A stretch of 62,249 bases of DNA from the NCBI GenBank assembly GCA_018065615.1, contig JAGHSY010000061.1:1-62249 (forward strand). Direction: 5' to 3'. Shown here one piece after another: positions 1 through 62,249 of this stretch. The DNA comes from Candidatus Colenecus caballi. Its GTDB lineage: Bacteria > Bacteroidota > Bacteroidia > Bacteroidales > Bacteroidaceae. Below the pieces are notes generated by a model. That model was not told the origin of the DNA. It worked only from the letters and a program-made list of their open reading frames with translations, and made no database searches. How positions within the stretch are numbered: position 1 is the first letter of the stretch; each line of letters opens with the position of its first letter. Position numbers and translations under genes: made by a program.

Positions 1-66
1 GTTGATACCCCGAATCATTACATGGTACACGCCATTCGGGGATTTTTCACGGTTCTTTCTGCTCAT
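1..66 (-). CDS. REP-associated tyrosine transposase (RAYT), N-terminal fragment at the window edge
   Basis: The first 22 codons of a leftward gene are present, starting at the ATG at 66-64. They read MSRKNREKSPNGVYHV followed by MIRGIN. The YHVMxRGIN block is the hallmark N-terminus of Y1/HUH transposases of the IS200-like RAYT group. Family knowledge: RAYTs are single-copy domesticated transposases that act on REP palindromes, usually found beside the gene. Here a REP-like palindrome lies at 127-187, just upstream. The next upstream ATG in the leader is followed at once by a stop, which supports the chosen start. A TATCTTTG element at 92-99 on the same strand is a fitting promoter. The HUH and catalytic Tyr motifs lie outside the window, so the call rests on a short but distinctive stretch. 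Confidence 0.72.
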   Translation of the reverse strand, partial: MSRKNREKSPNGVYHVMIRGIN

Positions 67-91
67 AGTAACATGGTTAAATTTTCATCGG

Positions 92-99
92 CAAAGATA
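92..99 (-). promoter_or_regulatory. -7 element of the RAYT gene
   Basis: Reads TATCTTTG on the minus strand, a match to the Bacteroidetes TAnnTTTG -7 consensus. It lies 25 bases before the RAYT start codon. No clear -33 TTG was found at the usual spacing. Confidence 0.5.
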
Positions 100-126
100 G
101 AAGTATTTTCCAAATGCGCAAATGAG

Positions 127-187
127 CAATGGGGACAGTCCCTGCGCAACGGGGACAGTCCCCGTTGCGCAGGGACTGTCCCCATTG
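127..187. repeat. REP-like palindrome, copy A (tripartite)
   Basis: Two 24-base arms, 127-150 and 164-187, are perfect reverse complements (CAATGGGGACAGTCCCTG plus CGCAAC and its complement). Between them lies GGGGACAGTCCCC, itself nearly palindromic. The GGGACAGTCCC core and TGCGCA joints recur in the copies at 1474, 23963, 26367 and 28531. It lies between the RAYT gene and the amidase gene, immediately upstream of the amidase promoter. Confidence 0.9.
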
Positions 188-200
188 TGCAAAAAAAACG

Positions 201-208
201 TAACTTTG
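201..208 (+). promoter_or_regulatory. -7 element of the amidase gene
   Basis: TAACTTTG matches TAnnTTTG. Only eight bases separate it from the ATG at 217, so the transcript would have almost no leader. Confidence 0.5.
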
Positions 209-216
209 CGGGCAAT

Positions 217-960
217 ATGAGAATAGCACTGGTACAGAACGCCCCGGAGTTGGGAAAGTCCGATGAGAACCTGCGGAAGCTGGATGCGCTGATTGGCAGC
301 GGATGTGCATCGGACATATATGTCATGCCTGAAATGTTCGCGACCGGACAAAGCAATGAACCGGCCGGAATTGCCGAAAGCATGGACGGGAATGTCATTG
401 CGTGGATGAAGGACAAGGCGCGCATGCTTGACGCTGCCGTAGTCGGAAGCCTGCCCGTTCTGGAAGGCGGGAAGTATTGGAACCGCCTTTGCTTTGTAAT
501 GCCGGATGGCAGCGTGACATGCTATGACAAGCGTCACCTGTTTACATACGCGGGTGAAGCCCAGCACTTCACGCGCGGCACGGACCGCGTCGTGGTCTCG
601 TTCCGTGGCCTTAGAATCCTGCTGCAGGTATGCTATGACCTGCGTTTCCCGGTGTTCAGCCGCAATCATGACGACTACGACGCCGTCATCTACATAGCCG
701 CATGGCCGGAAAAGCGCGTATTCGCGTGGGACACTCTGCTGCGGGCACGCGCCCTTGAGAACCAGTGCTTTGCCATCGGAGTGAACCGCTGCGGAACCGA
801 CCAGTTCGGCTTTTACCCCGGTCACAGCGCCATCATCGGACCTTACGGAGACACGCTTGTTGAGACCGATGAAAACGCGCAGATGGTCTTTCACGACCTG
901 GATCTTGACCTGCTGGCCCGTTTCCGTGCCAAATTCCCTGTGCTTCAGGATGCTGACTGA
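217..960 (+). CDS. Omega-amidase / nitrilase-family amidohydrolase (YafV-like)
   Basis: A 247-residue carbon-nitrogen hydrolase. The nitrilase triad is visible: Glu39 (in MPEMFATG), Lys105 (in YDKRHLF) and Cys139 (in QVCYDLRFP). The YDLRFP and YDKRHLF contexts fit the omega-amidase branch (YafV/Nit2), which deaminates alpha-ketoglutaramate and similar amides in metabolite repair. The start at 217 gives the canonical N-terminus MRIALVQ. A longer reading frame exists upstream, but it runs through the palindromic repeat and the promoter, so it is rejected. A Nudix hydrolase follows 17 bases downstream, so the two are probably co-transcribed. Confidence 0.85.
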   Translation: MRIALVQNAPELGKSDENLRKLDALIGSGCASDIYVMPEMFATGQSNEPAGIAESMDGNVIAWMKDKARMLDAAVVGSLPVLEGGKYWNRLCFVMPDGSVTCYDKRHLFTYAGEAQHFTRGTDRVVVSFRGLRILLQVCYDLRFPVFSRNHDDYDAVIYIAAWPEKRVFAWDTLLRARALENQCFAIGVNRCGTDQFGFYPGHSAIIGPYGDTLVETDENAQMVFHDLDLDLLARFRAKFPVLQDAD

Positions 961-977
961 ACAACTTTTACACCATC

Positions 978-1484
978 ATGAACAAGGACAACGAAAACGA
1001 ACTGTTTCCCGTGGTCGATGAGGACGGGAATGTGACCGGCAGCATTCTGCGCGGTCAGGCACATGACGGACGCAAGGTACTGCACCCGGTCATCCACCTG
1101 CACCTTTTCAATTCCAAGGGAGAACTGTACCTGCAGCGCCGTCCTGACTGGAAGCCCATACAGCCCGGCAAATGGGACACCGCATGCGGCGGCCACATCG
1201 GATTTGGAGAAAGCGTGGAACAGGCATTTGAACGTGAGGTGCGTGAGGAGCTGGGCATAACCGTCCCCTCCCCCGAATCACTGGGCCGTTACGTATTTGA
1301 AAGCAAGGTCGAAAAGGAACTTGTCTATGTTTTCCGCGCAGTCTATGACGGGCCTGTCAACCCCAGCGCCGATGAACTTGACGGCGGCCGTTTCTGGTCG
1401 ATGCAAGAAATAAAGGACGCCCTTGGAAAGAGCGTCCTTACACCGAATTTCGAATCCGAATTCCAGAAATTCCTTGCACAATAG
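978..1484 (+). CDS. Nudix hydrolase, IPP-isomerase-like subgroup
   Basis: A 168-residue protein with a complete Nudix box at residues 72-94, GHIGFGE through REVREELGI, matching GX5EX7REUXEEXGU. The N-terminal half (VVDEDGNVTGSILR, then LQRRPDWKPIQPGKWDTACGG) resembles the YfcD/IPP-isomerase-like Nudix group. The substrate cannot be told; a nucleoside-diphosphate derivative or similar pyrophosphate is likely. The last residues, Ala-Gln-stop, are encoded by the outer edge of a repeat copy (GCACAATAG), so the repeat supplies the stop codon. Confidence 0.88.
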   Translation: MNKDNENELFPVVDEDGNVTGSILRGQAHDGRKVLHPVIHLHLFNSKGELYLQRRPDWKPIQPGKWDTACGGHIGFGESVEQAFEREVREELGITVPSPESLGRYVFESKVEKELVYVFRAVYDGPVNPSADELDGGRFWSMQEIKDALGKSVLTPNFESEFQKFLAQ

Positions 1485-1500
1485 GGACAGTCCCTGTTGC
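1474..1500. repeat. REP-like palindrome, copy B (single unit)
   Basis: TTGCACAATAGGGACAG followed by TCCCTGTTGC, one GGGACAGTCCC hairpin. It fills the whole space between two convergent genes. Its left part contains the TAG stop of the Nudix gene, and it abuts the stop of the esterase at 1501-1503. Confidence 0.85.
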
Positions 1501-3042
1501 TCACTTGAGCGAGCCGGTTGCCCGGAAAGCGTCCAGTTTCTTGAAGCAGTGGGCGTCAATTATCTCTGACAGCTCGCGGTCAAAGTTGTTGCGGACCTGG
1601 ATTTCGGGACCGAACATGAAACACTCGCCATTCTGAGCGGTGTACGGGTGCCAGGTGGGCAGGCCCTCAACGTTCGGGTCACCGGTGTGTGCAAAGTTGG
1701 CCCACGACTGGGCCATGCGGTCTGCCAGCCTCAAGTCCGATTCAGACGGATTGGGAAGGTCACGTCCGGCCAGATGCAGGGTGTTGAAACAGAAGTTCAG
1801 CTCCGCACCATGGGCTGAGATATGCGTTGACGGAGATTTCCAGGTGAACATGTAGTTATATACCGGAGCCGGCTTTGTTGCAGACACGGCATCGGCGCAG
1901 ATGATTGTCTTGGGACGGAACATCATGTCAACTGAAGGCAGGTCCTGGGGGATGAAATCAGGCCATGCCTTGGCAAATGCCTCAGCGTATGCATCGGTGT
2001 CATCTTCAAATGTAGCCTTAACGTTTGCCTTGGCTTCATCGAGAGTCATCTGGCGGTTGTAAGAACCGCGCTGCAGTTCGTTGAAAGTGGTGCCTATGAC
2101 CAGCGGAATGTCATCGGATATGCTGGCAAAATCGGGCTGGAAGGGCTGCTGAAGGAGGACTTCGCCGTCCGGAGTCGGGCCGAATCCCCACATCATGGGA
2201 GTGCCGGGAGTGCGGGTGCCGATGCTTGCGGCAAGGGCACGCTGGCCGGCCTGGTACAGTTTGTCATACGGCACGTCCTTAATGCGGTCCGGCTCATTAT
2301 GAGGAATGCCCAGCTGGTCCAGAACGGCCAGACCCAGTTCTTCTGTCATGGGCTTGGTGTTGATGTTCAGAATGGTGCCGCTCATGATTATCGCCTTGTG
2401 GAACAGGCCCTTGGCCGAAGGCATGCACATAAGGGTGCCAACCTTTCCGCCACCGCCGGACTCTCCGAAAATTGTCACGTTGTCCGGGTCACCGCCAAAC
2501 TTTTCAATGTTGTCACGAACCCACTCAAGAGCCCTGACAGCATCCATCATGCCTACGTTGCCCGAATACTTGTACTTGGGGTCACCGGTTGCTGAAAGGT
2601 CCAGGAATCCGATGATATTGAGACGGTGGTTCAGACTGACCACAACAACATCCTTCCTGCACAGTCCCATGCCGGGATTCCAGGCCGATGTGCCCGAATC
2701 GAATCCGCCGCCGTGGCACCAGAACATGACAGGCTTCTTTCCCTTTGTGTCCGTGGTCCAGACATTCAGCACGCAGCATTCCTCACTGCTTCCCGGCTGG
2801 ATGCGGCCGTTCTGAAGGGACTGAGGCCCCCACTGGGTGCAGTCCAGCACAGTGTCCCATTTCTCTACCGGAGCCGGCGGCATGCAGCGCTCGGCCTTTG
2901 CGTATGGAATACCCTTGAAGGCCATGGTGCCTTCCTCATCAAAACCACGTACCGGTCCGTTTGTCGTCTTCACCACGAAAGGATCGGCCTTGCAGCCCGC
3001 CAGCATTGCTGCGGCTAAAGCCATAATGACAAGTCTTTTCAT
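1501..3042 (-). CDS. Carboxylesterase (type B) lipoprotein
   Basis: A 513-residue alpha/beta hydrolase of the COesterase (para-nitrobenzyl esterase) family. The signal peptide ends in a lipobox, LAGC, with Cys17 as lipidation site, so it is probably a periplasm- or surface-anchored lipoprotein. The oxyanion-hole HGGGF is at 110-114, the ECCVLNVW block precedes it, and the nucleophile Ser195 sits in GESGGGG. A late SAHGAELNF stretch probably carries the catalytic His. The natural substrate is unknown; in gut Bacteroidales such proteins often deacylate plant esters. Its ATG overlaps the stop of ettA by four bases (ATGA), so it is translationally coupled to it. Confidence 0.88.
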   Translation of the reverse strand: MKRLVIMALAAAMLAGCKADPFVVKTTNGPVRGFDEEGTMAFKGIPYAKAERCMPPAPVEKWDTVLDCTQWGPQSLQNGRIQPGSSEECCVLNVWTTDTKGKKPVMFWCHGGGFDSGTSAWNPGMGLCRKDVVVVSLNHRLNIIGFLDLSATGDPKYKYSGNVGMMDAVRALEWVRDNIEKFGGDPDNVTIFGESGGGGKVGTLMCMPSAKGLFHKAIIMSGTILNINTKPMTEELGLAVLDQLGIPHNEPDRIKDVPYDKLYQAGQRALAASIGTRTPGTPMMWGFGPTPDGEVLLQQPFQPDFASISDDIPLVIGTTFNELQRGSYNRQMTLDEAKANVKATFEDDTDAYAEAFAKAWPDFIPQDLPSVDMMFRPKTIICADAVSATKPAPVYNYMFTWKSPSTHISAHGAELNFCFNTLHLAGRDLPNPSESDLRLADRMAQSWANFAHTGDPNVEGLPTWHPYTAQNGECFMFGPEIQVRNNFDRELSEIIDAHCFKKLDAFRATGSLK

Positions 3043-4730
3043 TGCAGTTTTCTATAATGTATGCGTTTGGGTTCCTCATACCCAAGCTGTCTGATCTTGT
3101 AATCCTCATATTCGCTGTAGGAGCCCTCATAGAAGACAACCTTGCTGTCGCCCTCAAATGACAGGATGTGGGTGCATATCCTGTCAAGGAACCAGCGGTC
3201 GTGGCTGACCACCACAGCGCAGCCGGCAAAGTCATCAAGACCTTCTTCCAGTGCACGCAGCGTGTTCACATCAATGTCATTGGTGGGCTCGTCAAGCAGC
3301 AGGACGTTGCCTTCCTCCTTAAGTGCCATGGCCAGCTGCAGACGGTTGCGTTCACCGCCGGACAGCATGCCGCACTTCTTCTCCTGGTCTGCGCCGCTGA
3401 AATTGAAGCGGCCCAGGTATGCGCGGGCGTTCACGTCACGTCCGCCAAGACGCAGCAGCTCATTGCCGCCGCTGACCACCTGATAGACGCTCTTTTCAGG
3501 ATCAATGTCCTTGTGCTGCTGGTCAACGTATGCAATCTTGACGGTTTCGCCTATGTCGAACGTACCCTTATCGGCCTTTTCAAGACCCATGATAAGGCGG
3601 AACAGCGTGGTCTTTCCGGCACCGTTCGGTCCGATGACTCCGACTATGCCGTTTGGCGGCAGCGAGAAGTTCAGGTCATCAAACAGCAGTTTTTCGCCGA
3701 ATGCCTTGGCCACACCCTTCGCTTCAATTACCTTGTTGCCCAGACGCGGGCCGTTGGGAATGAAAATTTCAAGTTTCTCCTCCTTGGCCTTTACGTCCTC
3801 ATTCATAAGTTTGTCATATGAGTTCAGACGGGCCTTGCCCTTGGCCTGACGGGCCTTGGGGGCCATGCGGACCCACTCCAGCTCACGTTCCAGGGTCTTG
3901 CGGCGCTTTGAGGCCTGCTTCTCCTCCAGAGCCAGACGCTGTGACTTCTGCTCCAGCCAGCTTGAGTAGTTGCCCTTCCATGGAATGCCCTTGCCGCGGT
4001 CCAGTTCCAGAATCCAGCCGGCCACATTGTCAAGGAAGTAACGGTCATGAGTTACGGCAATGACCGTGCCCGCATACTGGTTCAGATGCTGTTCCAGCCA
4101 GCCAATGCTCTCGGCATCCAGGTGATTGGTAGGCTCATCAAGCAGCAGAATGTCAGGCTGCTGCAGCAGCAGGCGGCAAAGAGCCACACGGCGGCGCTCA
4201 CCTCCGGACAGCACGCCGGCCTTCTGGTCCTCAGGGGGACAGCGCAGAGCATCCATGGCCTGTTCAAGACGGTTGTCAATGTTCCACGCATCAGTTGCGT
4301 CAATTATATCCTGAAGCTCCGCCTGACGGGCAAGCAGAGCGTCCATCTTGTCCTGATTCTCATAGTACTCCGGCAGTTCGAACTTGCGGTTCACCTCATC
4401 GTACTCATTAAGGGCGTCATAAACCTGCTGCACGCCCTCCATGACTATCTCCTTGACGGTCTTGTCAGGGTCAAGCTGCGGTTCCTGAGGCAGATAGCCC
4501 ACGCTGTAGCCCGGAGAAAACACCACCTGCCCCTGATAGCTCTTTTCAATGCCGGCTATAATCTTGAGAAGGGTCGATTTTCCCGAACCGTTAAGTCCGA
4601 TGATACCGATCTTGGCTCCATAAAAGAAAGAAAGGTAAATGTCCTTCAGGACCTGTCTGTTGTTCTGGAAGGCCTTGCTTACGCCCACCATTGAAAAAAT
4701 GATTTTCCTGTCGTCAGTAGTCTGTGCCAT
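3039..4730 (-). CDS. ettA: Energy-dependent translational throttle EttA (ABC-F ATPase)
   Basis: A 563-residue soluble protein with two ABC cassettes and no membrane domain. Cassette 1 has GLNGSGKST, LSGGERRRVAL and LLLDEPTNHLD. Cassette 2 has GPNGAGKTT, LSGGERNRLQL and LLLDEPTNDID. The length, the early arm region and the linker after cassette 1 (ASKRRKTLERELEW, then a basic KARQAKGKARL stretch) fit EttA, which binds the ribosomal E site and gates the first elongation steps with ADP/ATP ratio. It is the first gene of a two-gene unit with the esterase. A weak -7-like TACCTTCG lies at 4754-4761. Confidence 0.9.
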   Translation of the reverse strand: MAQTTDDRKIIFSMVGVSKAFQNNRQVLKDIYLSFFYGAKIGIIGLNGSGKSTLLKIIAGIEKSYQGQVVFSPGYSVGYLPQEPQLDPDKTVKEIVMEGVQQVYDALNEYDEVNRKFELPEYYENQDKMDALLARQAELQDIIDATDAWNIDNRLEQAMDALRCPPEDQKAGVLSGGERRRVALCRLLLQQPDILLLDEPTNHLDAESIGWLEQHLNQYAGTVIAVTHDRYFLDNVAGWILELDRGKGIPWKGNYSSWLEQKSQRLALEEKQASKRRKTLERELEWVRMAPKARQAKGKARLNSYDKLMNEDVKAKEEKLEIFIPNGPRLGNKVIEAKGVAKAFGEKLLFDDLNFSLPPNGIVGVIGPNGAGKTTLFRLIMGLEKADKGTFDIGETVKIAYVDQQHKDIDPEKSVYQVVSGGNELLRLGGRDVNARAYLGRFNFSGADQEKKCGMLSGGERNRLQLAMALKEEGNVLLLDEPTNDIDVNTLRALEEGLDDFAGCAVVVSHDRWFLDRICTHILSFEGDSKVVFYEGSYSEYEDYKIRQLGYEEPKRIHYRKLQ

Positions 4731-4753
4731 GATTTTTCAAAAAATTACGGATA

Positions 4754-4761
4754 CGAAGGTA
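4754..4761 (-). promoter_or_regulatory. Possible -7 element of ettA
   Basis: TACCTTCG on the minus strand, one mismatch to TAnnTTTG, 23 bases upstream of the ettA start. Confidence 0.3.
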
Positions 4762-4829
4762 AAAAAAACGCTCCATTTTGCCAACATTTCCGACCTTTGT
4801 GCGTCAATAAGGAAAACAAGTTCAAAATA

Positions 4830-5711
4830 ATGAAAAGGAAATTTCTGACAGCGGCACTTGCTGTGCTTGCTTTTCTGCCTTCTATGGCCCAGAGTGACCG
4901 TTACTACGAATATGACGAATATGGAAAGGTAGGACGCAGTGAAGGTTGGGCAAGACGGTTTGCCCACAATTTTGTTGACGGACTTATTGGAGCCGACTAT
5001 TATGAAACGACTGACGCCGGAAACAAAGTGATTGTCAGCAATGAATTCAACAGTATTGAAGTCAATAACGGTGACAGCAAATCAGATGTAAGGAAAAATT
5101 ACAGACACTACGGTCCCGGACACACTCCGGACTTCTATTTTGGAGTGAACCTGCTATGCACAGACCGCCCCCCGGTCATGACTCCCGGTTTGGAACAGCG
5201 TTCAGGCAAGGGTTTCGAATTCGGCCTTGCAGTCGGCCAGTGGGGATACCACATGACAAGGCATTTTGCACTCAATACGGCATTTTACGTGACGCGTTCG
5301 CGCTACTGGCTTGCAGAAGGCCGATATCTGGTTTACCAGGACAACAGGACGCAGATTGTTTCCGGAGCCTTTGACGGCAGGGATATTGAGCAGGGATACC
5401 TGCGTTACTGGAGTCTCAGAGTACCCTTGTGTCTTGAATTGAGTTCCGCTTCACACAGGGGACCGTTCCTGGCATTCGGACCGGAAATAGAATACCGTTT
5501 CGGTGAAATGTCAAAAGTCCGTCCGGCAGGAGGAGACAGAATCAAGGTTACAGACAATCTCAACATCAATCCGCTTGGAGTGAATGCCGTTGCCAGAATT
5601 GGCATAAACAATTTCGGCATCATAGCCCGATACTCGTTCACCGGACTGTTCCTGAATGACAACCCGGTTCAGACATACCCATTCATGATAGGCCTGTCGG
5701 CATCATTCTGA
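4830..5711 (+). CDS. Outer-membrane beta-barrel protein, PorT-like fold
   Basis: A 293-residue exported protein. The start at 4830 gives a clean signal peptide, MKRKFLTAALAVLAFLPSMAQ; an ATG 33 bases upstream would add a polar tail before it and is less likely. The mature part alternates polar and aromatic residues (FYFGVNLL, FEFGLAVGQWGYHM, FALNTAFYVTR, FGIIARYSFTGLF) and ends in Phe, as transmembrane barrels do. It has no recognisable catalytic motif. It is a single-gene unit: an intrinsic terminator follows at 5736. The exact role is unknown. Confidence 0.6.
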   Translation: MKRKFLTAALAVLAFLPSMAQSDRYYEYDEYGKVGRSEGWARRFAHNFVDGLIGADYYETTDAGNKVIVSNEFNSIEVNNGDSKSDVRKNYRHYGPGHTPDFYFGVNLLCTDRPPVMTPGLEQRSGKGFEFGLAVGQWGYHMTRHFALNTAFYVTRSRYWLAEGRYLVYQDNRTQIVSGAFDGRDIEQGYLRYWSLRVPLCLELSSASHRGPFLAFGPEIEYRFGEMSKVRPAGGDRIKVTDNLNINPLGVNAVARIGINNFGIIARYSFTGLFLNDNPVQTYPFMIGLSASF

Positions 5712-5735
5712 TTTTGTAAACAAATATTACAACTT

Positions 5736-5772
5736 ACGCGTCTTGCAGCATCATGCGGGACGCGTTTTTTTT
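5736..5772 (+). terminator. Intrinsic terminator of the barrel gene
   Basis: A perfect seven-base stem, ACGCGTC at 5736-5742 with GACGCGT at 5759-5765, followed by a run of eight T at 5765-5772. It separates the barrel gene from the long operon that begins at 5834. Confidence 0.8.
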
Positions 5773-5805
5773 GCGCGCACACGCACATGTATGGACATTT
5801 TTACA

Positions 5806-5813
5806 TATTTTTG
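5806..5813 (+). promoter_or_regulatory. -7 element of the 5.8-19.4 kb operon
   Basis: TATTTTTG matches TAnnTTTG and lies 20 bases before the first start codon of the operon, just downstream of the preceding terminator. Confidence 0.55.
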
Positions 5814-5833
5814 CATTCACAACGCTATAGCTT

Positions 5834-7318
5834 ATGAAAACAACCAGCATAATTCTGGCAGGCGCACTCATGTTTGCACTGTCTTCCGCACCACAGGTAG
5901 CAACGGCTCAAAGCAGCACAAAGAAACCGGCTTGGATAACTCAGGAGCCAAAAGTCAAAAACGCATATTTCGGTATTGCAAGCGTTCCAAAGCATGCTAT
6001 GACTGCAACAGACGCACAAGATGGCGACGAACAGCAACCATCAGCCCAGATTTCATCAATCATCGCATCGCAACTGTTCTTCAACGACCAGTACAAGGAG
6101 ACCGCAAGGAAAGAGGCACAGAAGAAAGTTCTGGCATCACTGCATCTGGCCGTTGACGCAAATTCGCTTCTTGCCGACCTGATCATAAACGGAAATTACA
6201 CCATGTCATTCGATGATGTATTCATTGAAAGAGTGCTGAACATCCCCCAGTTCAAGCTTCAGGGCGAATGGGAGAACGATGACGAATACTGGTGCTATTA
6301 CAGCATCACGGAATCAGACTACAAGAACCGTATTGCAGCACTTGAGGACAGCATCTGCACACAGGCCCAGACCATTTGGGAAGTAGGCATGTCATGCCAG
6401 CAGGAAGGAAAACTCCAGTCCGCTGCAAATTACTTTTCAAACGCTCTTGATCTGATACACCCCCTCATATACTCACAGCAAATGATCAAGTACAACTTTG
6501 AAAATGTTGACCTGTATTCCAGCATTTATCAGAGTTACCTGCATGTTTTTGACAACATCAGTCTCAAGCCGTCATTGGAATCCGTTCCGGCTGTTGCTGG
6601 AGAGGCCGTTCCATTCAAACTGAACGTTACAGCGGAACAGAACGGGAATCCTGTTTCACAGATCGGAATCATTACAGAATATGAAGGTGAACTTTACGTC
6701 ACTCCAGTTTCTGACAGCAACGGTGAATGTTTCATTGAAATTGTAAAGGCCGGGCAGAATTCCGCACAGACAATCAGCATATCCATAGACAAGGACAAGC
6801 TGTTTGACCTGCCTCAGACATTCGCATTCAGCCAGCTCACATCAAAAGCCGGCAAGCTTGGTACGGCACAGATTGAAGTGAACCTGTTTGATCCCACAAA
6901 CTACATATTCCTCAATGTCAACCCGCAGGATTCTGCCATGGAGAAGTCCGTCCGTGACATTCTGGAAGCCCGAAAGGACCTTGTACTGGTAACAGACAGG
7001 AGCAAGGCTGACCTTGTAATGAACGTTTCCATCAGGACCATCATGACTCAGGAATCTGTAGCTGCGGATAAATATGCCATCAACCAGTACGAATCGGCCT
7101 TGGGTCTTGATGTGACACCGGCAGCAGGAGGAGACAGGCTGTTCGAATACGCAATTGACGGATTCCAGTTCATGGCTCCGGCATCAAGAAGCAGGGATCA
7201 GGTTCTCCATTCGTCAGCCAAGGAAATGTCCCGCCAGATTTCACGTGAGTTTGCTGAAAAGTTCAAGCCTTTCAGCTATGACAAACGTAGCATTGTCTGG
7301 TCAAAGTTCAACAAATAA
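5834..7318 (+). CDS. LPP20-like exported protein with Ig-like domain
   Basis: A 494-residue protein. Residues 1 to about 26 form a signal peptide ending AQS, without a lipobox Cys. Residues of about 30-175 resemble the LPP20 family: PAWITQEP, then AYFGIAS, an IASQL stretch and a conserved helical part ending in an EYWCYYSI strand. Residues of about 245-330 look like an Ig-like beta domain (VAGEAVPFKLNV to GECFIEIVKAGQ). The C-terminal 140 residues contain a second alpha/beta repeat (IFLNVNP to RSKADLVMNVSIR). It opens a run of five exported proteins with short or no gaps. LPP20/LpoB-like proteins often work at the periplasmic side of the outer membrane; the specific role here is unknown. Confidence 0.6.
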   Translation: MKTTSIILAGALMFALSSAPQVATAQSSTKKPAWITQEPKVKNAYFGIASVPKHAMTATDAQDGDEQQPSAQISSIIASQLFFNDQYKETARKEAQKKVLASLHLAVDANSLLADLIINGNYTMSFDDVFIERVLNIPQFKLQGEWENDDEYWCYYSITESDYKNRIAALEDSICTQAQTIWEVGMSCQQEGKLQSAANYFSNALDLIHPLIYSQQMIKYNFENVDLYSSIYQSYLHVFDNISLKPSLESVPAVAGEAVPFKLNVTAEQNGNPVSQIGIITEYEGELYVTPVSDSNGECFIEIVKAGQNSAQTISISIDKDKLFDLPQTFAFSQLTSKAGKLGTAQIEVNLFDPTNYIFLNVNPQDSAMEKSVRDILEARKDLVLVTDRSKADLVMNVSIRTIMTQESVAADKYAINQYESALGLDVTPAAGGDRLFEYAIDGFQFMAPASRSRDQVLHSSAKEMSRQISREFAEKFKPFSYDKRSIVWSKFNK

Positions 7319-7330
7319 ACACAAAAGTTC

Positions 7331-9559
7331 ATGCGCAGACTGTCAGGCATATTGATTGCAGCGTTAATTCTGCTTTCATCAGTAACGGCCAGTGCCCAGA
7401 TGACACGAAGCCAGCTGCTTAAGAAATACTATCAGGTCACCCAGCTGCACAACAGCGGCAAGGACGCTGAGGCAATTGCCGTATGTGAAGAAATTGCTGC
7501 AGTATATCCAAAACTGCCGGATACGTATCTGCGGATGGCACAGATTTATGATGACGGTGGAGAAAGCGAACTGGCGCTGGTAATGTACCGCACCTATGAA
7601 AGTCTGGAAATGGATGACCGGAAGGTTGCCGAACACAGACAGCGCATAAGCCAGCTTGAAGAAAAGGTCGGCGCCCAAAAACTTGAAGAACAGGAGCAGG
7701 AGGCCTTTGAAAAGCTGATGGCCGAAACCGCAAAGAAGGAAACTGCAAAGAAGGAAAACGCCGCCAATGATACTCCTGTTGCCTTCACAAGTTCCGCGAC
7801 TTCACTGTTTGACCTGTCCGCTCTGGTAGCTTCAGCAAACACAAGAGAGCCGGAACCCGAACCCGAGCCGGAACCCGAGCCGGAACTGTTTGACATGCCC
7901 CAGCTGCAGAGTCAGCCTATCGCCATAATGAAGACTGACATAAAGTCCGAACCTATCCCTGAGCCCGAAATCAACGTAGAAGTGGTGCAGGAAACTGAAA
8001 AGATTTTTGAGGAAGCCAGGACATCGGCCTCAAAGGCGGACTGTGATTCTCCGTTCCTGTTTTATGCCCACCCCAAAGCCATTGATGAACTGCATATTGA
8101 CCGCAGTGCGGACTTCAGCCACAAAGTCACCCCGAAGCGCAAATTTGAAACCCGGGACGACCTTGTGGGCAAATGGGTGTCATCGGCCAGCAATTCAGAA
8201 ACCGGACGTGATTTCATCATTCTGGACATTGACCAGATGGGCAGCAACCTGTCCGCCATGATAAATGAAGAATCCGGTCTGTTCCTTGACAAGAAGAACA
8301 ACCTTCTAAAGTCATCATGGAATGCTGTCAAAAGCATCTGGTCCAGTGACGGAGCGGATTTTGACGCTACAGAACTGATTGGAACCGCTGTTCGCGGGAA
8401 CTTTTCAGAAGACAGTTTCGACTTCACTTTCTCTCTCAAGAAGAAAGACAAACCAAATGTTGCCAACATAGGACGTGAAGTCATGGACGGACTGTCAATG
8501 ATTATACCGTTCGGTGCCCTTGCCAGCCGCATTGGCAGCACCCTTCTGAACTATGCCGGACGCAAGATGGGTAACGAGAATTTCCAGACAACCATCAACT
8601 TTTCAATAAAGAGTGTAACGGAAGACGTACTCAGCTGCAGTTACATTGTCAGCGAACGTCACAACACGTCAGACGGAACCAGGGACATGGTCATCGAGGA
8701 ACGTTCCTTCCACATGTTCAGAGTTCCGGCTTCATATCAGCCATACAGCTACTCAAGCAACATTCAGGATAATGCGCTCTACCGCGCCATGTACGCAAAG
8801 CTTGAACAGGAGTCCCAGACTGACCCGTCCAAACTTTTCCCTTTGGCATACATGAGTTACTTTGGCGCAGGAACAGGCAGCAGGGCCGATGAAACCGACC
8901 GCATGTCAATGGCTGTTGTCCAGATGCAGAAACTGGCGGACACAGGCTGTCTGAGAGCAAGTGCCTGGCTGGTTCCCGTATATTACAACCTGTCAATTGA
9001 CGAAAAGCACTACCCCATGCGTATCCAGCGCAAGCGTTTCCGTGAACTGTCTGACCAGCAGCTCAGCAATCTGCTTCTTGGAGGCAATCCGTATGTGTAT
9101 GGTCTGAACGGAGACATTCTGACAAGCGGAAATTCCGATCCTGACGAGATTGCAGCCGAATATGAAAAGGGAGCATCCAAGAACGACCCGTATTCGCTGT
9201 TCTGTCTTGGCAAGGCATACAAGGACGGTGTGGTCAAGTCACGTGACCTGGATGCATCACTTGACTGTTTCAGAAAATCGGCGGCTGCCGGTTATGCCGA
9301 TGCCTACTGGCAGATTGCACTGGCTTACAAGAGCGGTCTCGGTGTCACATCGGACTATGGACAGTACATAAGCTATCTTTTCAAGGCCATTGATGCCGGT
9401 TCGATTGAAGCAATGCAGGAACTGAGCATTGCATATTTCTGGAGCATAGGTGTAGAGCATGACGTTGACATGGCGCTTCAGGCCCGGCGCAGCTATTTCA
9501 ATTTGAAGAACAACGTATGGCGCGACGTTCTTGCGCAATACGGTTTTCCTGACATGTAA
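7331..9559 (+). CDS. Exported TPR/Sel1-repeat protein with acidic Glu-Pro linker
   Basis: A 742-residue protein with signal peptide (to ASAQ). A TPR-like helical pair lies near residues 25-95, followed by a Lys/Glu-rich coiled-coil stretch and a Glu-Pro repeat linker at about 175-190. A central beta-rich region begins at LVGKWVSSASN. At the C-terminus (about 610-720) are three Sel1-like repeats (SLFCLGKAYKDGV, AYWQIALAYKSGLGV, AMQELSIAYFWSIGV). Such repeats usually scaffold protein-protein contacts in the periplasm. It starts 12 bases after the LPP20-like gene and its stop overlaps the next ATG by one base. No enzymatic motif was seen. Confidence 0.6.
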   Translation: MRRLSGILIAALILLSSVTASAQMTRSQLLKKYYQVTQLHNSGKDAEAIAVCEEIAAVYPKLPDTYLRMAQIYDDGGESELALVMYRTYESLEMDDRKVAEHRQRISQLEEKVGAQKLEEQEQEAFEKLMAETAKKETAKKENAANDTPVAFTSSATSLFDLSALVASANTREPEPEPEPEPEPELFDMPQLQSQPIAIMKTDIKSEPIPEPEINVEVVQETEKIFEEARTSASKADCDSPFLFYAHPKAIDELHIDRSADFSHKVTPKRKFETRDDLVGKWVSSASNSETGRDFIILDIDQMGSNLSAMINEESGLFLDKKNNLLKSSWNAVKSIWSSDGADFDATELIGTAVRGNFSEDSFDFTFSLKKKDKPNVANIGREVMDGLSMIIPFGALASRIGSTLLNYAGRKMGNENFQTTINFSIKSVTEDVLSCSYIVSERHNTSDGTRDMVIEERSFHMFRVPASYQPYSYSSNIQDNALYRAMYAKLEQESQTDPSKLFPLAYMSYFGAGTGSRADETDRMSMAVVQMQKLADTGCLRASAWLVPVYYNLSIDEKHYPMRIQRKRFRELSDQQLSNLLLGGNPYVYGLNGDILTSGNSDPDEIAAEYEKGASKNDPYSLFCLGKAYKDGVVKSRDLDASLDCFRKSAAAGYADAYWQIALAYKSGLGVTSDYGQYISYLFKAIDAGSIEAMQELSIAYFWSIGVEHDVDMALQARRSYFNLKNNVWRDVLAQYGFPDM

Positions 9560-10632
9560 TGAAAAAGAAAACGATAATAATTTCAGCCATTCTGGCTTTT
9601 CTGCCGGCAGTCCTGCATGCAGATACGCCACAGCGCATCCAGCGTCTGCTTGACAGCATGCCCATGAACGGACAGGCCATTCCCGTTGAGGGATCTTTCA
9701 CGTGTCCGCAGCTTGGCGGCACACTTCAGTTCTATACGGAATCGGAATCAGGCGGCACTTCACAGCTTGGTGCACGCCTGTTTTCTGACGGTATCCGCAG
9801 TGCGTATGATCCGGTCATAATCCGATGCGTTGAACGCCTCTGGGTGGAACTGCTGGTCCGTAAGACCACAGACAGCCAGAAAGCCCTGCTCAAGGAATAT
9901 GGAGTACGCATGGTTCTTGACGGATATCCGCTTGGTTCGGGAAGCCACAGGAACCTTAGCCAGGACCTTGAGGTCATCAACTCCATTACCAGCCTGACAA
10001 TGACAACAGGCACGAATGAAATTGACATGTTCATGCGCTCCAGGGCCGGCAGCACACTGCACATCTACATTCCGGCAGACCGTGACCTGCTGTTCCCGTA
10101 TGACAAGAAGGAACATGAGGAGCTGCTGCTGGCCCAGCTGGAACATTCCACTGCCAGGTACGCTCAGATGGAACCGGGTGGCTTAGAATGCTACATGATT
10201 GATTCTCTGACAAATGAAATGTTCTTCTCTGGAGACCAGCCTGTTTTTGACCGTAATTTCCCGGCAGAATCCATGCGCAACATTCTCATGTGCGCACTCC
10301 CGGCATCGGACTTTTCAAAGATTAGCCTGAGAATCCAGCCCCATACCTACAGCAAGGAATTGGGCAGGAGATTCATTACCGTGAGAATGTCCGATTTTCT
10401 TGGATATTTCCAGAAGCAGGGTCTTGAATTCTACTCTGCCAAGATGGAAAATGCGGGAGACCGCTACCAGTGCATTCTGGTAATGTTCCACCCCACATAC
10501 AACTATCTGCACATGTTTTCAGTGTCATTCACTACGGACCAGCTGTTCTCAGACAAGGCCGTGACGCTGAAATCCGATTTGTCAACATTCATTCCACAGC
10601 ATAATATCAAAAACCTTTTTCAGGAAAAATAA
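9559..10632 (+). CDS. Exported protein of unknown function
   Basis: A 357-residue protein with a signal peptide (MKKKTIIISAILAFLPAVLHA). The start overlaps the previous stop in TAATG, which implies translational coupling. The mature part is a soluble alpha/beta mixture with no motif I recognise. The notable feature is position: it is the third of five consecutive exported proteins. Its end (FMFHPTYNYLHMFSVSF region) is beta-rich. A homology search would be needed to say more; I assign no function. Confidence 0.55.
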   Translation: MKKKTIIISAILAFLPAVLHADTPQRIQRLLDSMPMNGQAIPVEGSFTCPQLGGTLQFYTESESGGTSQLGARLFSDGIRSAYDPVIIRCVERLWVELLVRKTTDSQKALLKEYGVRMVLDGYPLGSGSHRNLSQDLEVINSITSLTMTTGTNEIDMFMRSRAGSTLHIYIPADRDLLFPYDKKEHEELLLAQLEHSTARYAQMEPGGLECYMIDSLTNEMFFSGDQPVFDRNFPAESMRNILMCALPASDFSKISLRIQPHTYSKELGRRFITVRMSDFLGYFQKQGLEFYSAKMENAGDRYQCILVMFHPTYNYLHMFSVSFTTDQLFSDKAVTLKSDLSTFIPQHNIKNLFQEK

Positions 10633-10641
10633 CTACGACAT

Positions 10642-11637
10642 ATGAAAATACTGAAATCTATTCTTACGGCAGCATTTGCAATCTGCACAGTATCGGCCAG
10701 CGCACAGCTTGACGTGGTACGTCTTACAGTTGAAGACGGCATTTCGGATGAGAACCTGAAAGCCAACATCGAGAAGAGCGCTTCAACTCTTCTGTCATCA
10801 CTCAATTCCACCGTCATTGCAGGAAAATCAAAAATCAAAATGGACAAGGAAGCCGAACTCCTGTTCACCAAAGACGGCCGCAAATGTCTTGACGAACTTT
10901 GGGCTTCAAGCGCCATGATGTGTCCTGTCTCACAGGTCATTGAAAAGGGTATCATGCTGCAGGGCGGTACAGTTCAGGTCCGCAACATTCCTGTAACGAT
11001 TCTTGCCGCCGATGATGACAACTGCGAACAGGAACTGGTAATGTGCTTCAACGAACAGGGTCAGATTGACAACCTGATGATTGCTCTTGAGGAACACCGT
11101 TACCTTGACGTCATCAACGCACAGATCAGCGTCAAGGACTTCCACCGCCGTCAGGCCATTGTAGATTTTGTGGAGAATTTCCGTACCGCATACAACCGCA
11201 AGGACATAGAATACATCAACAACGTATTCAGCGACAATGCTCTCATCATTACAGGAAAGGTCGTCAAGATTGACAAGAAGAAACAGGATCTGACAAGCCA
11301 GTCACTTTCCGGCGAACAGATCCAGTACCAGAAGTCAACAAAAGAAGAGTACATCAACAACCTGAAGAGATGCTTCAAGAACAACAGCTACATCAACCTT
11401 ATTTTTGATGAACTTGAAGTAATGCGCCATCCCAAGCGCGATGACATTTTCGGTGTCACTCTGAAACAGCACTGGAATTCATCGAACTATTCCGATGTGG
11501 GATACCTGTTCCTGATGATAAACTTTGAAGATGAGATGAATCCGGCCATTCAGGTACGCACCTGGCAGCCGGACAAGTACAACGGCAAACCGCTGCCCAG
11601 AGAAGAAGTGTTCTCACTTGACATGTTCAGCATCTGA
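10642..11637 (+). CDS. Exported protein with C-terminal NTF2-like domain
   Basis: A 331-residue protein with signal peptide ending SASAQ. The C-terminal half, from about residue 170, begins IVDFVENFRTAYNRKDIEYINNVF and continues SDNALIITGK, the pattern of an NTF2/SnoaL-like cone domain (helices, then DnAlIiTG strand). The N-terminal half (DGISDENLKANIEKSASTLLSSLN) is helical and unassigned. It starts nine bases after the previous gene. No catalytic Asp/His pair of the enzymatic NTF2 families is evident, so a binding or scaffold role is more likely. Confidence 0.55.
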   Translation: MKILKSILTAAFAICTVSASAQLDVVRLTVEDGISDENLKANIEKSASTLLSSLNSTVIAGKSKIKMDKEAELLFTKDGRKCLDELWASSAMMCPVSQVIEKGIMLQGGTVQVRNIPVTILAADDDNCEQELVMCFNEQGQIDNLMIALEEHRYLDVINAQISVKDFHRRQAIVDFVENFRTAYNRKDIEYINNVFSDNALIITGKVVKIDKKKQDLTSQSLSGEQIQYQKSTKEEYINNLKRCFKNNSYINLIFDELEVMRHPKRDDIFGVTLKQHWNSSNYSDVGYLFLMINFEDEMNPAIQVRTWQPDKYNGKPLPREEVFSLDMFSI

Positions 11638-11663
11638 TTATCCGATTCCAGTCTCTGACAAAT

Positions 11664-13043
11664 ATGAAAACCAACAGACTATCTACCATATTATTTGCCA
11701 TAGGTCTTTCTCTGTCCGCTACAGCACAGAACCAGTATAAAGAGTTGAGGATTGATGACATTACTCCTGAACTCAGTGTCTATCCATGCGGTGACCGCCA
11801 GGAAGCGCAGGTTATCCTGCACTGTCAGGAGCCATTCGATTTGTACCTGACATCGAACGTCGATGCCAATCTGGCAATAGCCGTCACTGAAGACGGACCT
11901 GAAAAGCTTTACTCCATTGTTTTCAAGACCAAAGAGGAAGGCACTTCATTCAAAGGCCGCCAGCTCATAGTCCAGGCAGAAGGCTTTCAGAAATATTACA
12001 TTCCGCTGAACCTGAATGCCAAGGAAAAGCTTGAATTTCTGGTCACCGACCCCTATTCAAGACTGCGTTCGCTGTTCTACACATCGGCCGAAGAAGGTCT
12101 CAGACTGTTTACTGCCGGTATGTATGACGCAGCCATAGACCAGTTCAACATTGCCAGACAGTGCCCCGAATATGGTGAGACCCAAAACCACATAGACACA
12201 TACATCGGACAGTGTGACACTCTCAAGTCAATGATGAAACAGGCTGCAGACTTTGAAAAGGACGAAAAGTATTTTGAAGCAAGAGCCCTATATTCCAAGA
12301 TGCTCTCCATAAACCCCGAATGCAAGGTCATTGCCCAGTTCTTCACCATGGCCAATGACAATTTCAACCGCGTCAGCAAACATGACATGGAAGTGGGTCA
12401 GGCATATTATGACTCCAAAAGGTATGAAGAGGCCCGTGACCTGTTTGAACACGCCATAGAACAGAACAATCCCCAGTCAGCACAGGCCGGTGTAGCCATT
12501 GCAAACATCAATATGATCAGATACAAGTCCGATAACCATACCCGTACCGTTTCCTATGTGATTGAAAAGGACAACAGCATAGGATTCCTGTTTGCCGGGC
12601 TCAAACCGGACAAAGGCGGAGGCTACTTTTCTTTCGGAATGGACAAGGGTGTCATTGACCTTGCCGGTGATGCTATCAAACCGGTTACTACAGGAATAAT
12701 TCCTGAAGAACCGCATTTCCAGTGCATGGCAAGTGCAGGCTGGACCGCCAGGCTTTACACCAGAAATGAGAACGAGTACATTCCCAAAGTCTGGGCTCTG
12801 TTTACTCCTTTCGGCTATGCCGGATGTGGTTACAAGACCATGACAGCGTTGGATAACGACCAGGTCAAATACTCTTTCCACTTTCTTCATGCTGTCGCTC
12901 CGGAAATAGGTATTGCCTTACGTGAATGGCGTTTCATTCTCAGTTACCGCTACCAGTTCCGCTATGTAATCAAAGAAGAGAAACCTCTTTCTGACAATTT
13001 TGGCAGTGCCAGGAATCTCATCGGTATAGGTTTCTGCTGGTAA
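11664..13043 (+). CDS. Exported PEGA-like/TPR protein with C-terminal barrel-like region
   Basis: A 459-residue protein with a signal peptide (to ATAQ). Residues of about 25-115 resemble a PEGA-type beta domain (LYLTSNVDANLAIAV to FKGRQLIVQAEGFQKYYIPL). Residues of about 140-290 are TPR units (GLRLFTAGMYDAAIDQFNIA, ARALYSKMLSINPE, AYYDSKRYEEARDLFEHAI). The last 160 residues are rich in alternating aromatic strands (WRFILSYRYQFRY) and end GIGFCW, like an outer-membrane anchor. It is the last of the five exported genes; its stop shares one base with the ATG of the next gene (TAATG). Confidence 0.6.
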   Translation: MKTNRLSTILFAIGLSLSATAQNQYKELRIDDITPELSVYPCGDRQEAQVILHCQEPFDLYLTSNVDANLAIAVTEDGPEKLYSIVFKTKEEGTSFKGRQLIVQAEGFQKYYIPLNLNAKEKLEFLVTDPYSRLRSLFYTSAEEGLRLFTAGMYDAAIDQFNIARQCPEYGETQNHIDTYIGQCDTLKSMMKQAADFEKDEKYFEARALYSKMLSINPECKVIAQFFTMANDNFNRVSKHDMEVGQAYYDSKRYEEARDLFEHAIEQNNPQSAQAGVAIANINMIRYKSDNHTRTVSYVIEKDNSIGFLFAGLKPDKGGGYFSFGMDKGVIDLAGDAIKPVTTGIIPEEPHFQCMASAGWTARLYTRNENEYIPKVWALFTPFGYAGCGYKTMTALDNDQVKYSFHFLHAVAPEIGIALREWRFILSYRYQFRYVIKEEKPLSDNFGSARNLIGIGFCW

Positions 13044-14167
13044 TGGTTGAGATAAAAGAAGTCCTGACAGACAGGGACAAAAAACGTCTGTTCAAATTCC
13101 CAATTGACCTTTACAGTGACTGTGAAATGTACGTGCCCGTTCTCATAGGTGATGAGATGGACACGTTCAACAGGGCAAAGAACGGTGCGTACAGCTATGC
13201 TGACAGCCGTCTGTGGCTGGCATGGCGTGACGGAAAGGTTGTGGGGCGCATTGGTGCCATTCTGAACCGTGCCGCCAATGAGAAGGAAAACGTGCGCCAG
13301 CTGCGGTTCACCCGCTTTGATTTCATAGATGACTTTGAAGTCTCCAAAGCGCTTTTTGACACGGCTGTAAGCTGGGCGCGTGAACTTGGCATGAATGAGA
13401 TGGTGGGTCCGCTTGGCTTTTCCAATCTTGACAAGCAGGGTATGCTGGTTGACGGCTTTGACCAGCTGGACATGTACATCACACTGTACAACTACCCCTA
13501 CTACATCACCCACATGGAAAAGTTGGGGCTTGTCAAGAAATGGGACTGGACAGAGACAAAGGTCATCATGCCCGAAAAGGTTCCTGAAAGGATTGAGCAT
13601 ATTGCCGACATAGCCCGGCAGCGGTACGGATTCAGCGCCAGGAAATTCAAAAGCATGAAGGATGTGCGTCCCTACATACGTGAGGCCATGCACATAATAA
13701 ACAGTGCCTTTGCAAAACTGCATGGCGTAGTGCCATTGTCTGACAGGCAGATTGACAATCTGGAACATCTTATAATGCTGGTGGGGCGTCCGGAATATTC
13801 ACTCATGATCCAGAACCGTGAAGATGAACTTGTGGGATTCGGTTTCATTGCCCCATCAATAAGCCGCGGCATACGCGCCAGCAAGGGCAAACTGGGACCT
13901 GTTTCCGCCCTGAAAGTCCTTGGTGACCTGCACAACCACAAGCACATAGACTTCTACATGATAGGCGTACGCCCGGGAGACCAGAAGAAAGGTGTGGAAT
14001 GTCTCATTCTTGAAGAAGGCATAAAGGCAATAATATCACATGGCGGAATTGACTGCCAGACCGGTCCCATGCTTGAGGACAACGCCAACGTGCAGAACAT
14101 CTGGAAACATTTTGACAGCCACACACACCGCCGGCGCCGCTGCTGGAGCTATATCATTCCCGAATAA
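13043..14167 (+). CDS. Tandem GNAT-fold acetyltransferase-like protein
   Basis: A 374-residue cytoplasmic protein. The N-terminal part (LWLAWRDGKVVGRIGAILN to FDTAVSWARELGMNEMVGPL) and the C-terminal part (GFGFIAPSISRGI to DFYMIGVRPGDQKKGVECLI) both look like GNAT folds, the second with a worn pantetheine-binding loop. Proteins of this layout are common in Bacteroidetes with no known substrate. Translation is probably coupled to the preceding exported-protein gene, and aroB begins on the base after its stop. Confidence 0.6.
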   Translation: MVEIKEVLTDRDKKRLFKFPIDLYSDCEMYVPVLIGDEMDTFNRAKNGAYSYADSRLWLAWRDGKVVGRIGAILNRAANEKENVRQLRFTRFDFIDDFEVSKALFDTAVSWARELGMNEMVGPLGFSNLDKQGMLVDGFDQLDMYITLYNYPYYITHMEKLGLVKKWDWTETKVIMPEKVPERIEHIADIARQRYGFSARKFKSMKDVRPYIREAMHIINSAFAKLHGVVPLSDRQIDNLEHLIMLVGRPEYSLMIQNREDELVGFGFIAPSISRGIRASKGKLGPVSALKVLGDLHNHKHIDFYMIGVRPGDQKKGVECLILEEGIKAIISHGGIDCQTGPMLEDNANVQNIWKHFDSHTHRRRRCWSYIIPE

Positions 14168-15169
14168 ATGGAAAAGGTCAGAGTCAGTGCATCGGTCTCT
14201 TATGACGTTCTCATAGGGAAAGGACTTCTGGATATGTCCGGAAGTCTGATACGGAACGTGTTGGGAGAATGCCGGCTTGCCGTTCTGACCGATGAGACTG
14301 TAGGTGGCCTGTATCTGGAACGTCTGCTCAAATCCATTGGTGACAACTGCATGACATTCATCATCAGACCGGGTGAACAGAGCAAGACCATGGACAACGC
14401 CATGCTGTTCATTCAGGCCATGGCACAGGCCGGAATCACACGCTCTGATGCTGTCGTCGCGCTTGGCGGCGGTGTTGTCGGTGACCTGGCCGGATTCGCC
14501 GCATCGGTCTATATGCGCGGCATTCCGTTTGTCCAGATTCCAACCACCCTGCTTGCGGCCGTTGACAGTTCTGTAGGCGGTAAGACTGCAGTTGACACAA
14601 ACTGCGGCAAGAATCTTGTCGGCACATTCCACCAGCCCAGTCTGGTTGTCTGTGACACTGACACGCTTACAATGCGTGACGGTTATGCCGAGGTCATAAA
14701 ATACGCGTTCCTGTCTGACCCGGAACTGCTGGAATGCCCGCTCCAGGAACTCATTTCCCGCTGCGTTTCAATAAAACGTGACATTGTCCAGTCCGATGAG
14801 TACGACCGCGGACAGCGCGCGCTGCTCAATTTCGGACACACTGTGGGACATGCCATTGAGAAGCTGAGCGGCTATTCCATACCACATGGAAACGCTGTCG
14901 CAAAAGGCATGTACCGCGCCGCAGAGATTGGCAGACAGTATGGGCTTGAAGACTGCACCGGGGTCATACAGAACACACTTGTGAAGTATGGCTTTGACTT
15001 GTCATGCCCATACAGTGCAAAACAGATATTTGACACAGCCATGGCGGACAAGAAGCGTGAAGGAGATTTCATAACGCTGGTTCTGCCTGAATCAATTGGA
15101 AAATGCGGGCTGTTCAAACTGCCCGTAGCACAATTTCTTGAACTGCTTGAAAAGACGCAGCAATGCTGA
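14168..15169 (+). CDS. aroB: 3-dehydroquinate synthase
   Basis: A 333-residue AroB that closes DAHP to 3-dehydroquinate, step two of the shikimate pathway, using NAD and a divalent metal. Visible motifs are GGGVVGDLAGF (NAD loop), IPTTLLAAVDSSVGGKTAVD (active site), and the metal ligands in EVIKYAF (Glu) and LLNFGHTVGHAIE (His). Somewhat shorter than many homologues but with all landmarks. It begins directly after the GNAT-like gene and overlaps aroA by seven bases. Confidence 0.95.
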   Translation: MEKVRVSASVSYDVLIGKGLLDMSGSLIRNVLGECRLAVLTDETVGGLYLERLLKSIGDNCMTFIIRPGEQSKTMDNAMLFIQAMAQAGITRSDAVVALGGGVVGDLAGFAASVYMRGIPFVQIPTTLLAAVDSSVGGKTAVDTNCGKNLVGTFHQPSLVVCDTDTLTMRDGYAEVIKYAFLSDPELLECPLQELISRCVSIKRDIVQSDEYDRGQRALLNFGHTVGHAIEKLSGYSIPHGNAVAKGMYRAAEIGRQYGLEDCTGVIQNTLVKYGFDLSCPYSAKQIFDTAMADKKREGDFITLVLPESIGKCGLFKLPVAQFLELLEKTQQC

Positions 15170-16287
15170 CAGTACACGGAATCCCTTCAGGCACAGTCAC
15201 ACTGCCATCATCAAAGTCCGTTGCACACAGGGCTCTGATATGCTCTTTCCTTGCCGGCGGGTCCGATGTAATCATCAACGGTCAGGGCAATGACATTCTT
15301 GCCACAAGGAGCTGCCTTGAGGCCATGCAGTCCGATCCATGTGTCCTGGACTGCCGGGACAGCGGCTCCACCCTGCGTTTTCTCATGCCTGTAGCAGCGG
15401 CTTTAGGGCTGGATGCCACATTCAGAACCGGCGGACAGCTTGCCGCAAGACCGGTATCGGAATTCAGGGAACTGATTGAAGCGCACAAGACCGGCGGCAG
15501 GCTGCAGAGCGGAGATTACAGCATAAGCGGGAACGTTTCTTCACAATACGTCAGCGGACTGCTCATGGCGCTGCCCCTGCTTGACGGTGACAGCACTGTA
15601 AGCATTGACGGCCCTTGTGAAAGCGTTCCTTATATAAATATGACCATTTCCGTCCTGAAACGTTTCGGAATTGAAATTTCAGACGGCTACAAGGTCTGCG
15701 GCGGACAGAAATACACCTCTCCCGGCACTTTTGCCGTTGAAGGCGACTGGTCTGCCGCAGCATTCTGGCTGGTTGCCGGATGCACAGGACAAGGAATGGA
15801 ACTGAAGGGGCTTGACTGGAACTCCGGCCTTCAGGGTGACAGCCGGATTGCAGATATACTGAAATCAATGGGTGGAGACATCAGTGACGGCATTGCCCGT
15901 CCGTCAGAACTGCATGGCATAACTGTTGACTGCCGTGACATTCCGGACCTGGTTCCTGCCATTGCGGTGGCAGCGGCCAAGGCTCAGGGACAGACCGTCC
16001 TTACCGGCATACACCGCCTGCGCTACAAGGAAAGTGACCGGGTAAGCAGCATCATCGGACTGCTCAGAGCTTTCGGAATTGAATGTTCAGCCACACATGA
16101 CTGCATTACAATTACTGGCGGCAGGCCACATGAGGCAGTGGTCCGCACATATTCTGACCACCGCATAGCAATGGCCGCCGCCATTATGGGCGACTGCACC
16201 ATTGATGACGCTGACTGCGTGGCAAAATCATACCCCGCATTCTTTGACGAAATGTCCCGTTTGGGAGTGAAAATTGAAAGAGCATGA
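15163..16287 (+). CDS. aroA: 3-phosphoshikimate 1-carboxyvinyltransferase (EPSP synthase)
   Basis: A 374-residue EPSP synthase, compact relative to the usual 410-440. The key sites are present: LPSSKSVAHRALI (substrate Lys), DSGSTLRFLMPVAAALG, SSQYVSGLLMALPLL, LRYKESDR and SDHRIAMAAAIMG. It transfers enolpyruvyl from PEP to shikimate-3-phosphate. The missing length is in surface loops, not in catalytic blocks. It overlaps aroB (7 bases) and aroQ (4 bases, ATGA). Confidence 0.95.
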   Translation: MLTVHGIPSGTVTLPSSKSVAHRALICSFLAGGSDVIINGQGNDILATRSCLEAMQSDPCVLDCRDSGSTLRFLMPVAAALGLDATFRTGGQLAARPVSEFRELIEAHKTGGRLQSGDYSISGNVSSQYVSGLLMALPLLDGDSTVSIDGPCESVPYINMTISVLKRFGIEISDGYKVCGGQKYTSPGTFAVEGDWSAAAFWLVAGCTGQGMELKGLDWNSGLQGDSRIADILKSMGGDISDGIARPSELHGITVDCRDIPDLVPAIAVAAAKAQGQTVLTGIHRLRYKESDRVSSIIGLLRAFGIECSATHDCITITGGRPHEAVVRTYSDHRIAMAAAIMGDCTIDDADCVAKSYPAFFDEMSRLGVKIERA

Positions 16288-16709
16288 AGAGAATACTGGT
16301 AATAAACGGCCCCAACCTTAACCTGCTGGGTGTTAGGGAGCCCGATGTCTATGGCTCACACAGCTATGACGATCTTGTGGGGTTCATCATGGACAAGGCC
16401 GCAAGCCTTAATCTGGATGTCAGAGTCCTTCAGTCCAACCATGAAGGAGCCATTGTCGATATGATACAGCAGGCACTTGACGGGACCGATGCCATAGTCA
16501 TCAACCCGGCGGCATACACCCACACCAGCGTGGCCATTCTTGACGCGCTCAAGGCTGTGGGACTGCCCACAGTCGAGGTTCACCTTAGCGACATAAACTG
16601 TCGTGAGGAGTTCCGACGTTTCTCATACGTTTCACTGTACGCTGAAAAGACCATTTCAGGAATGGGCTTTGACGGCTATGCCGAAGCACTTGAATATCTT
16701 GCAGAATGA
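16284..16709 (+). CDS. aroQ: 3-dehydroquinate dehydratase, type II
   Basis: A 141-residue type II dehydroquinase. Motifs: INGPNLNLLGVREPDVYG (catalytic Tyr), QSNHEGAIVD, INPAAYTHTSVAI and PTVEVHLSDI (catalytic His). It converts 3-dehydroquinate to 3-dehydroshikimate. It overlaps both neighbours by four bases. aroB, aroA and aroQ together cover three of the seven common-pathway steps. Confidence 0.95.
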   Translation: MKRILVINGPNLNLLGVREPDVYGSHSYDDLVGFIMDKAASLNLDVRVLQSNHEGAIVDMIQQALDGTDAIVINPAAYTHTSVAILDALKAVGLPTVEVHLSDINCREEFRRFSYVSLYAEKTISGMGFDGYAEALEYLAE

Positions 16710-17635
16710 AATTCAGACAGATAAGGGAATTTATCAGAACAGGAATCTGGGACGCAGACCTGTCAGCCTACAGCAAGTTCAAGGCCCGTGTGACAAGGCA
16801 TCTCAAGGTGTTTATCATAACCCTGCGCACCTTCTCAAACAAGCAGGTGGGCTACCGCGCCGTTGCACTGGCGTTCTTCACCACAATAGCGCTTGTGCCA
16901 TGCATTGCCCTGGCGTTCGCCATCACCAACGGCTTTGGCATTGACGATGACCTTGCAAAGCTGCTCCTGCTCAACTACAGCGCCCAGGAAGAGATAATAA
17001 AAACCGTCCTGCAATATGCCGACAACGTCATCGGGGCCACCCAGCGCGGCGGATTCGGCATAGTCAGTTTCCTGTGTTTCATCTGGTTGGTATTCTGGCT
17101 CATGATTCAGGTGGAGAGCAATTTCAACTATGTGTGGGGAGTCAGGGTCGGCAAGACAAGGAAAATATGGAAGCGTCTTGGCGCGTATTTCATGATCATC
17201 ATTCTGCTGCCGTTCGTAATCATAATGTTCCTTGCCACGTCACTGCAGTTCTCACAGGGAAACGGCCTCATGAACCTGCTCATCAACATTCCGTTCTGGG
17301 ACAAGATTTCAGATGGAGTCCGATGGCTCCTGACCTACGGAATCACAGCGCTTGTGCTGACGCTCATGTACAAGTTCATCCCCACCCCGAAGGTAAAATT
17401 CAGCAACGCCTGGCATTCGGCCCTGCTCACAGCCGTCCTGTTCTGCATATTCCAGTGGATTTACGTTGAGACCCAGATTTTTTTCAACCGTCTGAACGGC
17501 GTGTTCGGCGCGGTTGCGGCCATTCCGTTCCTCATGATCTGGCTCAACGTGTCATGGTTCATCGTGCTGTTCGGCAACGAACTTACATACGCCTTCCACA
17601 ACGTTGAAACCTACAATCCCCTGACAGAAGAATAA
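16706..17635 (+). CDS. YihY/BrkB-family inner-membrane protein
   Basis: A 309-residue polytopic protein with about six hydrophobic segments, from VALAFFTTIALVPCIALAFA to PFLMIWLNVSWFIVLFGNELTYAF. The YRAVALAFFTT start and the FGNELTYA ending are typical of the YihY family, formerly called ribonuclease BN. The true function of the family is unsettled. The stop shares its last base with the ATG of the ABC-F gene (TAATG). Confidence 0.85.
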   Translation: MKFRQIREFIRTGIWDADLSAYSKFKARVTRHLKVFIITLRTFSNKQVGYRAVALAFFTTIALVPCIALAFAITNGFGIDDDLAKLLLLNYSAQEEIIKTVLQYADNVIGATQRGGFGIVSFLCFIWLVFWLMIQVESNFNYVWGVRVGKTRKIWKRLGAYFMIIILLPFVIIMFLATSLQFSQGNGLMNLLINIPFWDKISDGVRWLLTYGITALVLTLMYKFIPTPKVKFSNAWHSALLTAVLFCIFQWIYVETQIFFNRLNGVFGAVAAIPFLMIWLNVSWFIVLFGNELTYAFHNVETYNPLTEE

Positions 17636-19404
17636 TGGAAAGTTTCCTTCAGATAGATTCACTGTGCAAGTCATTCGGTGACAGGGTCATATTCGAAGGC
17701 CTGACCATGAGCATAGCCCAGGGTGAGAAAGTGGGACTCATTGCCCGCAACGGTCAGGGCAAGAGCACCCTGCTTGACGTGATTGCAGGCAATGCCGACT
17801 ACCGCAGCGGCAGCATCACATTCCGCCGTGACATAAAGGTGGCGTATCTGGTCCAGTCACCGGTCTTCACCAAAGGCCTTGGTGTACTTGAAGCCTGCTG
17901 TCCTTCCAAGGACGATGAACTGCGCCTCAAGGCCCGCCAGCTTCTTACAAAGCTTGAGGTCAGCGACTTTGAAAAGCCGGTTGACCAGCTTTCCGGCGGT
18001 CAGGCCAAACGTGTTGCGCTGGCGCAGGTACTCATGTCCGATCCGGACTTTCTCATTCTTGACGAGCCCACCAACCATCTGGACGTAGAGGTGACTGAAT
18101 GGCTTGAGGAATACCTTACCGCCAGCCGTCTGACCCTGCTCATGGTCACTCATGACCGCTACCTTCTGGACCGCGTGTGCAGCCGCATAATAGAAATTGA
18201 CGATTTCCGCGCCTATTCATACAGCGGCAACTACAGCTACTATCTGGAGAAGCGTCAGGAACGCCTGGACGCCGAAGCCTCACAGCGCGAAAGCGACCTG
18301 AACCTGTACCGCTACGAACTGGACTGGATGCGCCGCATGCCCTGCGCCCGCGGCGGCAAGGCCCGCTACCGCAAGGAATCGTTCCATGAACTTGAAGAAC
18401 GTCTGCAGCACCGCCGTGACGAACGCAGTGTGGCTCTTGACGTGAAGGCATCGTACATAGGCAAGAAAATCTTCGAACTTGAACACGTAAGCAAGGCGTT
18501 CGGTGACAAGGTCATACTCAAGGACTTCAGCTACACATTCACCAAAATGGAAAAGGTGGGCATTGTGGGTGAGAACGGCGTGGGCAAATCGACCTTCCTC
18601 AAGATGCTGCTTGACATTGTCCAGCCGGACAGCGGAAAGATTGACCGCGGCACCACGCTCAGGATCGGCTACTACGCCCAGGAGGGCCTGACCTTCCCTG
18701 ATGACGCCCGCGTCATTGACGTAGTGACCGCCATAGCCGACCACATTGAACTTGATGACGGCCGCCGCATGTCAGCCGGCCAGTTCCTGCAGAAGTTTCT
18801 GTTCCCGCCCAAGACCCAGTACAGTTACGTGGGCAAGCTGTCCGGCGGTGAGCGCCGCCGCCTGTACCTGTGCACCATCCTTATGCGCAGCCCCAACTTC
18901 CTGATTCTGGACGAGCCCACCAACGACCTGGACATCATGACGCTTCAGGTCCTTGAGGAGTACATAGCACAGTTCAAGGGCTGCGTCATTGCGGTTTCAC
19001 ATGACCGATACTTCATGGACAAGATTGCACAGCACCTGTTCGTGTTTGAAGGGAACGGCAAGATCACGGACTTCCCGTCATCATACAGCGACTACATGGA
19101 GTACAAGGTGCTCAAGGAGGACCAGGAGAAGGCCGATGCCCAGGCCTCGCGCCCCAAACCCGCCGCCCAGGCCCCCAAGGCAGCCAACCCCATGAAGCTG
19201 ACCTACAAGGAGAAGCGTGAAATGGAGTCAATCGAGTCCGAGCTTGAGCAGCTGGAAACCGAAAAGGCCAATCTTGAAGAGGCCCTGAACAGCGGCACCC
19301 TGCCCTACGACCAGCTCCAGTCCAAGTCCGCCCGCATTGGTGAAATCATTGCCCGCACCGACGAAATCACCCTGCGCTGGCTGGAACTCAGCGAGAAAAT
19401 CTGA
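17635..19404 (+). CDS. ABC-F ATPase, Uup-like
   Basis: A 589-residue duplicated ABC ATPase without membrane segments. Cassette 1: ARNGQGKST, LSGGQAKRVAL, LILDEPTNHLD. Cassette 2: GENGVGKST, LSGGERRRLYL, LILDEPTNDLD. After an Ala/Pro-rich linker (about 500-520) the last 65 residues form a coiled coil (MESIESELEQLETEKANLEEAL), as in Uup, which uses this part for DNA or ribosome contacts. This is distinct from the EttA gene at 3039. It ends the operon; a hairpin follows at 19410. Confidence 0.85.
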   Translation: MESFLQIDSLCKSFGDRVIFEGLTMSIAQGEKVGLIARNGQGKSTLLDVIAGNADYRSGSITFRRDIKVAYLVQSPVFTKGLGVLEACCPSKDDELRLKARQLLTKLEVSDFEKPVDQLSGGQAKRVALAQVLMSDPDFLILDEPTNHLDVEVTEWLEEYLTASRLTLLMVTHDRYLLDRVCSRIIEIDDFRAYSYSGNYSYYLEKRQERLDAEASQRESDLNLYRYELDWMRRMPCARGGKARYRKESFHELEERLQHRRDERSVALDVKASYIGKKIFELEHVSKAFGDKVILKDFSYTFTKMEKVGIVGENGVGKSTFLKMLLDIVQPDSGKIDRGTTLRIGYYAQEGLTFPDDARVIDVVTAIADHIELDDGRRMSAGQFLQKFLFPPKTQYSYVGKLSGGERRRLYLCTILMRSPNFLILDEPTNDLDIMTLQVLEEYIAQFKGCVIAVSHDRYFMDKIAQHLFVFEGNGKITDFPSSYSDYMEYKVLKEDQEKADAQASRPKPAAQAPKAANPMKLTYKEKREMESIESELEQLETEKANLEEALNSGTLPYDQLQSKSARIGEIIARTDEITLRWLELSEKI

Positions 19405-19409
19405 GTAAT

Positions 19410-19461
19410 GACAACATTGCAACCAGAAGGCTCAGAATGCCGTTTTCACTGCAATGTTGTC
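19410..19461 (+). terminator. Hairpin after the aro operon
   Basis: Perfect 12-base arms, GACAACATTGCA at 19410-19421 and TGCAATGTTGTC at 19450-19461, with a 28-base loop. It begins six bases after the ABC-F stop. There is no T-run, so it may be an RNA-stabilising 3' structure or a protein-binding site and not a classical terminator. The rest of 19462-19546 shows nothing I can assign. Confidence 0.5.
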
Positions 19462-19546
19462 AAGACAATAGAAAACGAATCCAGTCCGATATGTTTAAGG
19501 CCGTATCAGCAATGGAATATTAAAATAATTTATCTGCCACATTCTG

Positions 19547-19576
19547 TTGCACATGACTGGAATTGAGTTATTTTTG
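19547..19576 (+). promoter_or_regulatory. Promoter of the GH54-VKOR pair
   Basis: TTG at 19547-19549 and TATTTTTG at 19569-19576, spaced by 19 bases, match the Bacteroidetes -33/-7 pair. The start codon is 37 bases downstream. Confidence 0.65.
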
Positions 19577-19613
19577 TCTTTCCAACAACTGACCGACTAA
19601 CTTACATTCATTC

Positions 19614-22600
19614 ATGAAAAAATCAGGTATTGTGCTTATTCTGGCTGCCGCTGTAATTGCACCGGCAGCAATTGTGGCCGCCCAGGCTGGCAGCGGCAGC
19701 ATTCCACAGCGTCCTGAAGGACCTTGTGACGTTTACGCAAAGGGAGGTACGCCCTGTACGGCAGCCCACTCATCGACCCGCGCCCTGTACAGGGACTACA
19801 ACGGGCCTCTCTATCAGGTAATGAGACAGTCCGATGGAAAGACGCTGGACATAGGCGTGGTTCAGCCCACGGCCGGTGATCCGGGCGGTTATGCCGATGC
19901 CGATGCGCAGGACCGTTTCTGCAAGGACACATACTGCTGGATTTCAATACTGTATGACCAGTCCGGCAAGGGCAACCACCTGACACAGGCACCGCGCGGC
20001 GGATTCGGAGGTCTGGCAATGGGCGGCTTCAACAACGTGCCCGTGGCTGACTGGGCCCCAATCACACTTATGGGCCACAAGGTCTATGGCGTATATATCA
20101 ACGCCGGTATGGGACTGCGCTGGAATGACGCCCACGGAACAGCCGTTGACGACCAGGCCGAAGGACAGTACTGGGTAATAAACGGACAGCACTACAACAC
20201 AGGCTGCTGCTTTGACTACGGCAATGCCGAGACCGACAGCCGTGATGACGGTGACGGCACAATGGAGACCACATACTACGGCAACCAGCCGTCATGGTAC
20301 CGCGGACAGGCTCCGGGCCCCTGGATCATGACAGACCAGGAGAACAATCTGGTGGGCTGCGTTAACCCTGACCCCAATGACAAGTACTGCGCAGACCTGC
20401 CAAGCATAACATGGCGTTTCGTGACCGCTACGGCCGATGGCGAACCGCACCACTGGCGTTCCATGGGCGGCAACGCGCAGGGAGGTGATCTGCAGATAAT
20501 GTATGACGGCATTCGCATACAGAACCCGCGCCAGAGCTATGACCCAATGCGCAAGCAGGGTGCCATTCTGCTGGGCAACGGCGGTGACAACTCAAACGGT
20601 TCAGCCGGTACGTTCTATGAGGCCGCAATGACCGCAGCGGGCACATTCCCGTCCATTGAGACCAACCAGGCCGTACAGGCAAACGTGGTTGCAGCAAAGT
20701 ATGAAGTCGCAACCCTTGCCGTAGGAGCGGCCAACAAGACCTCAAAGCCCAACATGCTGCAGACCTTCTCACCCAAGAGCACAGAGAACGTGGCCGTCAC
20801 ATTCGTCAACACCACAGGCAAGGCCATTAACGACCTTGAAATTTCTCTCAAGACCCCCAAGGGCTGGAAGGCAGCTGTGGCAGGTTCAAAGGACAAGGTC
20901 CGCAAAATAGGTTATGAGGTTGCTCCCGGCCAGACCGTAGTGGTGACATTTGCCGTGACATCGGGCCGCAAGCCGTTCAACGGAGACCTGCAGGCCATTG
21001 CCAAATCCGATGGAAACCCCGTGTTCACCGCCCATGAGAAGGTGCGCAACGTGGCTCCGGTCAGAATAAACGAATTCCGCATTGCTGACGGCAGCGGCAA
21101 CCAGACCAACTCGTTCATAGAACTGTACAACGCCGGCAACAAGGCTGTGAACATATCGGACTGGACGCTGACACACCATGCCGTGAATCTGCCCTACTTC
21201 TCATCCGTCCGCATTCCGGCAGGCACGAAACTTGCGCCAAAGGGATTCTACCTGCTTGGCATAAGCAACTCAGGCCTGTCAGTTGACGCAGCCAAGGGTG
21301 ACGGCACAATCTACGTGCGCAGCGTGGCTGGCATTGAAACCGGCCATGAGATTCAGATAGGCACCGGCAAGAACGCAGAAAGGCGCACCGTGAGAAGCGT
21401 CATTGCCCCGCAGGCCAGATTCAACGGCGCTCCCACCACCCTGTGGCAGCCACTGCCTGAAGGTCCGGTCATTACCATACCCGCAGGCTCGACCAACATT
21501 CCGGTCACAAGCACCGCAGGTTTCAAGGCCGGTGACAAGATGGCCATCGGATACGGTTCCACATATCCGGCCGTATCGAACTCTCTTGAAAAGTATGAGG
21601 TCGTGACCGTGACCGAGGTGGGCAAGCCCGGCACGCAGGCATGGCTGTCAATGGACGCAAAGAAGGGTGACACCAACATAAAGGTTTCAAGCACCCAGAA
21701 CATCACCGCCGGTGACAGGATACGTCTTGACATTGACAGTGAAGGTCACGGCATTGAATGGGTGACCGTCAAGTCCGTGGGCACGCAGTCCAGCCGCAGC
21801 ACGTTTAATGGTCCTCTGGGCCCCAATGACAATCCCGGCACAGGTCTGGAACTCATGGAGCCGCTTAAATTCGACCACTCAAGCAACATGCCGTTCTCAG
21901 TCAACGGTACAGGCATAACATTTGAGCCCGCAACACAGTTCGACCACTCAAGCAACGAGCCCGTCCTGCCGCTGGTTTACGCTCTTGAACTTAACAGGCC
22001 ACTAAGCAAGGCACATGAAATTAATGAAGTGGTCCTTGACGCCCAGGTAACGAACGCAGGCTATCACGGTGACGTTCCCGCAGACCTGCTGTTCGGCGGT
22101 CCCGCACTTGACGCATCACGCGGCAACATGACCCTGCGCAACGGCAACGGCCTGATTGTCGATGCCGTGAACTACGGCGGTCTGGTTGACCCGTGGCTGG
22201 CCGAAGGTTTCCATGAGGAGGCCGGAGCAGGCGCTGACGGCGCATTCGCCAGAGTTCCATCGGCCCCGCGCGGCGGATTCGGCGCTCCCGCAGCAACACC
22301 GGCAGCAGGCCCGGACCTGAGCACCGGCCGTTATCCTGACGGCTTTGACACCGATGACAACAAGCTTGACTTCCGCGCAGGCAGCGCCATGACCATTGCA
22401 GCCCCCGCACAGGCCGGCAGCAACAACGTCAAGGTGACTTCAACGAACGGCATTTCACTGGGTCAGGTCATGTACCTTGGCTCGGGCGAAAGCATGGAGA
22501 AGGTCAAGGTGGCTGTAATAGGCACAGCCGGCGCGACAGCCATCCGTACCAATGCCCCAAAGGGTGAGACAAAGCTCTCAGTTGCCAGCGCACAGGGCTT

Positions 22601-22874
22601 CCAGGTCGGCCAGAAGGTTTACATCGGACTTGACGAATACACCGTTGCCGATGTTCAGATTGTTCCGCGCCGCGGCGGTTGGGGACGTCAGCCGCAGACT
22701 CCTGCCAACCCGGATTCCGTCACTCTGACAGAGCCCCTCAAGTCCGATGTTTCCGCAGGCCAGTACCTGACCGGCAGCGGCATATCACTTGGTGCTCCTC
22801 TGACAAAGAACCACGGTGCCGGTGACGCGTTCGGCCCTTCAGTTGCAACTCCGGGCAAACCTAATGTCCAGTAA
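19614..22874 (+). CDS. Secreted GH54-type arabinofuranosidase with split lamin-tail domain
   Basis: A 1086-residue exported protein (signal peptide to about residue 26). Residues 35-345 match the GH54 alpha-L-arabinofuranosidase catalytic domain: GPCDVYAKGGTPC, STRALY, GPLYQVMR, ILYDQSGKGNHL, TGCCFDYGNAETDS, GPWIM, and LLGNGGDNSNGSAGTFYE. Cysteine spacing fits the family's disulfides: 38/48, 103/108 and the vicinal pair 198/199; 249/259 may be an extra pair in an insertion. Conserved acidic residues occur at Glu218, Glu243 and Asp325. Then comes a NEW3-like beta domain (about 385-460), a lamin-tail domain from about 480, interrupted by beta modules of the form 'GdtxixVxSxxgixxGdxixig', and more such modules to the end. 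No CBM42 and no type IX sorting domain were seen. Confidence 0.75.
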   Translation: MKKSGIVLILAAAVIAPAAIVAAQAGSGSIPQRPEGPCDVYAKGGTPCTAAHSSTRALYRDYNGPLYQVMRQSDGKTLDIGVVQPTAGDPGGYADADAQDRFCKDTYCWISILYDQSGKGNHLTQAPRGGFGGLAMGGFNNVPVADWAPITLMGHKVYGVYINAGMGLRWNDAHGTAVDDQAEGQYWVINGQHYNTGCCFDYGNAETDSRDDGDGTMETTYYGNQPSWYRGQAPGPWIMTDQENNLVGCVNPDPNDKYCADLPSITWRFVTATADGEPHHWRSMGGNAQGGDLQIMYDGIRIQNPRQSYDPMRKQGAILLGNGGDNSNGSAGTFYEAAMTAAGTFPSIETNQAVQANVVAAKYEVATLAVGAANKTSKPNMLQTFSPKSTENVAVTFVNTTGKAINDLEISLKTPKGWKAAVAGSKDKVRKIGYEVAPGQTVVVTFAVTSGRKPFNGDLQAIAKSDGNPVFTAHEKVRNVAPVRINEFRIADGSGNQTNSFIELYNAGNKAVNISDWTLTHHAVNLPYFSSVRIPAGTKLAPKGFYLLGISNSGLSVDAAKGDGTIYVRSVAGIETGHEIQIGTGKNAERRTVRSVIAPQARFNGAPTTLWQPLPEGPVITIPAGSTNIPVTSTAGFKAGDKMAIGYGSTYPAVSNSLEKYEVVTVTEVGKPGTQAWLSMDAKKGDTNIKVSSTQNITAGDRIRLDIDSEGHGIEWVTVKSVGTQSSRSTFNGPLGPNDNPGTGLELMEPLKFDHSSNMPFSVNGTGITFEPATQFDHSSNEPVLPLVYALELNRPLSKAHEINEVVLDAQVTNAGYHGDVPADLLFGGPALDASRGNMTLRNGNGLIVDAVNYGGLVDPWLAEGFHEEAGAGADGAFARVPSAPRGGFGAPAATPAAGPDLSTGRYPDGFDTDDNKLDFRAGSAMTIAAPAQAGSNNVKVTSTNGISLGQVMYLGSGESMEKVKVAVIGTAGATAIRTNAPKGETKLSVASAQGFQVGQKVYIGLDEYTVADVQIVPRRGGWGRQPQTPANPDSVTLTEPLKSDVSAGQYLTGSGISLGAPLTKNHGAGDAFGPSVATPGKPNVQ

Positions 22875-23973
22875 CAGGAACATACTCAAATGGACAATGG
22901 TGTCACTTGGCACCATTGTCCTTATTTTAAGCACCGTACTGTGCATCCATGCACTTTCCGGACACGGACTCATCGGCTGTCAGGCCGGCACCTCATGCAG
23001 CCAGGTGCTTGGCAGCCGCTGGTCCTTCCTGCTCGGTTCCATTCCGGTAAGTGCGCTGGCAATGGGCGCGTACACCGCCCTGCTTCTGTGCATTCTGTAC
23101 TTTGACCGCCTTGAGCCTGACCTGCAGCGCTTTACCGGCCGCATCATGCTGGTCATAGCCGGCGCAGTCTTCGGCAGCGCCATCTGGTTCATCCGCCTGC
23201 AGAAAAGCATGATACACGCCTTCTGCCCCTACTGCATGACAGCCCACTTCCTGGGCATGGTCCTGGCCCTGCTGGTCTTCATCTGGTGCATACGGCGCGG
23301 CGTCACACTGCGTGCCCTGCACTTCGGCATCGGACTTGTTCTGGCAATAGCATTAGCCGTGCTTCAGGCCCTGACCACGCCAAGGACGCTTTCAGAACGC
23401 GGTTTCGTGCAGGAGGAACTGCCCTCATTCACCACTTCAGAACTTCCGGTCATTGGCAAGTCCGATGCCCCCACGGTCATAACCCTGCTCTTTGACTGGC
23501 AATGCTCGCACTGCCGCCACATTCACCTTATGCTGCCCGATGTGGTACGTGAACTGCATGACAGCGTGGCTTTCATCTGCTGTCCTGTTTCGCTGAGCCA
23601 GGAGTGTAACCCATACGTTCCTTACGGCACCGATCTCTTTGCCGGCTCATGCGACCTGATGCGCATGGGACTGGCCCTGTGGAGGACCGACCGCAGCGCA
23701 TTCCTTGAATATGAGACCTGGTTCCTGGGGCGTGCCCTGCCCTCTGTGGCAGAGGCCGGAGAAAAGGCCCGGGAACTTGTTCCGGACCTTGAAAGCGCCC
23801 TGCAGGACCCCTGGATTGACAGCTGCACACTGAAGGCGCTGGAACTGTTCGGCCGCACGTCCGTCAACGGCAAGGCCGCCATACCCCGCTTCATATATGG
23901 CGGCCGCTGGCTGGTCCCCGATGCCGATGACGCCCCCTCGCTGGCCGCCCTTATCCGCTCATTTGCACAATAG
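22864..23973 (+). CDS. VKOR-thioredoxin (DsbA-like) fusion
   Basis: A 369-residue membrane enzyme. The first about 190 residues are a vitamin K epoxide reductase domain with four to five helices, a loop Cys pair (LIGCQAGTSC) and the active CPYC in FCPYCMTAH. The C-terminal part is a thioredoxin-fold domain with CSHC in LFDWQCSHCRHIH. Such fusions reoxidise a disulfide-donor domain with quinone and replace DsbB/DsbA. The start at 22864 gives MSSNRNILKW and overlaps the GH54 gene by 11 bases, so the two are co-translated. The final Ala-Gln-stop is encoded by a repeat copy. Confidence 0.85.
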   Translation: MSSNRNILKWTMVSLGTIVLILSTVLCIHALSGHGLIGCQAGTSCSQVLGSRWSFLLGSIPVSALAMGAYTALLLCILYFDRLEPDLQRFTGRIMLVIAGAVFGSAIWFIRLQKSMIHAFCPYCMTAHFLGMVLALLVFIWCIRRGVTLRALHFGIGLVLAIALAVLQALTTPRTLSERGFVQEELPSFTTSELPVIGKSDAPTVITLLFDWQCSHCRHIHLMLPDVVRELHDSVAFICCPVSLSQECNPYVPYGTDLFAGSCDLMRMGLALWRTDRSAFLEYETWFLGRALPSVAEAGEKARELVPDLESALQDPWIDSCTLKALELFGRTSVNGKAAIPRFIYGGRWLVPDADDAPSLAALIRSFAQ

Positions 23974-24033
23974 GGACGCACCTTGCACAATGGGGACAGT
24001 CCCTGTTGCGCAGGGACTGTCCCCATTGCGCAA
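23963..24033. repeat. REP-like palindrome, copy C (hairpin with 18-base arms)
   Basis: An outer tag (TTGCACAATAGGGACGCACC) is followed by a strong hairpin: CAATGGGGACAGTCCCTG at 23988-24005, five-base loop, and its exact complement at 24011-24028. It fills the space between two convergent genes, supplies the TAG of the VKOR gene and abuts the stop of the next gene at 24034. It may serve as a two-way transcription stop. Confidence 0.9.
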
Positions 24034-25191
24034 TCAGCGGGTGGCCCAGGCGGGCATGTCCAGCAGTACGGAAAGATTGAATGAACCGGACGTTCCCAAT
24101 GACGGGAAATCAGTCCGGGCATAATATGCCTTCAGGCAGATATTGGTTTCAGAATAATCCCCATACTGTATAATACGGCGCAGTTTCACACTTGAAGACA
24201 ATCCTGCAATCAGTCTGTTTCCGTATATTACGCTGACCTCTGCACCTTTCCTGTCAAGATTGGTCTTTTGAGAGAAATTTGGAAATCCCCAACCGGCAAA
24301 CGGTGCAATGGCCACATATTGGCCGTCTATGACATTGAAGCCCAACTGTAACCCCATTCCCGCAGACTTGCAGTTGTAGCCGTCACGCCACAGGTATCCA
24401 TAGTCGTCATCATAGAACATGCCGGACTGCCTTATTTCACCGCCAATGGCGCAGGCCACATCCATTGCCAGCCATAACCTGCTGTAATTGAGACGAAATC
24501 CTACCTCAAAGCCATGCATCGGAGTATAGAACATGCCAACGTCACCTGAATACTTCTCAAACCGGTATCCGCCAAAAGCCCCCAGTCCCCAGCATTTCCG
24601 GCCTACATCCGGAACGGTAACGGGATTCTCCGTGACCTCATCAAGCTTCTGCCTGTAAAGGTTTTCATATCGGACTATGGCAGCCGTGTCCTGACCGTAT
24701 CCGGTCTCCATTTCATACTTTTCGACCGCGCTGTTCAACAGACTGCGGTAATAGGACTCCACTTCTTCAGGTTTGTCTGAAAACATGAGTGCATTCTGAT
24801 ATTCCCTGCGTATGACCTCAACCATGTCATATTCGGTCTGATTGAATCTTAAAGACCAGTCATTGGACAGGGTCGGATCATACCAGGACTGTTCTTTCAG
24901 TGAATACAGTTCAAGTGTGACCGGATAGTACCTTATGTTTCCCTGCTTTCCTACAGTGTGATTATGGGCCAGTCTCCATTCCAGAAACGTATGGAACCTG
25001 TTGTCCTTGTTCCCGGTATCAACATGCTTCACGGTAAAGTTGTTCCATGTGAGCGGTCCGTCATTCCAATGGTGAACAGTAACACCTCCGGCAGCGTCCG
25101 GCAAACGCTTGTCCAAAGGCGATACAGTTAAAATCTGGGCTTGAGCAAGCAATGCCTGACAGCACAGTACAGCAACAGTCAGTCTCTTCAT
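24034..25191 (-). CDS. Exported DUF922-like/barrel protein, paralogue 2
   Basis: A 385-residue protein with a signal peptide (to LLAQAQ). The N-terminal half has GPLTWNNF, a QSWYDP segment and LRFNQTEYDMVEVIRREYQ. The order resembles DUF922 putative zinc proteases, whose HEQxHF motif would fall at FNQTEY here, so the metal site looks lost. The C-terminal half is rich in beta strands (WGLGAFGGYRF, FEVGFRLNY, YVAIAPFAGWGF), consistent with an outer-membrane barrel. The start at 25191 is preferred because it gives the signal peptide and makes a four-base ATGA overlap with the upstream paralogue. Confidence 0.5.
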   Translation of the reverse strand: MKRLTVAVLCCQALLAQAQILTVSPLDKRLPDAAGGVTVHHWNDGPLTWNNFTVKHVDTGNKDNRFHTFLEWRLAHNHTVGKQGNIRYYPVTLELYSLKEQSWYDPTLSNDWSLRFNQTEYDMVEVIRREYQNALMFSDKPEEVESYYRSLLNSAVEKYEMETGYGQDTAAIVRYENLYRQKLDEVTENPVTVPDVGRKCWGLGAFGGYRFEKYSGDVGMFYTPMHGFEVGFRLNYSRLWLAMDVACAIGGEIRQSGMFYDDDYGYLWRDGYNCKSAGMGLQLGFNVIDGQYVAIAPFAGWGFPNFSQKTNLDRKGAEVSVIYGNRLIAGLSSSVKLRRIIQYGDYSETNICLKAYYARTDFPSLGTSGSFNLSVLLDMPAWATR

Positions 25192-26333
25192 AACGCCTGC
25201 CTTTTCAAATTCAAACTCCAAGCCTCAAATCCACAAGCAAGTCCGATGTTGAATGCCCAGACATTGCCCAAAGTGCTGAAACTGCCGTATGAACAGCTTG
25301 CTGTCAGTCTGAGGAAAAAGTCAGTCGTGTCCGTATTGGAAATCCATTGCCTTATTTTCCAGTCCGTCATTACACCGGCTGCAAGTCTCAGCGCTTTTAT
25401 TTCACTGGTTATTTCATTATTGTTCTTTTCATCAGTGAGCCCTGTTTTCTGGTTGAAGAACTGGGTACCAATGCCTGCAAAAGGAGTCAGTTTCCAATAT
25501 TGGCGGTCCAGAACCAGATACCCCAGATTCAGACAGACAGCGCCGCCACGGCAGTCCTTTCCTTTTTCCCAACTGTAGGAATTCTTGCTGTCAAAATGGA
25601 AACCGTCCGTCATGACCTTTCCGCCACCACCTACGCTTATTCCAAAATCAAATGACAGCTTACCGCTATACAGGTCCAGACCCGCATTGAAACACTCAAA
25701 CGGTCCGATGCTTTCCGATACGGGTCCGAAGAGCTGCTGATGCTCATATCCGATGAACAGCCCCACGCCGAACGTGTTCTTCTCTATTGAAGGCGGTGCG
25801 GGCTCGTTGATCCCTGTAGCGGAAAGTTCCAATGCGGTCCGTTTCTCATACTGGGCTATTACTGCCGTATCTGTTCCCTTTCCCGTTTCCTGCTCAAGCG
25901 CCTCATAACGGCTGTCCAGCTGCCGCTGGAAATAATCATAATCCGGTCTGTTCCTGTTTCCGGCATTCAGGGCATTCTGATACTGCCGGCAAATTATTTC
26001 AGCAATGTCAAACTCCAGCTGATGGTACCGCAAGGTCACATCATCGGCCCTGTCCGGATCATACCAGGACAGCAGCCTGTCAACAGACAGATTCACACTA
26101 CGGTAAAAGAAACGGACGTTGCCCTTGCGGACCGGTTCGGTTTCGACATTGACCATCCAGTCCAAATCGGACTTGTCTTCTACTGAAGGCGGCAGGTGTC
26201 GGACCTGAAAGTCATTCCATGTGAGCGGACCTTCACTCCAAAGTCTCCTGCTGTCTTCCATGGACGGAAAGTCCTGAGCCATGCAGGGATACGCAGACAT
26301 GGCAATCAAAAACAGTTGTATAAGTTTTTTCAT
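25188..26333 (-). CDS. Exported DUF922-like/barrel protein, paralogue 1
   Basis: A 381-residue protein with signal peptide (MKKLIQLFLIAMSAYPCMAQ). It has the same layout as the following gene: EGPLTWNDFQVRHL, LSWYDP, LRYHQLEFDIAEIICRQYQNAL and then a strand-rich C-terminal half (FGVGLFIGYEHQQ, CLNLGYLVLDRQYWKLTPFAGIGTQFF). The DUF922-type HExxH-like site reads YHQLEF, so catalysis is doubtful. The two genes are tandem duplicates that have diverged well below 50 percent identity by eye. A TATATTTA stretch lies shortly upstream of the start as a weak -7 candidate. Confidence 0.5.
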   Translation of the reverse strand: MKKLIQLFLIAMSAYPCMAQDFPSMEDSRRLWSEGPLTWNDFQVRHLPPSVEDKSDLDWMVNVETEPVRKGNVRFFYRSVNLSVDRLLSWYDPDRADDVTLRYHQLEFDIAEIICRQYQNALNAGNRNRPDYDYFQRQLDSRYEALEQETGKGTDTAVIAQYEKRTALELSATGINEPAPPSIEKNTFGVGLFIGYEHQQLFGPVSESIGPFECFNAGLDLYSGKLSFDFGISVGGGGKVMTDGFHFDSKNSYSWEKGKDCRGGAVCLNLGYLVLDRQYWKLTPFAGIGTQFFNQKTGLTDEKNNNEITSEIKALRLAAGVMTDWKIRQWISNTDTTDFFLRLTASCSYGSFSTLGNVWAFNIGLACGFEAWSLNLKRQAL

Positions 26334-26362
26334 ACTTTAAATATAATCGGACACTAAAATAG

Positions 26363-28474
26363 TTAATTGCACAATAGGGACGCACCTTGCACAACAGGGA
26401 CAGTCCCCGTTGCGCAGGGACTGTCCCTGTTGCGCACCAGTCTGACTGGGAACGCCATATCGCCAGACTCTTCCAGAGTCAGACTCTTTTCTCCCCTCCA
26501 CTCGGAATAACAGGCCGCCTTGCCGGAATCTGAAACGTGATACATGGTCTCATCACGCCCGGCGTCTTCTAAGGAATACGGATTATCATAATAATAAAGC
26601 CATGGGTCCATACTGCCAAGAAACGGTATGAGCAGCGTATCGGACTCATGGCCGTGACTTTTGGAAGTAAAACGCACGACCGGCACAGCATCCCGAAAAT
26701 CGTGCAGAGCGACATTGCATGATGAAATAAGTTCCTGCACTTCATCCCAGGTGGGTAAGCGCCAGCCTTCAGGGACGGAAGCCAGCAGGCGCGGCAATTC
26801 GCTCCGTGTAAAATAGCCGGACTCCTCAGATCCGTATCCGGGAGAGAGTTCACCCAAGTTGACATCGGCCCAGAGGACACTCAGTCCAAGGTCTACCGGA
26901 TGTATTTCCTGCGGGATTACCGTGACGCGGCATCGGGCTTCACGGCCGCCTGCACCTGCAATTATTTCACAAGTGCCGGCAGACAACGCTTTTATCACGC
27001 CGTTCACATCGGCTATGGCAATGCTCTCATCGGAAGAACTCCAGGAGAACATGTCATTCAGGCAGATTCTAGAAGGAATGACTTTGGCCGTTACACAGGT
27101 TTTCGTGCCTGAAAGCATGACAAGGTCCGATGTGTCCATGACGACTGTTTCAAAATCGTTTTCCTGCAGGGCGGTTACAGCGCGCACGGGAACGCCCAGG
27201 TATCTGGTATCGGAATTGGAAAAAAGAGAACATTTATTCAGGTTCAGGCAGGCTCCGTCCTCGGATGTCAGGATACGGCACATCTCTCCGCGTCCGGCAG
27301 GACCGTTACCGTCCATGACACCCGAAGCGGGAAAGAATACGCTGCGGTCTTCAAATCCGGGCACCATGCTGACAAGCCGAATGCCCGGTATGCCGCACAA
27401 GGTGTCAGCAACGGCATCACATGCGTCAGCCAGCAGTTCACATTCCATGCGCGCAGGCATGCGCCACTCCGGCCCCCACGCCACCCTTGCAATGTCATCA
27501 TCAGGCGTAAGCCTCTTGGGCCGGGACCTTCCCGTACTCCAATTGTCTGTCCTGTAATTGAATATGCCTTCCCTGCTGCCCCACATGAATGTGTTCCAGC
27601 TGTAGAAATCCTTGGTCCAGGTCTCAGACCAGACAAAGCTGTCACCCCAGTCCTGCGGCCGCTGAGCACCCACATTCATGGTGGCAATGCGGAACGGCAG
27701 GCCCAGGTCAACGCTTTCAAATATGCCGGGAAGCACTGTCACCCTGCATTTGCGGGTATGGCCGGCACACGTCACAGTTATGGTGCACCGGCCTGCAGAG
27801 CGGGCAAGCACGCTTCCATACTCCACGACAGCCACTGTGGTGTCACTTGACTCCCATGTGCACAGCGCGTCCAGAACGCGGTCCGATTCCAGTCCGATGA
27901 TTCCGTGGGCGCCCTCATGCAGGGTCATGCTCCCTGTTTTCAGCCGGAATTTCTTCACATCGGACCTGGTGACCTCTGACACGGGACGGACAGACAGCGA
28001 CAGGCTTTTGCTCTGGGGCCATATATAATGGCCGCTCCAGATCATGTACACTGCAAAACCGGAATGATTATCCGGGGAAGGTATGGGCGTCGAGCTCCAG
28101 TAGCACCCCACGTCTTCAGTCTGATGCACCCCTTCGTCGTTCTGCCAGCCTTCAAAAGGCAGGAAAATGCTGTTGCCTTTGAATCCGGGGACATGAGATG
28201 TCACAAGGTACCCGGTCACGCTGTCACTTTCAATGAATTTCCAGGTGCAGTTTGCCAGCAGTTCGCGCCATTCCTGCCAGGAGGGAGTGCGCCACGGCTC
28301 TTCCAACGGCACATCGGCCTGAAACCCGAAAAGTGTGGCGGTATCACCGCACTGCACATTAGCCGCAGCCCATTTGACTGACAGCCCAAGGTCAACCAAT
28401 ACGCGGTCATCGTCCGTCGCAGGAACAGGCGCAGCCATTAGCAGCGCCACAGCAATTGCAAAAAGTCTTTTCAT
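26363..28474 (-). CDS. FISUMP/Big2 multidomain surface protein with repeat-derived tail
   Basis: A 703-residue exported protein with a signal peptide of about 19 residues. Three FISUMP-type domains (about 25-166, 254-435, 530-680) each start with VDLGLsv and carry a helix for placing (WREWRELL, EVQELISSC). Two Big2/Ig-like domains lie between them (about 170-250 and 440-525; WESSDTTVAVV, WSSSDESIAIA). The last domain ends FPVRLVR, where such domains normally stop. The final about 22 residues (NRDSPCATGTVPVVQG and on) are translated from REP-like copy D. Probably a surface adhesion or structural protein; no enzymatic motif. Confidence 0.65.
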   Translation of the reverse strand: MKRLFAIAVALLMAAPVPATDDDRVLVDLGLSVKWAAANVQCGDTATLFGFQADVPLEEPWRTPSWQEWRELLANCTWKFIESDSVTGYLVTSHVPGFKGNSIFLPFEGWQNDEGVHQTEDVGCYWSSTPIPSPDNHSGFAVYMIWSGHYIWPQSKSLSLSVRPVSEVTRSDVKKFRLKTGSMTLHEGAHGIIGLESDRVLDALCTWESSDTTVAVVEYGSVLARSAGRCTITVTCAGHTRKCRVTVLPGIFESVDLGLPFRIATMNVGAQRPQDWGDSFVWSETWTKDFYSWNTFMWGSREGIFNYRTDNWSTGRSRPKRLTPDDDIARVAWGPEWRMPARMECELLADACDAVADTLCGIPGIRLVSMVPGFEDRSVFFPASGVMDGNGPAGRGEMCRILTSEDGACLNLNKCSLFSNSDTRYLGVPVRAVTALQENDFETVVMDTSDLVMLSGTKTCVTAKVIPSRICLNDMFSWSSSDESIAIADVNGVIKALSAGTCEIIAGAGGREARCRVTVIPQEIHPVDLGLSVLWADVNLGELSPGYGSEESGYFTRSELPRLLASVPEGWRLPTWDEVQELISSCNVALHDFRDAVPVVRFTSKSHGHESDTLLIPFLGSMDPWLYYYDNPYSLEDAGRDETMYHVSDSGKAACYSEWRGEKSLTLEESGDMAFPVRLVRNRDSPCATGTVPVVQGASLLCN
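26367..26436. repeat. REP-like palindrome, copy D
   Basis: Same tag as copy C (TTGCACAATAGGGACGCACC), followed by CAGGGACAGTCCC, TGCGCA and GGGACTGTCCCTG. It overlaps the 3' end of the FISUMP gene and is translated as its tail. Confidence 0.9.
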
Positions 28475-28530
28475 GCTGCAAAATTCGTCACTTCACCCGC
28501 TCCGCACAAGATTCAGGCGTTGCAAAAGCG

Positions 28531-28596
28531 TTGCACAACGGGGACAGTCCCTGCGCAACGGGGACAGTCCCCGTTGCGCAGGGACCGTCCCCATTG
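28531..28596. repeat. REP-like palindrome, copy E (tripartite)
   Basis: The same three-part structure as copy A (arm, central GGGGACAGTCCCC, arm) with one difference in the right arm (GGGACCGTCCCC). It lies between the FISUMP gene and the GH43 relic and marks where the relic's coding similarity ends. Confidence 0.9.
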
Positions 28597-28996
28597 ATCA
28601 AAGCGGCCGTCAATGGCGTTGTCCGGGGTCCAGCGGTCGCCCATGCAGATGAACGTGTCCTTCTTTCCGGCCACCGGAATGAAGAATGTGCTCTGTGAGT
28701 GGTAGGTCGTTTCGCTGTCCGGGTCCACACAGGGGTTGCCAATCTGTACACCTTATATATGTGTACGGCCCCGTGACCTTATCGGCCTGCGCAATGCCAA
28801 TCATGGCACCGTCATAGCCTCCGTTCTTGGGCTCAAGGTGGAACCACATGACAAACTTTTTCGTTCTGGCATTGTATATGACCTTGGGACGTTCCAGAAT
28901 GCAGCCTTTCATTATGTCCGATGCAGGGTCGTCACTGACGGCCAGCGTCCACTCATCAATATTGATTTCTTTCATAGCTCTGCACATTTCCGGCAA
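28597..28996 (-). pseudogene. GH43 (subfamily 34-like) glycosidase relic
   Basis: Two pieces of a family 43 exo-galactanase-like enzyme remain, in different frames. The first (from 28978 leftward) reads ILERPKVIYNARTKKFVMWFH and GAMIGIAQADKVTGPYTYIR. The second, in another frame from about 28742, reads GNPCVDPDSETTYHSQSTFF, then IPVAGKKDTFICMGDRW and DNAIDGRF. In intact GH43 proteins these pieces are separated by roughly 150 residues that hold catalytic sites; here they abut near 28745. The 5' part of the gene is also missing, and the 3' end runs into repeat copy E. It is a decayed gene, not an expressed enzyme. Confidence 0.75.
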
Positions 28997-29014
28997 ATGT
29001 AATCAAAAAATGAC

Positions 29015-29022
29015 TATATTTG
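29015..29022 (+). promoter_or_regulatory. -7 element of the thiamin-uptake operon
   Basis: TATATTTG matches TAnnTTTG and lies just before the TPP riboswitch, as expected for a transcription start at the aptamer's 5' end. Confidence 0.6.
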
Positions 29023-29032
29023 CAGCCGAATG

Positions 29033-29112
29033 AAAGGGGGTGCTCCATATAAAGGAGCTGAGATTATACCCTAGGAACCTGATCCGGTCAGTACCGGCGT
29101 AGGGAGTGGATT
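29033..29112 (+). promoter_or_regulatory. TPP riboswitch (THI element)
   Basis: The conserved TPP aptamer pieces are in order: GGGGGTGCTCC, GGAGCTGAGA, TACCC, GAACCTGATCCGGT, then AGTACCGGCGTAGGGA. It lies between the promoter and the start of the TonB receptor gene. When thiamin pyrophosphate is bound it should reduce expression of the receptor-transporter pair. No clear terminator follows, so control of translation initiation is more likely than attenuation. Confidence 0.95.
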
Positions 29113-29158
29113 TCGGAACTTGCTGTATCCCTTTTCATTTTATATTATACATAACAAA

Positions 29159-31318
29159 ATGAAGAGGGTTTTCTTTTTTCTCACACTCATCACGGCATGG
29201 ACCTGCGTCCGGGCCGGAAACGAGTACGCGGACAGCGCAATGGTCATTGATTTGGGTGAAGTCATAATAGCTTCGACCCGCGTGGCCGCGGACGCACCCA
29301 TGACGGCTAGTCTCATCGGTCAGGAGACACTGCAGGACGCACAGACCGGCACAAGCGAACTGCCTTTCCTCATGCGGCTGACCCCATCGGCCGTAGCCGT
29401 ATCGGACAACGGTACAGGCATAGGCACCAGCTACCTGCGCATACGCGGCACCGGCGGGGAGCGCATAAACTTCACAATGGACGGAGTGCCGCTGAACAAC
29501 CCTGAGGACCAGTGCGTGTTCTGGGCCAACATGAACAGCTACAGCGCATCGGTCCGCAGCATTCAGATACAGCGCGGCGCGGGCACATCGACCAACGGAA
29601 GCGGTGCATTCGGTGCAAATGTCAGCATGGAGTCCGATGCCCCCGACCCCGACCGCCACGCCGGTCTGGAACTGTCTGCAGGGACATACGGCACTTACGC
29701 GGGCACCGTCAGGGCGGGCACAGGAACGCTTGGCAGACACCTGACTCTGGACGGGCGTTTCTCATACACGCATACAGACGGATACATTGACCGCACGGCA
29801 GCCAATCTGGGCTCATACTTTGCGCAGGCTGCGTGGAGGGGGGACAACCTGGTCATACGGCTCAAGAATTTTGGCGGCTACGAGCATACAGGCCAGGCCT
29901 GGGACGGTGTTCCAAGCTATATGATTGCAGCCGGAAACCGCACGTACAACGACCTTGGCTTCTACCATGACGACAACGGACAGGCCGCCTGCCGCCCCAC
30001 CACGGACAACTACTGGCAGAACATTACGCACCTGAGCATGTCAGGACGCCTGAATGAATACTGGAACGCCGGCATGACGCTGAGCATGAACATTGAAGAC
30101 GGCTATTATGAGGACATGAAGGACAGCACCAGCCTGGCAAAGAAGTTCGGTCTGAACAGTTACGGCAAAGCCAGCGCCGACCGCCACAAGTGGGTTGGTA
30201 GCCGCCAGTACGGCGCGTTCGCCACGGCCGTGCGCGCATCGGACCTGTGGGAACTGACAGCCGGGGCCGGCAGCATGTGGTACACATCGGACCACTGGGG
30301 AGAGCTGACTTGGATTCAGGGACAGTACCTGACAAGCCCTGTAAGGTATTATGAGAGCGATGCCTCCAAACTGGACGCCAACGCGTTCGCAAAAGGGCTG
30401 TTCCACCTGGGAGCGCTGAACCTGTTTGCCGATGTGCAGCTGCGGCATGTGGACTACCGCATAGGGGGACAGAACGACAAGTTCATAAAGGACGGGGACG
30501 GCATGTACATTAACCAGAAGCTTGACGTCAATGAGACCTTCACGTTCTTCAACCCCAAGGCCGGAATCAGCTGGAACAGCCCCGTGGGTGACATGTACCT
30601 GTCATTTGCACAGACCCACCGCGAGCCCACGCGCAACAACTACACCGACAACGGCGGAACGCTGCAGCCCAAGACCGAAACCCTGAACGACATTGAGGCC
30701 GGCTGGCAGAAGGCAGGCTACATGTGGCACGCGGGCGTGAACCTGTACTTCATGGACTACCGCGACCAGCTTGTCCCGACCGGACGGCTCAGTGACATTG
30801 GTGAGGCACTGACCGAGAACGTGGACCGCTCATACCGCGCTGGCATCGAACTGCAAGGCGGAATCCAGCCCACGGCATGGTTCTCAGGGGAATTTTCCTG
30901 CACGCTAAGCGACAACAGGATAATTGATTTCACGGAATACGTGGGGGACACGCAGTTCCACTATGACAGGACCCACATTGCGCTGTCACCGGCAGTCACC
31001 GCGTCCGGCCTGCTGACTTTTGACATTCTGAAAAACCTGCAGCTGTCACTTTCCACAATTTACGTAGGCCGCCAGTACCTTGACAACAGCAGCAGTCTGG
31101 AGCGGTCACTTGACCCATACTGCGTGACGGACCTGAATGCCGTCTTCACAGCGGGCAGGATGCGTCTCAGCGCCAAGGCAGGCAACATATTCGGGGTCCG
31201 ATACGCAACCGGCGGCTGGGCTTCCAGCGAGATGTCCGGCCAGGAGCGCATCTCATACGACGGTCTGTTCGTGCAGGCCCCGCACACATTCACAATGACC
31301 TTATCAATCGACCTATGA
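29159..31318 (+). CDS. TonB-dependent receptor, probable thiamin receptor (OMR1-like)
   Basis: A 719-residue outer-membrane receptor. The start at 29159 gives the signal peptide MKRVFFFLTLITAWTCVRA; an upstream ATG would lie close to the riboswitch and add a non-signal tail. A plug domain (about 35-160) has LRIRGTGGERINFTMDGVPLN and SVRSIQIQRGAGTS; the rest is barrel strands ending in a C-terminal FTMTLSIDL. The TPP riboswitch and the PnuT-type partner identify the probable ligand as thiamin or its phosphates, as in the OMR1 group described for Bacteroidetes. Confidence 0.85.
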   Translation: MKRVFFFLTLITAWTCVRAGNEYADSAMVIDLGEVIIASTRVAADAPMTASLIGQETLQDAQTGTSELPFLMRLTPSAVAVSDNGTGIGTSYLRIRGTGGERINFTMDGVPLNNPEDQCVFWANMNSYSASVRSIQIQRGAGTSTNGSGAFGANVSMESDAPDPDRHAGLELSAGTYGTYAGTVRAGTGTLGRHLTLDGRFSYTHTDGYIDRTAANLGSYFAQAAWRGDNLVIRLKNFGGYEHTGQAWDGVPSYMIAAGNRTYNDLGFYHDDNGQAACRPTTDNYWQNITHLSMSGRLNEYWNAGMTLSMNIEDGYYEDMKDSTSLAKKFGLNSYGKASADRHKWVGSRQYGAFATAVRASDLWELTAGAGSMWYTSDHWGELTWIQGQYLTSPVRYYESDASKLDANAFAKGLFHLGALNLFADVQLRHVDYRIGGQNDKFIKDGDGMYINQKLDVNETFTFFNPKAGISWNSPVGDMYLSFAQTHREPTRNNYTDNGGTLQPKTETLNDIEAGWQKAGYMWHAGVNLYFMDYRDQLVPTGRLSDIGEALTENVDRSYRAGIELQGGIQPTAWFSGEFSCTLSDNRIIDFTEYVGDTQFHYDRTHIALSPAVTASGLLTFDILKNLQLSLSTIYVGRQYLDNSSSLERSLDPYCVTDLNAVFTAGRMRLSAKAGNIFGVRYATGGWASSEMSGQERISYDGLFVQAPHTFTMTLSIDL

Positions 31319-31935
31319 ACATGTGGCAGTACATTTGCGACCAGTTCACCGGAATGGACTTCTGGGATGCCATCCAGACCGCCGGACTGATACTCAGTTT
31401 CATATACCTGTGGCTTGAGTTCCACCAGAAGCCGCTCATGTGGGTCATAAGCGCCATGTGCTCAATGATCTACGCCAGCGTGTATTTCCACAGCAAGATT
31501 TATGCCGACATGGCGTTCAGCTGCTTCAACATATGCATGTGCGTATATGGATTTGTCAAATGGATGCGTTCCGGCGCTTCCGGGCATAAGTCCGATGAAA
31601 TCGTGTACCGTCATTTCCGCATGCGCGAACTCATGGCGGTGCTGGGAGCATCGGCCCTGATATGGACAGCCATGTTCTGCATACTGCGTTTCCTGACAGA
31701 TTCACCCGTCCCCGCACTGGACGCCCTGACAACCATGCTCAACATTGTGGGCACCTGGGTGCTTGCCCAGAAGATAATCGAGGTCTGGGGCATCTGGCTG
31801 CTTGTCAATGCCATTTCCATATACATCTACTGCCGCCGCGGCCTGCACATCACCACTATCCTGCTCTACGGCTTCTATCTGTGCGCATCGGTCTATGGCT
31901 GGATAAAATGGAAGGTGAAAGGACAATTATGCTGA
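31315..31935 (+). CDS. pnuT: PnuC-family thiamin transporter (PnuT-like)
   Basis: A 206-residue inner-membrane protein with about seven hydrophobic segments and the PnuC-family hallmarks WLEFHQKPLMWVISAMCSM and the late WGIWLLVNAISIYIY. Family proteins are facilitated transporters for vitamin-like molecules; under a TPP riboswitch the PnuT branch takes up thiamin. It overlaps the receptor gene by four bases (ATGA). In other Bacteroidetes a thiamin pyrophosphokinase often follows; here none does. Confidence 0.82.
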   Translation: MNMWQYICDQFTGMDFWDAIQTAGLILSFIYLWLEFHQKPLMWVISAMCSMIYASVYFHSKIYADMAFSCFNICMCVYGFVKWMRSGASGHKSDEIVYRHFRMRELMAVLGASALIWTAMFCILRFLTDSPVPALDALTTMLNIVGTWVLAQKIIEVWGIWLLVNAISIYIYCRRGLHITTILLYGFYLCASVYGWIKWKVKGQLC

Positions 31936-31965
31936 CAGCCGGCCGGCAGCACCTTCAGAACCGGC

Positions 31966-32648
31966 TCAGTGGAAATTCAGTGGGGAAATCCGCAATCAGA
32001 AGTTCGTTCCATTTGTGACTCGGGCTATTCCCGAATCAGACAGTGTTTTGAGGTACTATTGCTTCTGTGCCTCAGGAAAAGCCCGAGCCGGAAGCCCTTT
32101 TTACGTATGAACAGCGTTATGCCTCGGGTATTTCCTGAGGCAGAGAATCAGTTCAGTCCCGGCGCAGAAAATGGCGGGAACTGCGCCAACAACGATAGCG
32201 CCCAATTCACAAGGTTCCTGAGGCGTATCGTGCTTGAGTATGGTGCCGTTCTTCGGACCGGACATTTCGATGCACTTTCCACCCGTTTCGTGCATTGAGA
32301 TTTCAGCACCTCACCTTGTCTGAGCGCTTCCGGAACAACATACACCGCCATGTGAATGAGATATTTCAACCATAATATGAATACGGCATCGGAACAGATG
32401 GACGCACTTGCACAACGGATAATCCACAAAGCCGTTTTTCTGCATTTGCGTCCAATCTTTGGCTGTTTTCCGGACGCTCTTGCACGCAGGACCACCTGTA
32501 GGGCGTATTTTCTGCAAGTGCGGCACATGTTATTGGCATTTACGCTGATTTACCGGACACACTTGCACGCAGAACCAGCTACAGTGCACTTTCCTGCAAG
32601 TACGTCCACTATAGTTAAAGACAAATCCCACACTGAATTTCCACTGAA
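31966..32648. mobile_element. Non-coding segment bounded by inverted repeats
   Basis: The 17-base TCAGTGGAAATTCAGTG at 31966-31982 recurs inverted at 32632-32648, and the next bases (GGG) also match apart from one inserted base. The segment has no credible gene but holds many hairpins: stems at 32017-32037, 32068-32142, 32161-32187, 32267-32298, and the three units at 32400-32607. It sits between pnuT and the ddh terminator. It looks like a non-autonomous mobile element or a structured-RNA island. No clear target-site duplication was found, so mobility is inference. Confidence 0.5.
32400..32607. repeat. Three tandem palindromic units
   Basis: Units at 32400-32453, 32472-32526 and 32555-32607. 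Each begins near GGACGCACTTGCA and ends with its approximate complement TGCAAGTGCGTCC, so each folds into a hairpin; the middle differs between units. The spacers are 18 and 28 bases. The start of unit 1 (GGACGCACTTGCACAACGG) is close to the tag region of REP-like copies C and D (GGACGCACCTTGCACAA). Confidence 0.8.
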
Positions 32649-32650
32649 CC

Positions 32651-32694
32651 AAAAAAATGCCGTACCCAAGGCATACAGGCCTTCAGGGTACGGC
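32651..32694 (-). terminator. Intrinsic terminator of ddh
   Basis: A perfect 10-base stem, TGCCGTACCC at 32658-32667 and GGGTACGGCA at 32685-32694, with an inner AAGGC/GCCTT stem. Read on the minus strand it is followed by seven T (A-run at 32651-32657), 21 bases after the ddh stop. Confidence 0.88.
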
Positions 32695-32715
32695 AAATTG
32701 TTACCGGACCTGGAA

Positions 32716-33615
32716 TCAGACCAGATGTCTGATCAGGTCTTCACGTTCTCCGTACAGATAGTCTATGACCGGCATTTCTATCATTGTATAGCAGCCGGGC
32801 TTCTGAAGCATTGATGCGCGGGCGGCACATACAAGAATCTGCCCAGTCAGAGCGGGGTTGTTGATCTTCATGTTGAATTCGAACAGCTGGTTCTGGGTCT
32901 TGCCGGAAACGCCCTTGCGCGTCAGATTCACACCATGTCCCATATCCTTGAGGGCATCGACAGATTCAACCTGCATTACGTGTGTCTCATCATTGACAAA
33001 ATACGGGTCAGCCTTGATTGCAGCGGCCACATCTTCAAACCTATAACCGTCAAGAATCTCAACATATACCATACGGCGGTGAATGCCGGTGCCTACCGGA
33101 ATTGTCATTGAAAGAGCAGCCTTGACGCCAGGAACAGCCTTGACGGCGACTGAATGTCCCATTGACATGCCGGGGCCGAAATTGGTATAGCTCAAGCCCT
33201 TTGGAGCCATGGCCTGCATGAGGGCGCGGACAATAGAATCAGAGCCCGGATCCCACCCTGCACTTATCACTGCCACTTTTCCGGCAGCTGCTGCAACCTG
33301 CTGGAGACGTTTGCGGGTCTCTGGAATGAGTGTATGAATGTCAAAACTGTCAACGGTATTGATGCCAAGCTGAAGGATTTCTGTCGCATATTCTTCCGTC
33401 TTGCGGCTGGGCACCGCCAGTATTGCTACATCGGGCTTTCCAAGTTCTGAAATTTTTCTTACAATTTTATACCCCTGAAGTTCCTTGGGGCAGTCAGCAT
33501 CACCATTACGGCGGACTATTCCTGCAACTTCAAAATCAGGTGCCGTCTCCAAGGCCTCCAGCACATACCTGCCAATGTTTCCATAGCCTACAATTGCTGC
33601 TTTAATCTTTTCCAT
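32716..33615 (-). CDS. ddh: meso-Diaminopimelate D-dehydrogenase
   Basis: A 299-residue NADP-dependent enzyme that reductively aminates tetrahydrodipicolinate to meso-DAP in one step, bypassing the acyl-intermediate lysine/peptidoglycan routes. The start at 33615 gives MEKIKAAIVGYGNIGR, the Rossmann nucleotide loop. Other family blocks are ISAGWDPGSDSIVRALM, FGPGMSMGHSVAVKAVPGV and a C-terminal dimer region ending LIRHLV. A longer reading frame upstream has no start context and crosses the promoter. It is a single-gene unit with its own promoter and terminator. Confidence 0.93.
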   Translation of the reverse strand: MEKIKAAIVGYGNIGRYVLEALETAPDFEVAGIVRRNGDADCPKELQGYKIVRKISELGKPDVAILAVPSRKTEEYATEILQLGINTVDSFDIHTLIPETRKRLQQVAAAAGKVAVISAGWDPGSDSIVRALMQAMAPKGLSYTNFGPGMSMGHSVAVKAVPGVKAALSMTIPVGTGIHRRMVYVEILDGYRFEDVAAAIKADPYFVNDETHVMQVESVDALKDMGHGVNLTRKGVSGKTQNQLFEFNMKINNPALTGQILVCAARASMLQKPGCYTMIEMPVIDYLYGEREDLIRHLV

Positions 33616-33642
33616 AATGTTCAGGTTATTGTTTTTCGGGAG

Positions 33643-33650
33643 CAAAATTA
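33643..33650 (-). promoter_or_regulatory. -7 element of ddh
   Basis: TAATTTTG on the minus strand matches TAnnTTTG and lies 27 bases before the ddh start. Confidence 0.55.
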
Positions 33651-33724
33651 TTAAAAAAAGACAGATTACATACGCGCGCGGGCAATAATCGGTGCAGTTT
33701 TCCGTTATTGGAAAAAAAGGAATC

Positions 33725-34321
33725 ATGATTGAATTCATTGAAGGAAAAGTTGAAGAACTGACCCCCACCCAGGCTGTACTGCTTACACGTGGCGGTGTCG
33801 GTTACGATCTGAATATCTCACTGTTCACATTCTCAGCACTGCAGAACAGGGAGGAAGCACGGCTGTATGTCCATGAAGCCATCCGTGAAGACGCATATCT
33901 TCTGTACGGATTCAGCGGAAAGCAGGAACGTGAACTGTTCCTCATGCTCATTTCCGTTCCCGGCATTGGCGGTGCCAGCGCCAGAATGATCCTGTCATCA
34001 TTCTCACCGGCCGAACTGGTCGAAATCATCAGTTCCGGCAACGACAGCCTGCTCAAGAAAGTCAAGGGCATTGGAGCCAAGACAGCCCAGCGCATAATTG
34101 TGGACCTGCATGACAAGATTGCAAAAACAAAGTCCGATGATAGTCCGCTCAATCTTTCCGCCGGCATCCAGAGCGGCAAGGTTGCCGATGAAGCACTCCA
34201 GGCTATGACGGCTTTGGGTTTTGTCCAGTCTGCCGCACAGAAAGTGGTGACATCAATCCTTAAGGAACAGCCGGACATGAGTGTCGAGGCTGTAATACGG
34301 GAAGCGCTGAAACGGATCTGA
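33725..34321 (+). CDS. ruvA: Holliday junction branch-migration protein RuvA
   Basis: A 198-residue RuvA. Start at 33725 gives [14 protein letters not shown], the usual N-terminal OB-fold. Two helix-hairpin-helix loops are visible: [12 protein letters not shown] and [13 protein letters not shown]. The C-terminal domain (ALTALGF-like, then AAQKVV) contacts RuvB. RuvA holds the four-way junction while RuvB pumps the arms. sprA follows 10 bases later, an order seen in other Bacteroidetes. Confidence 0.95.
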
Positions 34322-34331
34322 CAAGACTGGA

Positions 34332-37300
34332 ATGACACTTTTCCGACGACTCTTTACAGCATTGCTGATGACGGGCTCCTTCTTATGCGGGGGCTCTTGT
34401 CTGCTATATGCCCAAGAGCCGTCAAGATCACTGCCCCTGCCCGACAACATTGAGGAAAGCACGGTCTTTGACGAATCAGACGGAACGTTCAGCATAGGCT
34501 ACAAACTGGGAGATGACTACCTTGACGTTCCCACCGTCATGACACCCGATGAATACAACCGCTGGACCATGCAGCGTTCCATGCAGTCCTATTTCCTGAC
34601 CAGATATGACGAAGAGGTCAGGAATCAGAAAGAAGACAAGTTCGATTTCACAGACATAAAGTTCGATCTGGGACCGGCCGAAAAGATTTTCGGTCCTGGA
34701 GGTGTGCAGATCAAGACCAGCGGATCGGCATCAATAAAATTCGGCTATTCCCAGAATAAAGTTGACAATCCCGCACTGTCACTGCAGAACCGCTCGACCC
34801 ACGGCTTTGACTTTGACGAGCAGATTAACCTGAACCTCAGCGCCAGCGTAGGTGACAAGATCAACATGAATCTGAACTACAACACTGAGGCCACATTTGA
34901 CATTGACGCAAAAAAAATCAAGCTGCGCTATGAAGGCAAGGAAGATGAGATAATACGTCTGTTTGAAGCCGGCAACATAAGCTTCCCTTCAAACTCATCA
35001 CTCATTCAGGGAGCGACCTCACTATTCGGCATACGCACAGACCTTCAGTTCGGCAAGCTCAAGCTGCAGATGGTCCTGTCACAGAAAGAATCGTCATCGG
35101 CCTCAGTCAGTTCCCAGGGCGGGCAGCAGATTACGGACTTTGAACTTGACGCCAGCAGTTATGATGAGAACCGCCATTTCTTCCTGTCGCATTTCTTCCG
35201 TGACAACTATGACGTGAACATGTCCATGCTGCCCAATATCATTTCAGGCATTCAGATCACAAGAATTGAGGTTTGGGTGACCAACAAGAAGAGCAATTAC
35301 GACAACCCGCGAAACATTGTGGCTTTCACTGATCTTGGAGAATCAGACCACATAAGCAATCCCTTATGGCACCGCCTTGACGGCCCCGCCACATCAAACA
35401 GGGCGAATGACCTGTACAGCAGCATGGTTGAAACCTACGCGGGGGCACGTGACATTGACAAGGTGGCCACCACATTGGGCGCCTTCCTTTCAGGCAGCAC
35501 AGATTATGAAAAGATTTCCAATGCCCGAATGCTGTCATCATCGGAATATACCCTGAACAGTTCATTGGGATATATCACTTTGAAGACTGCCCTTACGTCC
35601 GATGAGGTGCTGGCCGTGGCATACGAATACACCTGCGGCGGCAGCAACTATCAGGTGGGAGAATTCTCATCGGACATGACAGATACCGGTCAGAACCTGT
35701 ATGTCAAGCTGTTGAAATCCAATTCGAATTCACCGGGAACAGGCACCTGGGATCTGATGATGAAGAACATTTACACCATCACAAACGGCAGCATAAGCAG
35801 GGAGCAGTTCAAACTTGGCATCTATTACAACAGCGACAGTACCGGCAGCCGCATTACCTACCTGCCTGAGCCTGTGCTGAAAAGTACTCCACTTATCAGG
35901 CTCATGGGACTTGACCGCCTTGATGACAACCAGTCAGCCCACCCCAACGGCAAGTTTGACTATGTTGAAGGCTACACCGTGCTTTCATCACAGGGCCGCA
36001 TCATATTCCCTGTCGTCGAACCGTTCGGCAGCAATCTGGCTAAAGTCATTGGTGATTCCGCACTTGCTTCAAAGTATCTGTTCACGGAACTGTACGATTC
36101 AACACGCACAGTAGCCAAGCGCATTGCCAACAAGGACAAGTTCATTCTTGCAGGACAGTATTCAGGAGCTGGCGGCAACGTGATACAGCTTGGAGCATAC
36201 AATATTCCACGCGGGTCTGTCATTGTCAATGCCGGAGGTGTGACACTGTTAGAAAACGTTGACTACACGGTTGACTACAGCATGGGAACGGTGACCATAA
36301 TAAATCAGAGCATAATCGATGCCGGCACCAATGTGGACGTTCAGCTTGAAAGCAACACCGAATACAGCATGCAGCGCAAGACCATGGCCGGAATCAACTG
36401 GGCTTATGACTTCAGCAGGGACTTTCAGATTGGCGGTACGCTCATGCATCTGAATGAAAAGCCGCTGACCAGCAAGGTCACCATGGGCGACGAGCCGCTT
36501 GTCAACACCATGTACGGACTCAACATAAACTGGAAACATGAAAGCCAGTCTCTGACCAATCTCATTGACATGCTGCCTTTTGTCAATGCCACAAAGCCTT
36601 CCAGCATCAATTTCCAGGCCGAAATGGCAGCGCTGCAGTCCAAGGTCTCAGACAAAGTCCAGGGCAGTTCGTCATACATTGATGACTTTGAAAGTGCCGA
36701 AAGCGGAATCAGTCTGTCACAGCCGTCGGCATGGTCACTGTCTGCCGTTCCTAAAGACATGAAAGGATACGGTCTTTCAGGCAAGGTGGAATCCGGATAC
36801 CACCGTGCACTGCTCAACTGGTTCTACATTGACCCGCTGTTCACCCGCAAGAATTCGCCGCTTACTCCGGCTCATCTGAAGAACAATGATGAAGCTCTGT
36901 CAAACCACTATGTGCGCGAAATATATGAACGCGAACTGTACCCGAACAAGGAATCCACATCAAGTGAATCAACCACACTTCAGGTCCTGAACCTGGCCTA
37001 TTACCCCAACGAACGCGGCCCGTACAATCTCAACCCGAATCTGGATTCCGACGGTCATCTGTCTGATGCCCGGGACAACTGGGGCGGAATAATGCGCAGG
37101 ATCACTACAACTGACTTTGAAGCGGCAAACATCGAATACATTGAGTTCTGGCTGATGGACCCGTTCATATACAATCCTTCGGCCGCAGGCGGAGATCTGT
37201 ATCTCAATCTTGGAGAAGTGTCTGAAGACGTTCTTCTGGACGGAAAGAAATTCTTTGAGAACGGTCTGCCTGTCAATGGCGACTCTACAAAATGGACTTC

Positions 37301-40300
37301 TACCGTCTGGGGAAAAGTGCCGAACGTCAAGAGTCTGGTATATGCCTTTGACAACAGCGATGCTGACGGACGTGCAAAACAGGATGTGGGTCTGAACGGT
37401 CTTTCATCGGAAGAGGAGCGGACCTGGCCGGCATACGCTGCATATCTGGATGCAATACGCGGAAAGGTGTCCGCACAGGTGTTCCAGTCCTTCTATGACG
37501 ACCCTGCGGCTGACAGCTATCACCATTATCGCGGATCGGACTATGATGCAGCGGAAATGTCCGTTCTTGACCGTTACCGCAAATACAACGGAACCGAAGG
37601 CAATTCCCCCAATTCCGCCCAGTCCGATTCACGCTATGACCAGTCGGCGCGCACCACTCCGGATTATGAGGATGCCAACTCGGACTATACGCTGGACGAA
37701 TATGAAAAGTTCTTCCAGTACCGCATCTCCCTGCGTCCGTCAGACCTGGAAATAGGCACGAACCACATATCGGACAAGCGTGAAGTCAAAATCAAACTGA
37801 GAAACGGAAACACCGAGACTGTCAGTTGGTACTGTTTCCGCATTCCGATTACAGACTACGAGAAAGCCGTAGGTGCAATCCGTGATTTCAGTTCGATAAG
37901 GTTCATGCGCATGTACCTGACCGGATTCGATGAAGAGGTTCACCTGAGATTCGGAACGCTCAATCTGATGACAAGCCAGTGGCGCAATTACGAACAGCCA
38001 ATTTACAGCGCCACCAACAGGGCACCGTCCGTGTCAGGCAAATTCTCAGTAACATCAGTCAACATTGAAGAGAATGGTGACCGCAGTCCCGTCAACTATG
38101 TGGTTCCTCCCGGAGTGACCCGCATTCTTGACCCCAGCCAGTCACAGCTTGTTCAGGACAACGAGCAGGCTATGAGCCTTAAGGTCACAGGCCTGGGTGC
38201 AGGTGAAGCGCGTGCCATTTACAAGAAGAGCAGCTATGACCTGCGCAAATACCGTCGCATACAGATGTTCACACATGCTGAAGCTGTACTGCCCGATGAC
38301 GGTACACTCAAGAATGGGGACATATCGGTATTCATCAGACTGGGATCGGACTATTCCGGCAACTATTACGAATATGAGATTCCTCTTGAAATAACCGCGG
38401 CAGGACACTACAGCGGTTCCAGTGAGAGTGACCGCAGACTTGTATGGCCCGAAAAGAACATGCTGGACATTGACTTTGACGTCCTGACAGAGGTAAAGAA
38501 CCACCGCAACATTCAGAAGAACCTTGGAGCGCTTGCCGCATCGGCCATATACAGCGAATATGACCCGGACAACCCGGACAACAGGATAAGCATAGTCGGA
38601 AATCCGTCACTTGGAAATGTCAGAGCAATAATGATAGGTGTGCGCAACAACTCCATGAGTTCAAAGTCTGCCGAGGTGTGGGTCAACGAACTGCGTCTTG
38701 TCGGTTTTGAAAGCGAGGGCGGTTATGCGGCCCAAAGCAAATTGGCTCTCAGGCTGTCTGACATTGCAACCATAGACCTTGCAGGACAGATGTCAACCGC
38801 AGGATTTGGCGGTCTGGAACAGGGAGTCATGGACAGGAAGACCGATGACAGCTACCGGTATTCCGTCACTACAAGCTTCAACGTCGGGCGTTTCCTGCCT
38901 GAAAAGGCCAGTATTTCCGTACCTGTCTATTATTCACATACCAGGGAACAGATTTCTCCCAAATACAGTCCTTATGACACGGACCTGCTGCTGGACGATG
39001 TCATTGACTCATACGGCAACAGACATGAGCGTGATTCCATAAGACACATTTCCACAGAAAGCATTGAGTCGGACAATTTCAGCATATCGAACGCCAGAAT
39101 CAACATTTCCAGTGAGGTACCAATGCCTTATGACCCGTCAAACTTCTCAATAAGTTATTCAAAGAGTACCAGGGACAACAGTTCCAGTACCATAGACTAT
39201 GAGCATGACGAGAACTGGAAGGCATCTCTTGATTACAGCTACTCGCCCGGTCTGCCGGAATGGGAGCCGTTTGCAAATCTTGCGCCGGAATCCAAGTGGC
39301 TTTCACCGCTCAGAGAGACAGCCATCAGTCTGCTGCCGCAGAACATTTCATTCAACACAGGTCTGCAGCGCAGCTATCACGAACTTCAGGAAAGAGACCT
39401 GGAAGGGTCGGACGGCATCCCTGTAATATTCTCCAAACAGTTCTACTGGAACCGCGACTTTTCGCTCAAATGGAATCCTGTCAAGCTGTTGAGACTGTCC
39501 TTCAGCGCCCATACGCGCGCTGAAATTGAAGAGCCATACGTAGTAGTCAACAAAGACCTCTACCCGGACCAGTATCAGATTTGGAAAGACTCCGTCAAAA
39601 TGAGTCTCATGAACATGGGACGGCCGCTGGACTACACCCAATCCTTCCAGGCATCGTACTCGTTGCCGCTGGAAAAGATTCCGGCATTTGAATGGATGAC
39701 GCTGGAATCCAGCTTCAGTTCCAACTACTCATGGAACCGCGGAACAACTTACGCGGACGGATCGTCATACGGAAACATCATCAATACTGCACGCTCCGTT
39801 TCTGTAAACTCAAAGTTGAACCTGCTCAAGCTGTACAACAAATCCCGATACCTCACTACGGTCAACAGCAGGTTCAGTTCAAGGTCATCAAGCGCATCGA
39901 CCAAGAAAAGCAGGACATATCAGAAAGAGCTGACCCTATGCCCCGATACGACGTATGTCATCAAGCATCTGCTGGGGACAGTTACAGCCAAAGTCACCGC
40001 AACTGAAAAAGACGGCAGCAGAGTCAGGATCAGATACCGCAATCTGAGCGCGGACAGCATGTCAATAAAAGTGAAAGACACAATGACTGTAGTTCTGAAG
40101 ATAGCCCAGGATCCTGACCGCAGGCCCAGAAGATACAAATTCTCATTCGAAGACGGAATCCAGTTAGGTCTGCGCACCCTGATGATGGTCAGGAACGTTT
40201 CCATATCCTACCGCAACAACTATTCCATGAACCTTCCCGGATTCATGCCCGGTTCAACCGTATTCGGGCAGAGCAGCAGCCATGACCTGCTGGCCCCCGG

Positions 40301-41561
40301 ACTTGATTTCGCATTCTCACTTACGGGCGATGACTATCTGAAGAAAGCCATGGACAACGGATGGCTGCTGTCCGGCAGCGGGATTGCCCATACCGCATCT
40401 TCATCGGCCAATGAAGATCTTCAGGTCAGGATGACCATAGAACCGCTGCGTGATGTCAAGATCGATGCCAACGCAAGCTGGAACAAGACCGGATCAAACA
40501 GCATCCAGTACATGTACTCAGGCATGCCCAATTCACGCAGCGGCAATTTCAGCATGACCGTCGTCAGCATTGGAAGTGCCTTTGACAGACACAGTGCCGA
40601 CAACGGGTACCGTTCAAGAAGCTTTGAGAAATTCATGAACAGCATTCCTGTAATGCGTGACAGGATTGAAGCCCAGTACATCAATTCACGCTATCCTCAG
40701 GAAAGCAGTCTGGCCGGTCAGAAATACGACCCGGCAAACGGCGGTGTTGACATGTATTCGTCAGACGTGCTGATACCGGCGTTCCTGGCCTCATATACCG
40801 GTCACAACCCGTCCAGAAGTCCGCTTGACCTGTTCCCGTCTATCTTGAGCATGCTGCCGAACTGGTCTGTCACATACAGCGGTCTGTCACAGCTGCCGTT
40901 CTTCAAAAAACATTTCAAGAGCTTCAACCTGAAACACGCATACAAGAGCGTGTACTCCATAGGCAGTTTCAACACCTTCAACAGTTACATGGAATACATG
41001 AACGGCCGCGGATTCATTGAAGACATAACAAGCGGCAACCCCATTCCAAGTTCCATGTTCAACATCAGTGCCGTCTCCATCAACGAATCATTCGCTCCTC
41101 TTGCCGGAGTTGACATGACGTTCAACAACGGAATTTCAGCCCGTTTCGAATACCGCAAGACACGCGTTCTGACTCTGAGCACTACAGCCGTCCAGTTGGT
41201 GGAAACCACATCGGACGATATAACGGCCGGTTCAAGCTATAAGATTACGGGGGTGAAACTTCCTGGCGCTCAGGCCGGAAGCGGCAAGAACAAGGTCAGC
41301 AATGACCTCAACTTGAGTGCTGACTTTTCATTGCGCAACCAGAGCGCCCTGTGCCGCAACCTGCGTGAAGGCAGCACACAGGCCACCAGCGGCAACCGTG
41401 CCGTCAAATTCTCCCTGCAGGCCGATTACACATTCAGCCGCATGCTGACGCTCAATTTCTACTATGACTACCAGAGCAATTTCCCGCTGGTATCGGCTTC
41501 ATCGTATCCCACATCAACTCATGACGCGGGCTTCACACTGAAATTCCAGCTGACAAGATAA
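34332..41561 (+). CDS. sprA: Type IX secretion translocon protein SprA (Sov)
   Basis: A 2409-residue outer-membrane protein, the expected size for SprA/Sov, the very large barrel through which type IX cargo crosses the outer membrane. The signal peptide ends near YAQEPS. The typical SprA start (FDFTDIKFDLGPAEKIFGPGGV) is followed by IKTSGSASIKFGY, NLNYNTEATFDID and many barrel strands, including AGINWAYDFSRDFQIGGTL, WVNELRLVGFE and a C-terminal strand ending FTLKFQLTR. PorV and PorU, which receive and process cargo, are encoded at 55659-60616. Confidence 0.93.
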   Translation: MTLFRRLFTALLMTGSFLCGGSCLLYAQEPSRSLPLPDNIEESTVFDESDGTFSIGYKLGDDYLDVPTVMTPDEYNRWTMQRSMQSYFLTRYDEEVRNQKEDKFDFTDIKFDLGPAEKIFGPGGVQIKTSGSASIKFGYSQNKVDNPALSLQNRSTHGFDFDEQINLNLSASVGDKINMNLNYNTEATFDIDAKKIKLRYEGKEDEIIRLFEAGNISFPSNSSLIQGATSLFGIRTDLQFGKLKLQMVLSQKESSSASVSSQGGQQITDFELDASSYDENRHFFLSHFFRDNYDVNMSMLPNIISGIQITRIEVWVTNKKSNYDNPRNIVAFTDLGESDHISNPLWHRLDGPATSNRANDLYSSMVETYAGARDIDKVATTLGAFLSGSTDYEKISNARMLSSSEYTLNSSLGYITLKTALTSDEVLAVAYEYTCGGSNYQVGEFSSDMTDTGQNLYVKLLKSNSNSPGTGTWDLMMKNIYTITNGSISREQFKLGIYYNSDSTGSRITYLPEPVLKSTPLIRLMGLDRLDDNQSAHPNGKFDYVEGYTVLSSQGRIIFPVVEPFGSNLAKVIGDSALASKYLFTELYDSTRTVAKRIANKDKFILAGQYSGAGGNVIQLGAYNIPRGSVIVNAGGVTLLENVDYTVDYSMGTVTIINQSIIDAGTNVDVQLESNTEYSMQRKTMAGINWAYDFSRDFQIGGTLMHLNEKPLTSKVTMGDEPLVNTMYGLNINWKHESQSLTNLIDMLPFVNATKPSSINFQAEMAALQSKVSDKVQGSSSYIDDFESAESGISLSQPSAWSLSAVPKDMKGYGLSGKVESGYHRALLNWFYIDPLFTRKNSPLTPAHLKNNDEALSNHYVREIYERELYPNKESTSSESTTLQVLNLAYYPNERGPYNLNPNLDSDGHLSDARDNWGGIMRRITTTDFEAANIEYIEFWLMDPFIYNPSAAGGDLYLNLGEVSEDVLLDGKKFFENGLPVNGDSTKWTSTVWGKVPNVKSLVYAFDNSDADGRAKQDVGLNGLSSEEERTWPAYAAYLDAIRGKVSAQVFQSFYDDPAADSYHHYRGSDYDAAEMSVLDRYRKYNGTEGNSPNSAQSDSRYDQSARTTPDYEDANSDYTLDEYEKFFQYRISLRPSDLEIGTNHISDKREVKIKLRNGNTETVSWYCFRIPITDYEKAVGAIRDFSSIRFMRMYLTGFDEEVHLRFGTLNLMTSQWRNYEQPIYSATNRAPSVSGKFSVTSVNIEENGDRSPVNYVVPPGVTRILDPSQSQLVQDNEQAMSLKVTGLGAGEARAIYKKSSYDLRKYRRIQMFTHAEAVLPDDGTLKNGDISVFIRLGSDYSGNYYEYEIPLEITAAGHYSGSSESDRRLVWPEKNMLDIDFDVLTEVKNHRNIQKNLGALAASAIYSEYDPDNPDNRISIVGNPSLGNVRAIMIGVRNNSMSSKSAEVWVNELRLVGFESEGGYAAQSKLALRLSDIATIDLAGQMSTAGFGGLEQGVMDRKTDDSYRYSVTTSFNVGRFLPEKASISVPVYYSHTREQISPKYSPYDTDLLLDDVIDSYGNRHERDSIRHISTESIESDNFSISNARINISSEVPMPYDPSNFSISYSKSTRDNSSSTIDYEHDENWKASLDYSYSPGLPEWEPFANLAPESKWLSPLRETAISLLPQNISFNTGLQRSYHELQERDLEGSDGIPVIFSKQFYWNRDFSLKWNPVKLLRLSFSAHTRAEIEEPYVVVNKDLYPDQYQIWKDSVKMSLMNMGRPLDYTQSFQASYSLPLEKIPAFEWMTLESSFSSNYSWNRGTTYADGSSYGNIINTARSVSVNSKLNLLKLYNKSRYLTTVNSRFSSRSSSASTKKSRTYQKELTLCPDTTYVIKHLLGTVTAKVTATEKDGSRVRIRYRNLSADSMSIKVKDTMTVVLKIAQDPDRRPRRYKFSFEDGIQLGLRTLMMVRNVSISYRNNYSMNLPGFMPGSTVFGQSSSHDLLAPGLDFAFSLTGDDYLKKAMDNGWLLSGSGIAHTASSSANEDLQVRMTIEPLRDVKIDANASWNKTGSNSIQYMYSGMPNSRSGNFSMTVVSIGSAFDRHSADNGYRSRSFEKFMNSIPVMRDRIEAQYINSRYPQESSLAGQKYDPANGGVDMYSSDVLIPAFLASYTGHNPSRSPLDLFPSILSMLPNWSVTYSGLSQLPFFKKHFKSFNLKHAYKSVYSIGSFNTFNSYMEYMNGRGFIEDITSGNPIPSSMFNISAVSINESFAPLAGVDMTFNNGISARFEYRKTRVLTLSTTAVQLVETTSDDITAGSSYKITGVKLPGAQAGSGKNKVSNDLNLSADFSLRNQSALCRNLREGSTQATSGNRAVKFSLQADYTFSRMLTLNFYYDYQSNFPLVSASSYPTSTHDAGFTLKFQLTR

Positions 41562-41572
41562 CAGGAAAAACG

Positions 41573-42766
41573 TCAGAGATACGCGCCCAGTCCGTGACCG
41601 AATGGATAGGAACTGCTCCACGTACCGGACAGTCGGCCTGATGCCGTCACAGTGCCCTTGAAGACATTGGAAACGACACTGGCCACATCACTGTCTGCAA
41701 TGCCTGAATAGACAATGGCATCAGGCTTGCCTTCCCAGCCTTCAGTATTGACAGGACCGCCTGTTGCAAGCACCACAGCCACCATTCTCGATTTCGAATG
41801 GAAGGCGGCGCACACGTCATCCACCAGTTTCATGTCTTTCGCATCAAGGGAATCACTGAACACTATGACAGCTGAATTTGAAGCGATAGCATCGGCTCTA
41901 AGCTGATATGCCTGACGCTCCGTTACGGAGTGGCGGCTGTAATATGACACGACCGATGGCTCCAGCCTGAAACCGGCTTTTGCAAGACTTTCATCAAACA
42001 GACCGTATGACTCACTGCCATAGAGAGCAATGCGCTGTCCAGCGGTTTTCAAAGGAATCATACCATTGTTCTTAAGAAGTACCATACCTTTTTCAAGCAG
42101 GCTCTTCCTGTAAGACGTAATGTTCATGACGGAATCATCAATTGACGGTACAGGCTTGTCCAGAGACCGTTCAATGAATGCAAGGACCTTTGCGACACAC
42201 ATATCCAGCACCGGTCCGCTAATGGTGTCCGATAAGAAACCGGTCACAAACACGGGACCGTCATAACCGTCAATCAGCGGAATGCCGTTGTCTGCAACCA
42301 CAGCCCACGGTTCGACCTGAGCAATCACATTCTCAAGATCCGGCGTTTCCGGTCCGAGAATCAGTCCGTATCCGCAATCTCTGATTCCGCGGCCTGTTGC
42401 AGCCGTCATCATACCCGAATATTCAGGGTCCTCGGTCATGAGAACCGGACAACGGACACATGTCGTTTTCTCCATTGATGAAGCGGAACAGATTATGGTG
42501 CCGGCCTGATACGCCAGATCTGTATCCCATGTACGCAGCAGCATCTCCGCCCCCGGAATTTCCTCCGGTTCAGCTACAGTAACGGATGGAATGCCCATTC
42601 TTTCCAATGCGGCGGTCCTGCCGTCTTCCAGAAAAAGAAGGCTCTTCTTTTCTTCGGTATTCATGGCGCTGATAAGAACTTCGGCCGTGGTGTGTCCGAA
42701 CCTGGCACGGCATGAAGAAAGAAGGACAGAAGCCAGCAGCAGAAGGAATACGGATCGTTTGCTCAT
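41573..42766 (-). CDS. Reduced GH3-like lipoprotein, probably not catalytic
   Basis: A 397-residue lipoprotein (lipobox LSSC, Cys19). The second half matches the C-terminal domain of family 3 glycosidases: LLEKGMVLLKNNGMIPL, AGQRIALYGSESYG, VVLATGGPVNTEGWEGKPDAIVYSG and YPFGHGLG. The N-terminus (LISAMNTEEKKSLLF) is reminiscent of the GH3 start, but the barrel between is reduced to about 200 residues and no SDW-type nucleophile block is seen. Full GH3 enzymes are about 700-800 residues. It probably binds or has another role. It is convergent with sprA (11-base gap). Confidence 0.6.
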   Translation of the reverse strand: MSKRSVFLLLLASVLLSSCRARFGHTTAEVLISAMNTEEKKSLLFLEDGRTAALERMGIPSVTVAEPEEIPGAEMLLRTWDTDLAYQAGTIICSASSMEKTTCVRCPVLMTEDPEYSGMMTAATGRGIRDCGYGLILGPETPDLENVIAQVEPWAVVADNGIPLIDGYDGPVFVTGFLSDTISGPVLDMCVAKVLAFIERSLDKPVPSIDDSVMNITSYRKSLLEKGMVLLKNNGMIPLKTAGQRIALYGSESYGLFDESLAKAGFRLEPSVVSYYSRHSVTERQAYQLRADAIASNSAVIVFSDSLDAKDMKLVDDVCAAFHSKSRMVAVVLATGGPVNTEGWEGKPDAIVYSGIADSDVASVVSNVFKGTVTASGRLSGTWSSSYPFGHGLGAYL

Positions 42767-42774
42767 ATCGGTCT

Positions 42775-44208
42775 TTATTTTACAGGTTCAAGGCCATGTC
42801 TGCGGGCTTCTTCCAGAAGAAAAGCCAGCGCAGCATCATGCTCATTTGGAATGACGCCGTCAAGAATGGCATCCTTGATGGCACTCTTCAGTTCTCCGAC
42901 TATGGCAGTCGGATCAAGGCCGAATATCCTCATAATCTCAAGACCGTCAACCGGCGGCTGGAAGTTACGGATCCTGTCCTTCTCCTCCAGATCCTTGAGC
43001 TTCTGTCTGACCAGCCTGAAGTTATCAAGGTGACGCTGCTTCTTCTGCTCATTCTTGGATGTAATGTCGGCCTCACATATAGTCATCAGGTCATCAATGT
43101 CATCACCCGCATCGAACAGGATTCTGCGTACGGCCGAATCTGTAACCTCGTCATCGACAATAGCTATAGGGCGCATATGCAGGTCAACCATTTTCTGAAC
43201 ATATTTCATCTTCTCGTTCTTTGGAAGTTTCATGTGCTCAAAAATGGCGGGGATCATTCTGCTTCCTACATAATTGTGATTGTAGAAAGTCCAGCCGTGG
43301 GCATTGTCCCAACGTTTTGTCCTGGGTTTGCCAATGTCATGAAGCAGCGCAGCCCAGCGCAGCCACAGGTCATTGCTCTGGCGGGCCACGTTGTCAAGGA
43401 CCTCAAGGGTATGCAGGAACACATCCTTGTGACCGCGTCCGTTGACTGTCTCAACACCCTGAAGGGCGTACAGTTCAGGGAAAACAAGTTCCAGCAGACC
43501 GCAACGGTCAAGGTCAATGAACCCTTTTGAAGGAACCGGAGAAAGAAGGATCTTGTTCAGTTCTTCCGATATGCGTTCCCTGGATATTATGCCAATGCGC
43601 TCACGGTTCTTTTCAAGAGATGCGAATGTTTCATCATCTATATAGAAATTGAGCTGTGTGGCAAAACGTATGCATCGCATCATACGCAACGGGTCATCGC
43701 TGAAAGTAATGTCCGGATCAAGCGGGGTACGGATAATACGGTCCTGCAGGTCTTCTATTCCGCCAAAAGGATCAACCAGTTCACCAAAGCGGTCTGCATT
43801 CAGGCAGATTGCCATGGCATTGATTGTAAAGTCACGGCGGTTCTGGTCATCCTCAAGAGTTCCGTCCTCAACTATCGGATTCCTGGATTCCCTGCGGTAT
43901 GACTCCCTGCGTGCGCCAACGAACTCGACCTCAAGCTGTCCCTGTTTGACCTGTGCTGTACCGAAATTCCTGAACAGGCTGACATGGGCTCCATGTCCAA
44001 GAGCCTTGCCGTATGCCTTGGCCATCTCCAGACCGCTGCCCACCACGACAACGTCAATATCCTTGCTTGGGCGTTCCAGAAAAAGGTCGCGCACATAACC
44101 GCCCACCACATAACACTCAAGTCCCAGACTGTCAGCAGTTTGGGAAAGAAGCCGGAATTCCCTGCGGTCAAGCAGACCGGCAAGTTCTCTGTCACTGTAC
44201 AACTTCAC
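42775..44208 (-). CDS. cca: CCA tRNA nucleotidyltransferase with HD domain
   Basis: A 477-residue enzyme that adds or repairs the CCA end of tRNAs. The head holds CYVVGGYVRDLFL and KDIDVVVVG (metal-binding Asp pair), then DFTINAMA and RMMRCIRFATQL. An HD phosphohydrolase domain follows (LLHDIGKPRT). I place the start at GTG 44208, because a -7 element ends at 44213 and the protein then begins VKLYSDREL just before the conserved head; an upstream ATG at 44319 would lie before the promoter. This makes the message essentially leaderless. Confidence 0.88.
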   Translation of the reverse strand: MKLYSDRELAGLLDRREFRLLSQTADSLGLECYVVGGYVRDLFLERPSKDIDVVVVGSGLEMAKAYGKALGHGAHVSLFRNFGTAQVKQGQLEVEFVGARRESYRRESRNPIVEDGTLEDDQNRRDFTINAMAICLNADRFGELVDPFGGIEDLQDRIIRTPLDPDITFSDDPLRMMRCIRFATQLNFYIDDETFASLEKNRERIGIISRERISEELNKILLSPVPSKGFIDLDRCGLLELVFPELYALQGVETVNGRGHKDVFLHTLEVLDNVARQSNDLWLRWAALLHDIGKPRTKRWDNAHGWTFYNHNYVGSRMIPAIFEHMKLPKNEKMKYVQKMVDLHMRPIAIVDDEVTDSAVRRILFDAGDDIDDLMTICEADITSKNEQKKQRHLDNFRLVRQKLKDLEEKDRIRNFQPPVDGLEIMRIFGLDPTAIVGELKSAIKDAILDGVIPNEHDAALAFLLEEARRHGLEPVK

Positions 44209-44212
44209 ACTG

Positions 44213-44220
44213 CAAAAGTA
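44213..44220 (-). promoter_or_regulatory. -7 element of cca
   Basis: TACTTTTG on the minus strand; four bases separate it from the proposed GTG start. Confidence 0.5.
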
Positions 44221-44234
44221 ACCATAAAAAAGAG

Positions 44235-44242
44235 TACTTTTG
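44235..44242 (+). promoter_or_regulatory. -7 element of the 44261 lipoprotein gene
   Basis: TACTTTTG, paired back to back with the cca element 14 bases away; 18 bases before the ATG at 44261. Confidence 0.5.
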
Positions 44243-44260
44243 CCTGAAACAAAAGCTAAT

Positions 44261-45106
44261 ATGAAAAAAGTACTGTACCTTACAATCCTCGTGGCATTGT
44301 CATCATGTGGCGAAAACATTGAGCAGAAAGCCGCAGAACATCTGATTACGGCACAAAACGCATTTCAGGCAGGCAACTACAACATTGCCAAGCAGGAAAT
44401 AGACAGCATACGCATTCTCTACCCCAAGGCATTTGAAGCCCGCAGGCAGGGACTGGAACTGATGAGACAGATTGAAGAGGCAGAGCAGTTGCGTACAATT
44501 GCGTTTGAGGACAGCATCATTGCAAAAGCCCGGGAGACATTTGAATCCATACGCGGGAAGTATGTCTATGAAAAGGATGAAAAATACCAGGATCTTGGCA
44601 TCTACTCCATCAGGTCACAGGCAGTCACAAGGAATTATGAACGCAACTACATCCGCGGACAGGTTGACGAACACGGGCACATGACACTCATATCAAACTG
44701 GACAGGAAAAGCATACGTCCATCATAACCGGTTGCGTTTCTCGGTCGGTGACAGTTACGTTGAAACAGATGAATCTGACAGCCGTCATGAATTCACAGAC
44801 CTTGGAATTGCCTATGAGAAATGCAGTTTCACAAGCCGGACCGATGGCGGTGCGGCAGCCTTCATTGCGGCCAACCGTGACTCACGGATTGAAATCTGGC
44901 AGTTGGGTGAGAAATACAAGTTCCAGATGGTCATGAATCCAGCTGACCGTGAAGCCATAGCACAACTTTATGACCTGTCAGTTGTCCTGTCTGCAATACA
45001 GGAACATCAGAAATTACGTGAAGAAGCCAGTCGCAAGCTTGAGTTCGTACGTTCAAAAATGAACGGTGACTCAGGAGAAGAACAGACCGTTCAGCAGAAT
45101 CAGTAA
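44261..45106 (+). CDS. Lipoprotein with TPR-like/coiled-coil helices, unknown function
   Basis: A 281-residue protein with a short lipoprotein signal (ALSSC, Cys13 region). Residues of about 20-90 form helices of TPR type (AAEHLITAQNAFQAGNYNIAKQEID, then AFEARRQGLELMRQIEEAEQ). The centre (about 110-205) is beta-rich with GHMTLISNWTGKAYVHHNRLRF. The end is a charged helix. Its 3' end overlaps the convergent NSS transporter gene by 36 bases. No function can be assigned. Confidence 0.6.
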   Translation: MKKVLYLTILVALSSCGENIEQKAAEHLITAQNAFQAGNYNIAKQEIDSIRILYPKAFEARRQGLELMRQIEEAEQLRTIAFEDSIIAKARETFESIRGKYVYEKDEKYQDLGIYSIRSQAVTRNYERNYIRGQVDEHGHMTLISNWTGKAYVHHNRLRFSVGDSYVETDESDSRHEFTDLGIAYEKCSFTSRTDGGAAAFIAANRDSRIEIWQLGEKYKFQMVMNPADREAIAQLYDLSVVLSAIQEHQKLREEASRKLEFVRSKMNGDSGEEQTVQQNQ

Positions 45107-46441
45107 AATACCCAGCGGAGCCACAAACTTGACCAGATAATAAATTGTCAGGCAGAGCCATTGCGGTATTGCAATTGTTCCGCCGTTGGTCAGTTCATCC
45201 ATAAAATTGGCACGTTTCAGACGCCAGCCTGCAAAGACTGCCAGGAAAAGTCCGCCCAATGGCAGCATGATGTTTGACGTTATGTAGTCAAAGAAGTCAA
45301 AAATGCCAAGTGAGAACAGTCTGACACCTTCAAGTTTGCCGAATGACAGCGAGCACAGAATGCCAACACCACCACAAAGGACAAATCCTATTATCACAGC
45401 CTTTGTACGGCTCTTGTGCAGTTCTTCAATAATGAATGAGACAATCACTTCAAGCAGTGATATGGCCGATGTCAGAGCAGCCAGAAGCAGTGCAAGGAAA
45501 AACAGGATGGCTGCCACTCCGCCCAGCGGCATTGACTGGAATACGCCCGGCAGGGTGATGAACACCAGTCCGGGCCCGGCCCCCACATCGGGGACAGTAC
45601 CGTTCATGCCGGCAATGGCAAAAACAGCCGGAATGATGGCCAACCCGGCCACAACGGCAAACAATGTGTCAAAGAATGCCACTCCGACCGATGTTCCTGC
45701 AATATTCTCATCTTTATTTACGTATGACGCATAAGTGAGAATTGTCCCGCAGCCAATGCTGAGCGAGAAGAAAGCCTGTCCCATAGCCGCTACCACCGTT
45801 CCTGCCGTGACTTTTGAGAAATCCGGAACGAACAGATATCGGACTCCCTCTTTACTTCCGGGCAGAGAAAGCGAACGGATTACAACCAGGACAATAATGA
45901 CAAACAGGACGGTTATCATAATCTTTGACATCCGTTCAATGCCGTTTCTGACCCCCAGAGCAATAATCAGCCCCGTCATTCCAAGGAATGCCAGAGTATA
46001 GGCCAGCGGCTGCCATGTATTGCCGATGAACGATCCGAAAAAGTCGGACCAGTCACCCTGTGCAGCAAACGTCTCCATCCTGACCGACTCCAACAGATAC
46101 TTGACGGACCAGCCGCCCACCACACAGTAGAATGAAAGTATGCAGGCCGATGAGAGCACTGCCAGCAGACCAATCCAACGCCATTTCGTACCCGGCGCCA
46201 GCAGGTCAAAACTGCGGAACGGGTTGGAACTGCCCCTGCGTCCTATAAGATATTCCGATATCATGACCGGCAGGCACAGGACCAGCAGCATTATTATATA
46301 GATCAGAATGAAAGCAGCCCCGCCGTTCTGTCCCAGCATATAGGGGAAACGCCAGATGTTTCCCAGACCGATGGCCGAACCGGCCATTGCCATAAGAACG
46401 CCGGTACGGTTCCTGAATGTTTCACGCGAATTATTCCTCAT
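45071..46441 (-). CDS. Neurotransmitter:sodium symporter (LeuT-type) family transporter
   Basis: A 456-residue membrane protein with about 11-12 hydrophobic segments. The NSS signature GSAIGLGNIWRFPYMLG starts at about residue 20, with IMISEYLIGRRG after helix 2 and GQAFFSLSIGCG in helix 6. Members take up amino acids or indole compounds with Na+. The substrate is unknown. It is the last gene of the tsaB-led operon; its ATG overlaps the rseP stop by one base. Confidence 0.9.
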   Translation of the reverse strand: MRNNSRETFRNRTGVLMAMAGSAIGLGNIWRFPYMLGQNGGAAFILIYIIMLLVLCLPVMISEYLIGRRGSSNPFRSFDLLAPGTKWRWIGLLAVLSSACILSFYCVVGGWSVKYLLESVRMETFAAQGDWSDFFGSFIGNTWQPLAYTLAFLGMTGLIIALGVRNGIERMSKIMITVLFVIIVLVVIRSLSLPGSKEGVRYLFVPDFSKVTAGTVVAAMGQAFFSLSIGCGTILTYASYVNKDENIAGTSVGVAFFDTLFAVVAGLAIIPAVFAIAGMNGTVPDVGAGPGLVFITLPGVFQSMPLGGVAAILFFLALLLAALTSAISLLEVIVSFIIEELHKSRTKAVIIGFVLCGGVGILCSLSFGKLEGVRLFSLGIFDFFDYITSNIMLPLGGLFLAVFAGWRLKRANFMDELTNGGTIAIPQWLCLTIYYLVKFVAPLGILLILLNGLFFS

Positions 46442-47922
46442 CAGAACAATCTTATTATATCATTCATGTTTGCAAATATCAGCAGGCCGAACAGTATGAT
46501 CATTCCTATCGTATTGGCCACCTCCAGGAACTTGTCCTTAGGCTTGCGGCCGGTAATTACCTCAACCAGCAGGAACAGGACATATCCGCCGTCAAGAGCC
46601 GGAATTGGAAGTATGTTCATGAAAGCCAGAATGATTGACAGGAAAGCGGTCATGAGCCAGAAAGCATGCCAGTTCCACTTTTCCGGGAAGATCTGTCCTA
46701 TTGTGCCGAATCCTCCCAGATTTTTGGCCCCTTCCTTGGTGAACACGTAGCGGAAGTCGCTGACATAAGTCTTCAAGGTGTTCCATCCGTAGCGGATTCC
46801 AGCAGGAATTGAAGCAAAGAAACCGTACTCCAAAATTACAGGCTCATATTCGTTGTTGTAATGGACAATCCCGATCATAAAACCGTCATCGGCTGTAACG
46901 GTCACAGTGTCAAGGCCGGTTTCGGGACGGCTTATCACCATCTGCAGATCACGGCTCACGTATGTGTCATAAGCACGGGCACGCATATCGGACATGAGAA
47001 TCTGGAATGAGTTCCATGTCAATGTCGGGGTACCGTTTACTGAAACGATGGTGTCACCCACGGCCAGTCCGGCTGCAGCGGCACCGCCGGCAAGAACGCT
47101 GTCAACAGTCATCGGACTGAGAATTGAAACGAATGGGGTCTCACGGGTAAAATCAAACAGGGACAGTTCATCGGGTATTGCAATGTCAACCTTCTTCCCG
47201 TCACGCAGGACGGTAACCGAACTTGCCTTTGCAATATCACGGTACAGGTCCGCATCGAACTTGAGTGTGGGCTTGCCGTCAGTTGCTACAATAATGTCAC
47301 CGTTTTGGAATCCGATGGACCGGGCCTGCTCATTGAATTCCATTCCATGTTTCAGACCCTGTGCCGGAATGTAGCTGTCACCCCACTTGCACAGCACCAT
47401 GGAATATATGAAGAATGCCATTATCAGATTGAACAGCACACCTCCAACCATTATGAGCAGACGCTGCCAGGCCTTCTTTGTGCGGAACTCCCAGGGTTTG
47501 GGTTCCTGCTGCATTGAAGCAATGTCCATTGACTCGTCAATCATGCCGGCAATCTTGCAGTAGCCTCCAAAGGGAATCCAGCCCACACCGAATTCCGTAT
47601 TTTCAGGACTGCGGCGCCAGTCGTCTTCCGGCAGACTCTCAATGTCAACCGGTCTGTATGTTATTTCCTCCTTTCCTTCATTGTTGAAATGTTTCTCCTC
47701 TTCATAGTTGTCAGGGACATTGGGAGCAAAGAACTTCACTCTGATTCTGCCGCCTACCCTCTTTATTCTGAACAGTGAAAAACGGGGATTGAAGAAAGCA
47801 TAGAACTTTTCAACCCTGACGCCGAAAACACGGGAGAACAGGAAATGCCCGAATTCATGAAAGACGACAAGTATTGAAAGAGAAAGAATCAGTTGAAATA
47901 GACGTATCCAAAACGGTGACAT
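46441..47922 (-). CDS. rseP: RseP-type site-2 membrane metalloprotease
   Basis: A 493-residue intramembrane protease. The zinc motif HEFGH is at residues 22-26 in the first helix. PDZ regions follow (IGFQNGDIIVATDGK; AGLAVGDTIVSVNGTP). The third zinc ligand lies in NILPIPALDGG near the end. Site-2 proteases cut anti-sigma factors or signal-peptide remnants in the inner membrane. It lies between dxr and the NSS transporter, an order conserved in Bacteroidetes. Confidence 0.92.
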   Translation of the reverse strand: MSPFWIRLFQLILSLSILVVFHEFGHFLFSRVFGVRVEKFYAFFNPRFSLFRIKRVGGRIRVKFFAPNVPDNYEEEKHFNNEGKEEITYRPVDIESLPEDDWRRSPENTEFGVGWIPFGGYCKIAGMIDESMDIASMQQEPKPWEFRTKKAWQRLLIMVGGVLFNLIMAFFIYSMVLCKWGDSYIPAQGLKHGMEFNEQARSIGFQNGDIIVATDGKPTLKFDADLYRDIAKASSVTVLRDGKKVDIAIPDELSLFDFTRETPFVSILSPMTVDSVLAGGAAAAGLAVGDTIVSVNGTPTLTWNSFQILMSDMRARAYDTYVSRDLQMVISRPETGLDTVTVTADDGFMIGIVHYNNEYEPVILEYGFFASIPAGIRYGWNTLKTYVSDFRYVFTKEGAKNLGGFGTIGQIFPEKWNWHAFWLMTAFLSIILAFMNILPIPALDGGYVLFLLVEVITGRKPKDKFLEVANTIGMIILFGLLIFANMNDIIRLF

Positions 47923-47940
47923 AATTATCTGTATCGGTTT

Positions 47941-49092
47941 TTATCTGTTAATCAATGATGCGGCCACACGACGTGATTCGGCATCGGTCGCAATGTAATC
48001 GTCAAGTGATGACTCCTTACGGAAAGGAACTCTCTCCATTGTTTCAGCAATGATGTCGCTCATCTGCAGGAATCCAATCTCCTCATGCAGGAATGAAGCC
48101 ACACACACTTCATTGGCCGCATTCAGAATACACGGCATGTTGCCTCCGCGTTCCAGAGCGCTGTACGCAAGAGCCAGATTGCGGAAACGGATCAGATCGG
48201 GCTTTTCAAAAGTCAGTGAACCCAGCTGTGTGAAATCAACACGCGGAAAATCGGCCTTCAGGCGGCGTGGGTATGAAAATGCGTACTGAATGGGAAGACG
48301 CATGTCCGGTGCGCCCAGCTGCGCCTTGACTGCTCCGTCGGCGTACTGCACCATAGAGTGTATGACCGACTGCGGATGCACTACCACCTGTATCCTGTCA
48401 TAAGGAACGCCGAACAACCACTTGGCCTCAATGACTTCAAAGCCCTTGTTCATCATCGATGCCGAATCAATGGTAATCTTGGCACCCATATCCCAGTTGG
48501 GATGTTTCAGAGCCTGGGCCTTGGTGACAGTTTCCAGCTGTTCAAGGCTGAAAGTACGGAACGGGCCGCCCGATGCCGTAAGTATGATTTTCTCGACAGG
48601 ATTGTCCGTTTCACCTGAAAGGCACTGGAATATGGCCGAATGCTCTGAATCAACAGGCAGGATTGGAGTTCTGTACTGCATAGCCAGTGAAGTGACAAGT
48701 TCACCGGCAACGACCATAGTTTCCTTGTTTGCCAATGCAATGACCTTACCTGCCTTTATGGCATTTATTGTCGGACAAAGACCGGCAAAACCTACCATCG
48801 AAGCAAGCACAATGTCAATGGGACCGGCTGTCACCAGCTGGTTTATGGCTTCCGGACCGGCATATACCTTTATGGGCTGGCCGGCCAGAGCGTCACGCAG
48901 TTTTGCATAATGTGCTTCATTGGCAATGGCCACGGCCTCGGGCTTGAACCTCAGAGCCTGCTCAATGAGCTTGTCAACACTGTTGTTGGCTGTCAGAGCA
49001 TATACCTCATATTCATCAGGATGGGCAGCAATGACATCAAGAGCCTGCGACCCTATTGAACCTGTAGAACCTAATATTGCAATCTGTTTCAC
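47941..49092 (-). CDS. dxr: 1-Deoxy-D-xylulose-5-phosphate reductoisomerase
   Basis: A 383-residue DXR, first committed step of the MEP isoprenoid pathway (DXP to MEP with NADPH). Motifs: LGSTGSIGSQALDV (NADPH loop), ALANKETMVVAGEL, PVDSEHSAIFQCL and SASMMNKGFEVIEA. Overlaps the upstream peptidase gene by four bases. The same pathway's ispF is at 55189. Confidence 0.96.
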   Translation of the reverse strand: MKQIAILGSTGSIGSQALDVIAAHPDEYEVYALTANNSVDKLIEQALRFKPEAVAIANEAHYAKLRDALAGQPIKVYAGPEAINQLVTAGPIDIVLASMVGFAGLCPTINAIKAGKVIALANKETMVVAGELVTSLAMQYRTPILPVDSEHSAIFQCLSGETDNPVEKIILTASGGPFRTFSLEQLETVTKAQALKHPNWDMGAKITIDSASMMNKGFEVIEAKWLFGVPYDRIQVVVHPQSVIHSMVQYADGAVKAQLGAPDMRLPIQYAFSYPRRLKADFPRVDFTQLGSLTFEKPDLIRFRNLALAYSALERGGNMPCILNAANEVCVASFLHEEIGFLQMSDIIAETMERVPFRKESSLDDYIATDAESRRVAASLINR

Positions 49093-49973
49093 TGGAACAA
49101 AATATATTTTTCTGGATCAAGAGGCTGTTCCTGATACCACAGTTCATAATGCAGATGGGCCCCCTGCAGCAGGTCATCGGTACCGCGACCCACAAGCGCC
49201 ACCACATCGCCCTGACGCACCTTGTCACCGGATTTCTTCAATACGGACTCACAATGCTTGTAGACCGATATCAGATTGCCGGGATGCGCAATGCAGATGG
49301 TGTATCCCATTTCAGACGTGTAAGTTGCCAGAACGACCGTGCCGTCCATTACAGCAACGACACTCTGGTTCGGACTGGCAGCAATGTCAACGCCAAGATG
49401 GTTTTCCATAGAATTGTAATGTTCCGTAACAAGTCCTGCAGTAGGACGGAACATGGAAATTGAACTGACATCGTTGACGGGCTGTTCCTGGGACGTAATG
49501 CTGTAGCGTTCAGACTCCTCATACTGACGCATGAATGTCTCCTCACGCTCACTGCGTTCCATCAGCTGGTCACTGCGGCTGACGGCAAGAGAGTCAACGG
49601 ACCATACCGTATCAATCTTCACCGTTCCGGCAATGATGTCCTGGATATTGGTAATATAGCGGTTCTGCAGTTCGACCTCATGTTCAAGGGAGTCAATGCG
49701 CAGGGCATCATTCACAATTGTCTGCCTTGTCATGTTCTTCTCCTGGTCATTGCCGACCTGTCCGGGAGAATGGACATACAGGGCAATGCCTCCCCAAGCG
49801 CCCAATCCGGCAACCAGCAGGACCAGTACGGTAAGAAGCAGATGTGAAACCTTCATGCCGAATACGGCCCGCTGTTCATCCTCATTGAGCAGAATCATGC
49901 GATACCGGTACACGAAACGGCTCAGAAGACTCTTGCGTCCCACTGCCTTGCGCTTTTGACGTATGCTTCTCAT
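49089..49973 (-). CDS. M23-family peptidoglycan endopeptidase
   Basis: A 294-residue protein with one membrane helix at about 43-65, a coiled coil (about 75-150) and a C-terminal LytM domain. The zinc ligands are intact: NHLGVDIA (HxxxD) and LQGAHLHYELW (HxH). It should cleave peptidoglycan cross-links while anchored to the inner membrane. In Bacteroidetes this gene regularly sits between rimM and dxr. Confidence 0.9.
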   Translation of the reverse strand: MRSIRQKRKAVGRKSLLSRFVYRYRMILLNEDEQRAVFGMKVSHLLLTVLVLLVAGLGAWGGIALYVHSPGQVGNDQEKNMTRQTIVNDALRIDSLEHEVELQNRYITNIQDIIAGTVKIDTVWSVDSLAVSRSDQLMERSEREETFMRQYEESERYSITSQEQPVNDVSSISMFRPTAGLVTEHYNSMENHLGVDIAASPNQSVVAVMDGTVVLATYTSEMGYTICIAHPGNLISVYKHCESVLKKSGDKVRQGDVVALVGRGTDDLLQGAHLHYELWYQEQPLDPEKYILFQ

Positions 49974-49977
49974 ATCA

Positions 49978-50496
49978 TTACAGATCTGCCAGCCCTTCAG
50001 GCAGGTTATACTTCAGAATACACCTTTCACTGTCCACTTCAACTATCCACTCCTCATTTGCCGGTATGATGCGTTCCCTCATTCCGTCCTTAACCAGGAA
50101 CAGTATGTTGGGCGTACTGTTGTCAACGGCATGTACCGTACCCAGATTACCGGCATTCAGATCAACAATTTTCCAATCCAGGAATGAGTTCCACGCGGGT
50201 TCATCGGACTCGTTCTCCACCACAAATCGGCGTGGCATGAAAACGGTCACACCAATGAAGCGGCGGGTATCCTCAACCGAATTGACATCCTCAAACTTTA
50301 CAAGCAGCGTTGTGGCGCTCTTCTCCCTGACAGACTCTAAAAAGAACGGAACCAGTATGCCGTCCATGCGGCAGACCAGACAGTCCAGATCTTCAGTCCA
50401 GTCAAGGGTTTCGGGTACGGTAAGTGCCATCTCCCCGTTCACGCCATGTGGTTTGACGAACTGTCCTATTCTTACAACCTGGTTCTGTTCAATCAT
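49978..50496 (-). CDS. rimM: Ribosome maturation factor RimM
   Basis: A 172-residue RimM, which binds S19 during 30S assembly. The N-terminal RimM barrel begins RIGQFVKPHGVNGEM; the C-terminal PRC barrel contains LGTVHAVDNSTPNILFLVKDG and LIPANEEWI-like IIPANEEWIVEVD. Begins one base after the murA stop. Confidence 0.93.
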   Translation of the reverse strand: MIEQNQVVRIGQFVKPHGVNGEMALTVPETLDWTEDLDCLVCRMDGILVPFFLESVREKSATTLLVKFEDVNSVEDTRRFIGVTVFMPRRFVVENESDEPAWNSFLDWKIVDLNAGNLGTVHAVDNSTPNILFLVKDGMRERIIPANEEWIVEVDSERCILKYNLPEGLADL

Positions 50497-50497
50497 A

Positions 50498-51805
50498 TCA
50501 TTCGACTCGTGTTATCCTGGCACCTAGTGCGTTAAGACGGCCGTCAATGTTCTGGTACCCGCGGTCAATCTGTCCTATGTTGTCTATACGGCTGGTTCCT
50601 TCCGCACTCATGGCCGCAATAAGCAGGGCAATACCTGCACGAATGTCTGGAGATGACATCCTGCGGGCCTGCAGAGGGAACTGTCTGTCATGTCCGATGA
50701 CAACGACACGGTGCGGATCACAAAGAATGACCTGGGCCCCCATGTCAATCAGGTTGTCAACGAAGAACAGACGGCTTTCAAACATTTTCTGATGAATGAG
50801 CACACTTCCCTTTGCCTGGGTTGCCGTAACCAGAAGCACGCTCAGAAGGTCCGGCGTAAGACCCGGCCACGGAGCATCGGCCAAAGTCATGATTGAACCG
50901 TCAATGAAAGAATCAATCTGATAATGTTCCTGTGCAGGAATGAAAATGTCATCACCACGCTGCTCCATCCGGATTCCCAGACGGGCAAAACTGGCAGGAA
51001 TGATACCAAGATTGTCGTATGAGACATCTTTTATGGTCAATTCGCTTGACGTCATTGCCGCCATTCCGATGAAGCTTCCAACTTCAATCATATCGGGCAG
51101 GACCTTATGGCTGGTACCATGAAGACGCTCCACGCCCCTAATTGTCAGCATGTTGCTGCCAATACCCTCAATGACAGCACCCATGCGTACAAGCATACGG
51201 CACAGCTGCTGGACATAAGGTTCGCAGGCGGCATTATAGATTGTCGTTATACCATCGGCAAGGACGGCAGCCATGATGATGTTTGCCGTACCGGTGACCG
51301 ATGCCTCATCAAGAAGCATGTATGTCCCCTTGAGTCTGTCTGCACGCAGTTCATAATAACCGCGTTCTTCATTCAGTGTGAACGAAGCTCCAAGAGCCTG
51401 GAAGCCCTTGATGTGGGTGTCAACACGGCGGCGTCCTATCTTGTCCCCGCCCGGTTTGCTTACGGTGGCATGACCCAGACGGGCAAGCAATGGACCCAGG
51501 AGCATGACTGAACCGCGTAAAGAAGCGCTGCGTGTAACAAAGTCCATGCTTTCAGCGTAATTCCGGTCAATTTCTGAAGCCTTGAACGTCCACTCGCCGG
51601 GCGCGGTGTTCAAAACCGCTACGCCCAATTGGGAAAGCATGTCTATAAGATTTCTTACATCAAGAATATCAGGAACATTCTGCACCGTAACCTCATCGGA
51701 GGTAAGCAGAACCGCACACAGGATCTGCAGAACTTCGTTCTTTGCACCCTGCGGACAAATGGTACCGTTCAGACGGTGACCTCCTTCGATGATGAATGAC
51801 GGCAT
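50498..51805 (-). CDS. murA: UDP-N-acetylglucosamine 1-carboxyvinyltransferase MurA, Cys-to-Asp form
   Basis: A 435-residue MurA that transfers enolpyruvate from PEP to UDP-GlcNAc, the first step of peptidoglycan synthesis. Start at 51805 (MPSFIIEGG). The Lys22-Asn23 pair is kept (GAKNEVLQIL). The loop that usually holds the fosfomycin-reactive Cys (PGGC) reads PGGDKIG, with Asp121. Other blocks: SVTGTANIIMAAVLADG and the late AGIALLIAAMSAEG. The Asp form is known from fosfomycin-insensitive bacteria, so the drug should not alkylate this enzyme. Confidence 0.94.
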   Translation of the reverse strand: MPSFIIEGGHRLNGTICPQGAKNEVLQILCAVLLTSDEVTVQNVPDILDVRNLIDMLSQLGVAVLNTAPGEWTFKASEIDRNYAESMDFVTRSASLRGSVMLLGPLLARLGHATVSKPGGDKIGRRRVDTHIKGFQALGASFTLNEERGYYELRADRLKGTYMLLDEASVTGTANIIMAAVLADGITTIYNAACEPYVQQLCRMLVRMGAVIEGIGSNMLTIRGVERLHGTSHKVLPDMIEVGSFIGMAAMTSSELTIKDVSYDNLGIIPASFARLGIRMEQRGDDIFIPAQEHYQIDSFIDGSIMTLADAPWPGLTPDLLSVLLVTATQAKGSVLIHQKMFESRLFFVDNLIDMGAQVILCDPHRVVVIGHDRQFPLQARRMSSPDIRAGIALLIAAMSAEGTSRIDNIGQIDRGYQNIDGRLNALGARITRVE

Positions 51806-51806
51806 A

Positions 51807-52406
51807 TCAGTATCTGCGTTTGTTCTTTTTCTTTCCGTGCTGCTGGCGCTGCTGCGGCGGTGCCTGGGCAAACTGCACATCCAGATCACCTTCCTGAAGG
51901 CTCAGCTGGCCATGTGAGAAATAATCCAGGTCGGCAGCAATGCGTGCATCATCAACCATTTCCTTGTTCCAGGTCATAAGGTCCTTCTTCATCTGGACAG
52001 CCAGAAGACGCACCAGCTGGCTGCGTTCAGGACCTTCAGGCATTGACATTGCCACTCTGATCATGTCAGGTACAATCTGGCCGTAATGCCTGAAACGGAT
52101 GTCTCCTGCCGGATATGAAATATGTTCAGGGTGCTGACGGTCCTTGTCCAGACGTGTTATTTCAAACGGATAGTCTATGTCCAGCCTGTAGTCGGACATG
52201 AAAGCCAGATGATCCCAAAGCTTGCCCTGGAAATCAGGCACATCACGTAAAGTCGGGAACATGTTTCCCATAATTCCGATAATGGCCGATGCACAGCGCT
52301 GACGTTCGGCACGGTCCTGTATTGTTATCGCATAATCAACCATATCCTGTACGGCACGGCCGTATTCAGGCATAGGCATCTTCTCGCGTTGGGTATTGTA
52401 GTTCAT
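51807..52406 (-). CDS. DUF4290 family protein
   Basis: A 199-residue soluble protein, MNYNTQREKMPMPEYGR at the start. This sequence is the hallmark of DUF4290, found in Bacteroidetes next to murA. It is mostly helical with a Gln/Lys/Arg-rich tail (QQRQQHGKKKNKRRY) suggestive of nucleic-acid contact. Function unknown. Its ATG shares a base with the tsaB stop (TGATG), and murA begins one base after its stop. Confidence 0.88.
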   Translation of the reverse strand: MNYNTQREKMPMPEYGRAVQDMVDYAITIQDRAERQRCASAIIGIMGNMFPTLRDVPDFQGKLWDHLAFMSDYRLDIDYPFEITRLDKDRQHPEHISYPAGDIRFRHYGQIVPDMIRVAMSMPEGPERSQLVRLLAVQMKKDLMTWNKEMVDDARIAADLDYFSHGQLSLQEGDLDVQFAQAPPQQRQQHGKKKNKRRY

Positions 52407-53095
52407 CAAACCAGTTTTTTGGGTTTAACAGCTATGAAGTCTTTCAGATAGTACGGTTCGAAATAAGCCACATCACGGAATTCTCCGGCATTGAACGACT
52501 GTTCGGCAAGCGGGAACATCCATCGGGCTTCAGGATTCACGTCATCAATGAAATGCGCATTCGGATGAGTGATGCAGCCCTTGCACTTTGCCGCGCCGTT
52601 GCCCATGAACCATACAGGATGCTCATCAAGGAATCCGCTGTAGGTTTCCGGTCCGACAATATCGGCCCTTATTTCACGTACAGGTTTGAGTGCACGGTCA
52701 TAAACGGCGGAATAGACCTCCATCCTGCGGGCGTCAATCATAGGGCACAGCAAAGCGTCATCGGGCAATTCCATGGTCAGCAGCGGCCTTACGCACAGCA
52801 GTTTGAGTGTTGACACCGACAGAAGTTCCAGCCCGCGCCCATAGCACACGCCCTTGGCCATTGAGACACCTATCCTAAGCCCGGTATAGGAGCCGGGACC
52901 TTCACTGACGGCCACGGCGTCAAGTTTCAGACCACGGCTGTCAACAAGCGCCAGCGCTTCATCGACAAGCACCCCAAGAGAAACGGCATTATTGTGGCTT
53001 GTATGGTCCTCCTTGTTGAAGACCAGCTGCCCTTCATCACTTACTGCCACGGAACAGCCTTCCGTGGCAGATTCTATGTGCAGGATTACACTCAT
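52406..53095 (-). CDS. tsaB: tRNA threonylcarbamoyladenosine complex protein TsaB
   Basis: A 229-residue TsaB, scaffold of the t6A37 tRNA modification complex with TsaD and TsaE. Start at 53095 gives MSVILHIESATEGCSVAV. The family block HTSHNNAVSLGVLVDEAL and VAVSEGPGSYTGLRIGVSMAKG (ASKHA fold, non-catalytic) are present. First gene of the eight-gene minus-strand operon, with a promoter at 53123-53130. Confidence 0.93.
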   Translation of the reverse strand: MSVILHIESATEGCSVAVSDEGQLVFNKEDHTSHNNAVSLGVLVDEALALVDSRGLKLDAVAVSEGPGSYTGLRIGVSMAKGVCYGRGLELLSVSTLKLLCVRPLLTMELPDDALLCPMIDARRMEVYSAVYDRALKPVREIRADIVGPETYSGFLDEHPVWFMGNGAAKCKGCITHPNAHFIDDVNPEARWMFPLAEQSFNAGEFRDVAYFEPYYLKDFIAVKPKKLV

Positions 53096-53122
53096 CTCAC
53101 ATTTTCTTCTTTTATTAAATTG

Positions 53123-53153
53123 CAAAAATAGTTACTTTTGCAGTGTCAAACAA
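53123..53153 (-). promoter_or_regulatory. Promoter of the tsaB operon
   Basis: On the minus strand, TTG at 53153-53151 and TATTTTTG at 53130-53123, 20 bases apart. It overlaps the divergent yicC promoter region. Confidence 0.55.
53133..53140 (+). promoter_or_regulatory. -7 element of the yicC operon
   Basis: TACTTTTG, two bases from the divergent tsaB element; 28 bases before the yicC start. Confidence 0.5.
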
Positions 53154-53168
53154 ACAAGATTGAAGGAA

Positions 53169-54044
53169 ATGTTACAGTCAATGACAGGTTACGGCAAGGC
53201 CGTGGCTGAAACAGGAGGCAGGAAGGTCATAGTTGAAATCAAATCTCTCAACAGCAAGGCCATGGACATATCAACCAGGATAATGAGTGCCTACAGAGAG
53301 AAAGAACTTGACATACGTTCAAGAATCACAGCCGCTCTGGAACGCGGTAAAGTAGATTTCAGTCTGTATCTGGACACCCAGAACACCCCGCAGACTTCAC
53401 AGAACATTGACCTTGGGGCGTTCATGAACTACCAGAAGATGTTCAATGAAGTTACCCTGAAGACAGGACTTGAACCCGAAGACGAATTCAGTCTGATACT
53501 GCGTATGCCCGATGTCATGAGCAGCAGCCAGCCCGATGAAGTGTCCGATGAGGACTGGGCGGCCGTGTCCGATGCCGTTGACCGCGCCATTGCCGCACTG
53601 GTAGAATACCGCAAGGTTGAAGGAGCCGCTCTTGAAAAGAAGTTCCGTGAGAAAATTTCCAACATTTCTGAACTACTCCAGTCAGTTGCACCGTATGAGA
53701 AGGAGCGCGTTGCCAAAATCAAGGAGCGCATACGCACATCCCTTCAGGAGACCATAGGCAAGGACTATGACGAGAACCGCTTTGAGCAGGAGATGATCTA
53801 CTATATCGAGAAGCTTGACATCAGTGAGGAAAAGCAGCGCCTGGCCAACCACCTTGACTATTTCATAAAGACCATGGAGGAAGGTCACGGACAGGGCAAG
53901 AAGCTTGGTTTCATTGCACAGGAAATGGGCCGTGAAATCAACACCTTGGGCAGCAAGAGCAACCAGGCCGAAATGCAGAACATTGTGGTCCGCATGAAGG
54001 ACGAACTGGAGCAGATCAAGGAACAGGTTCTCAATGCAATGTAA
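53169..54044 (+). CDS. YicC/YloC-family endoribonuclease
   Basis: A 291-residue protein starting MLQSMTGYGKAVAE, the family signature; a longer upstream frame is rejected because it crosses both promoters. The C-terminal DUF1732 part has HLDYFIKTMEEGHGQGKKLGFIAQEMGREINTLGSKS. Family members are endoribonucleases linked to stress. It leads yicC-gmk-nadD, a common bacterial order, with gaps of three bases and then an overlap. Confidence 0.9.
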   Translation: MLQSMTGYGKAVAETGGRKVIVEIKSLNSKAMDISTRIMSAYREKELDIRSRITAALERGKVDFSLYLDTQNTPQTSQNIDLGAFMNYQKMFNEVTLKTGLEPEDEFSLILRMPDVMSSSQPDEVSDEDWAAVSDAVDRAIAALVEYRKVEGAALEKKFREKISNISELLQSVAPYEKERVAKIKERIRTSLQETIGKDYDENRFEQEMIYYIEKLDISEEKQRLANHLDYFIKTMEEGHGQGKKLGFIAQEMGREINTLGSKSNQAEMQNIVVRMKDELEQIKEQVLNAM

Positions 54045-54047
54045 GCA

Positions 54048-54617
54048 ATGAAAGGCAAGTGTCTCATTTTTTCAGCCCCGTCAGGCTCAGGCAAGTCAAC
54101 AATAATCAACAGCCTGCTCCTTCACCCCGAACTGAAGATGGAGTTTTCCATTTCGGCCACCAGCCGCGCCCCACGCGGAACTGAAAGGAACGGTGTGGAA
54201 TACTTTTTCCTTTCATCCGATGAATTCCGCAGCCGCATTGACGCCGGTGACTTTCTTGAATATGAGGAAGTCTATAGCGGCTGTTTCTACGGCACGCTCA
54301 AACAGCAGGTCGAAAAGCGCCTTGAAGCCGGCATGAACGTTGTGTTCGATGTCGATGTCAAGGGCGGATGCAACATAAAGAAGTATTTCGGTGACCGCGC
54401 GCTGTCTGTGTTCATACAGCCCCCATCGGTCCGGGAACTTGAGAAACGCCTCATAGGCCGCGGCACAGACACCCCTGAAATGATTGCAAAAAGGGTGGCA
54501 AAGGCCGAATACGAACTTTCCTTCGCACCCCAGTTTGACGTTGTCATTGTCAATGATGTCCTTGAGGATGCGCAGCAGAAAGCCCTGTCAACCATTCGCA
54601 GCTTTCTTAATGTCTGA
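54048..54617 (+). CDS. gmk: Guanylate kinase
   Basis: A 189-residue GMP kinase (GMP + ATP to GDP + ADP). P-loop FSAPSGSGKST, GMP-binding SATSRAPRGTERNGVEYFF and DVDVKGG are all present. Confidence 0.95.
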   Translation: MKGKCLIFSAPSGSGKSTIINSLLLHPELKMEFSISATSRAPRGTERNGVEYFFLSSDEFRSRIDAGDFLEYEEVYSGCFYGTLKQQVEKRLEAGMNVVFDVDVKGGCNIKKYFGDRALSVFIQPPSVRELEKRLIGRGTDTPEMIAKRVAKAEYELSFAPQFDVVIVNDVLEDAQQKALSTIRSFLNV

Positions 54618-55188
54618 CAAAATCAGGACCGCCCTGTTCGGCGGCACGTTCAACCCCTTCCACAACGGCCATCTGGCCATTGCAAGGAGTGTCATAAGAC
54701 AAGGTCTGGCAGACGAACTATGGCTGCTTGTCACCCCATGCAACCCATGGAAGGAAGGACGCCGTCTGCTTGACAATGACCTGCGCCTTGAAATGGTCAG
54801 CCAGGCCGTGAGCGGCATTCCCGGCGTGTCCGCATCGGACTATGAGTTCAGTCTGCCGGTACCTTCATACACAGCCAACACCCTGCGCCACATTAAGTCC
54901 GATTATCCCGACCGCGAATTCATTCTGACCATAGGTGCGGACAACTGGGTGGAGTTTGACAGATGGCGCGACTGGCAGTATATTCTGGACAACTTCAAAG
55001 TCATTGTCTATCCGCGCACAGGCTGCAGCATAGGACAGCTGCCGGACGGTGTCACTCTGCTGGACTGTCCGCTTGTCGATACCAGTTCAACGGAGATTGT
55101 AGCCAGAATCAGGGAAGGTCTGCCTATAGACACGCTGGTCCCGGCAAGCGTTGCCAGGACCATATCGGAATTGGGACTTTACAGATGA
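54610..55188 (+). CDS. nadD: Nicotinate-nucleotide adenylyltransferase
   Basis: A 192-residue NadD making deamido-NAD from NaMN and ATP. Start 54610 gives MSDKIRTALFGGTFNPFHNGHL; the longer frame upstream runs antiparallel to nothing useful and lies inside gmk. The second motif is VDTSSTEIVARI. Overlaps gmk by eight bases. Its stop directly abuts the stop of convergent ispF with no bases between. Confidence 0.94.
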   Translation: MSDKIRTALFGGTFNPFHNGHLAIARSVIRQGLADELWLLVTPCNPWKEGRRLLDNDLRLEMVSQAVSGIPGVSASDYEFSLPVPSYTANTLRHIKSDYPDREFILTIGADNWVEFDRWRDWQYILDNFKVIVYPRTGCSIGQLPDGVTLLDCPLVDTSSTEIVARIREGLPIDTLVPASVARTISELGLYR

Positions 55189-55662
55189 TTATTTTTCAAT
55201 GAGAGCTACCGCATGTGCGGCAATGCCCTCCTGACGGCCGGTGAATCCCAGGCCTTCAGTCGTTGTGGCCTTTATTGACACGCAGTCTTCAGGCACGCCC
55301 ATTATCCCGGCAAGCACTTTCTGCATCTCAGGAATATGGGGATTGAGCTTAGGCTGTTCAGCGCATACGGTTGCGTCAACGTTACCAATCCTGAAGCCCT
55401 TCTCATGGAGCAGTTCCACAGTCTTTGCCAGCAGTATCTTGCTGTCAATGTTCTTGAACTGCGGATCCCTGTCCGGGAAATGGTAACCTATGTCACGCAG
55501 TGCAGCAGCCCCCAGCAGGGCATCACAGATGGCATGGATCAGCACATCGGCATCGGAATGCCCCAGCAGTCCCATCTCATACTCCAGGCGTATTCCGCCA
55601 AGCCACAGTTCGCGCCCGCACACAAGGCGGTGGACATCATATCCGTATCCTACTCTTATCAT
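55189..55662 (-). CDS. ispF: 2-C-methyl-D-erythritol 2,4-cyclodiphosphate synthase
   Basis: A 157-residue IspF, MEP pathway step five. Metal ligands Asp9 and His11 in GYGYDVHRL and the His of LLGHSDADVLIHAICDALLG are present; the end has TEGLGFTGRQEGIAAHAV. The ATG overlaps the porV stop by four bases. Confidence 0.96.
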   Translation of the reverse strand: MIRVGYGYDVHRLVCGRELWLGGIRLEYEMGLLGHSDADVLIHAICDALLGAAALRDIGYHFPDRDPQFKNIDSKILLAKTVELLHEKGFRIGNVDATVCAEQPKLNPHIPEMQKVLAGIMGVPEDCVSIKATTTEGLGFTGRQEGIAAHAVALIEK

Positions 55663-56876
55663 CGGCCTACAATTGCTTTCAGTCCGTCCATATCAAATGA
55701 CAGCGTAAAGCGCAGAGTCTGGTCCAGAGGATTGCTCTGTGCCGTTGAAATCAGATATGCGGCATCAAGTGAAAAGACATTCATTCTGAAACCGGCGCCC
55801 ACAGTGAAATACTTGCGGTTGCCCTTGTATTCGTTCTCGTAATGGTATCCGCCGCGCACAAAGAACTGGTCATTGTAGTTGTATTCGGCGCCCACGCCCC
55901 AGTAAATTTCACGCAGTTCCTCTTCAAAGCCGCCCGGAGCGTCACTGAATGACTTGAACATTCCCGCAATTGGCGACATTTCATTATAGCCTGTCGATGT
56001 CAGCCACTGGGCATATTCCGATGTGAACGTCAGATCTGAAGGATCCAGTTCCGGGTACTGTTCCTCCATGAACTGAGCGTATGTAGGCCTGGTGGGAACC
56101 ATCAGCTTGTTGGCATCGGCACTCAGTGAGAAGGAATTGTATTCGTCAACAGGAATGGTCAGTGATACGCCAAGACGCAGGTTGGTGGGTATGAACTCAT
56201 TGGTCTGGCCACCGTCATAGGAAATCTTGCTGCCTATGTTTGATGCGTTGAGACCAAGTCCGAAAAGACAGTCGCGGCGCCCCAGTCCGATGTAGTTCTG
56301 ATAGAACATGGATATATCGGCAGAAAAAGCCTTGCCGGGATTCACGTCATCGGAATAGTTGTACTGCAGGTCAGAATAGATGAAACGCATGCCTACAGCG
56401 GCTGACAGGGTTTCAGACAGTTTTCTTGAATAGTCAAAATCCACTGCCATCTCATACGGATGGATTATGACCTGTGACGACCCTGTTATTGCAATGACCT
56501 CGCCAAGAGAGAAATATGTCAGTGAGGCGCTCAGTGCAGAATAGTCGTCAAGCTTGTAGAAGCCTGTCAGATTGGCCAGGTCAATGTCACTTACCAGCTT
56601 TCTCAACCATGGTGTGTAGCAGAGCGAAAGACCCGCCTGACTTGCCGTGAACGGATACTTTGACGGGTTCCAGTACTGGCTGTTGTTATCGAAATATGGA
56701 TCTGTCGCGCAGCCCACATCACCCATGGAGCCGGCTCTTGAGTCAGGAGCAATGGACAATGATGTCACGCCTGTATAGACCGGATTGAACTGGTCCTTCT
56801 GTGCTGACACGGCCAATGCCGGCAGGAGCATTCCCGCCATAACGGCCAGTCTGAATATTCTGTTTGTCTTCATCAT
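55659..56876 (-). CDS. porV: Type IX secretion outer-membrane protein PorV
   Basis: A 405-residue outer-membrane barrel of the FadL-like PorV group. The signal peptide ends VSAQ; the mature start, TSLSIAPDSRAGSMGDVGCATDP followed by YWNPSKYPF, is the PorV signature. PorV carries cargo from SprA to PorU. porU lies upstream in the same operon with a 32-base gap, supporting the pairing. Confidence 0.9.
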   Translation of the reverse strand: MMKTNRIFRLAVMAGMLLPALAVSAQKDQFNPVYTGVTSLSIAPDSRAGSMGDVGCATDPYFDNNSQYWNPSKYPFTASQAGLSLCYTPWLRKLVSDIDLANLTGFYKLDDYSALSASLTYFSLGEVIAITGSSQVIIHPYEMAVDFDYSRKLSETLSAAVGMRFIYSDLQYNYSDDVNPGKAFSADISMFYQNYIGLGRRDCLFGLGLNASNIGSKISYDGGQTNEFIPTNLRLGVSLTIPVDEYNSFSLSADANKLMVPTRPTYAQFMEEQYPELDPSDLTFTSEYAQWLTSTGYNEMSPIAGMFKSFSDAPGGFEEELREIYWGVGAEYNYNDQFFVRGGYHYENEYKGNRKYFTVGAGFRMNVFSLDAAYLISTAQSNPLDQTLRFTLSFDMDGLKAIVGR

Positions 56877-56908
56877 ACTAATAACTGCAAAACAGGACGA
56901 TTATTGTA

Positions 56909-59900
56909 TCAGGGTCCCACAATAACAAGCTTGCAGGACACGCTTGCGCTTGCGCTGTCCGGTCCGCTTACCGTAGCGCGCGTCAGGTACAGTCCGGGCT
57001 GCATGCGGTGTCCGCTGTTACCGGACAGGTTCCAGGTAACCATGGTAACCCCTGAATCCGATGAGCCGTCGGCCTGTCCGGTCCACTGAATCATGCCGTT
57101 AGAGTCTGCCACCTGGATGACGACCCTTGTGCCTGGTCCCGGACGGTCATGGGTGACCACAAACGTTGTGCTCTCACGTGCCGGACTGTCGGTCACATCA
57201 ATTGAAAGTTCCGGTTTCAGGTCACTTACCACCTTGAATCCCAGCCATACGGTCGATGAGTTGTTCACCGCATCCCAGGCACGCAGCATCAGAGTGTGCC
57301 TGCCCTCAGGAAGAGCCGGCAGGCTGAAAGTGACGCGGCCGGTCTTGTAGTCACCCGCATTGCCTGTATAGCAGTCATTCAGCACCCATGTCCAATTCGG
57401 ATTGTTGTCCACCACCAGCAGTATATCATGACCGGTACCGTTGCCGGACGTATTCAGACCCGAATCATCGGACAGGTCAGCCACCAGCATAGGTGTGGCA
57501 TTGACATTGCCGCCATACTGGAATGACGGAGTGTTCAGGAACAGCCTTATTTCAGGTCCGATGGTGTCGGCGGACAGCGTACTTGCGGTTCCGCCCACCA
57601 CAAAGTCTTCATAATAACCGTTAGCAGACATCCTGTGGTCGTCTGAAATGGCATACAGACATATACGGCCGTTCTCATCGGAATAGTTTATGTCCAGCGG
57701 CACGGGGAACGAGAACTCAAAACTGCCGTTTCTGACAGAATCACGGCCATTGAACAGTACTCTGTCATGGTCCGAATATGTGAACGGAGAATCGGCCGTC
57801 TTCAGATTATTGCGTGTAGTGATGAGCCGTTCGCTGTCATAGACCGTGCTGAACAGTTCACCGTTGAAACTGTCCGCTCTCTTTCCGTTCATCTCAATGT
57901 GACCGCAGACCTTTACGACCATTCCTGCGCTGACTGTATCGGAACAGTTTGCAAAAGAGTCAACGACGGCAGTCATCTCTGCAACAGCCAGATGCAGTGC
58001 CGGATCACCCAGAAGCACATAATGCAGCTTGTTTTCAGAATAATCCTGATTTCCCGAACCGGTTGAGACAAGTTCGTTCTTTGCCAGTCTGAGAGCATCG
58101 CCAAGAGCGTTGTCCGGATTGGTCACATACTTGGAGAAACTGCGGTTGATATATCTGTTCAGTGAAGCATACACTGTCCTGGTGGTGGTAAGCATACCTA
58201 TTGCACCTCCGTTTTCATTCCTCATCAGATTCATGCCCAGACTCTCAAGCCGTGAATCAAAAGGAGCAATGTCACATGACGCGGTTATCCAGAACGGCAG
58301 GCGGTCAGACTTGATGGCACTCATGTCCGCCTTGTCCAGGACCAGCTCATGGGACAGGACCTCGGTGCTGCCATGTCCCGAATAGTTTACTATCAGAGCA
58401 CCGTCCTCAAAGTACTCAAGCAGCTGCTTGCGGATTTGAGGGTAGCTGTTGTATGAAGCCGTCACCTCCATCCTGTAGGCATCCCAATAAATTTTCCTGA
58501 TGTCAACAGCCCTGTTCTGCATTCCAATGACATCGGCCACAGCATCGGCATCCTCCATGTGGACATTGTTGTCACCGTCATCGCCCAGAACCAGAATCCG
58601 GTTGCACCAGTTTCCGGCATATGTACCACTCATATAGGCGGCAATCATGTCAACCTTCCTATCTGCCTGCTGAGCAGTTGACACCGGCAGCCGCCCGACT
58701 CCAAGGTCCACCTTCTCTGCCAGCAGATTACTGCCCTCACTGTCATCAAGAAGGCCGAAATAGTCTTCCATCACATACGATGCAGTATGGCTGAGCGAAC
58801 TGTATGACTCATAGCAAAGCAGATAATCATCCGGATCCATGCCTTTCCATTCCGATACATGCATGCGGTTGTCCCATGCCCCGTCTCCCATCAGAAGCAG
58901 GTAGCGCGGTCCGCCTTCCACACCGGCACGGTCATACAGCATCTTCATGAAACGGCGTATGGCAGTAGCGTCAGGAGTGCCCGATGAGAACTCATTATAT
59001 ACCATATCGGCACGTACCACCTCCACGTCAAGACCATCAGACTCCCTATGCAGAGCCGCAAGACGGCTTGCAGGTCTCATGAGTTTTCCCGATGCAGGAA
59101 TCAGAATCACCATGTCAACAGAGTCCAGAGCATGCAGGTCCTGACAGGCAACGGTGCCGACCACCTCAGGTTCCGGGAAACTGCCGTGCTGGTCAACAGC
59201 CAGCAGAATGTCATCGGACCTGTATGATGCACTCAGGGTCATGGTCCTGCCATCGGCAAAGACAGAAGGTATGACACAGGCACTGTCCCGGCTGATACGC
59301 CAAACTGAAACATCAGGACTGCTATCTTCTATACGGAAACTTACATCACTCAAGTCCGCACCCGTTCTGAAAACGGTATATGAGCCATACATGGCAAGCC
59401 TGCGTCTGTAATTCAGACGGATGAAATCCAAATGGCCCGACACGCCGGCCTGCCTGTTGTGAGTCAACCTGATTATTGTATTGTCGGTAAACTGGCCCCT
59501 GCTCAGGAATGTCTTCTGTGCCACATTGCCAGTCGAATTGAGTGGCGTCGAACCTATGGAAAGCTGCCCCAGCTGTCCGCCGTTAACCGTCAGATCAAGG
59601 CTTGTCGGCACCTGTGACGCAGCAGAAAAGGCCACAGCGACCTGTACGCTGTCAGGAATGATTCCGTCTGTCCTGAAAGTGTATGAGCATGTACCGCCAT
59701 TGGCATAATCATACTTTTCAAAGAATCTGCGACCGCTGTGATACCAGCTGAACTCATCCGGATCATAAACCTGAAAATCCGGAAATGATGTCATCAGACA
59801 GTCCGATACTGAATCCGATTCCACTGTGCCGAATGCAGACGGCATGGCATCGGACCTGTCTGTCAGAAAATAGCAGCCATAGTCCGAATATGTATTTACG

Positions 59901-60616
59901 CTGTGGACATACCCGTCATCCTCAAGTGTCCAGCTGACCGGTCCCTGAGCATAGAACAGAACGCCGTCCGATGTACGCCATAGAGCCTGTTCCGGAAGGT
60001 CGTCCACAAGGTCCTGTATGTCAGTTTCAGGAAGGACCGCGCCGCCGTAACCGAAAAGACGCACCTTGGACGGATCACTGAAACCCATTGAACGCAGTTT
60101 ATCATTGGACAGTCTGTAAACGCCGGTCTGCGGGACCCGAATCTTGACCCATCGGCCTGAACTCAGGACTGAATGGCGGACGTAACGCTCTGCCGGGTCC
60201 GTCCTGCCCGGAGAAGCCTGATGTACAGCCTCCAGTACAGGCTTGTATGAGCCTATGGCATACACTCTGCCGTTACGTTTCATCAGAGGCATGAAGCCCA
60301 TGTCAAGTGTAGCGCTGCCCTTGGATACGCCCATGAAAGAATTCACCTCAGGCCATGAGGGAATGTCATCAGGGGTAAGGTTCCAGCGTTTTAGGTCCTT
60401 GTCGTCAAGCGGAATCAGTTCCGGATATTCAATCTGCGCCGTATATGAAGAATCGGACCACCCGTCTTCCAGCTGGAACTGATAAGAATACCACGGGCGC
60501 ATGGAATCAGCCTGAACGGACTGCCACTGTGAGTCCACAATCCTGCCTCTCTGCGCGCTGACGCCAACGGCACCGCACAGAAGGAAAAGCAATACTGTCA
60601 GCGCCCCTCTCTTCAA
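56909..60616 (-). CDS. porU: Type IX secretion sortase PorU
   Basis: A 1235-residue C25 gingipain-like sortase that removes the C-terminal signal of type IX cargo and attaches the protein at the surface. The signal peptide ends VSAQ. The catalytic part has LLLMGDGAWDNR, a His in NYSGHGSTE (about residue 745) and the Cys in ITASCDIAPFD (about 780). The C-terminal 90 residues resemble the non-cleaved sorting-like domain (YLTRATVSG). It lies three bases after the FAH-family gene and before porV. Confidence 0.93.
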   Translation of the reverse strand: MKRGALTVLLFLLCGAVGVSAQRGRIVDSQWQSVQADSMRPWYSYQFQLEDGWSDSSYTAQIEYPELIPLDDKDLKRWNLTPDDIPSWPEVNSFMGVSKGSATLDMGFMPLMKRNGRVYAIGSYKPVLEAVHQASPGRTDPAERYVRHSVLSSGRWVKIRVPQTGVYRLSNDKLRSMGFSDPSKVRLFGYGGAVLPETDIQDLVDDLPEQALWRTSDGVLFYAQGPVSWTLEDDGYVHSVNTYSDYGCYFLTDRSDAMPSAFGTVESDSVSDCLMTSFPDFQVYDPDEFSWYHSGRRFFEKYDYANGGTCSYTFRTDGIIPDSVQVAVAFSAASQVPTSLDLTVNGGQLGQLSIGSTPLNSTGNVAQKTFLSRGQFTDNTIIRLTHNRQAGVSGHLDFIRLNYRRRLAMYGSYTVFRTGADLSDVSFRIEDSSPDVSVWRISRDSACVIPSVFADGRTMTLSASYRSDDILLAVDQHGSFPEPEVVGTVACQDLHALDSVDMVILIPASGKLMRPASRLAALHRESDGLDVEVVRADMVYNEFSSGTPDATAIRRFMKMLYDRAGVEGGPRYLLLMGDGAWDNRMHVSEWKGMDPDDYLLCYESYSSLSHTASYVMEDYFGLLDDSEGSNLLAEKVDLGVGRLPVSTAQQADRKVDMIAAYMSGTYAGNWCNRILVLGDDGDNNVHMEDADAVADVIGMQNRAVDIRKIYWDAYRMEVTASYNSYPQIRKQLLEYFEDGALIVNYSGHGSTEVLSHELVLDKADMSAIKSDRLPFWITASCDIAPFDSRLESLGMNLMRNENGGAIGMLTTTRTVYASLNRYINRSFSKYVTNPDNALGDALRLAKNELVSTGSGNQDYSENKLHYVLLGDPALHLAVAEMTAVVDSFANCSDTVSAGMVVKVCGHIEMNGKRADSFNGELFSTVYDSERLITTRNNLKTADSPFTYSDHDRVLFNGRDSVRNGSFEFSFPVPLDINYSDENGRICLYAISDDHRMSANGYYEDFVVGGTASTLSADTIGPEIRLFLNTPSFQYGGNVNATPMLVADLSDDSGLNTSGNGTGHDILLVVDNNPNWTWVLNDCYTGNAGDYKTGRVTFSLPALPEGRHTLMLRAWDAVNNSSTVWLGFKVVSDLKPELSIDVTDSPARESTTFVVTHDRPGPGTRVVIQVADSNGMIQWTGQADGSSDSGVTMVTWNLSGNSGHRMQPGLYLTRATVSGPDSASASVSCKLVIVGP

Positions 60617-60619
60617 AGT

Positions 60620-61237
60620 CTATCTGATATGAAAATCCAAAACGTTCTTTCCCTCAAGGAATCCCTGCAGATGCTGCCCTATGCTGACCGGCCCCACTCC
60701 CACCGGAGTACCGGTAAAGATCAGATCACCCGTCTTGAGCGTACAGAACGCGCTGACATATTCAATCACCTTTGCAACCGGGTGAATCATATCAGCGGTG
60801 TGTGCCGTCTGCACTGTCTGTCCGTCAATGTCCAGGTTGAAATGCAGGTCCTGCAAGTCTTCCACATTCTCCTTAGGAACCCAGTCGCCCACAACCGCTG
60901 ACTGGTCAAAGCCCTTGCACAGTTCCCAGGGCATACCCTTGCTGCGCAGCTGAGCCTGCAAGTCACGGGCTGTAAAGTCGATGCCCAGCGTCACTGCGTC
61001 CCAATAGCGGTCCGCAAAACGGGCTTCAATGCTCTTGCCCAGACGGCTTATCCTCACCACCAGTTCCGTTTCATAATCCACCCTACCCAGATGGTCAGGC
61101 AGGAAAAACGGCCTGCGGTTCCTCAGGATTGAAGAATCGGGCTTCATGAAAATGACCGGATTCTCCGGTTTTAATAACGTTTCGCCCAGTTCTTTATTGT
61201 GCCGGGCATAGTTCATTCCAACGCAGATTATTTTCAT
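60620..61237 (-). CDS. Fumarylacetoacetate hydrolase family protein
   Basis: A 205-residue single-domain FAH-fold enzyme, start at 61237 (MKIICVGMNYARHNKELG). Metal ligands are likely in DYETELVVRI (two Glu) and GIDFTARDLQ (Asp). The FTGTPVGVGPVSIG block closes the site. Family members cleave C-C bonds of beta-diketones or decarboxylate oxaloacetate or acylpyruvates. Start codon lies five bases after a TAACTTTG element, so the message is nearly leaderless. It heads the FAH-porU-porV-ispF operon. Confidence 0.86.
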   Translation of the reverse strand: MKIICVGMNYARHNKELGETLLKPENPVIFMKPDSSILRNRRPFFLPDHLGRVDYETELVVRISRLGKSIEARFADRYWDAVTLGIDFTARDLQAQLRSKGMPWELCKGFDQSAVVGDWVPKENVEDLQDLHFNLDIDGQTVQTAHTADMIHPVAKVIEYVSAFCTLKTGDLIFTGTPVGVGPVSIGQHLQGFLEGKNVLDFHIR

Positions 61238-61242
61238 ACGGG

Positions 61243-61250
61243 CAAAGTTA
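61243..61250 (-). promoter_or_regulatory. -7 element of the FAH-porU-porV-ispF operon
   Basis: TAACTTTG on the minus strand, five bases before the start codon. Confidence 0.5.
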
Positions 61251-61251
61251 G

Positions 61252-61259
61252 TATCTTTG
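61252..61259 (+). promoter_or_regulatory. -7 element of the eIF1-like gene
   Basis: TATCTTTG, one base from the divergent element; 21 bases before the ATG at 61281. Confidence 0.5.
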
Positions 61260-61280
61260 ATGCAAATTATTATCCGGACT

Positions 61281-61631
61281 ATGGGAAAGAAAGACAACGA
61301 CTGGAAAGACCGCCTTGGTGTAATGTATTCGACCAACCCCGACTACAGCTATCAGACCACAGACAATGAAGAGCCTGCAATGGAACTCCTCCCGCCCCAG
61401 CAGCAGAAACTGCGTCTCAGAATAGAAAAGAACGGCCGCGGCGGCAAGACCGTGACCGTAATATCCGGATTCCAGGGCTCCCAGTCCGATGCCGATTCGC
61501 TGGCCCGCACCCTGAAGACCTTCTGCGGCTGCGGCGGATCGGCCAAAGACGGTGAGATAATCATCCAGGGCGACTTCAGGGAAAAGCTCATTGCCAAGCT
61601 TAAGGCGCTTGGATACAGCCAGACAAAATAA
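61281..61631 (+). CDS. SUI1/eIF1-like translation factor (YciH family)
   Basis: A 116-residue protein whose second half is a SUI1 domain: LRLRIEKNGRGGKTVTVISG, then KTFCGCGGSAKDGEIIIQGD and a closing ALGYSQTK. YciH-type proteins bind the 30S subunit and can discriminate at start codons. Start at 61281 (MGKKDNDWKDRLGVMYSTNP) fits the -7 element better than an ATG 24 bases upstream. Confidence 0.9.
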   Translation: MGKKDNDWKDRLGVMYSTNPDYSYQTTDNEEPAMELLPPQQQKLRLRIEKNGRGGKTVTVISGFQGSQSDADSLARTLKTFCGCGGSAKDGEIIIQGDFREKLIAKLKALGYSQTK

Positions 61632-61775
61632 CGCAGGTGCGGAAGGATTTCCACTGTCACGGTATGACACGGCGCGGCACTACAACATGACAGCCCAAGG
61701 TTTTAATGTAATTCTCAGCGCAGGTTTCAGCGTATTCTGCGCCGACAGACAAGTAGTTCACACCCCTATGCTGTT

Positions 61776-62249
61776 CAGAAGCCCTGTGGACAGAGTTGCA
61801 TTTCCAGAGTCCAGCGTCCCCAAAGCAATCCATGAACAAAAAGATGCCGTTATTTGTTCATGGAATAAGGCAACACATAAGCCATGCGTCTCAGAAGCCC
61901 TGTGAGCGGGGTGCCATTTCCTAAGTCGGTGTCACCAGAGCAATCCTTGAACATAAAAGTGCCGTTATTTGTTCATGGAAAGCGGTTACGCAGAAGCCAT
62001 GTGCCTCAGAAGCCTTGTGGACGGGGTGCTATTTCAAGAGTCGGTGCCACCCAGCAATCCTTGAACAAAAATGCACCGTTATTTGTTCATGGAATGCGGT
62101 TAAGCAGAAGCCATGTGACTCAGAAGCCTTGTAAGTGGGGTACCATTTCAAAAGTCGGTGGCACCCAGCAATCCTTGAACAAAAATGCACCGTTTTTTGT
62201 TCATGGAATACGGTTTCGCAGAAGACATGTGCCTCAGAAGCCTTGTAAG
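61776..62249. repeat. Tandem array of ~115-base units, running off the window edge
   Basis: Units begin with CAGAAGCCCTGTG or CAGAAGCCTTGT at 61776, 61892, 62007, 62121 and 62235 (spacing 116, 115, 114, 114). Each full unit has a hairpin around CCTTGAACAAA and TTTGTTCATGG with a 10-14 base loop. Units two to four also have GGTGnCACC, where the central base varies but the arms do not. No credible gene lies within. The stretch 61632-61775 before it shows nothing I can assign. Confidence 0.9.

Follow-up and report, generated by a model that had tools for sequence, protein, structure and literature searches.

TIRYT transposases were named from 26 examples (Di Nocera et al. 2013, PMC3733652), and the corresponding elements, TIRtrons, are outlined there as a Y1 gene lying between inverted repeats, many of which carry the motif GGGGWSAS, with dispersed repeat copies that are moderately abundant, occur singly, as dimers or in groups, and may overlap the 3' end of the gene. 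According to the sections of Quentin et al. (2018, PMC6006769) that deal with these enzymes, 20 of the 26 described TIRYTs fall in subclass 2.1, which corresponds to group 1 of the RAYT groups of Bertels (2017, as cited through PMC6006769) and, at 292 sequences, exceeds every other RAYT group in the comparison. Its members are described as having the motif YxxxNP and a C-terminal HTH of the HTH_23, HTH_28 or Bac_DnaA_C type, as being low in copy number and as occurring in many phyla, and the same sections state that genes of subclass 2.1 had no REP-like sequences next to them in automatic and manual searches. For Bacteroidetes, other TnpA-REP subclasses have already been published (PMC6006769). 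In REPtrons and REPINs (E. coli TnpA-REP, Pseudomonas RAYTs), as outlined in PMC2817692 and PMC6006769, the transposase is flanked by inverted palindromes that are multi-copy, intergenic and close to 3' ends. The passages on GTAG-tagged REPs in PMC3733652 add that these are often the source of the TAG that ends a flanking ORF, and place convergent REPs within 20 bp of the 3' ends.

The window, by which we mean the whole stretch of 62,249 nt analyzed here, corresponds to contig C92 of G000, an assembly of 2.25 Mb in 125 contigs that is 91% complete, and it was compared within a set of 37 genomes of the genus, G000 included, among which G019 is the sister genome. An initial annotation had read the first 66 bases (minus strand) as the start of a Y1/HUH transposase. 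They translate as MSRKNREKSPNGVYHVMIRGIN, and the leftward extension of the gene, found as an open frame at the end of contig C75, bears this reading out, with a Pfam Y1_Tnp match of 36.4 bits (cut-off 23). When aligned to an intact relative of 268 aa from the sister genome, the 22 codons of the window correspond to residues 1-22 and the C75 frame picks up at residue 26; about three codons are therefore probably absent between the two contigs. Adjacency of the two pieces is supported by the gene order in the sister genome (G019 C7:1-3700, L233), where orthologues of the genes flanking both contig ends, PTS_EIIC_2 on C75 and the carbon-nitrogen hydrolase and NUDIX genes of the window, are neighbors about 1.3 kb apart and in the same order. 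The coordinates of these and other features are given in Table 1.

The transposase has an HUH motif and the class-2 Y-motif YxxxNP, and the residues concerned (N67/H68/H70 and Y127/N131/P132) are invariant in all 25 aligned proteins, including the G000 fragment. Its relatives are 263-285 aa long, and an HTH-like C-terminus was detected among 43 of them at E values up to 1 (HTH_23 in 10, HTH_28 in 6, best 3.4e-06); the G000 fragment and the G019 relative gave no HTH match of their own at E 0.05, and their HTH-like region is placed by alignment alone. The sole match of a profile search against the PDB (E 0.01) was TnpA-REP (4er8, E 9.2e-06), the NCBIfam model REP_Tyr_transpos (NF047646) scored 60.8 and 53.8 bits, under its curated cut-off of 80, and a PHROGs search produced no match. 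One group-1 gene was found in the 91%-complete G000 assembly. The sister genome has two, both on C50 and 63-64% identical to that of G000, and the next-best identity among the 37 genomes is 43%. Matches at E 1e-5 occur in 24 of the 37 genomes, and a group-1 gene was counted by bit score in 22. A locus identical to that of the G019 transposase is present in a horse-fecal Bacteroidaceae MAG (JAKSIS010000054.1), and the best 80 of at least 554 related loci, from which records very close to the window's genome may be absent, are mostly from Prevotella, other Bacteroidales and Bacillota, many of them from the herbivore gut. Two distant Y1-like genes of about 314-330 aa are also present in G000 (C5:6791-6937, which scores under the Pfam cut-off, and C47:13976-14299), with relatives in several members of the genus.

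Table 1. Coordinates of the transposase gene, repeat elements and adjoining features (window positions unless a contig is named).
Feature	Position	Strand	Remarks
Y1/HUH transposase (classed as TIRYT, RAYT group 1), first 22 codons	1..66	(-)	Translation given in the text
Transposase remainder, 246 codons + stop	G000:C75:12772-13512	(-)	Open frame at C75 contig end
Element 1, repeat upstream of transposase, three cores	123..191		Perfect 61-nt palindrome at 127-187
Carbon-nitrogen hydrolase (nitrilase family)	217..960	(+)	Adjoins transposase slot; G019 orthologue next to GH10 gene
Element 2, one unit of 29 bp, with convergent genes on either side	1475..1503		Both gene stops inside
Element 3, degenerate unit (GGGACGCACC) and two exact cores	23964..24032		Provides TAG stop of ORF 22816-23973
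Segment of 2.3 kb separating elements 3 and 4, two ORFs	24033..26367		Absent from syntenic G019 stretch
Element 4, same orientation as element 3	26368..26436		Read through by ORF 26363-28474 (-)
Element 5, three cores	28532..28600		Core sites GGGACAGTCCC (two) and GGGACCGTCCC (one)

The initial annotation had also described a palindrome just upstream of the gene and four further members of the same repeat, and all five are present in the window (elements 1-5). The core that it reported is real, but the repeat unit proved larger: it comprises 20 bp, TGCRCAAYRGGGACAGTCCC, with variants that end in GGGACGGTCCT or GGGACGCACCT, and the element ends read TGNNCA rather than just TGCGCA. Units stand in tandem or head-to-head; head-to-tail runs close with an inverted half-unit, giving elements of 29, ~49 and ~69 bp for one, two and three units, with a GGGGAC-type core and CAA joints. 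The palindrome of element 1 has two 30-nt arms that are 100% complementary around a 1-nt spacer and, as single-stranded DNA, the element has a predicted folding energy of -42.1 kcal/mol, against a shuffled mean of -11.4 (z -13.9); element 2 folds weakly (z -2.1; 10 of 200 shuffles were as stable). Element 2 provides both the TAG stop (1482-1484) of the NUDIX gene and the TGA stop (1501-1503) of the carboxylesterase gene. The ORF that reads through element 4 specifies a Big_2-containing protein of 703 aa, the final residues of which are encoded in frame by the element, and the two ORFs of the 2.3-kb segment had no Pfam match at E 0.001. Core sites with at most one mismatch number 17 in the window, against 1.81 expected, and none of 100 shuffles reached 17.

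Across the whole G000 genome there are 90 exact GGGACNGTCCC sites, compared with one for the reversed control pattern, and the elements are dispersed at about 50 loci. Exact cores form 51 clusters in 40 loci covering the other sites, C75 and the window (a count that leaves out the site C119:48832), and 48 of these have a recognizable joint; the other three (C45:15998, C46:118 and C104:8142) may be chance occurrences or decayed copies. The transposase gene itself has repeats on both sides, namely element 1 upstream and, downstream, two exact cores and a degenerate unit (C75:12706-12774) whose minus-strand start coincides with the TGA stop of the gene itself.

In our judgment, the window probably starts inside a TIRtron with cognate repeats, whose transposase would have built the element population by nicking and rejoining the unit. 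Most likely, the enzyme would recognize the folded unit (half-unit TGNNCAAYRGGGAC) on single-stranded DNA, and its catalytic tyrosine would nick the unit, which would then be rejoined elsewhere or into tandem arrays. Repetition of these steps would yield some 50 elements made of 20-bp units, with the survivors lying mostly at gene 3' ends, where their first three bases (TGA) would often serve as the host stop codon.

The placement of the elements was examined at 45 half-unit clusters, of which 21 lie between convergent genes, 13 between tandem genes and one between divergent genes (10 were unclassified). Crude gene calls (at least 100 codons) gave 63 gene ends that face an element; the stop falls on the first three bases of the element in 21 of these, and 47 are no more than 12 nt away, while in a random intergenic control about 20% of 721 draws lay within 15 nt. 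Among outer ends reading TGA, 21 of 27 are the stop of a host ORF of at least 80 codons, compared with 57 of 695 background TGAs (those outside long ORFs and elements). The corresponding figure for the sister genome, 11 of 14, is only partly independent, since the G019 stretches were chosen around that genome's own elements and several sites are common to both genomes. TGANCA marks 27 of 91 outer ends but only 2 of 47 inner joints, and four elements provide TGA stops for both of the convergent genes between which they lie. The third and fourth bases of the outer ends are variable and so may be derived from the target, with a putative cut at TGNN^CAA. This stop-codon habit is shared with the classical REPs, as the passages of PMC3733652 cited above report likewise for GTAG-tagged copies.

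The number of convergent sites, the closeness of the facing gene ends and the four double stops would also be accounted for if the elements, whatever spread them, were kept by selection as shared bidirectional stops or terminators between convergent genes. A terminator search of window positions 1-2000 found no terminator-like match at elements 1 and 2, however, and purging of harmful insertions would likewise leave elements near gene ends. Selection of this kind also leaves the cognate transposase unexplained, and we consider it unlikely.

That the transposase and the repeat belong together is indicated by the loci of its relatives, in which different transposases carry different palindromes; besides the G000 unit there are TGACGCAAAGGGGTC-type and GGGGACGGTTCT-type units, each with its own transposase. 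Of 27 loci of the genus, 25 have a GGGGAC-type motif no more than 80 nt from the stop codon, against 4 with one at 150-240 nt downstream. In a matched-flank test, the upstream flank of each gene was scored for inverted-repeat matches with its own downstream flank and with those of up to 12 mismatched partners. Among the 78 named loci tested (the best 80 of at least 554, less two with short flanks), 60 exceeded the 99th percentile of mismatched pairs and 18 failed. Pre-filtering this list to 54 loci gave 49 passes, which is not a fair count given the pre-filtering; 60 of 78 is the fair figure. Within the genus, the first form of the test gave only 4 of 27 loci at the 99% level, because near-identical families had inflated the mismatched set. 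When it was repeated without four of the 27 loci (three near-duplicates and one at a contig end) and without mismatched pairs of at least 70% protein identity, 18 of 23 distinct loci passed and 5 failed; the named and genus sets overlap, with several genus loci recurring among the named ones. Divergence of genes and divergence of flanks are weakly correlated (rho 0.11, with 6 of 1000 permutations as high). Bracketing at the transposase locus proves little alone, since other genes also sit between elements (a GH10 gene in G019 and an ABC-transporter gene in G000). The initial annotation had linked gene and repeat by proximity; that link holds, on a basis that now goes beyond proximity in the matched flanks of the named loci. 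Gene and repeat form a genuine pair, with good support for the link between them, and we infer that the repeat is spread by this transposase.

The full half-unit, TGNNCAAYRGGGACNG, occurs in 136 copies in G000, 56 in G019 and 0-2 in each of the other 35 genomes, and G019 is the only other genome of the 37 with transposases that reach 63% identity to that of G000. This co-occurrence of full unit and close transposase is strong, yet it comes from two sister genomes. The G019 transposase genes themselves carry slightly different units (TGTCTAATRGGGAC, and a tandem array of TGCACACCGGGGCCAGACCC). For the core alone, the median copy number is 10.5 in the 22 genomes counted as having a group-1 gene and 2 in the 15 others (Mann-Whitney p 0.004, uncorrected for relatedness). 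Three of those 15 (G006, G028 and G034) hold 60, 58 and 48 cores without a convincing group-1 gene; an alignment search for the transposase at E 0.01 left G006 and G034 without a match and scored just 17 bits in G028. Their joints differ (TGCAATTG, TGATACAATTG, GACCCAAAA and others), and the G000 joint was seen at none of the 30 loci read out of 166 sites. The 11-bp core is thus non-specific, GGGACAGTCCC being common to several repeat types, and its copy number was rejected as a test of linkage. The expectation that the repeat should be rarer in relatives that lack the gene partly fails for the core, in view of these three genomes, and is borne out for the full unit.

Comparison of G000 with the sister genome showed both empty and filled sites. 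At C114:56027, the gene end is conserved in the G019 orthologue, with TAA in place of TGA and without the element, and both flanks align. At C114:62784 (TAA for TGA) and C80:6083 (TGA in both) the G019 gene end is homologous and has no element, with one flank aligning. Two further sites, C80:1628 and C114:68432, are filled in both genomes and differ in unit number or sequence. Fifteen G000 sites could be compared with an aligned G019 interval, which held a core in 12 cases, none in one and was ambiguous in two. Their G019 stretches had mostly been picked around G019 elements, so that shared sites are over-represented, whereas the three missing sites had been picked by G000 elements. Recent movement is thinly documented, as most of the compared G000 sites are filled in G019 too, and a scan of the collected loci for empty/filled pairs gave two matches, one of them convincing (L098/L099). 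Beside one element in each of L067 and L087, 0.6-0.7 kb of sequence is found only in G000, without a second element. In other genomes of the set, a 592-bp segment (L033 2469-3060 versus L025) is inverted between G024 and G008, with palindromic repeats on both sides in G024.

Larger differences lie between elements. Window positions 24033-26366 are missing in G019, where one element remains, and on C37 the elements of G000 enclose 2.4 kb carrying an ABC-transporter gene, where G019 has one element array. Starting at element 4, positions 26367-28947 are 95% identical to G019 (with one ~430-bp insertion in G019) while the surroundings are 79% and 74% identical, and this is likely a recombination tract. 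Most strikingly, the slot that holds the transposase in G000 is occupied in G019 by a gene for a GH10 xylanase (Pfam, 293.9 bits), the two elements and the outer genes being the same; no GH10 gene was found in the G000 stretches examined, which cover part of the genome. Movement of the transposase as a unit into a fresh site was considered and is unsupported, as the G019 genes lie elsewhere, on C50, and the two elements of the slot are present in G019 without the gene.

The exchanged slot and the two missing segments are what would be seen if homologous recombination spread and maintained the elements, and the transposase were a passenger, enclosed by two of them as any other gene might be. 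A passenger would not explain why genes of other species carry matching repeats of their own (60 of 78 loci, from the best 80 of at least 554), the full unit tracks the transposase clade, and recombination alone creates no element at an empty site such as C114:56027; we consider this alternative unlikely, too. A further idea, which we hold to be doubtful, is that the elements act as genome-wide docking sites, at which the transposase, or recombination at the unit, swaps whole genes between two elements. If so, the same slot could hold either transposase or xylanase, and segments could come and go, each capped by an element stop, in which case Bacteroidales of the herbivore gut would be using RAYT-group-1 repeats in the manner of an integron.

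Nicking and rejoining by a cognate transposase remains the preferred reading, and YxxxNP, the GGGGAC inverted repeats and the HTH-like C-terminus of relatives class the enzyme, on motif evidence, as a TIRYT of a TIRtron, RAYT group 1 (subclass 2.1). The gene sits between inverted repeats with a GGGGWSAS-type motif; GGGGACAG fits that consensus, and the GGGGACGG of several relatives does not. Initially the gene had been likened to the RAYT-REP pairs of enterobacteria and pseudomonads, a comparison that must be given up for the TIRYT kind with a GGGGAC core. A classical pair, in which a RAYT of group 2/3 (subclass 2.2/2.5) goes with GTAG-tagged REP hairpins, is highly improbable and largely refuted by the missing tag (GT[AG]G in the 17-nt feet of none of 51 elements, against 6.3 expected by background), as well as by the GGGGAC cores with CAA joints, the length and HTH-like C-terminus of the relatives and the sub-threshold REP_Tyr_transpos score, although the enzyme belongs to the same superfamily with its YxxxNP motif, and the repeats cluster, sit at gene 3' ends and provide stops as described for GTAG REPs in PMC3733652.

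Common to the present system and REPtrons are the inverted palindromes flanking the transposase, their many copies near gene ends, and a single gene (one of group 1) accompanied by many dispersed repeats (90 cores); the lack of a GTAG tag, the different core and the HTH-like extension seen in relatives set it apart. With IS200/IS605 elements it shares the HUH/Y1 catalytic core and hairpin DNA, but YxxxNP is not the class 1 motif, there is no sign of the gene moving as a unit, and in place of the multiple near-identical gene copies of such elements G000 has one group-1 copy. Relative to the TIRtrons as outlined in PMC3733652, the differences here are the Bacteroidales genus, the modular 20-bp unit and the TGA at the element end that serves as a host stop, and additions to that outline are the unit specificity tested against 35 relatives and the comparison of sites with a sister genome. 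Relative to subclass 2.1 as presented in PMC6006769, dispersed palindromic cognate repeats are plain here.

The kind of system is therefore already known, and what is new is the resolution: the unit, its specificity, the use of stop codons in Bacteroidales and the exchanged slot. Cognate repeats are displayed by most of the 78 named loci (from the best 80 of at least 554) and by one genus, where the survey sections of PMC6006769 report none beside group 1, and two sister genomes supply the unit specificity, the missing sites, the stop-codon placement and the slot with swapped genes. Within the limited collection of papers searched, TIRYTs and TIRtrons were named in PMC3733652 and PMC6006769 only, and nothing joined palindromic repeats, stop codons, IS200 and Prevotella. 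Whether group-1 RAYTs mobilize their repeats can now be put to a direct test, for which one protein and a single 29-nt unit suffice.

The sole match of an Rfam search was a TPP riboswitch (RF00059, 64.4 bits) at window positions 29026-29122 on the plus strand. It lies directly upstream of a 732-aa ORF at 29120, which we take to encode an outer-membrane receptor. At the right end of the window (61768-62249), a 114-bp unit forms a tandem array of 3.7 copies that reaches the contig end, and in every copy an inverted repeat surrounds TTGTTCATGGA.
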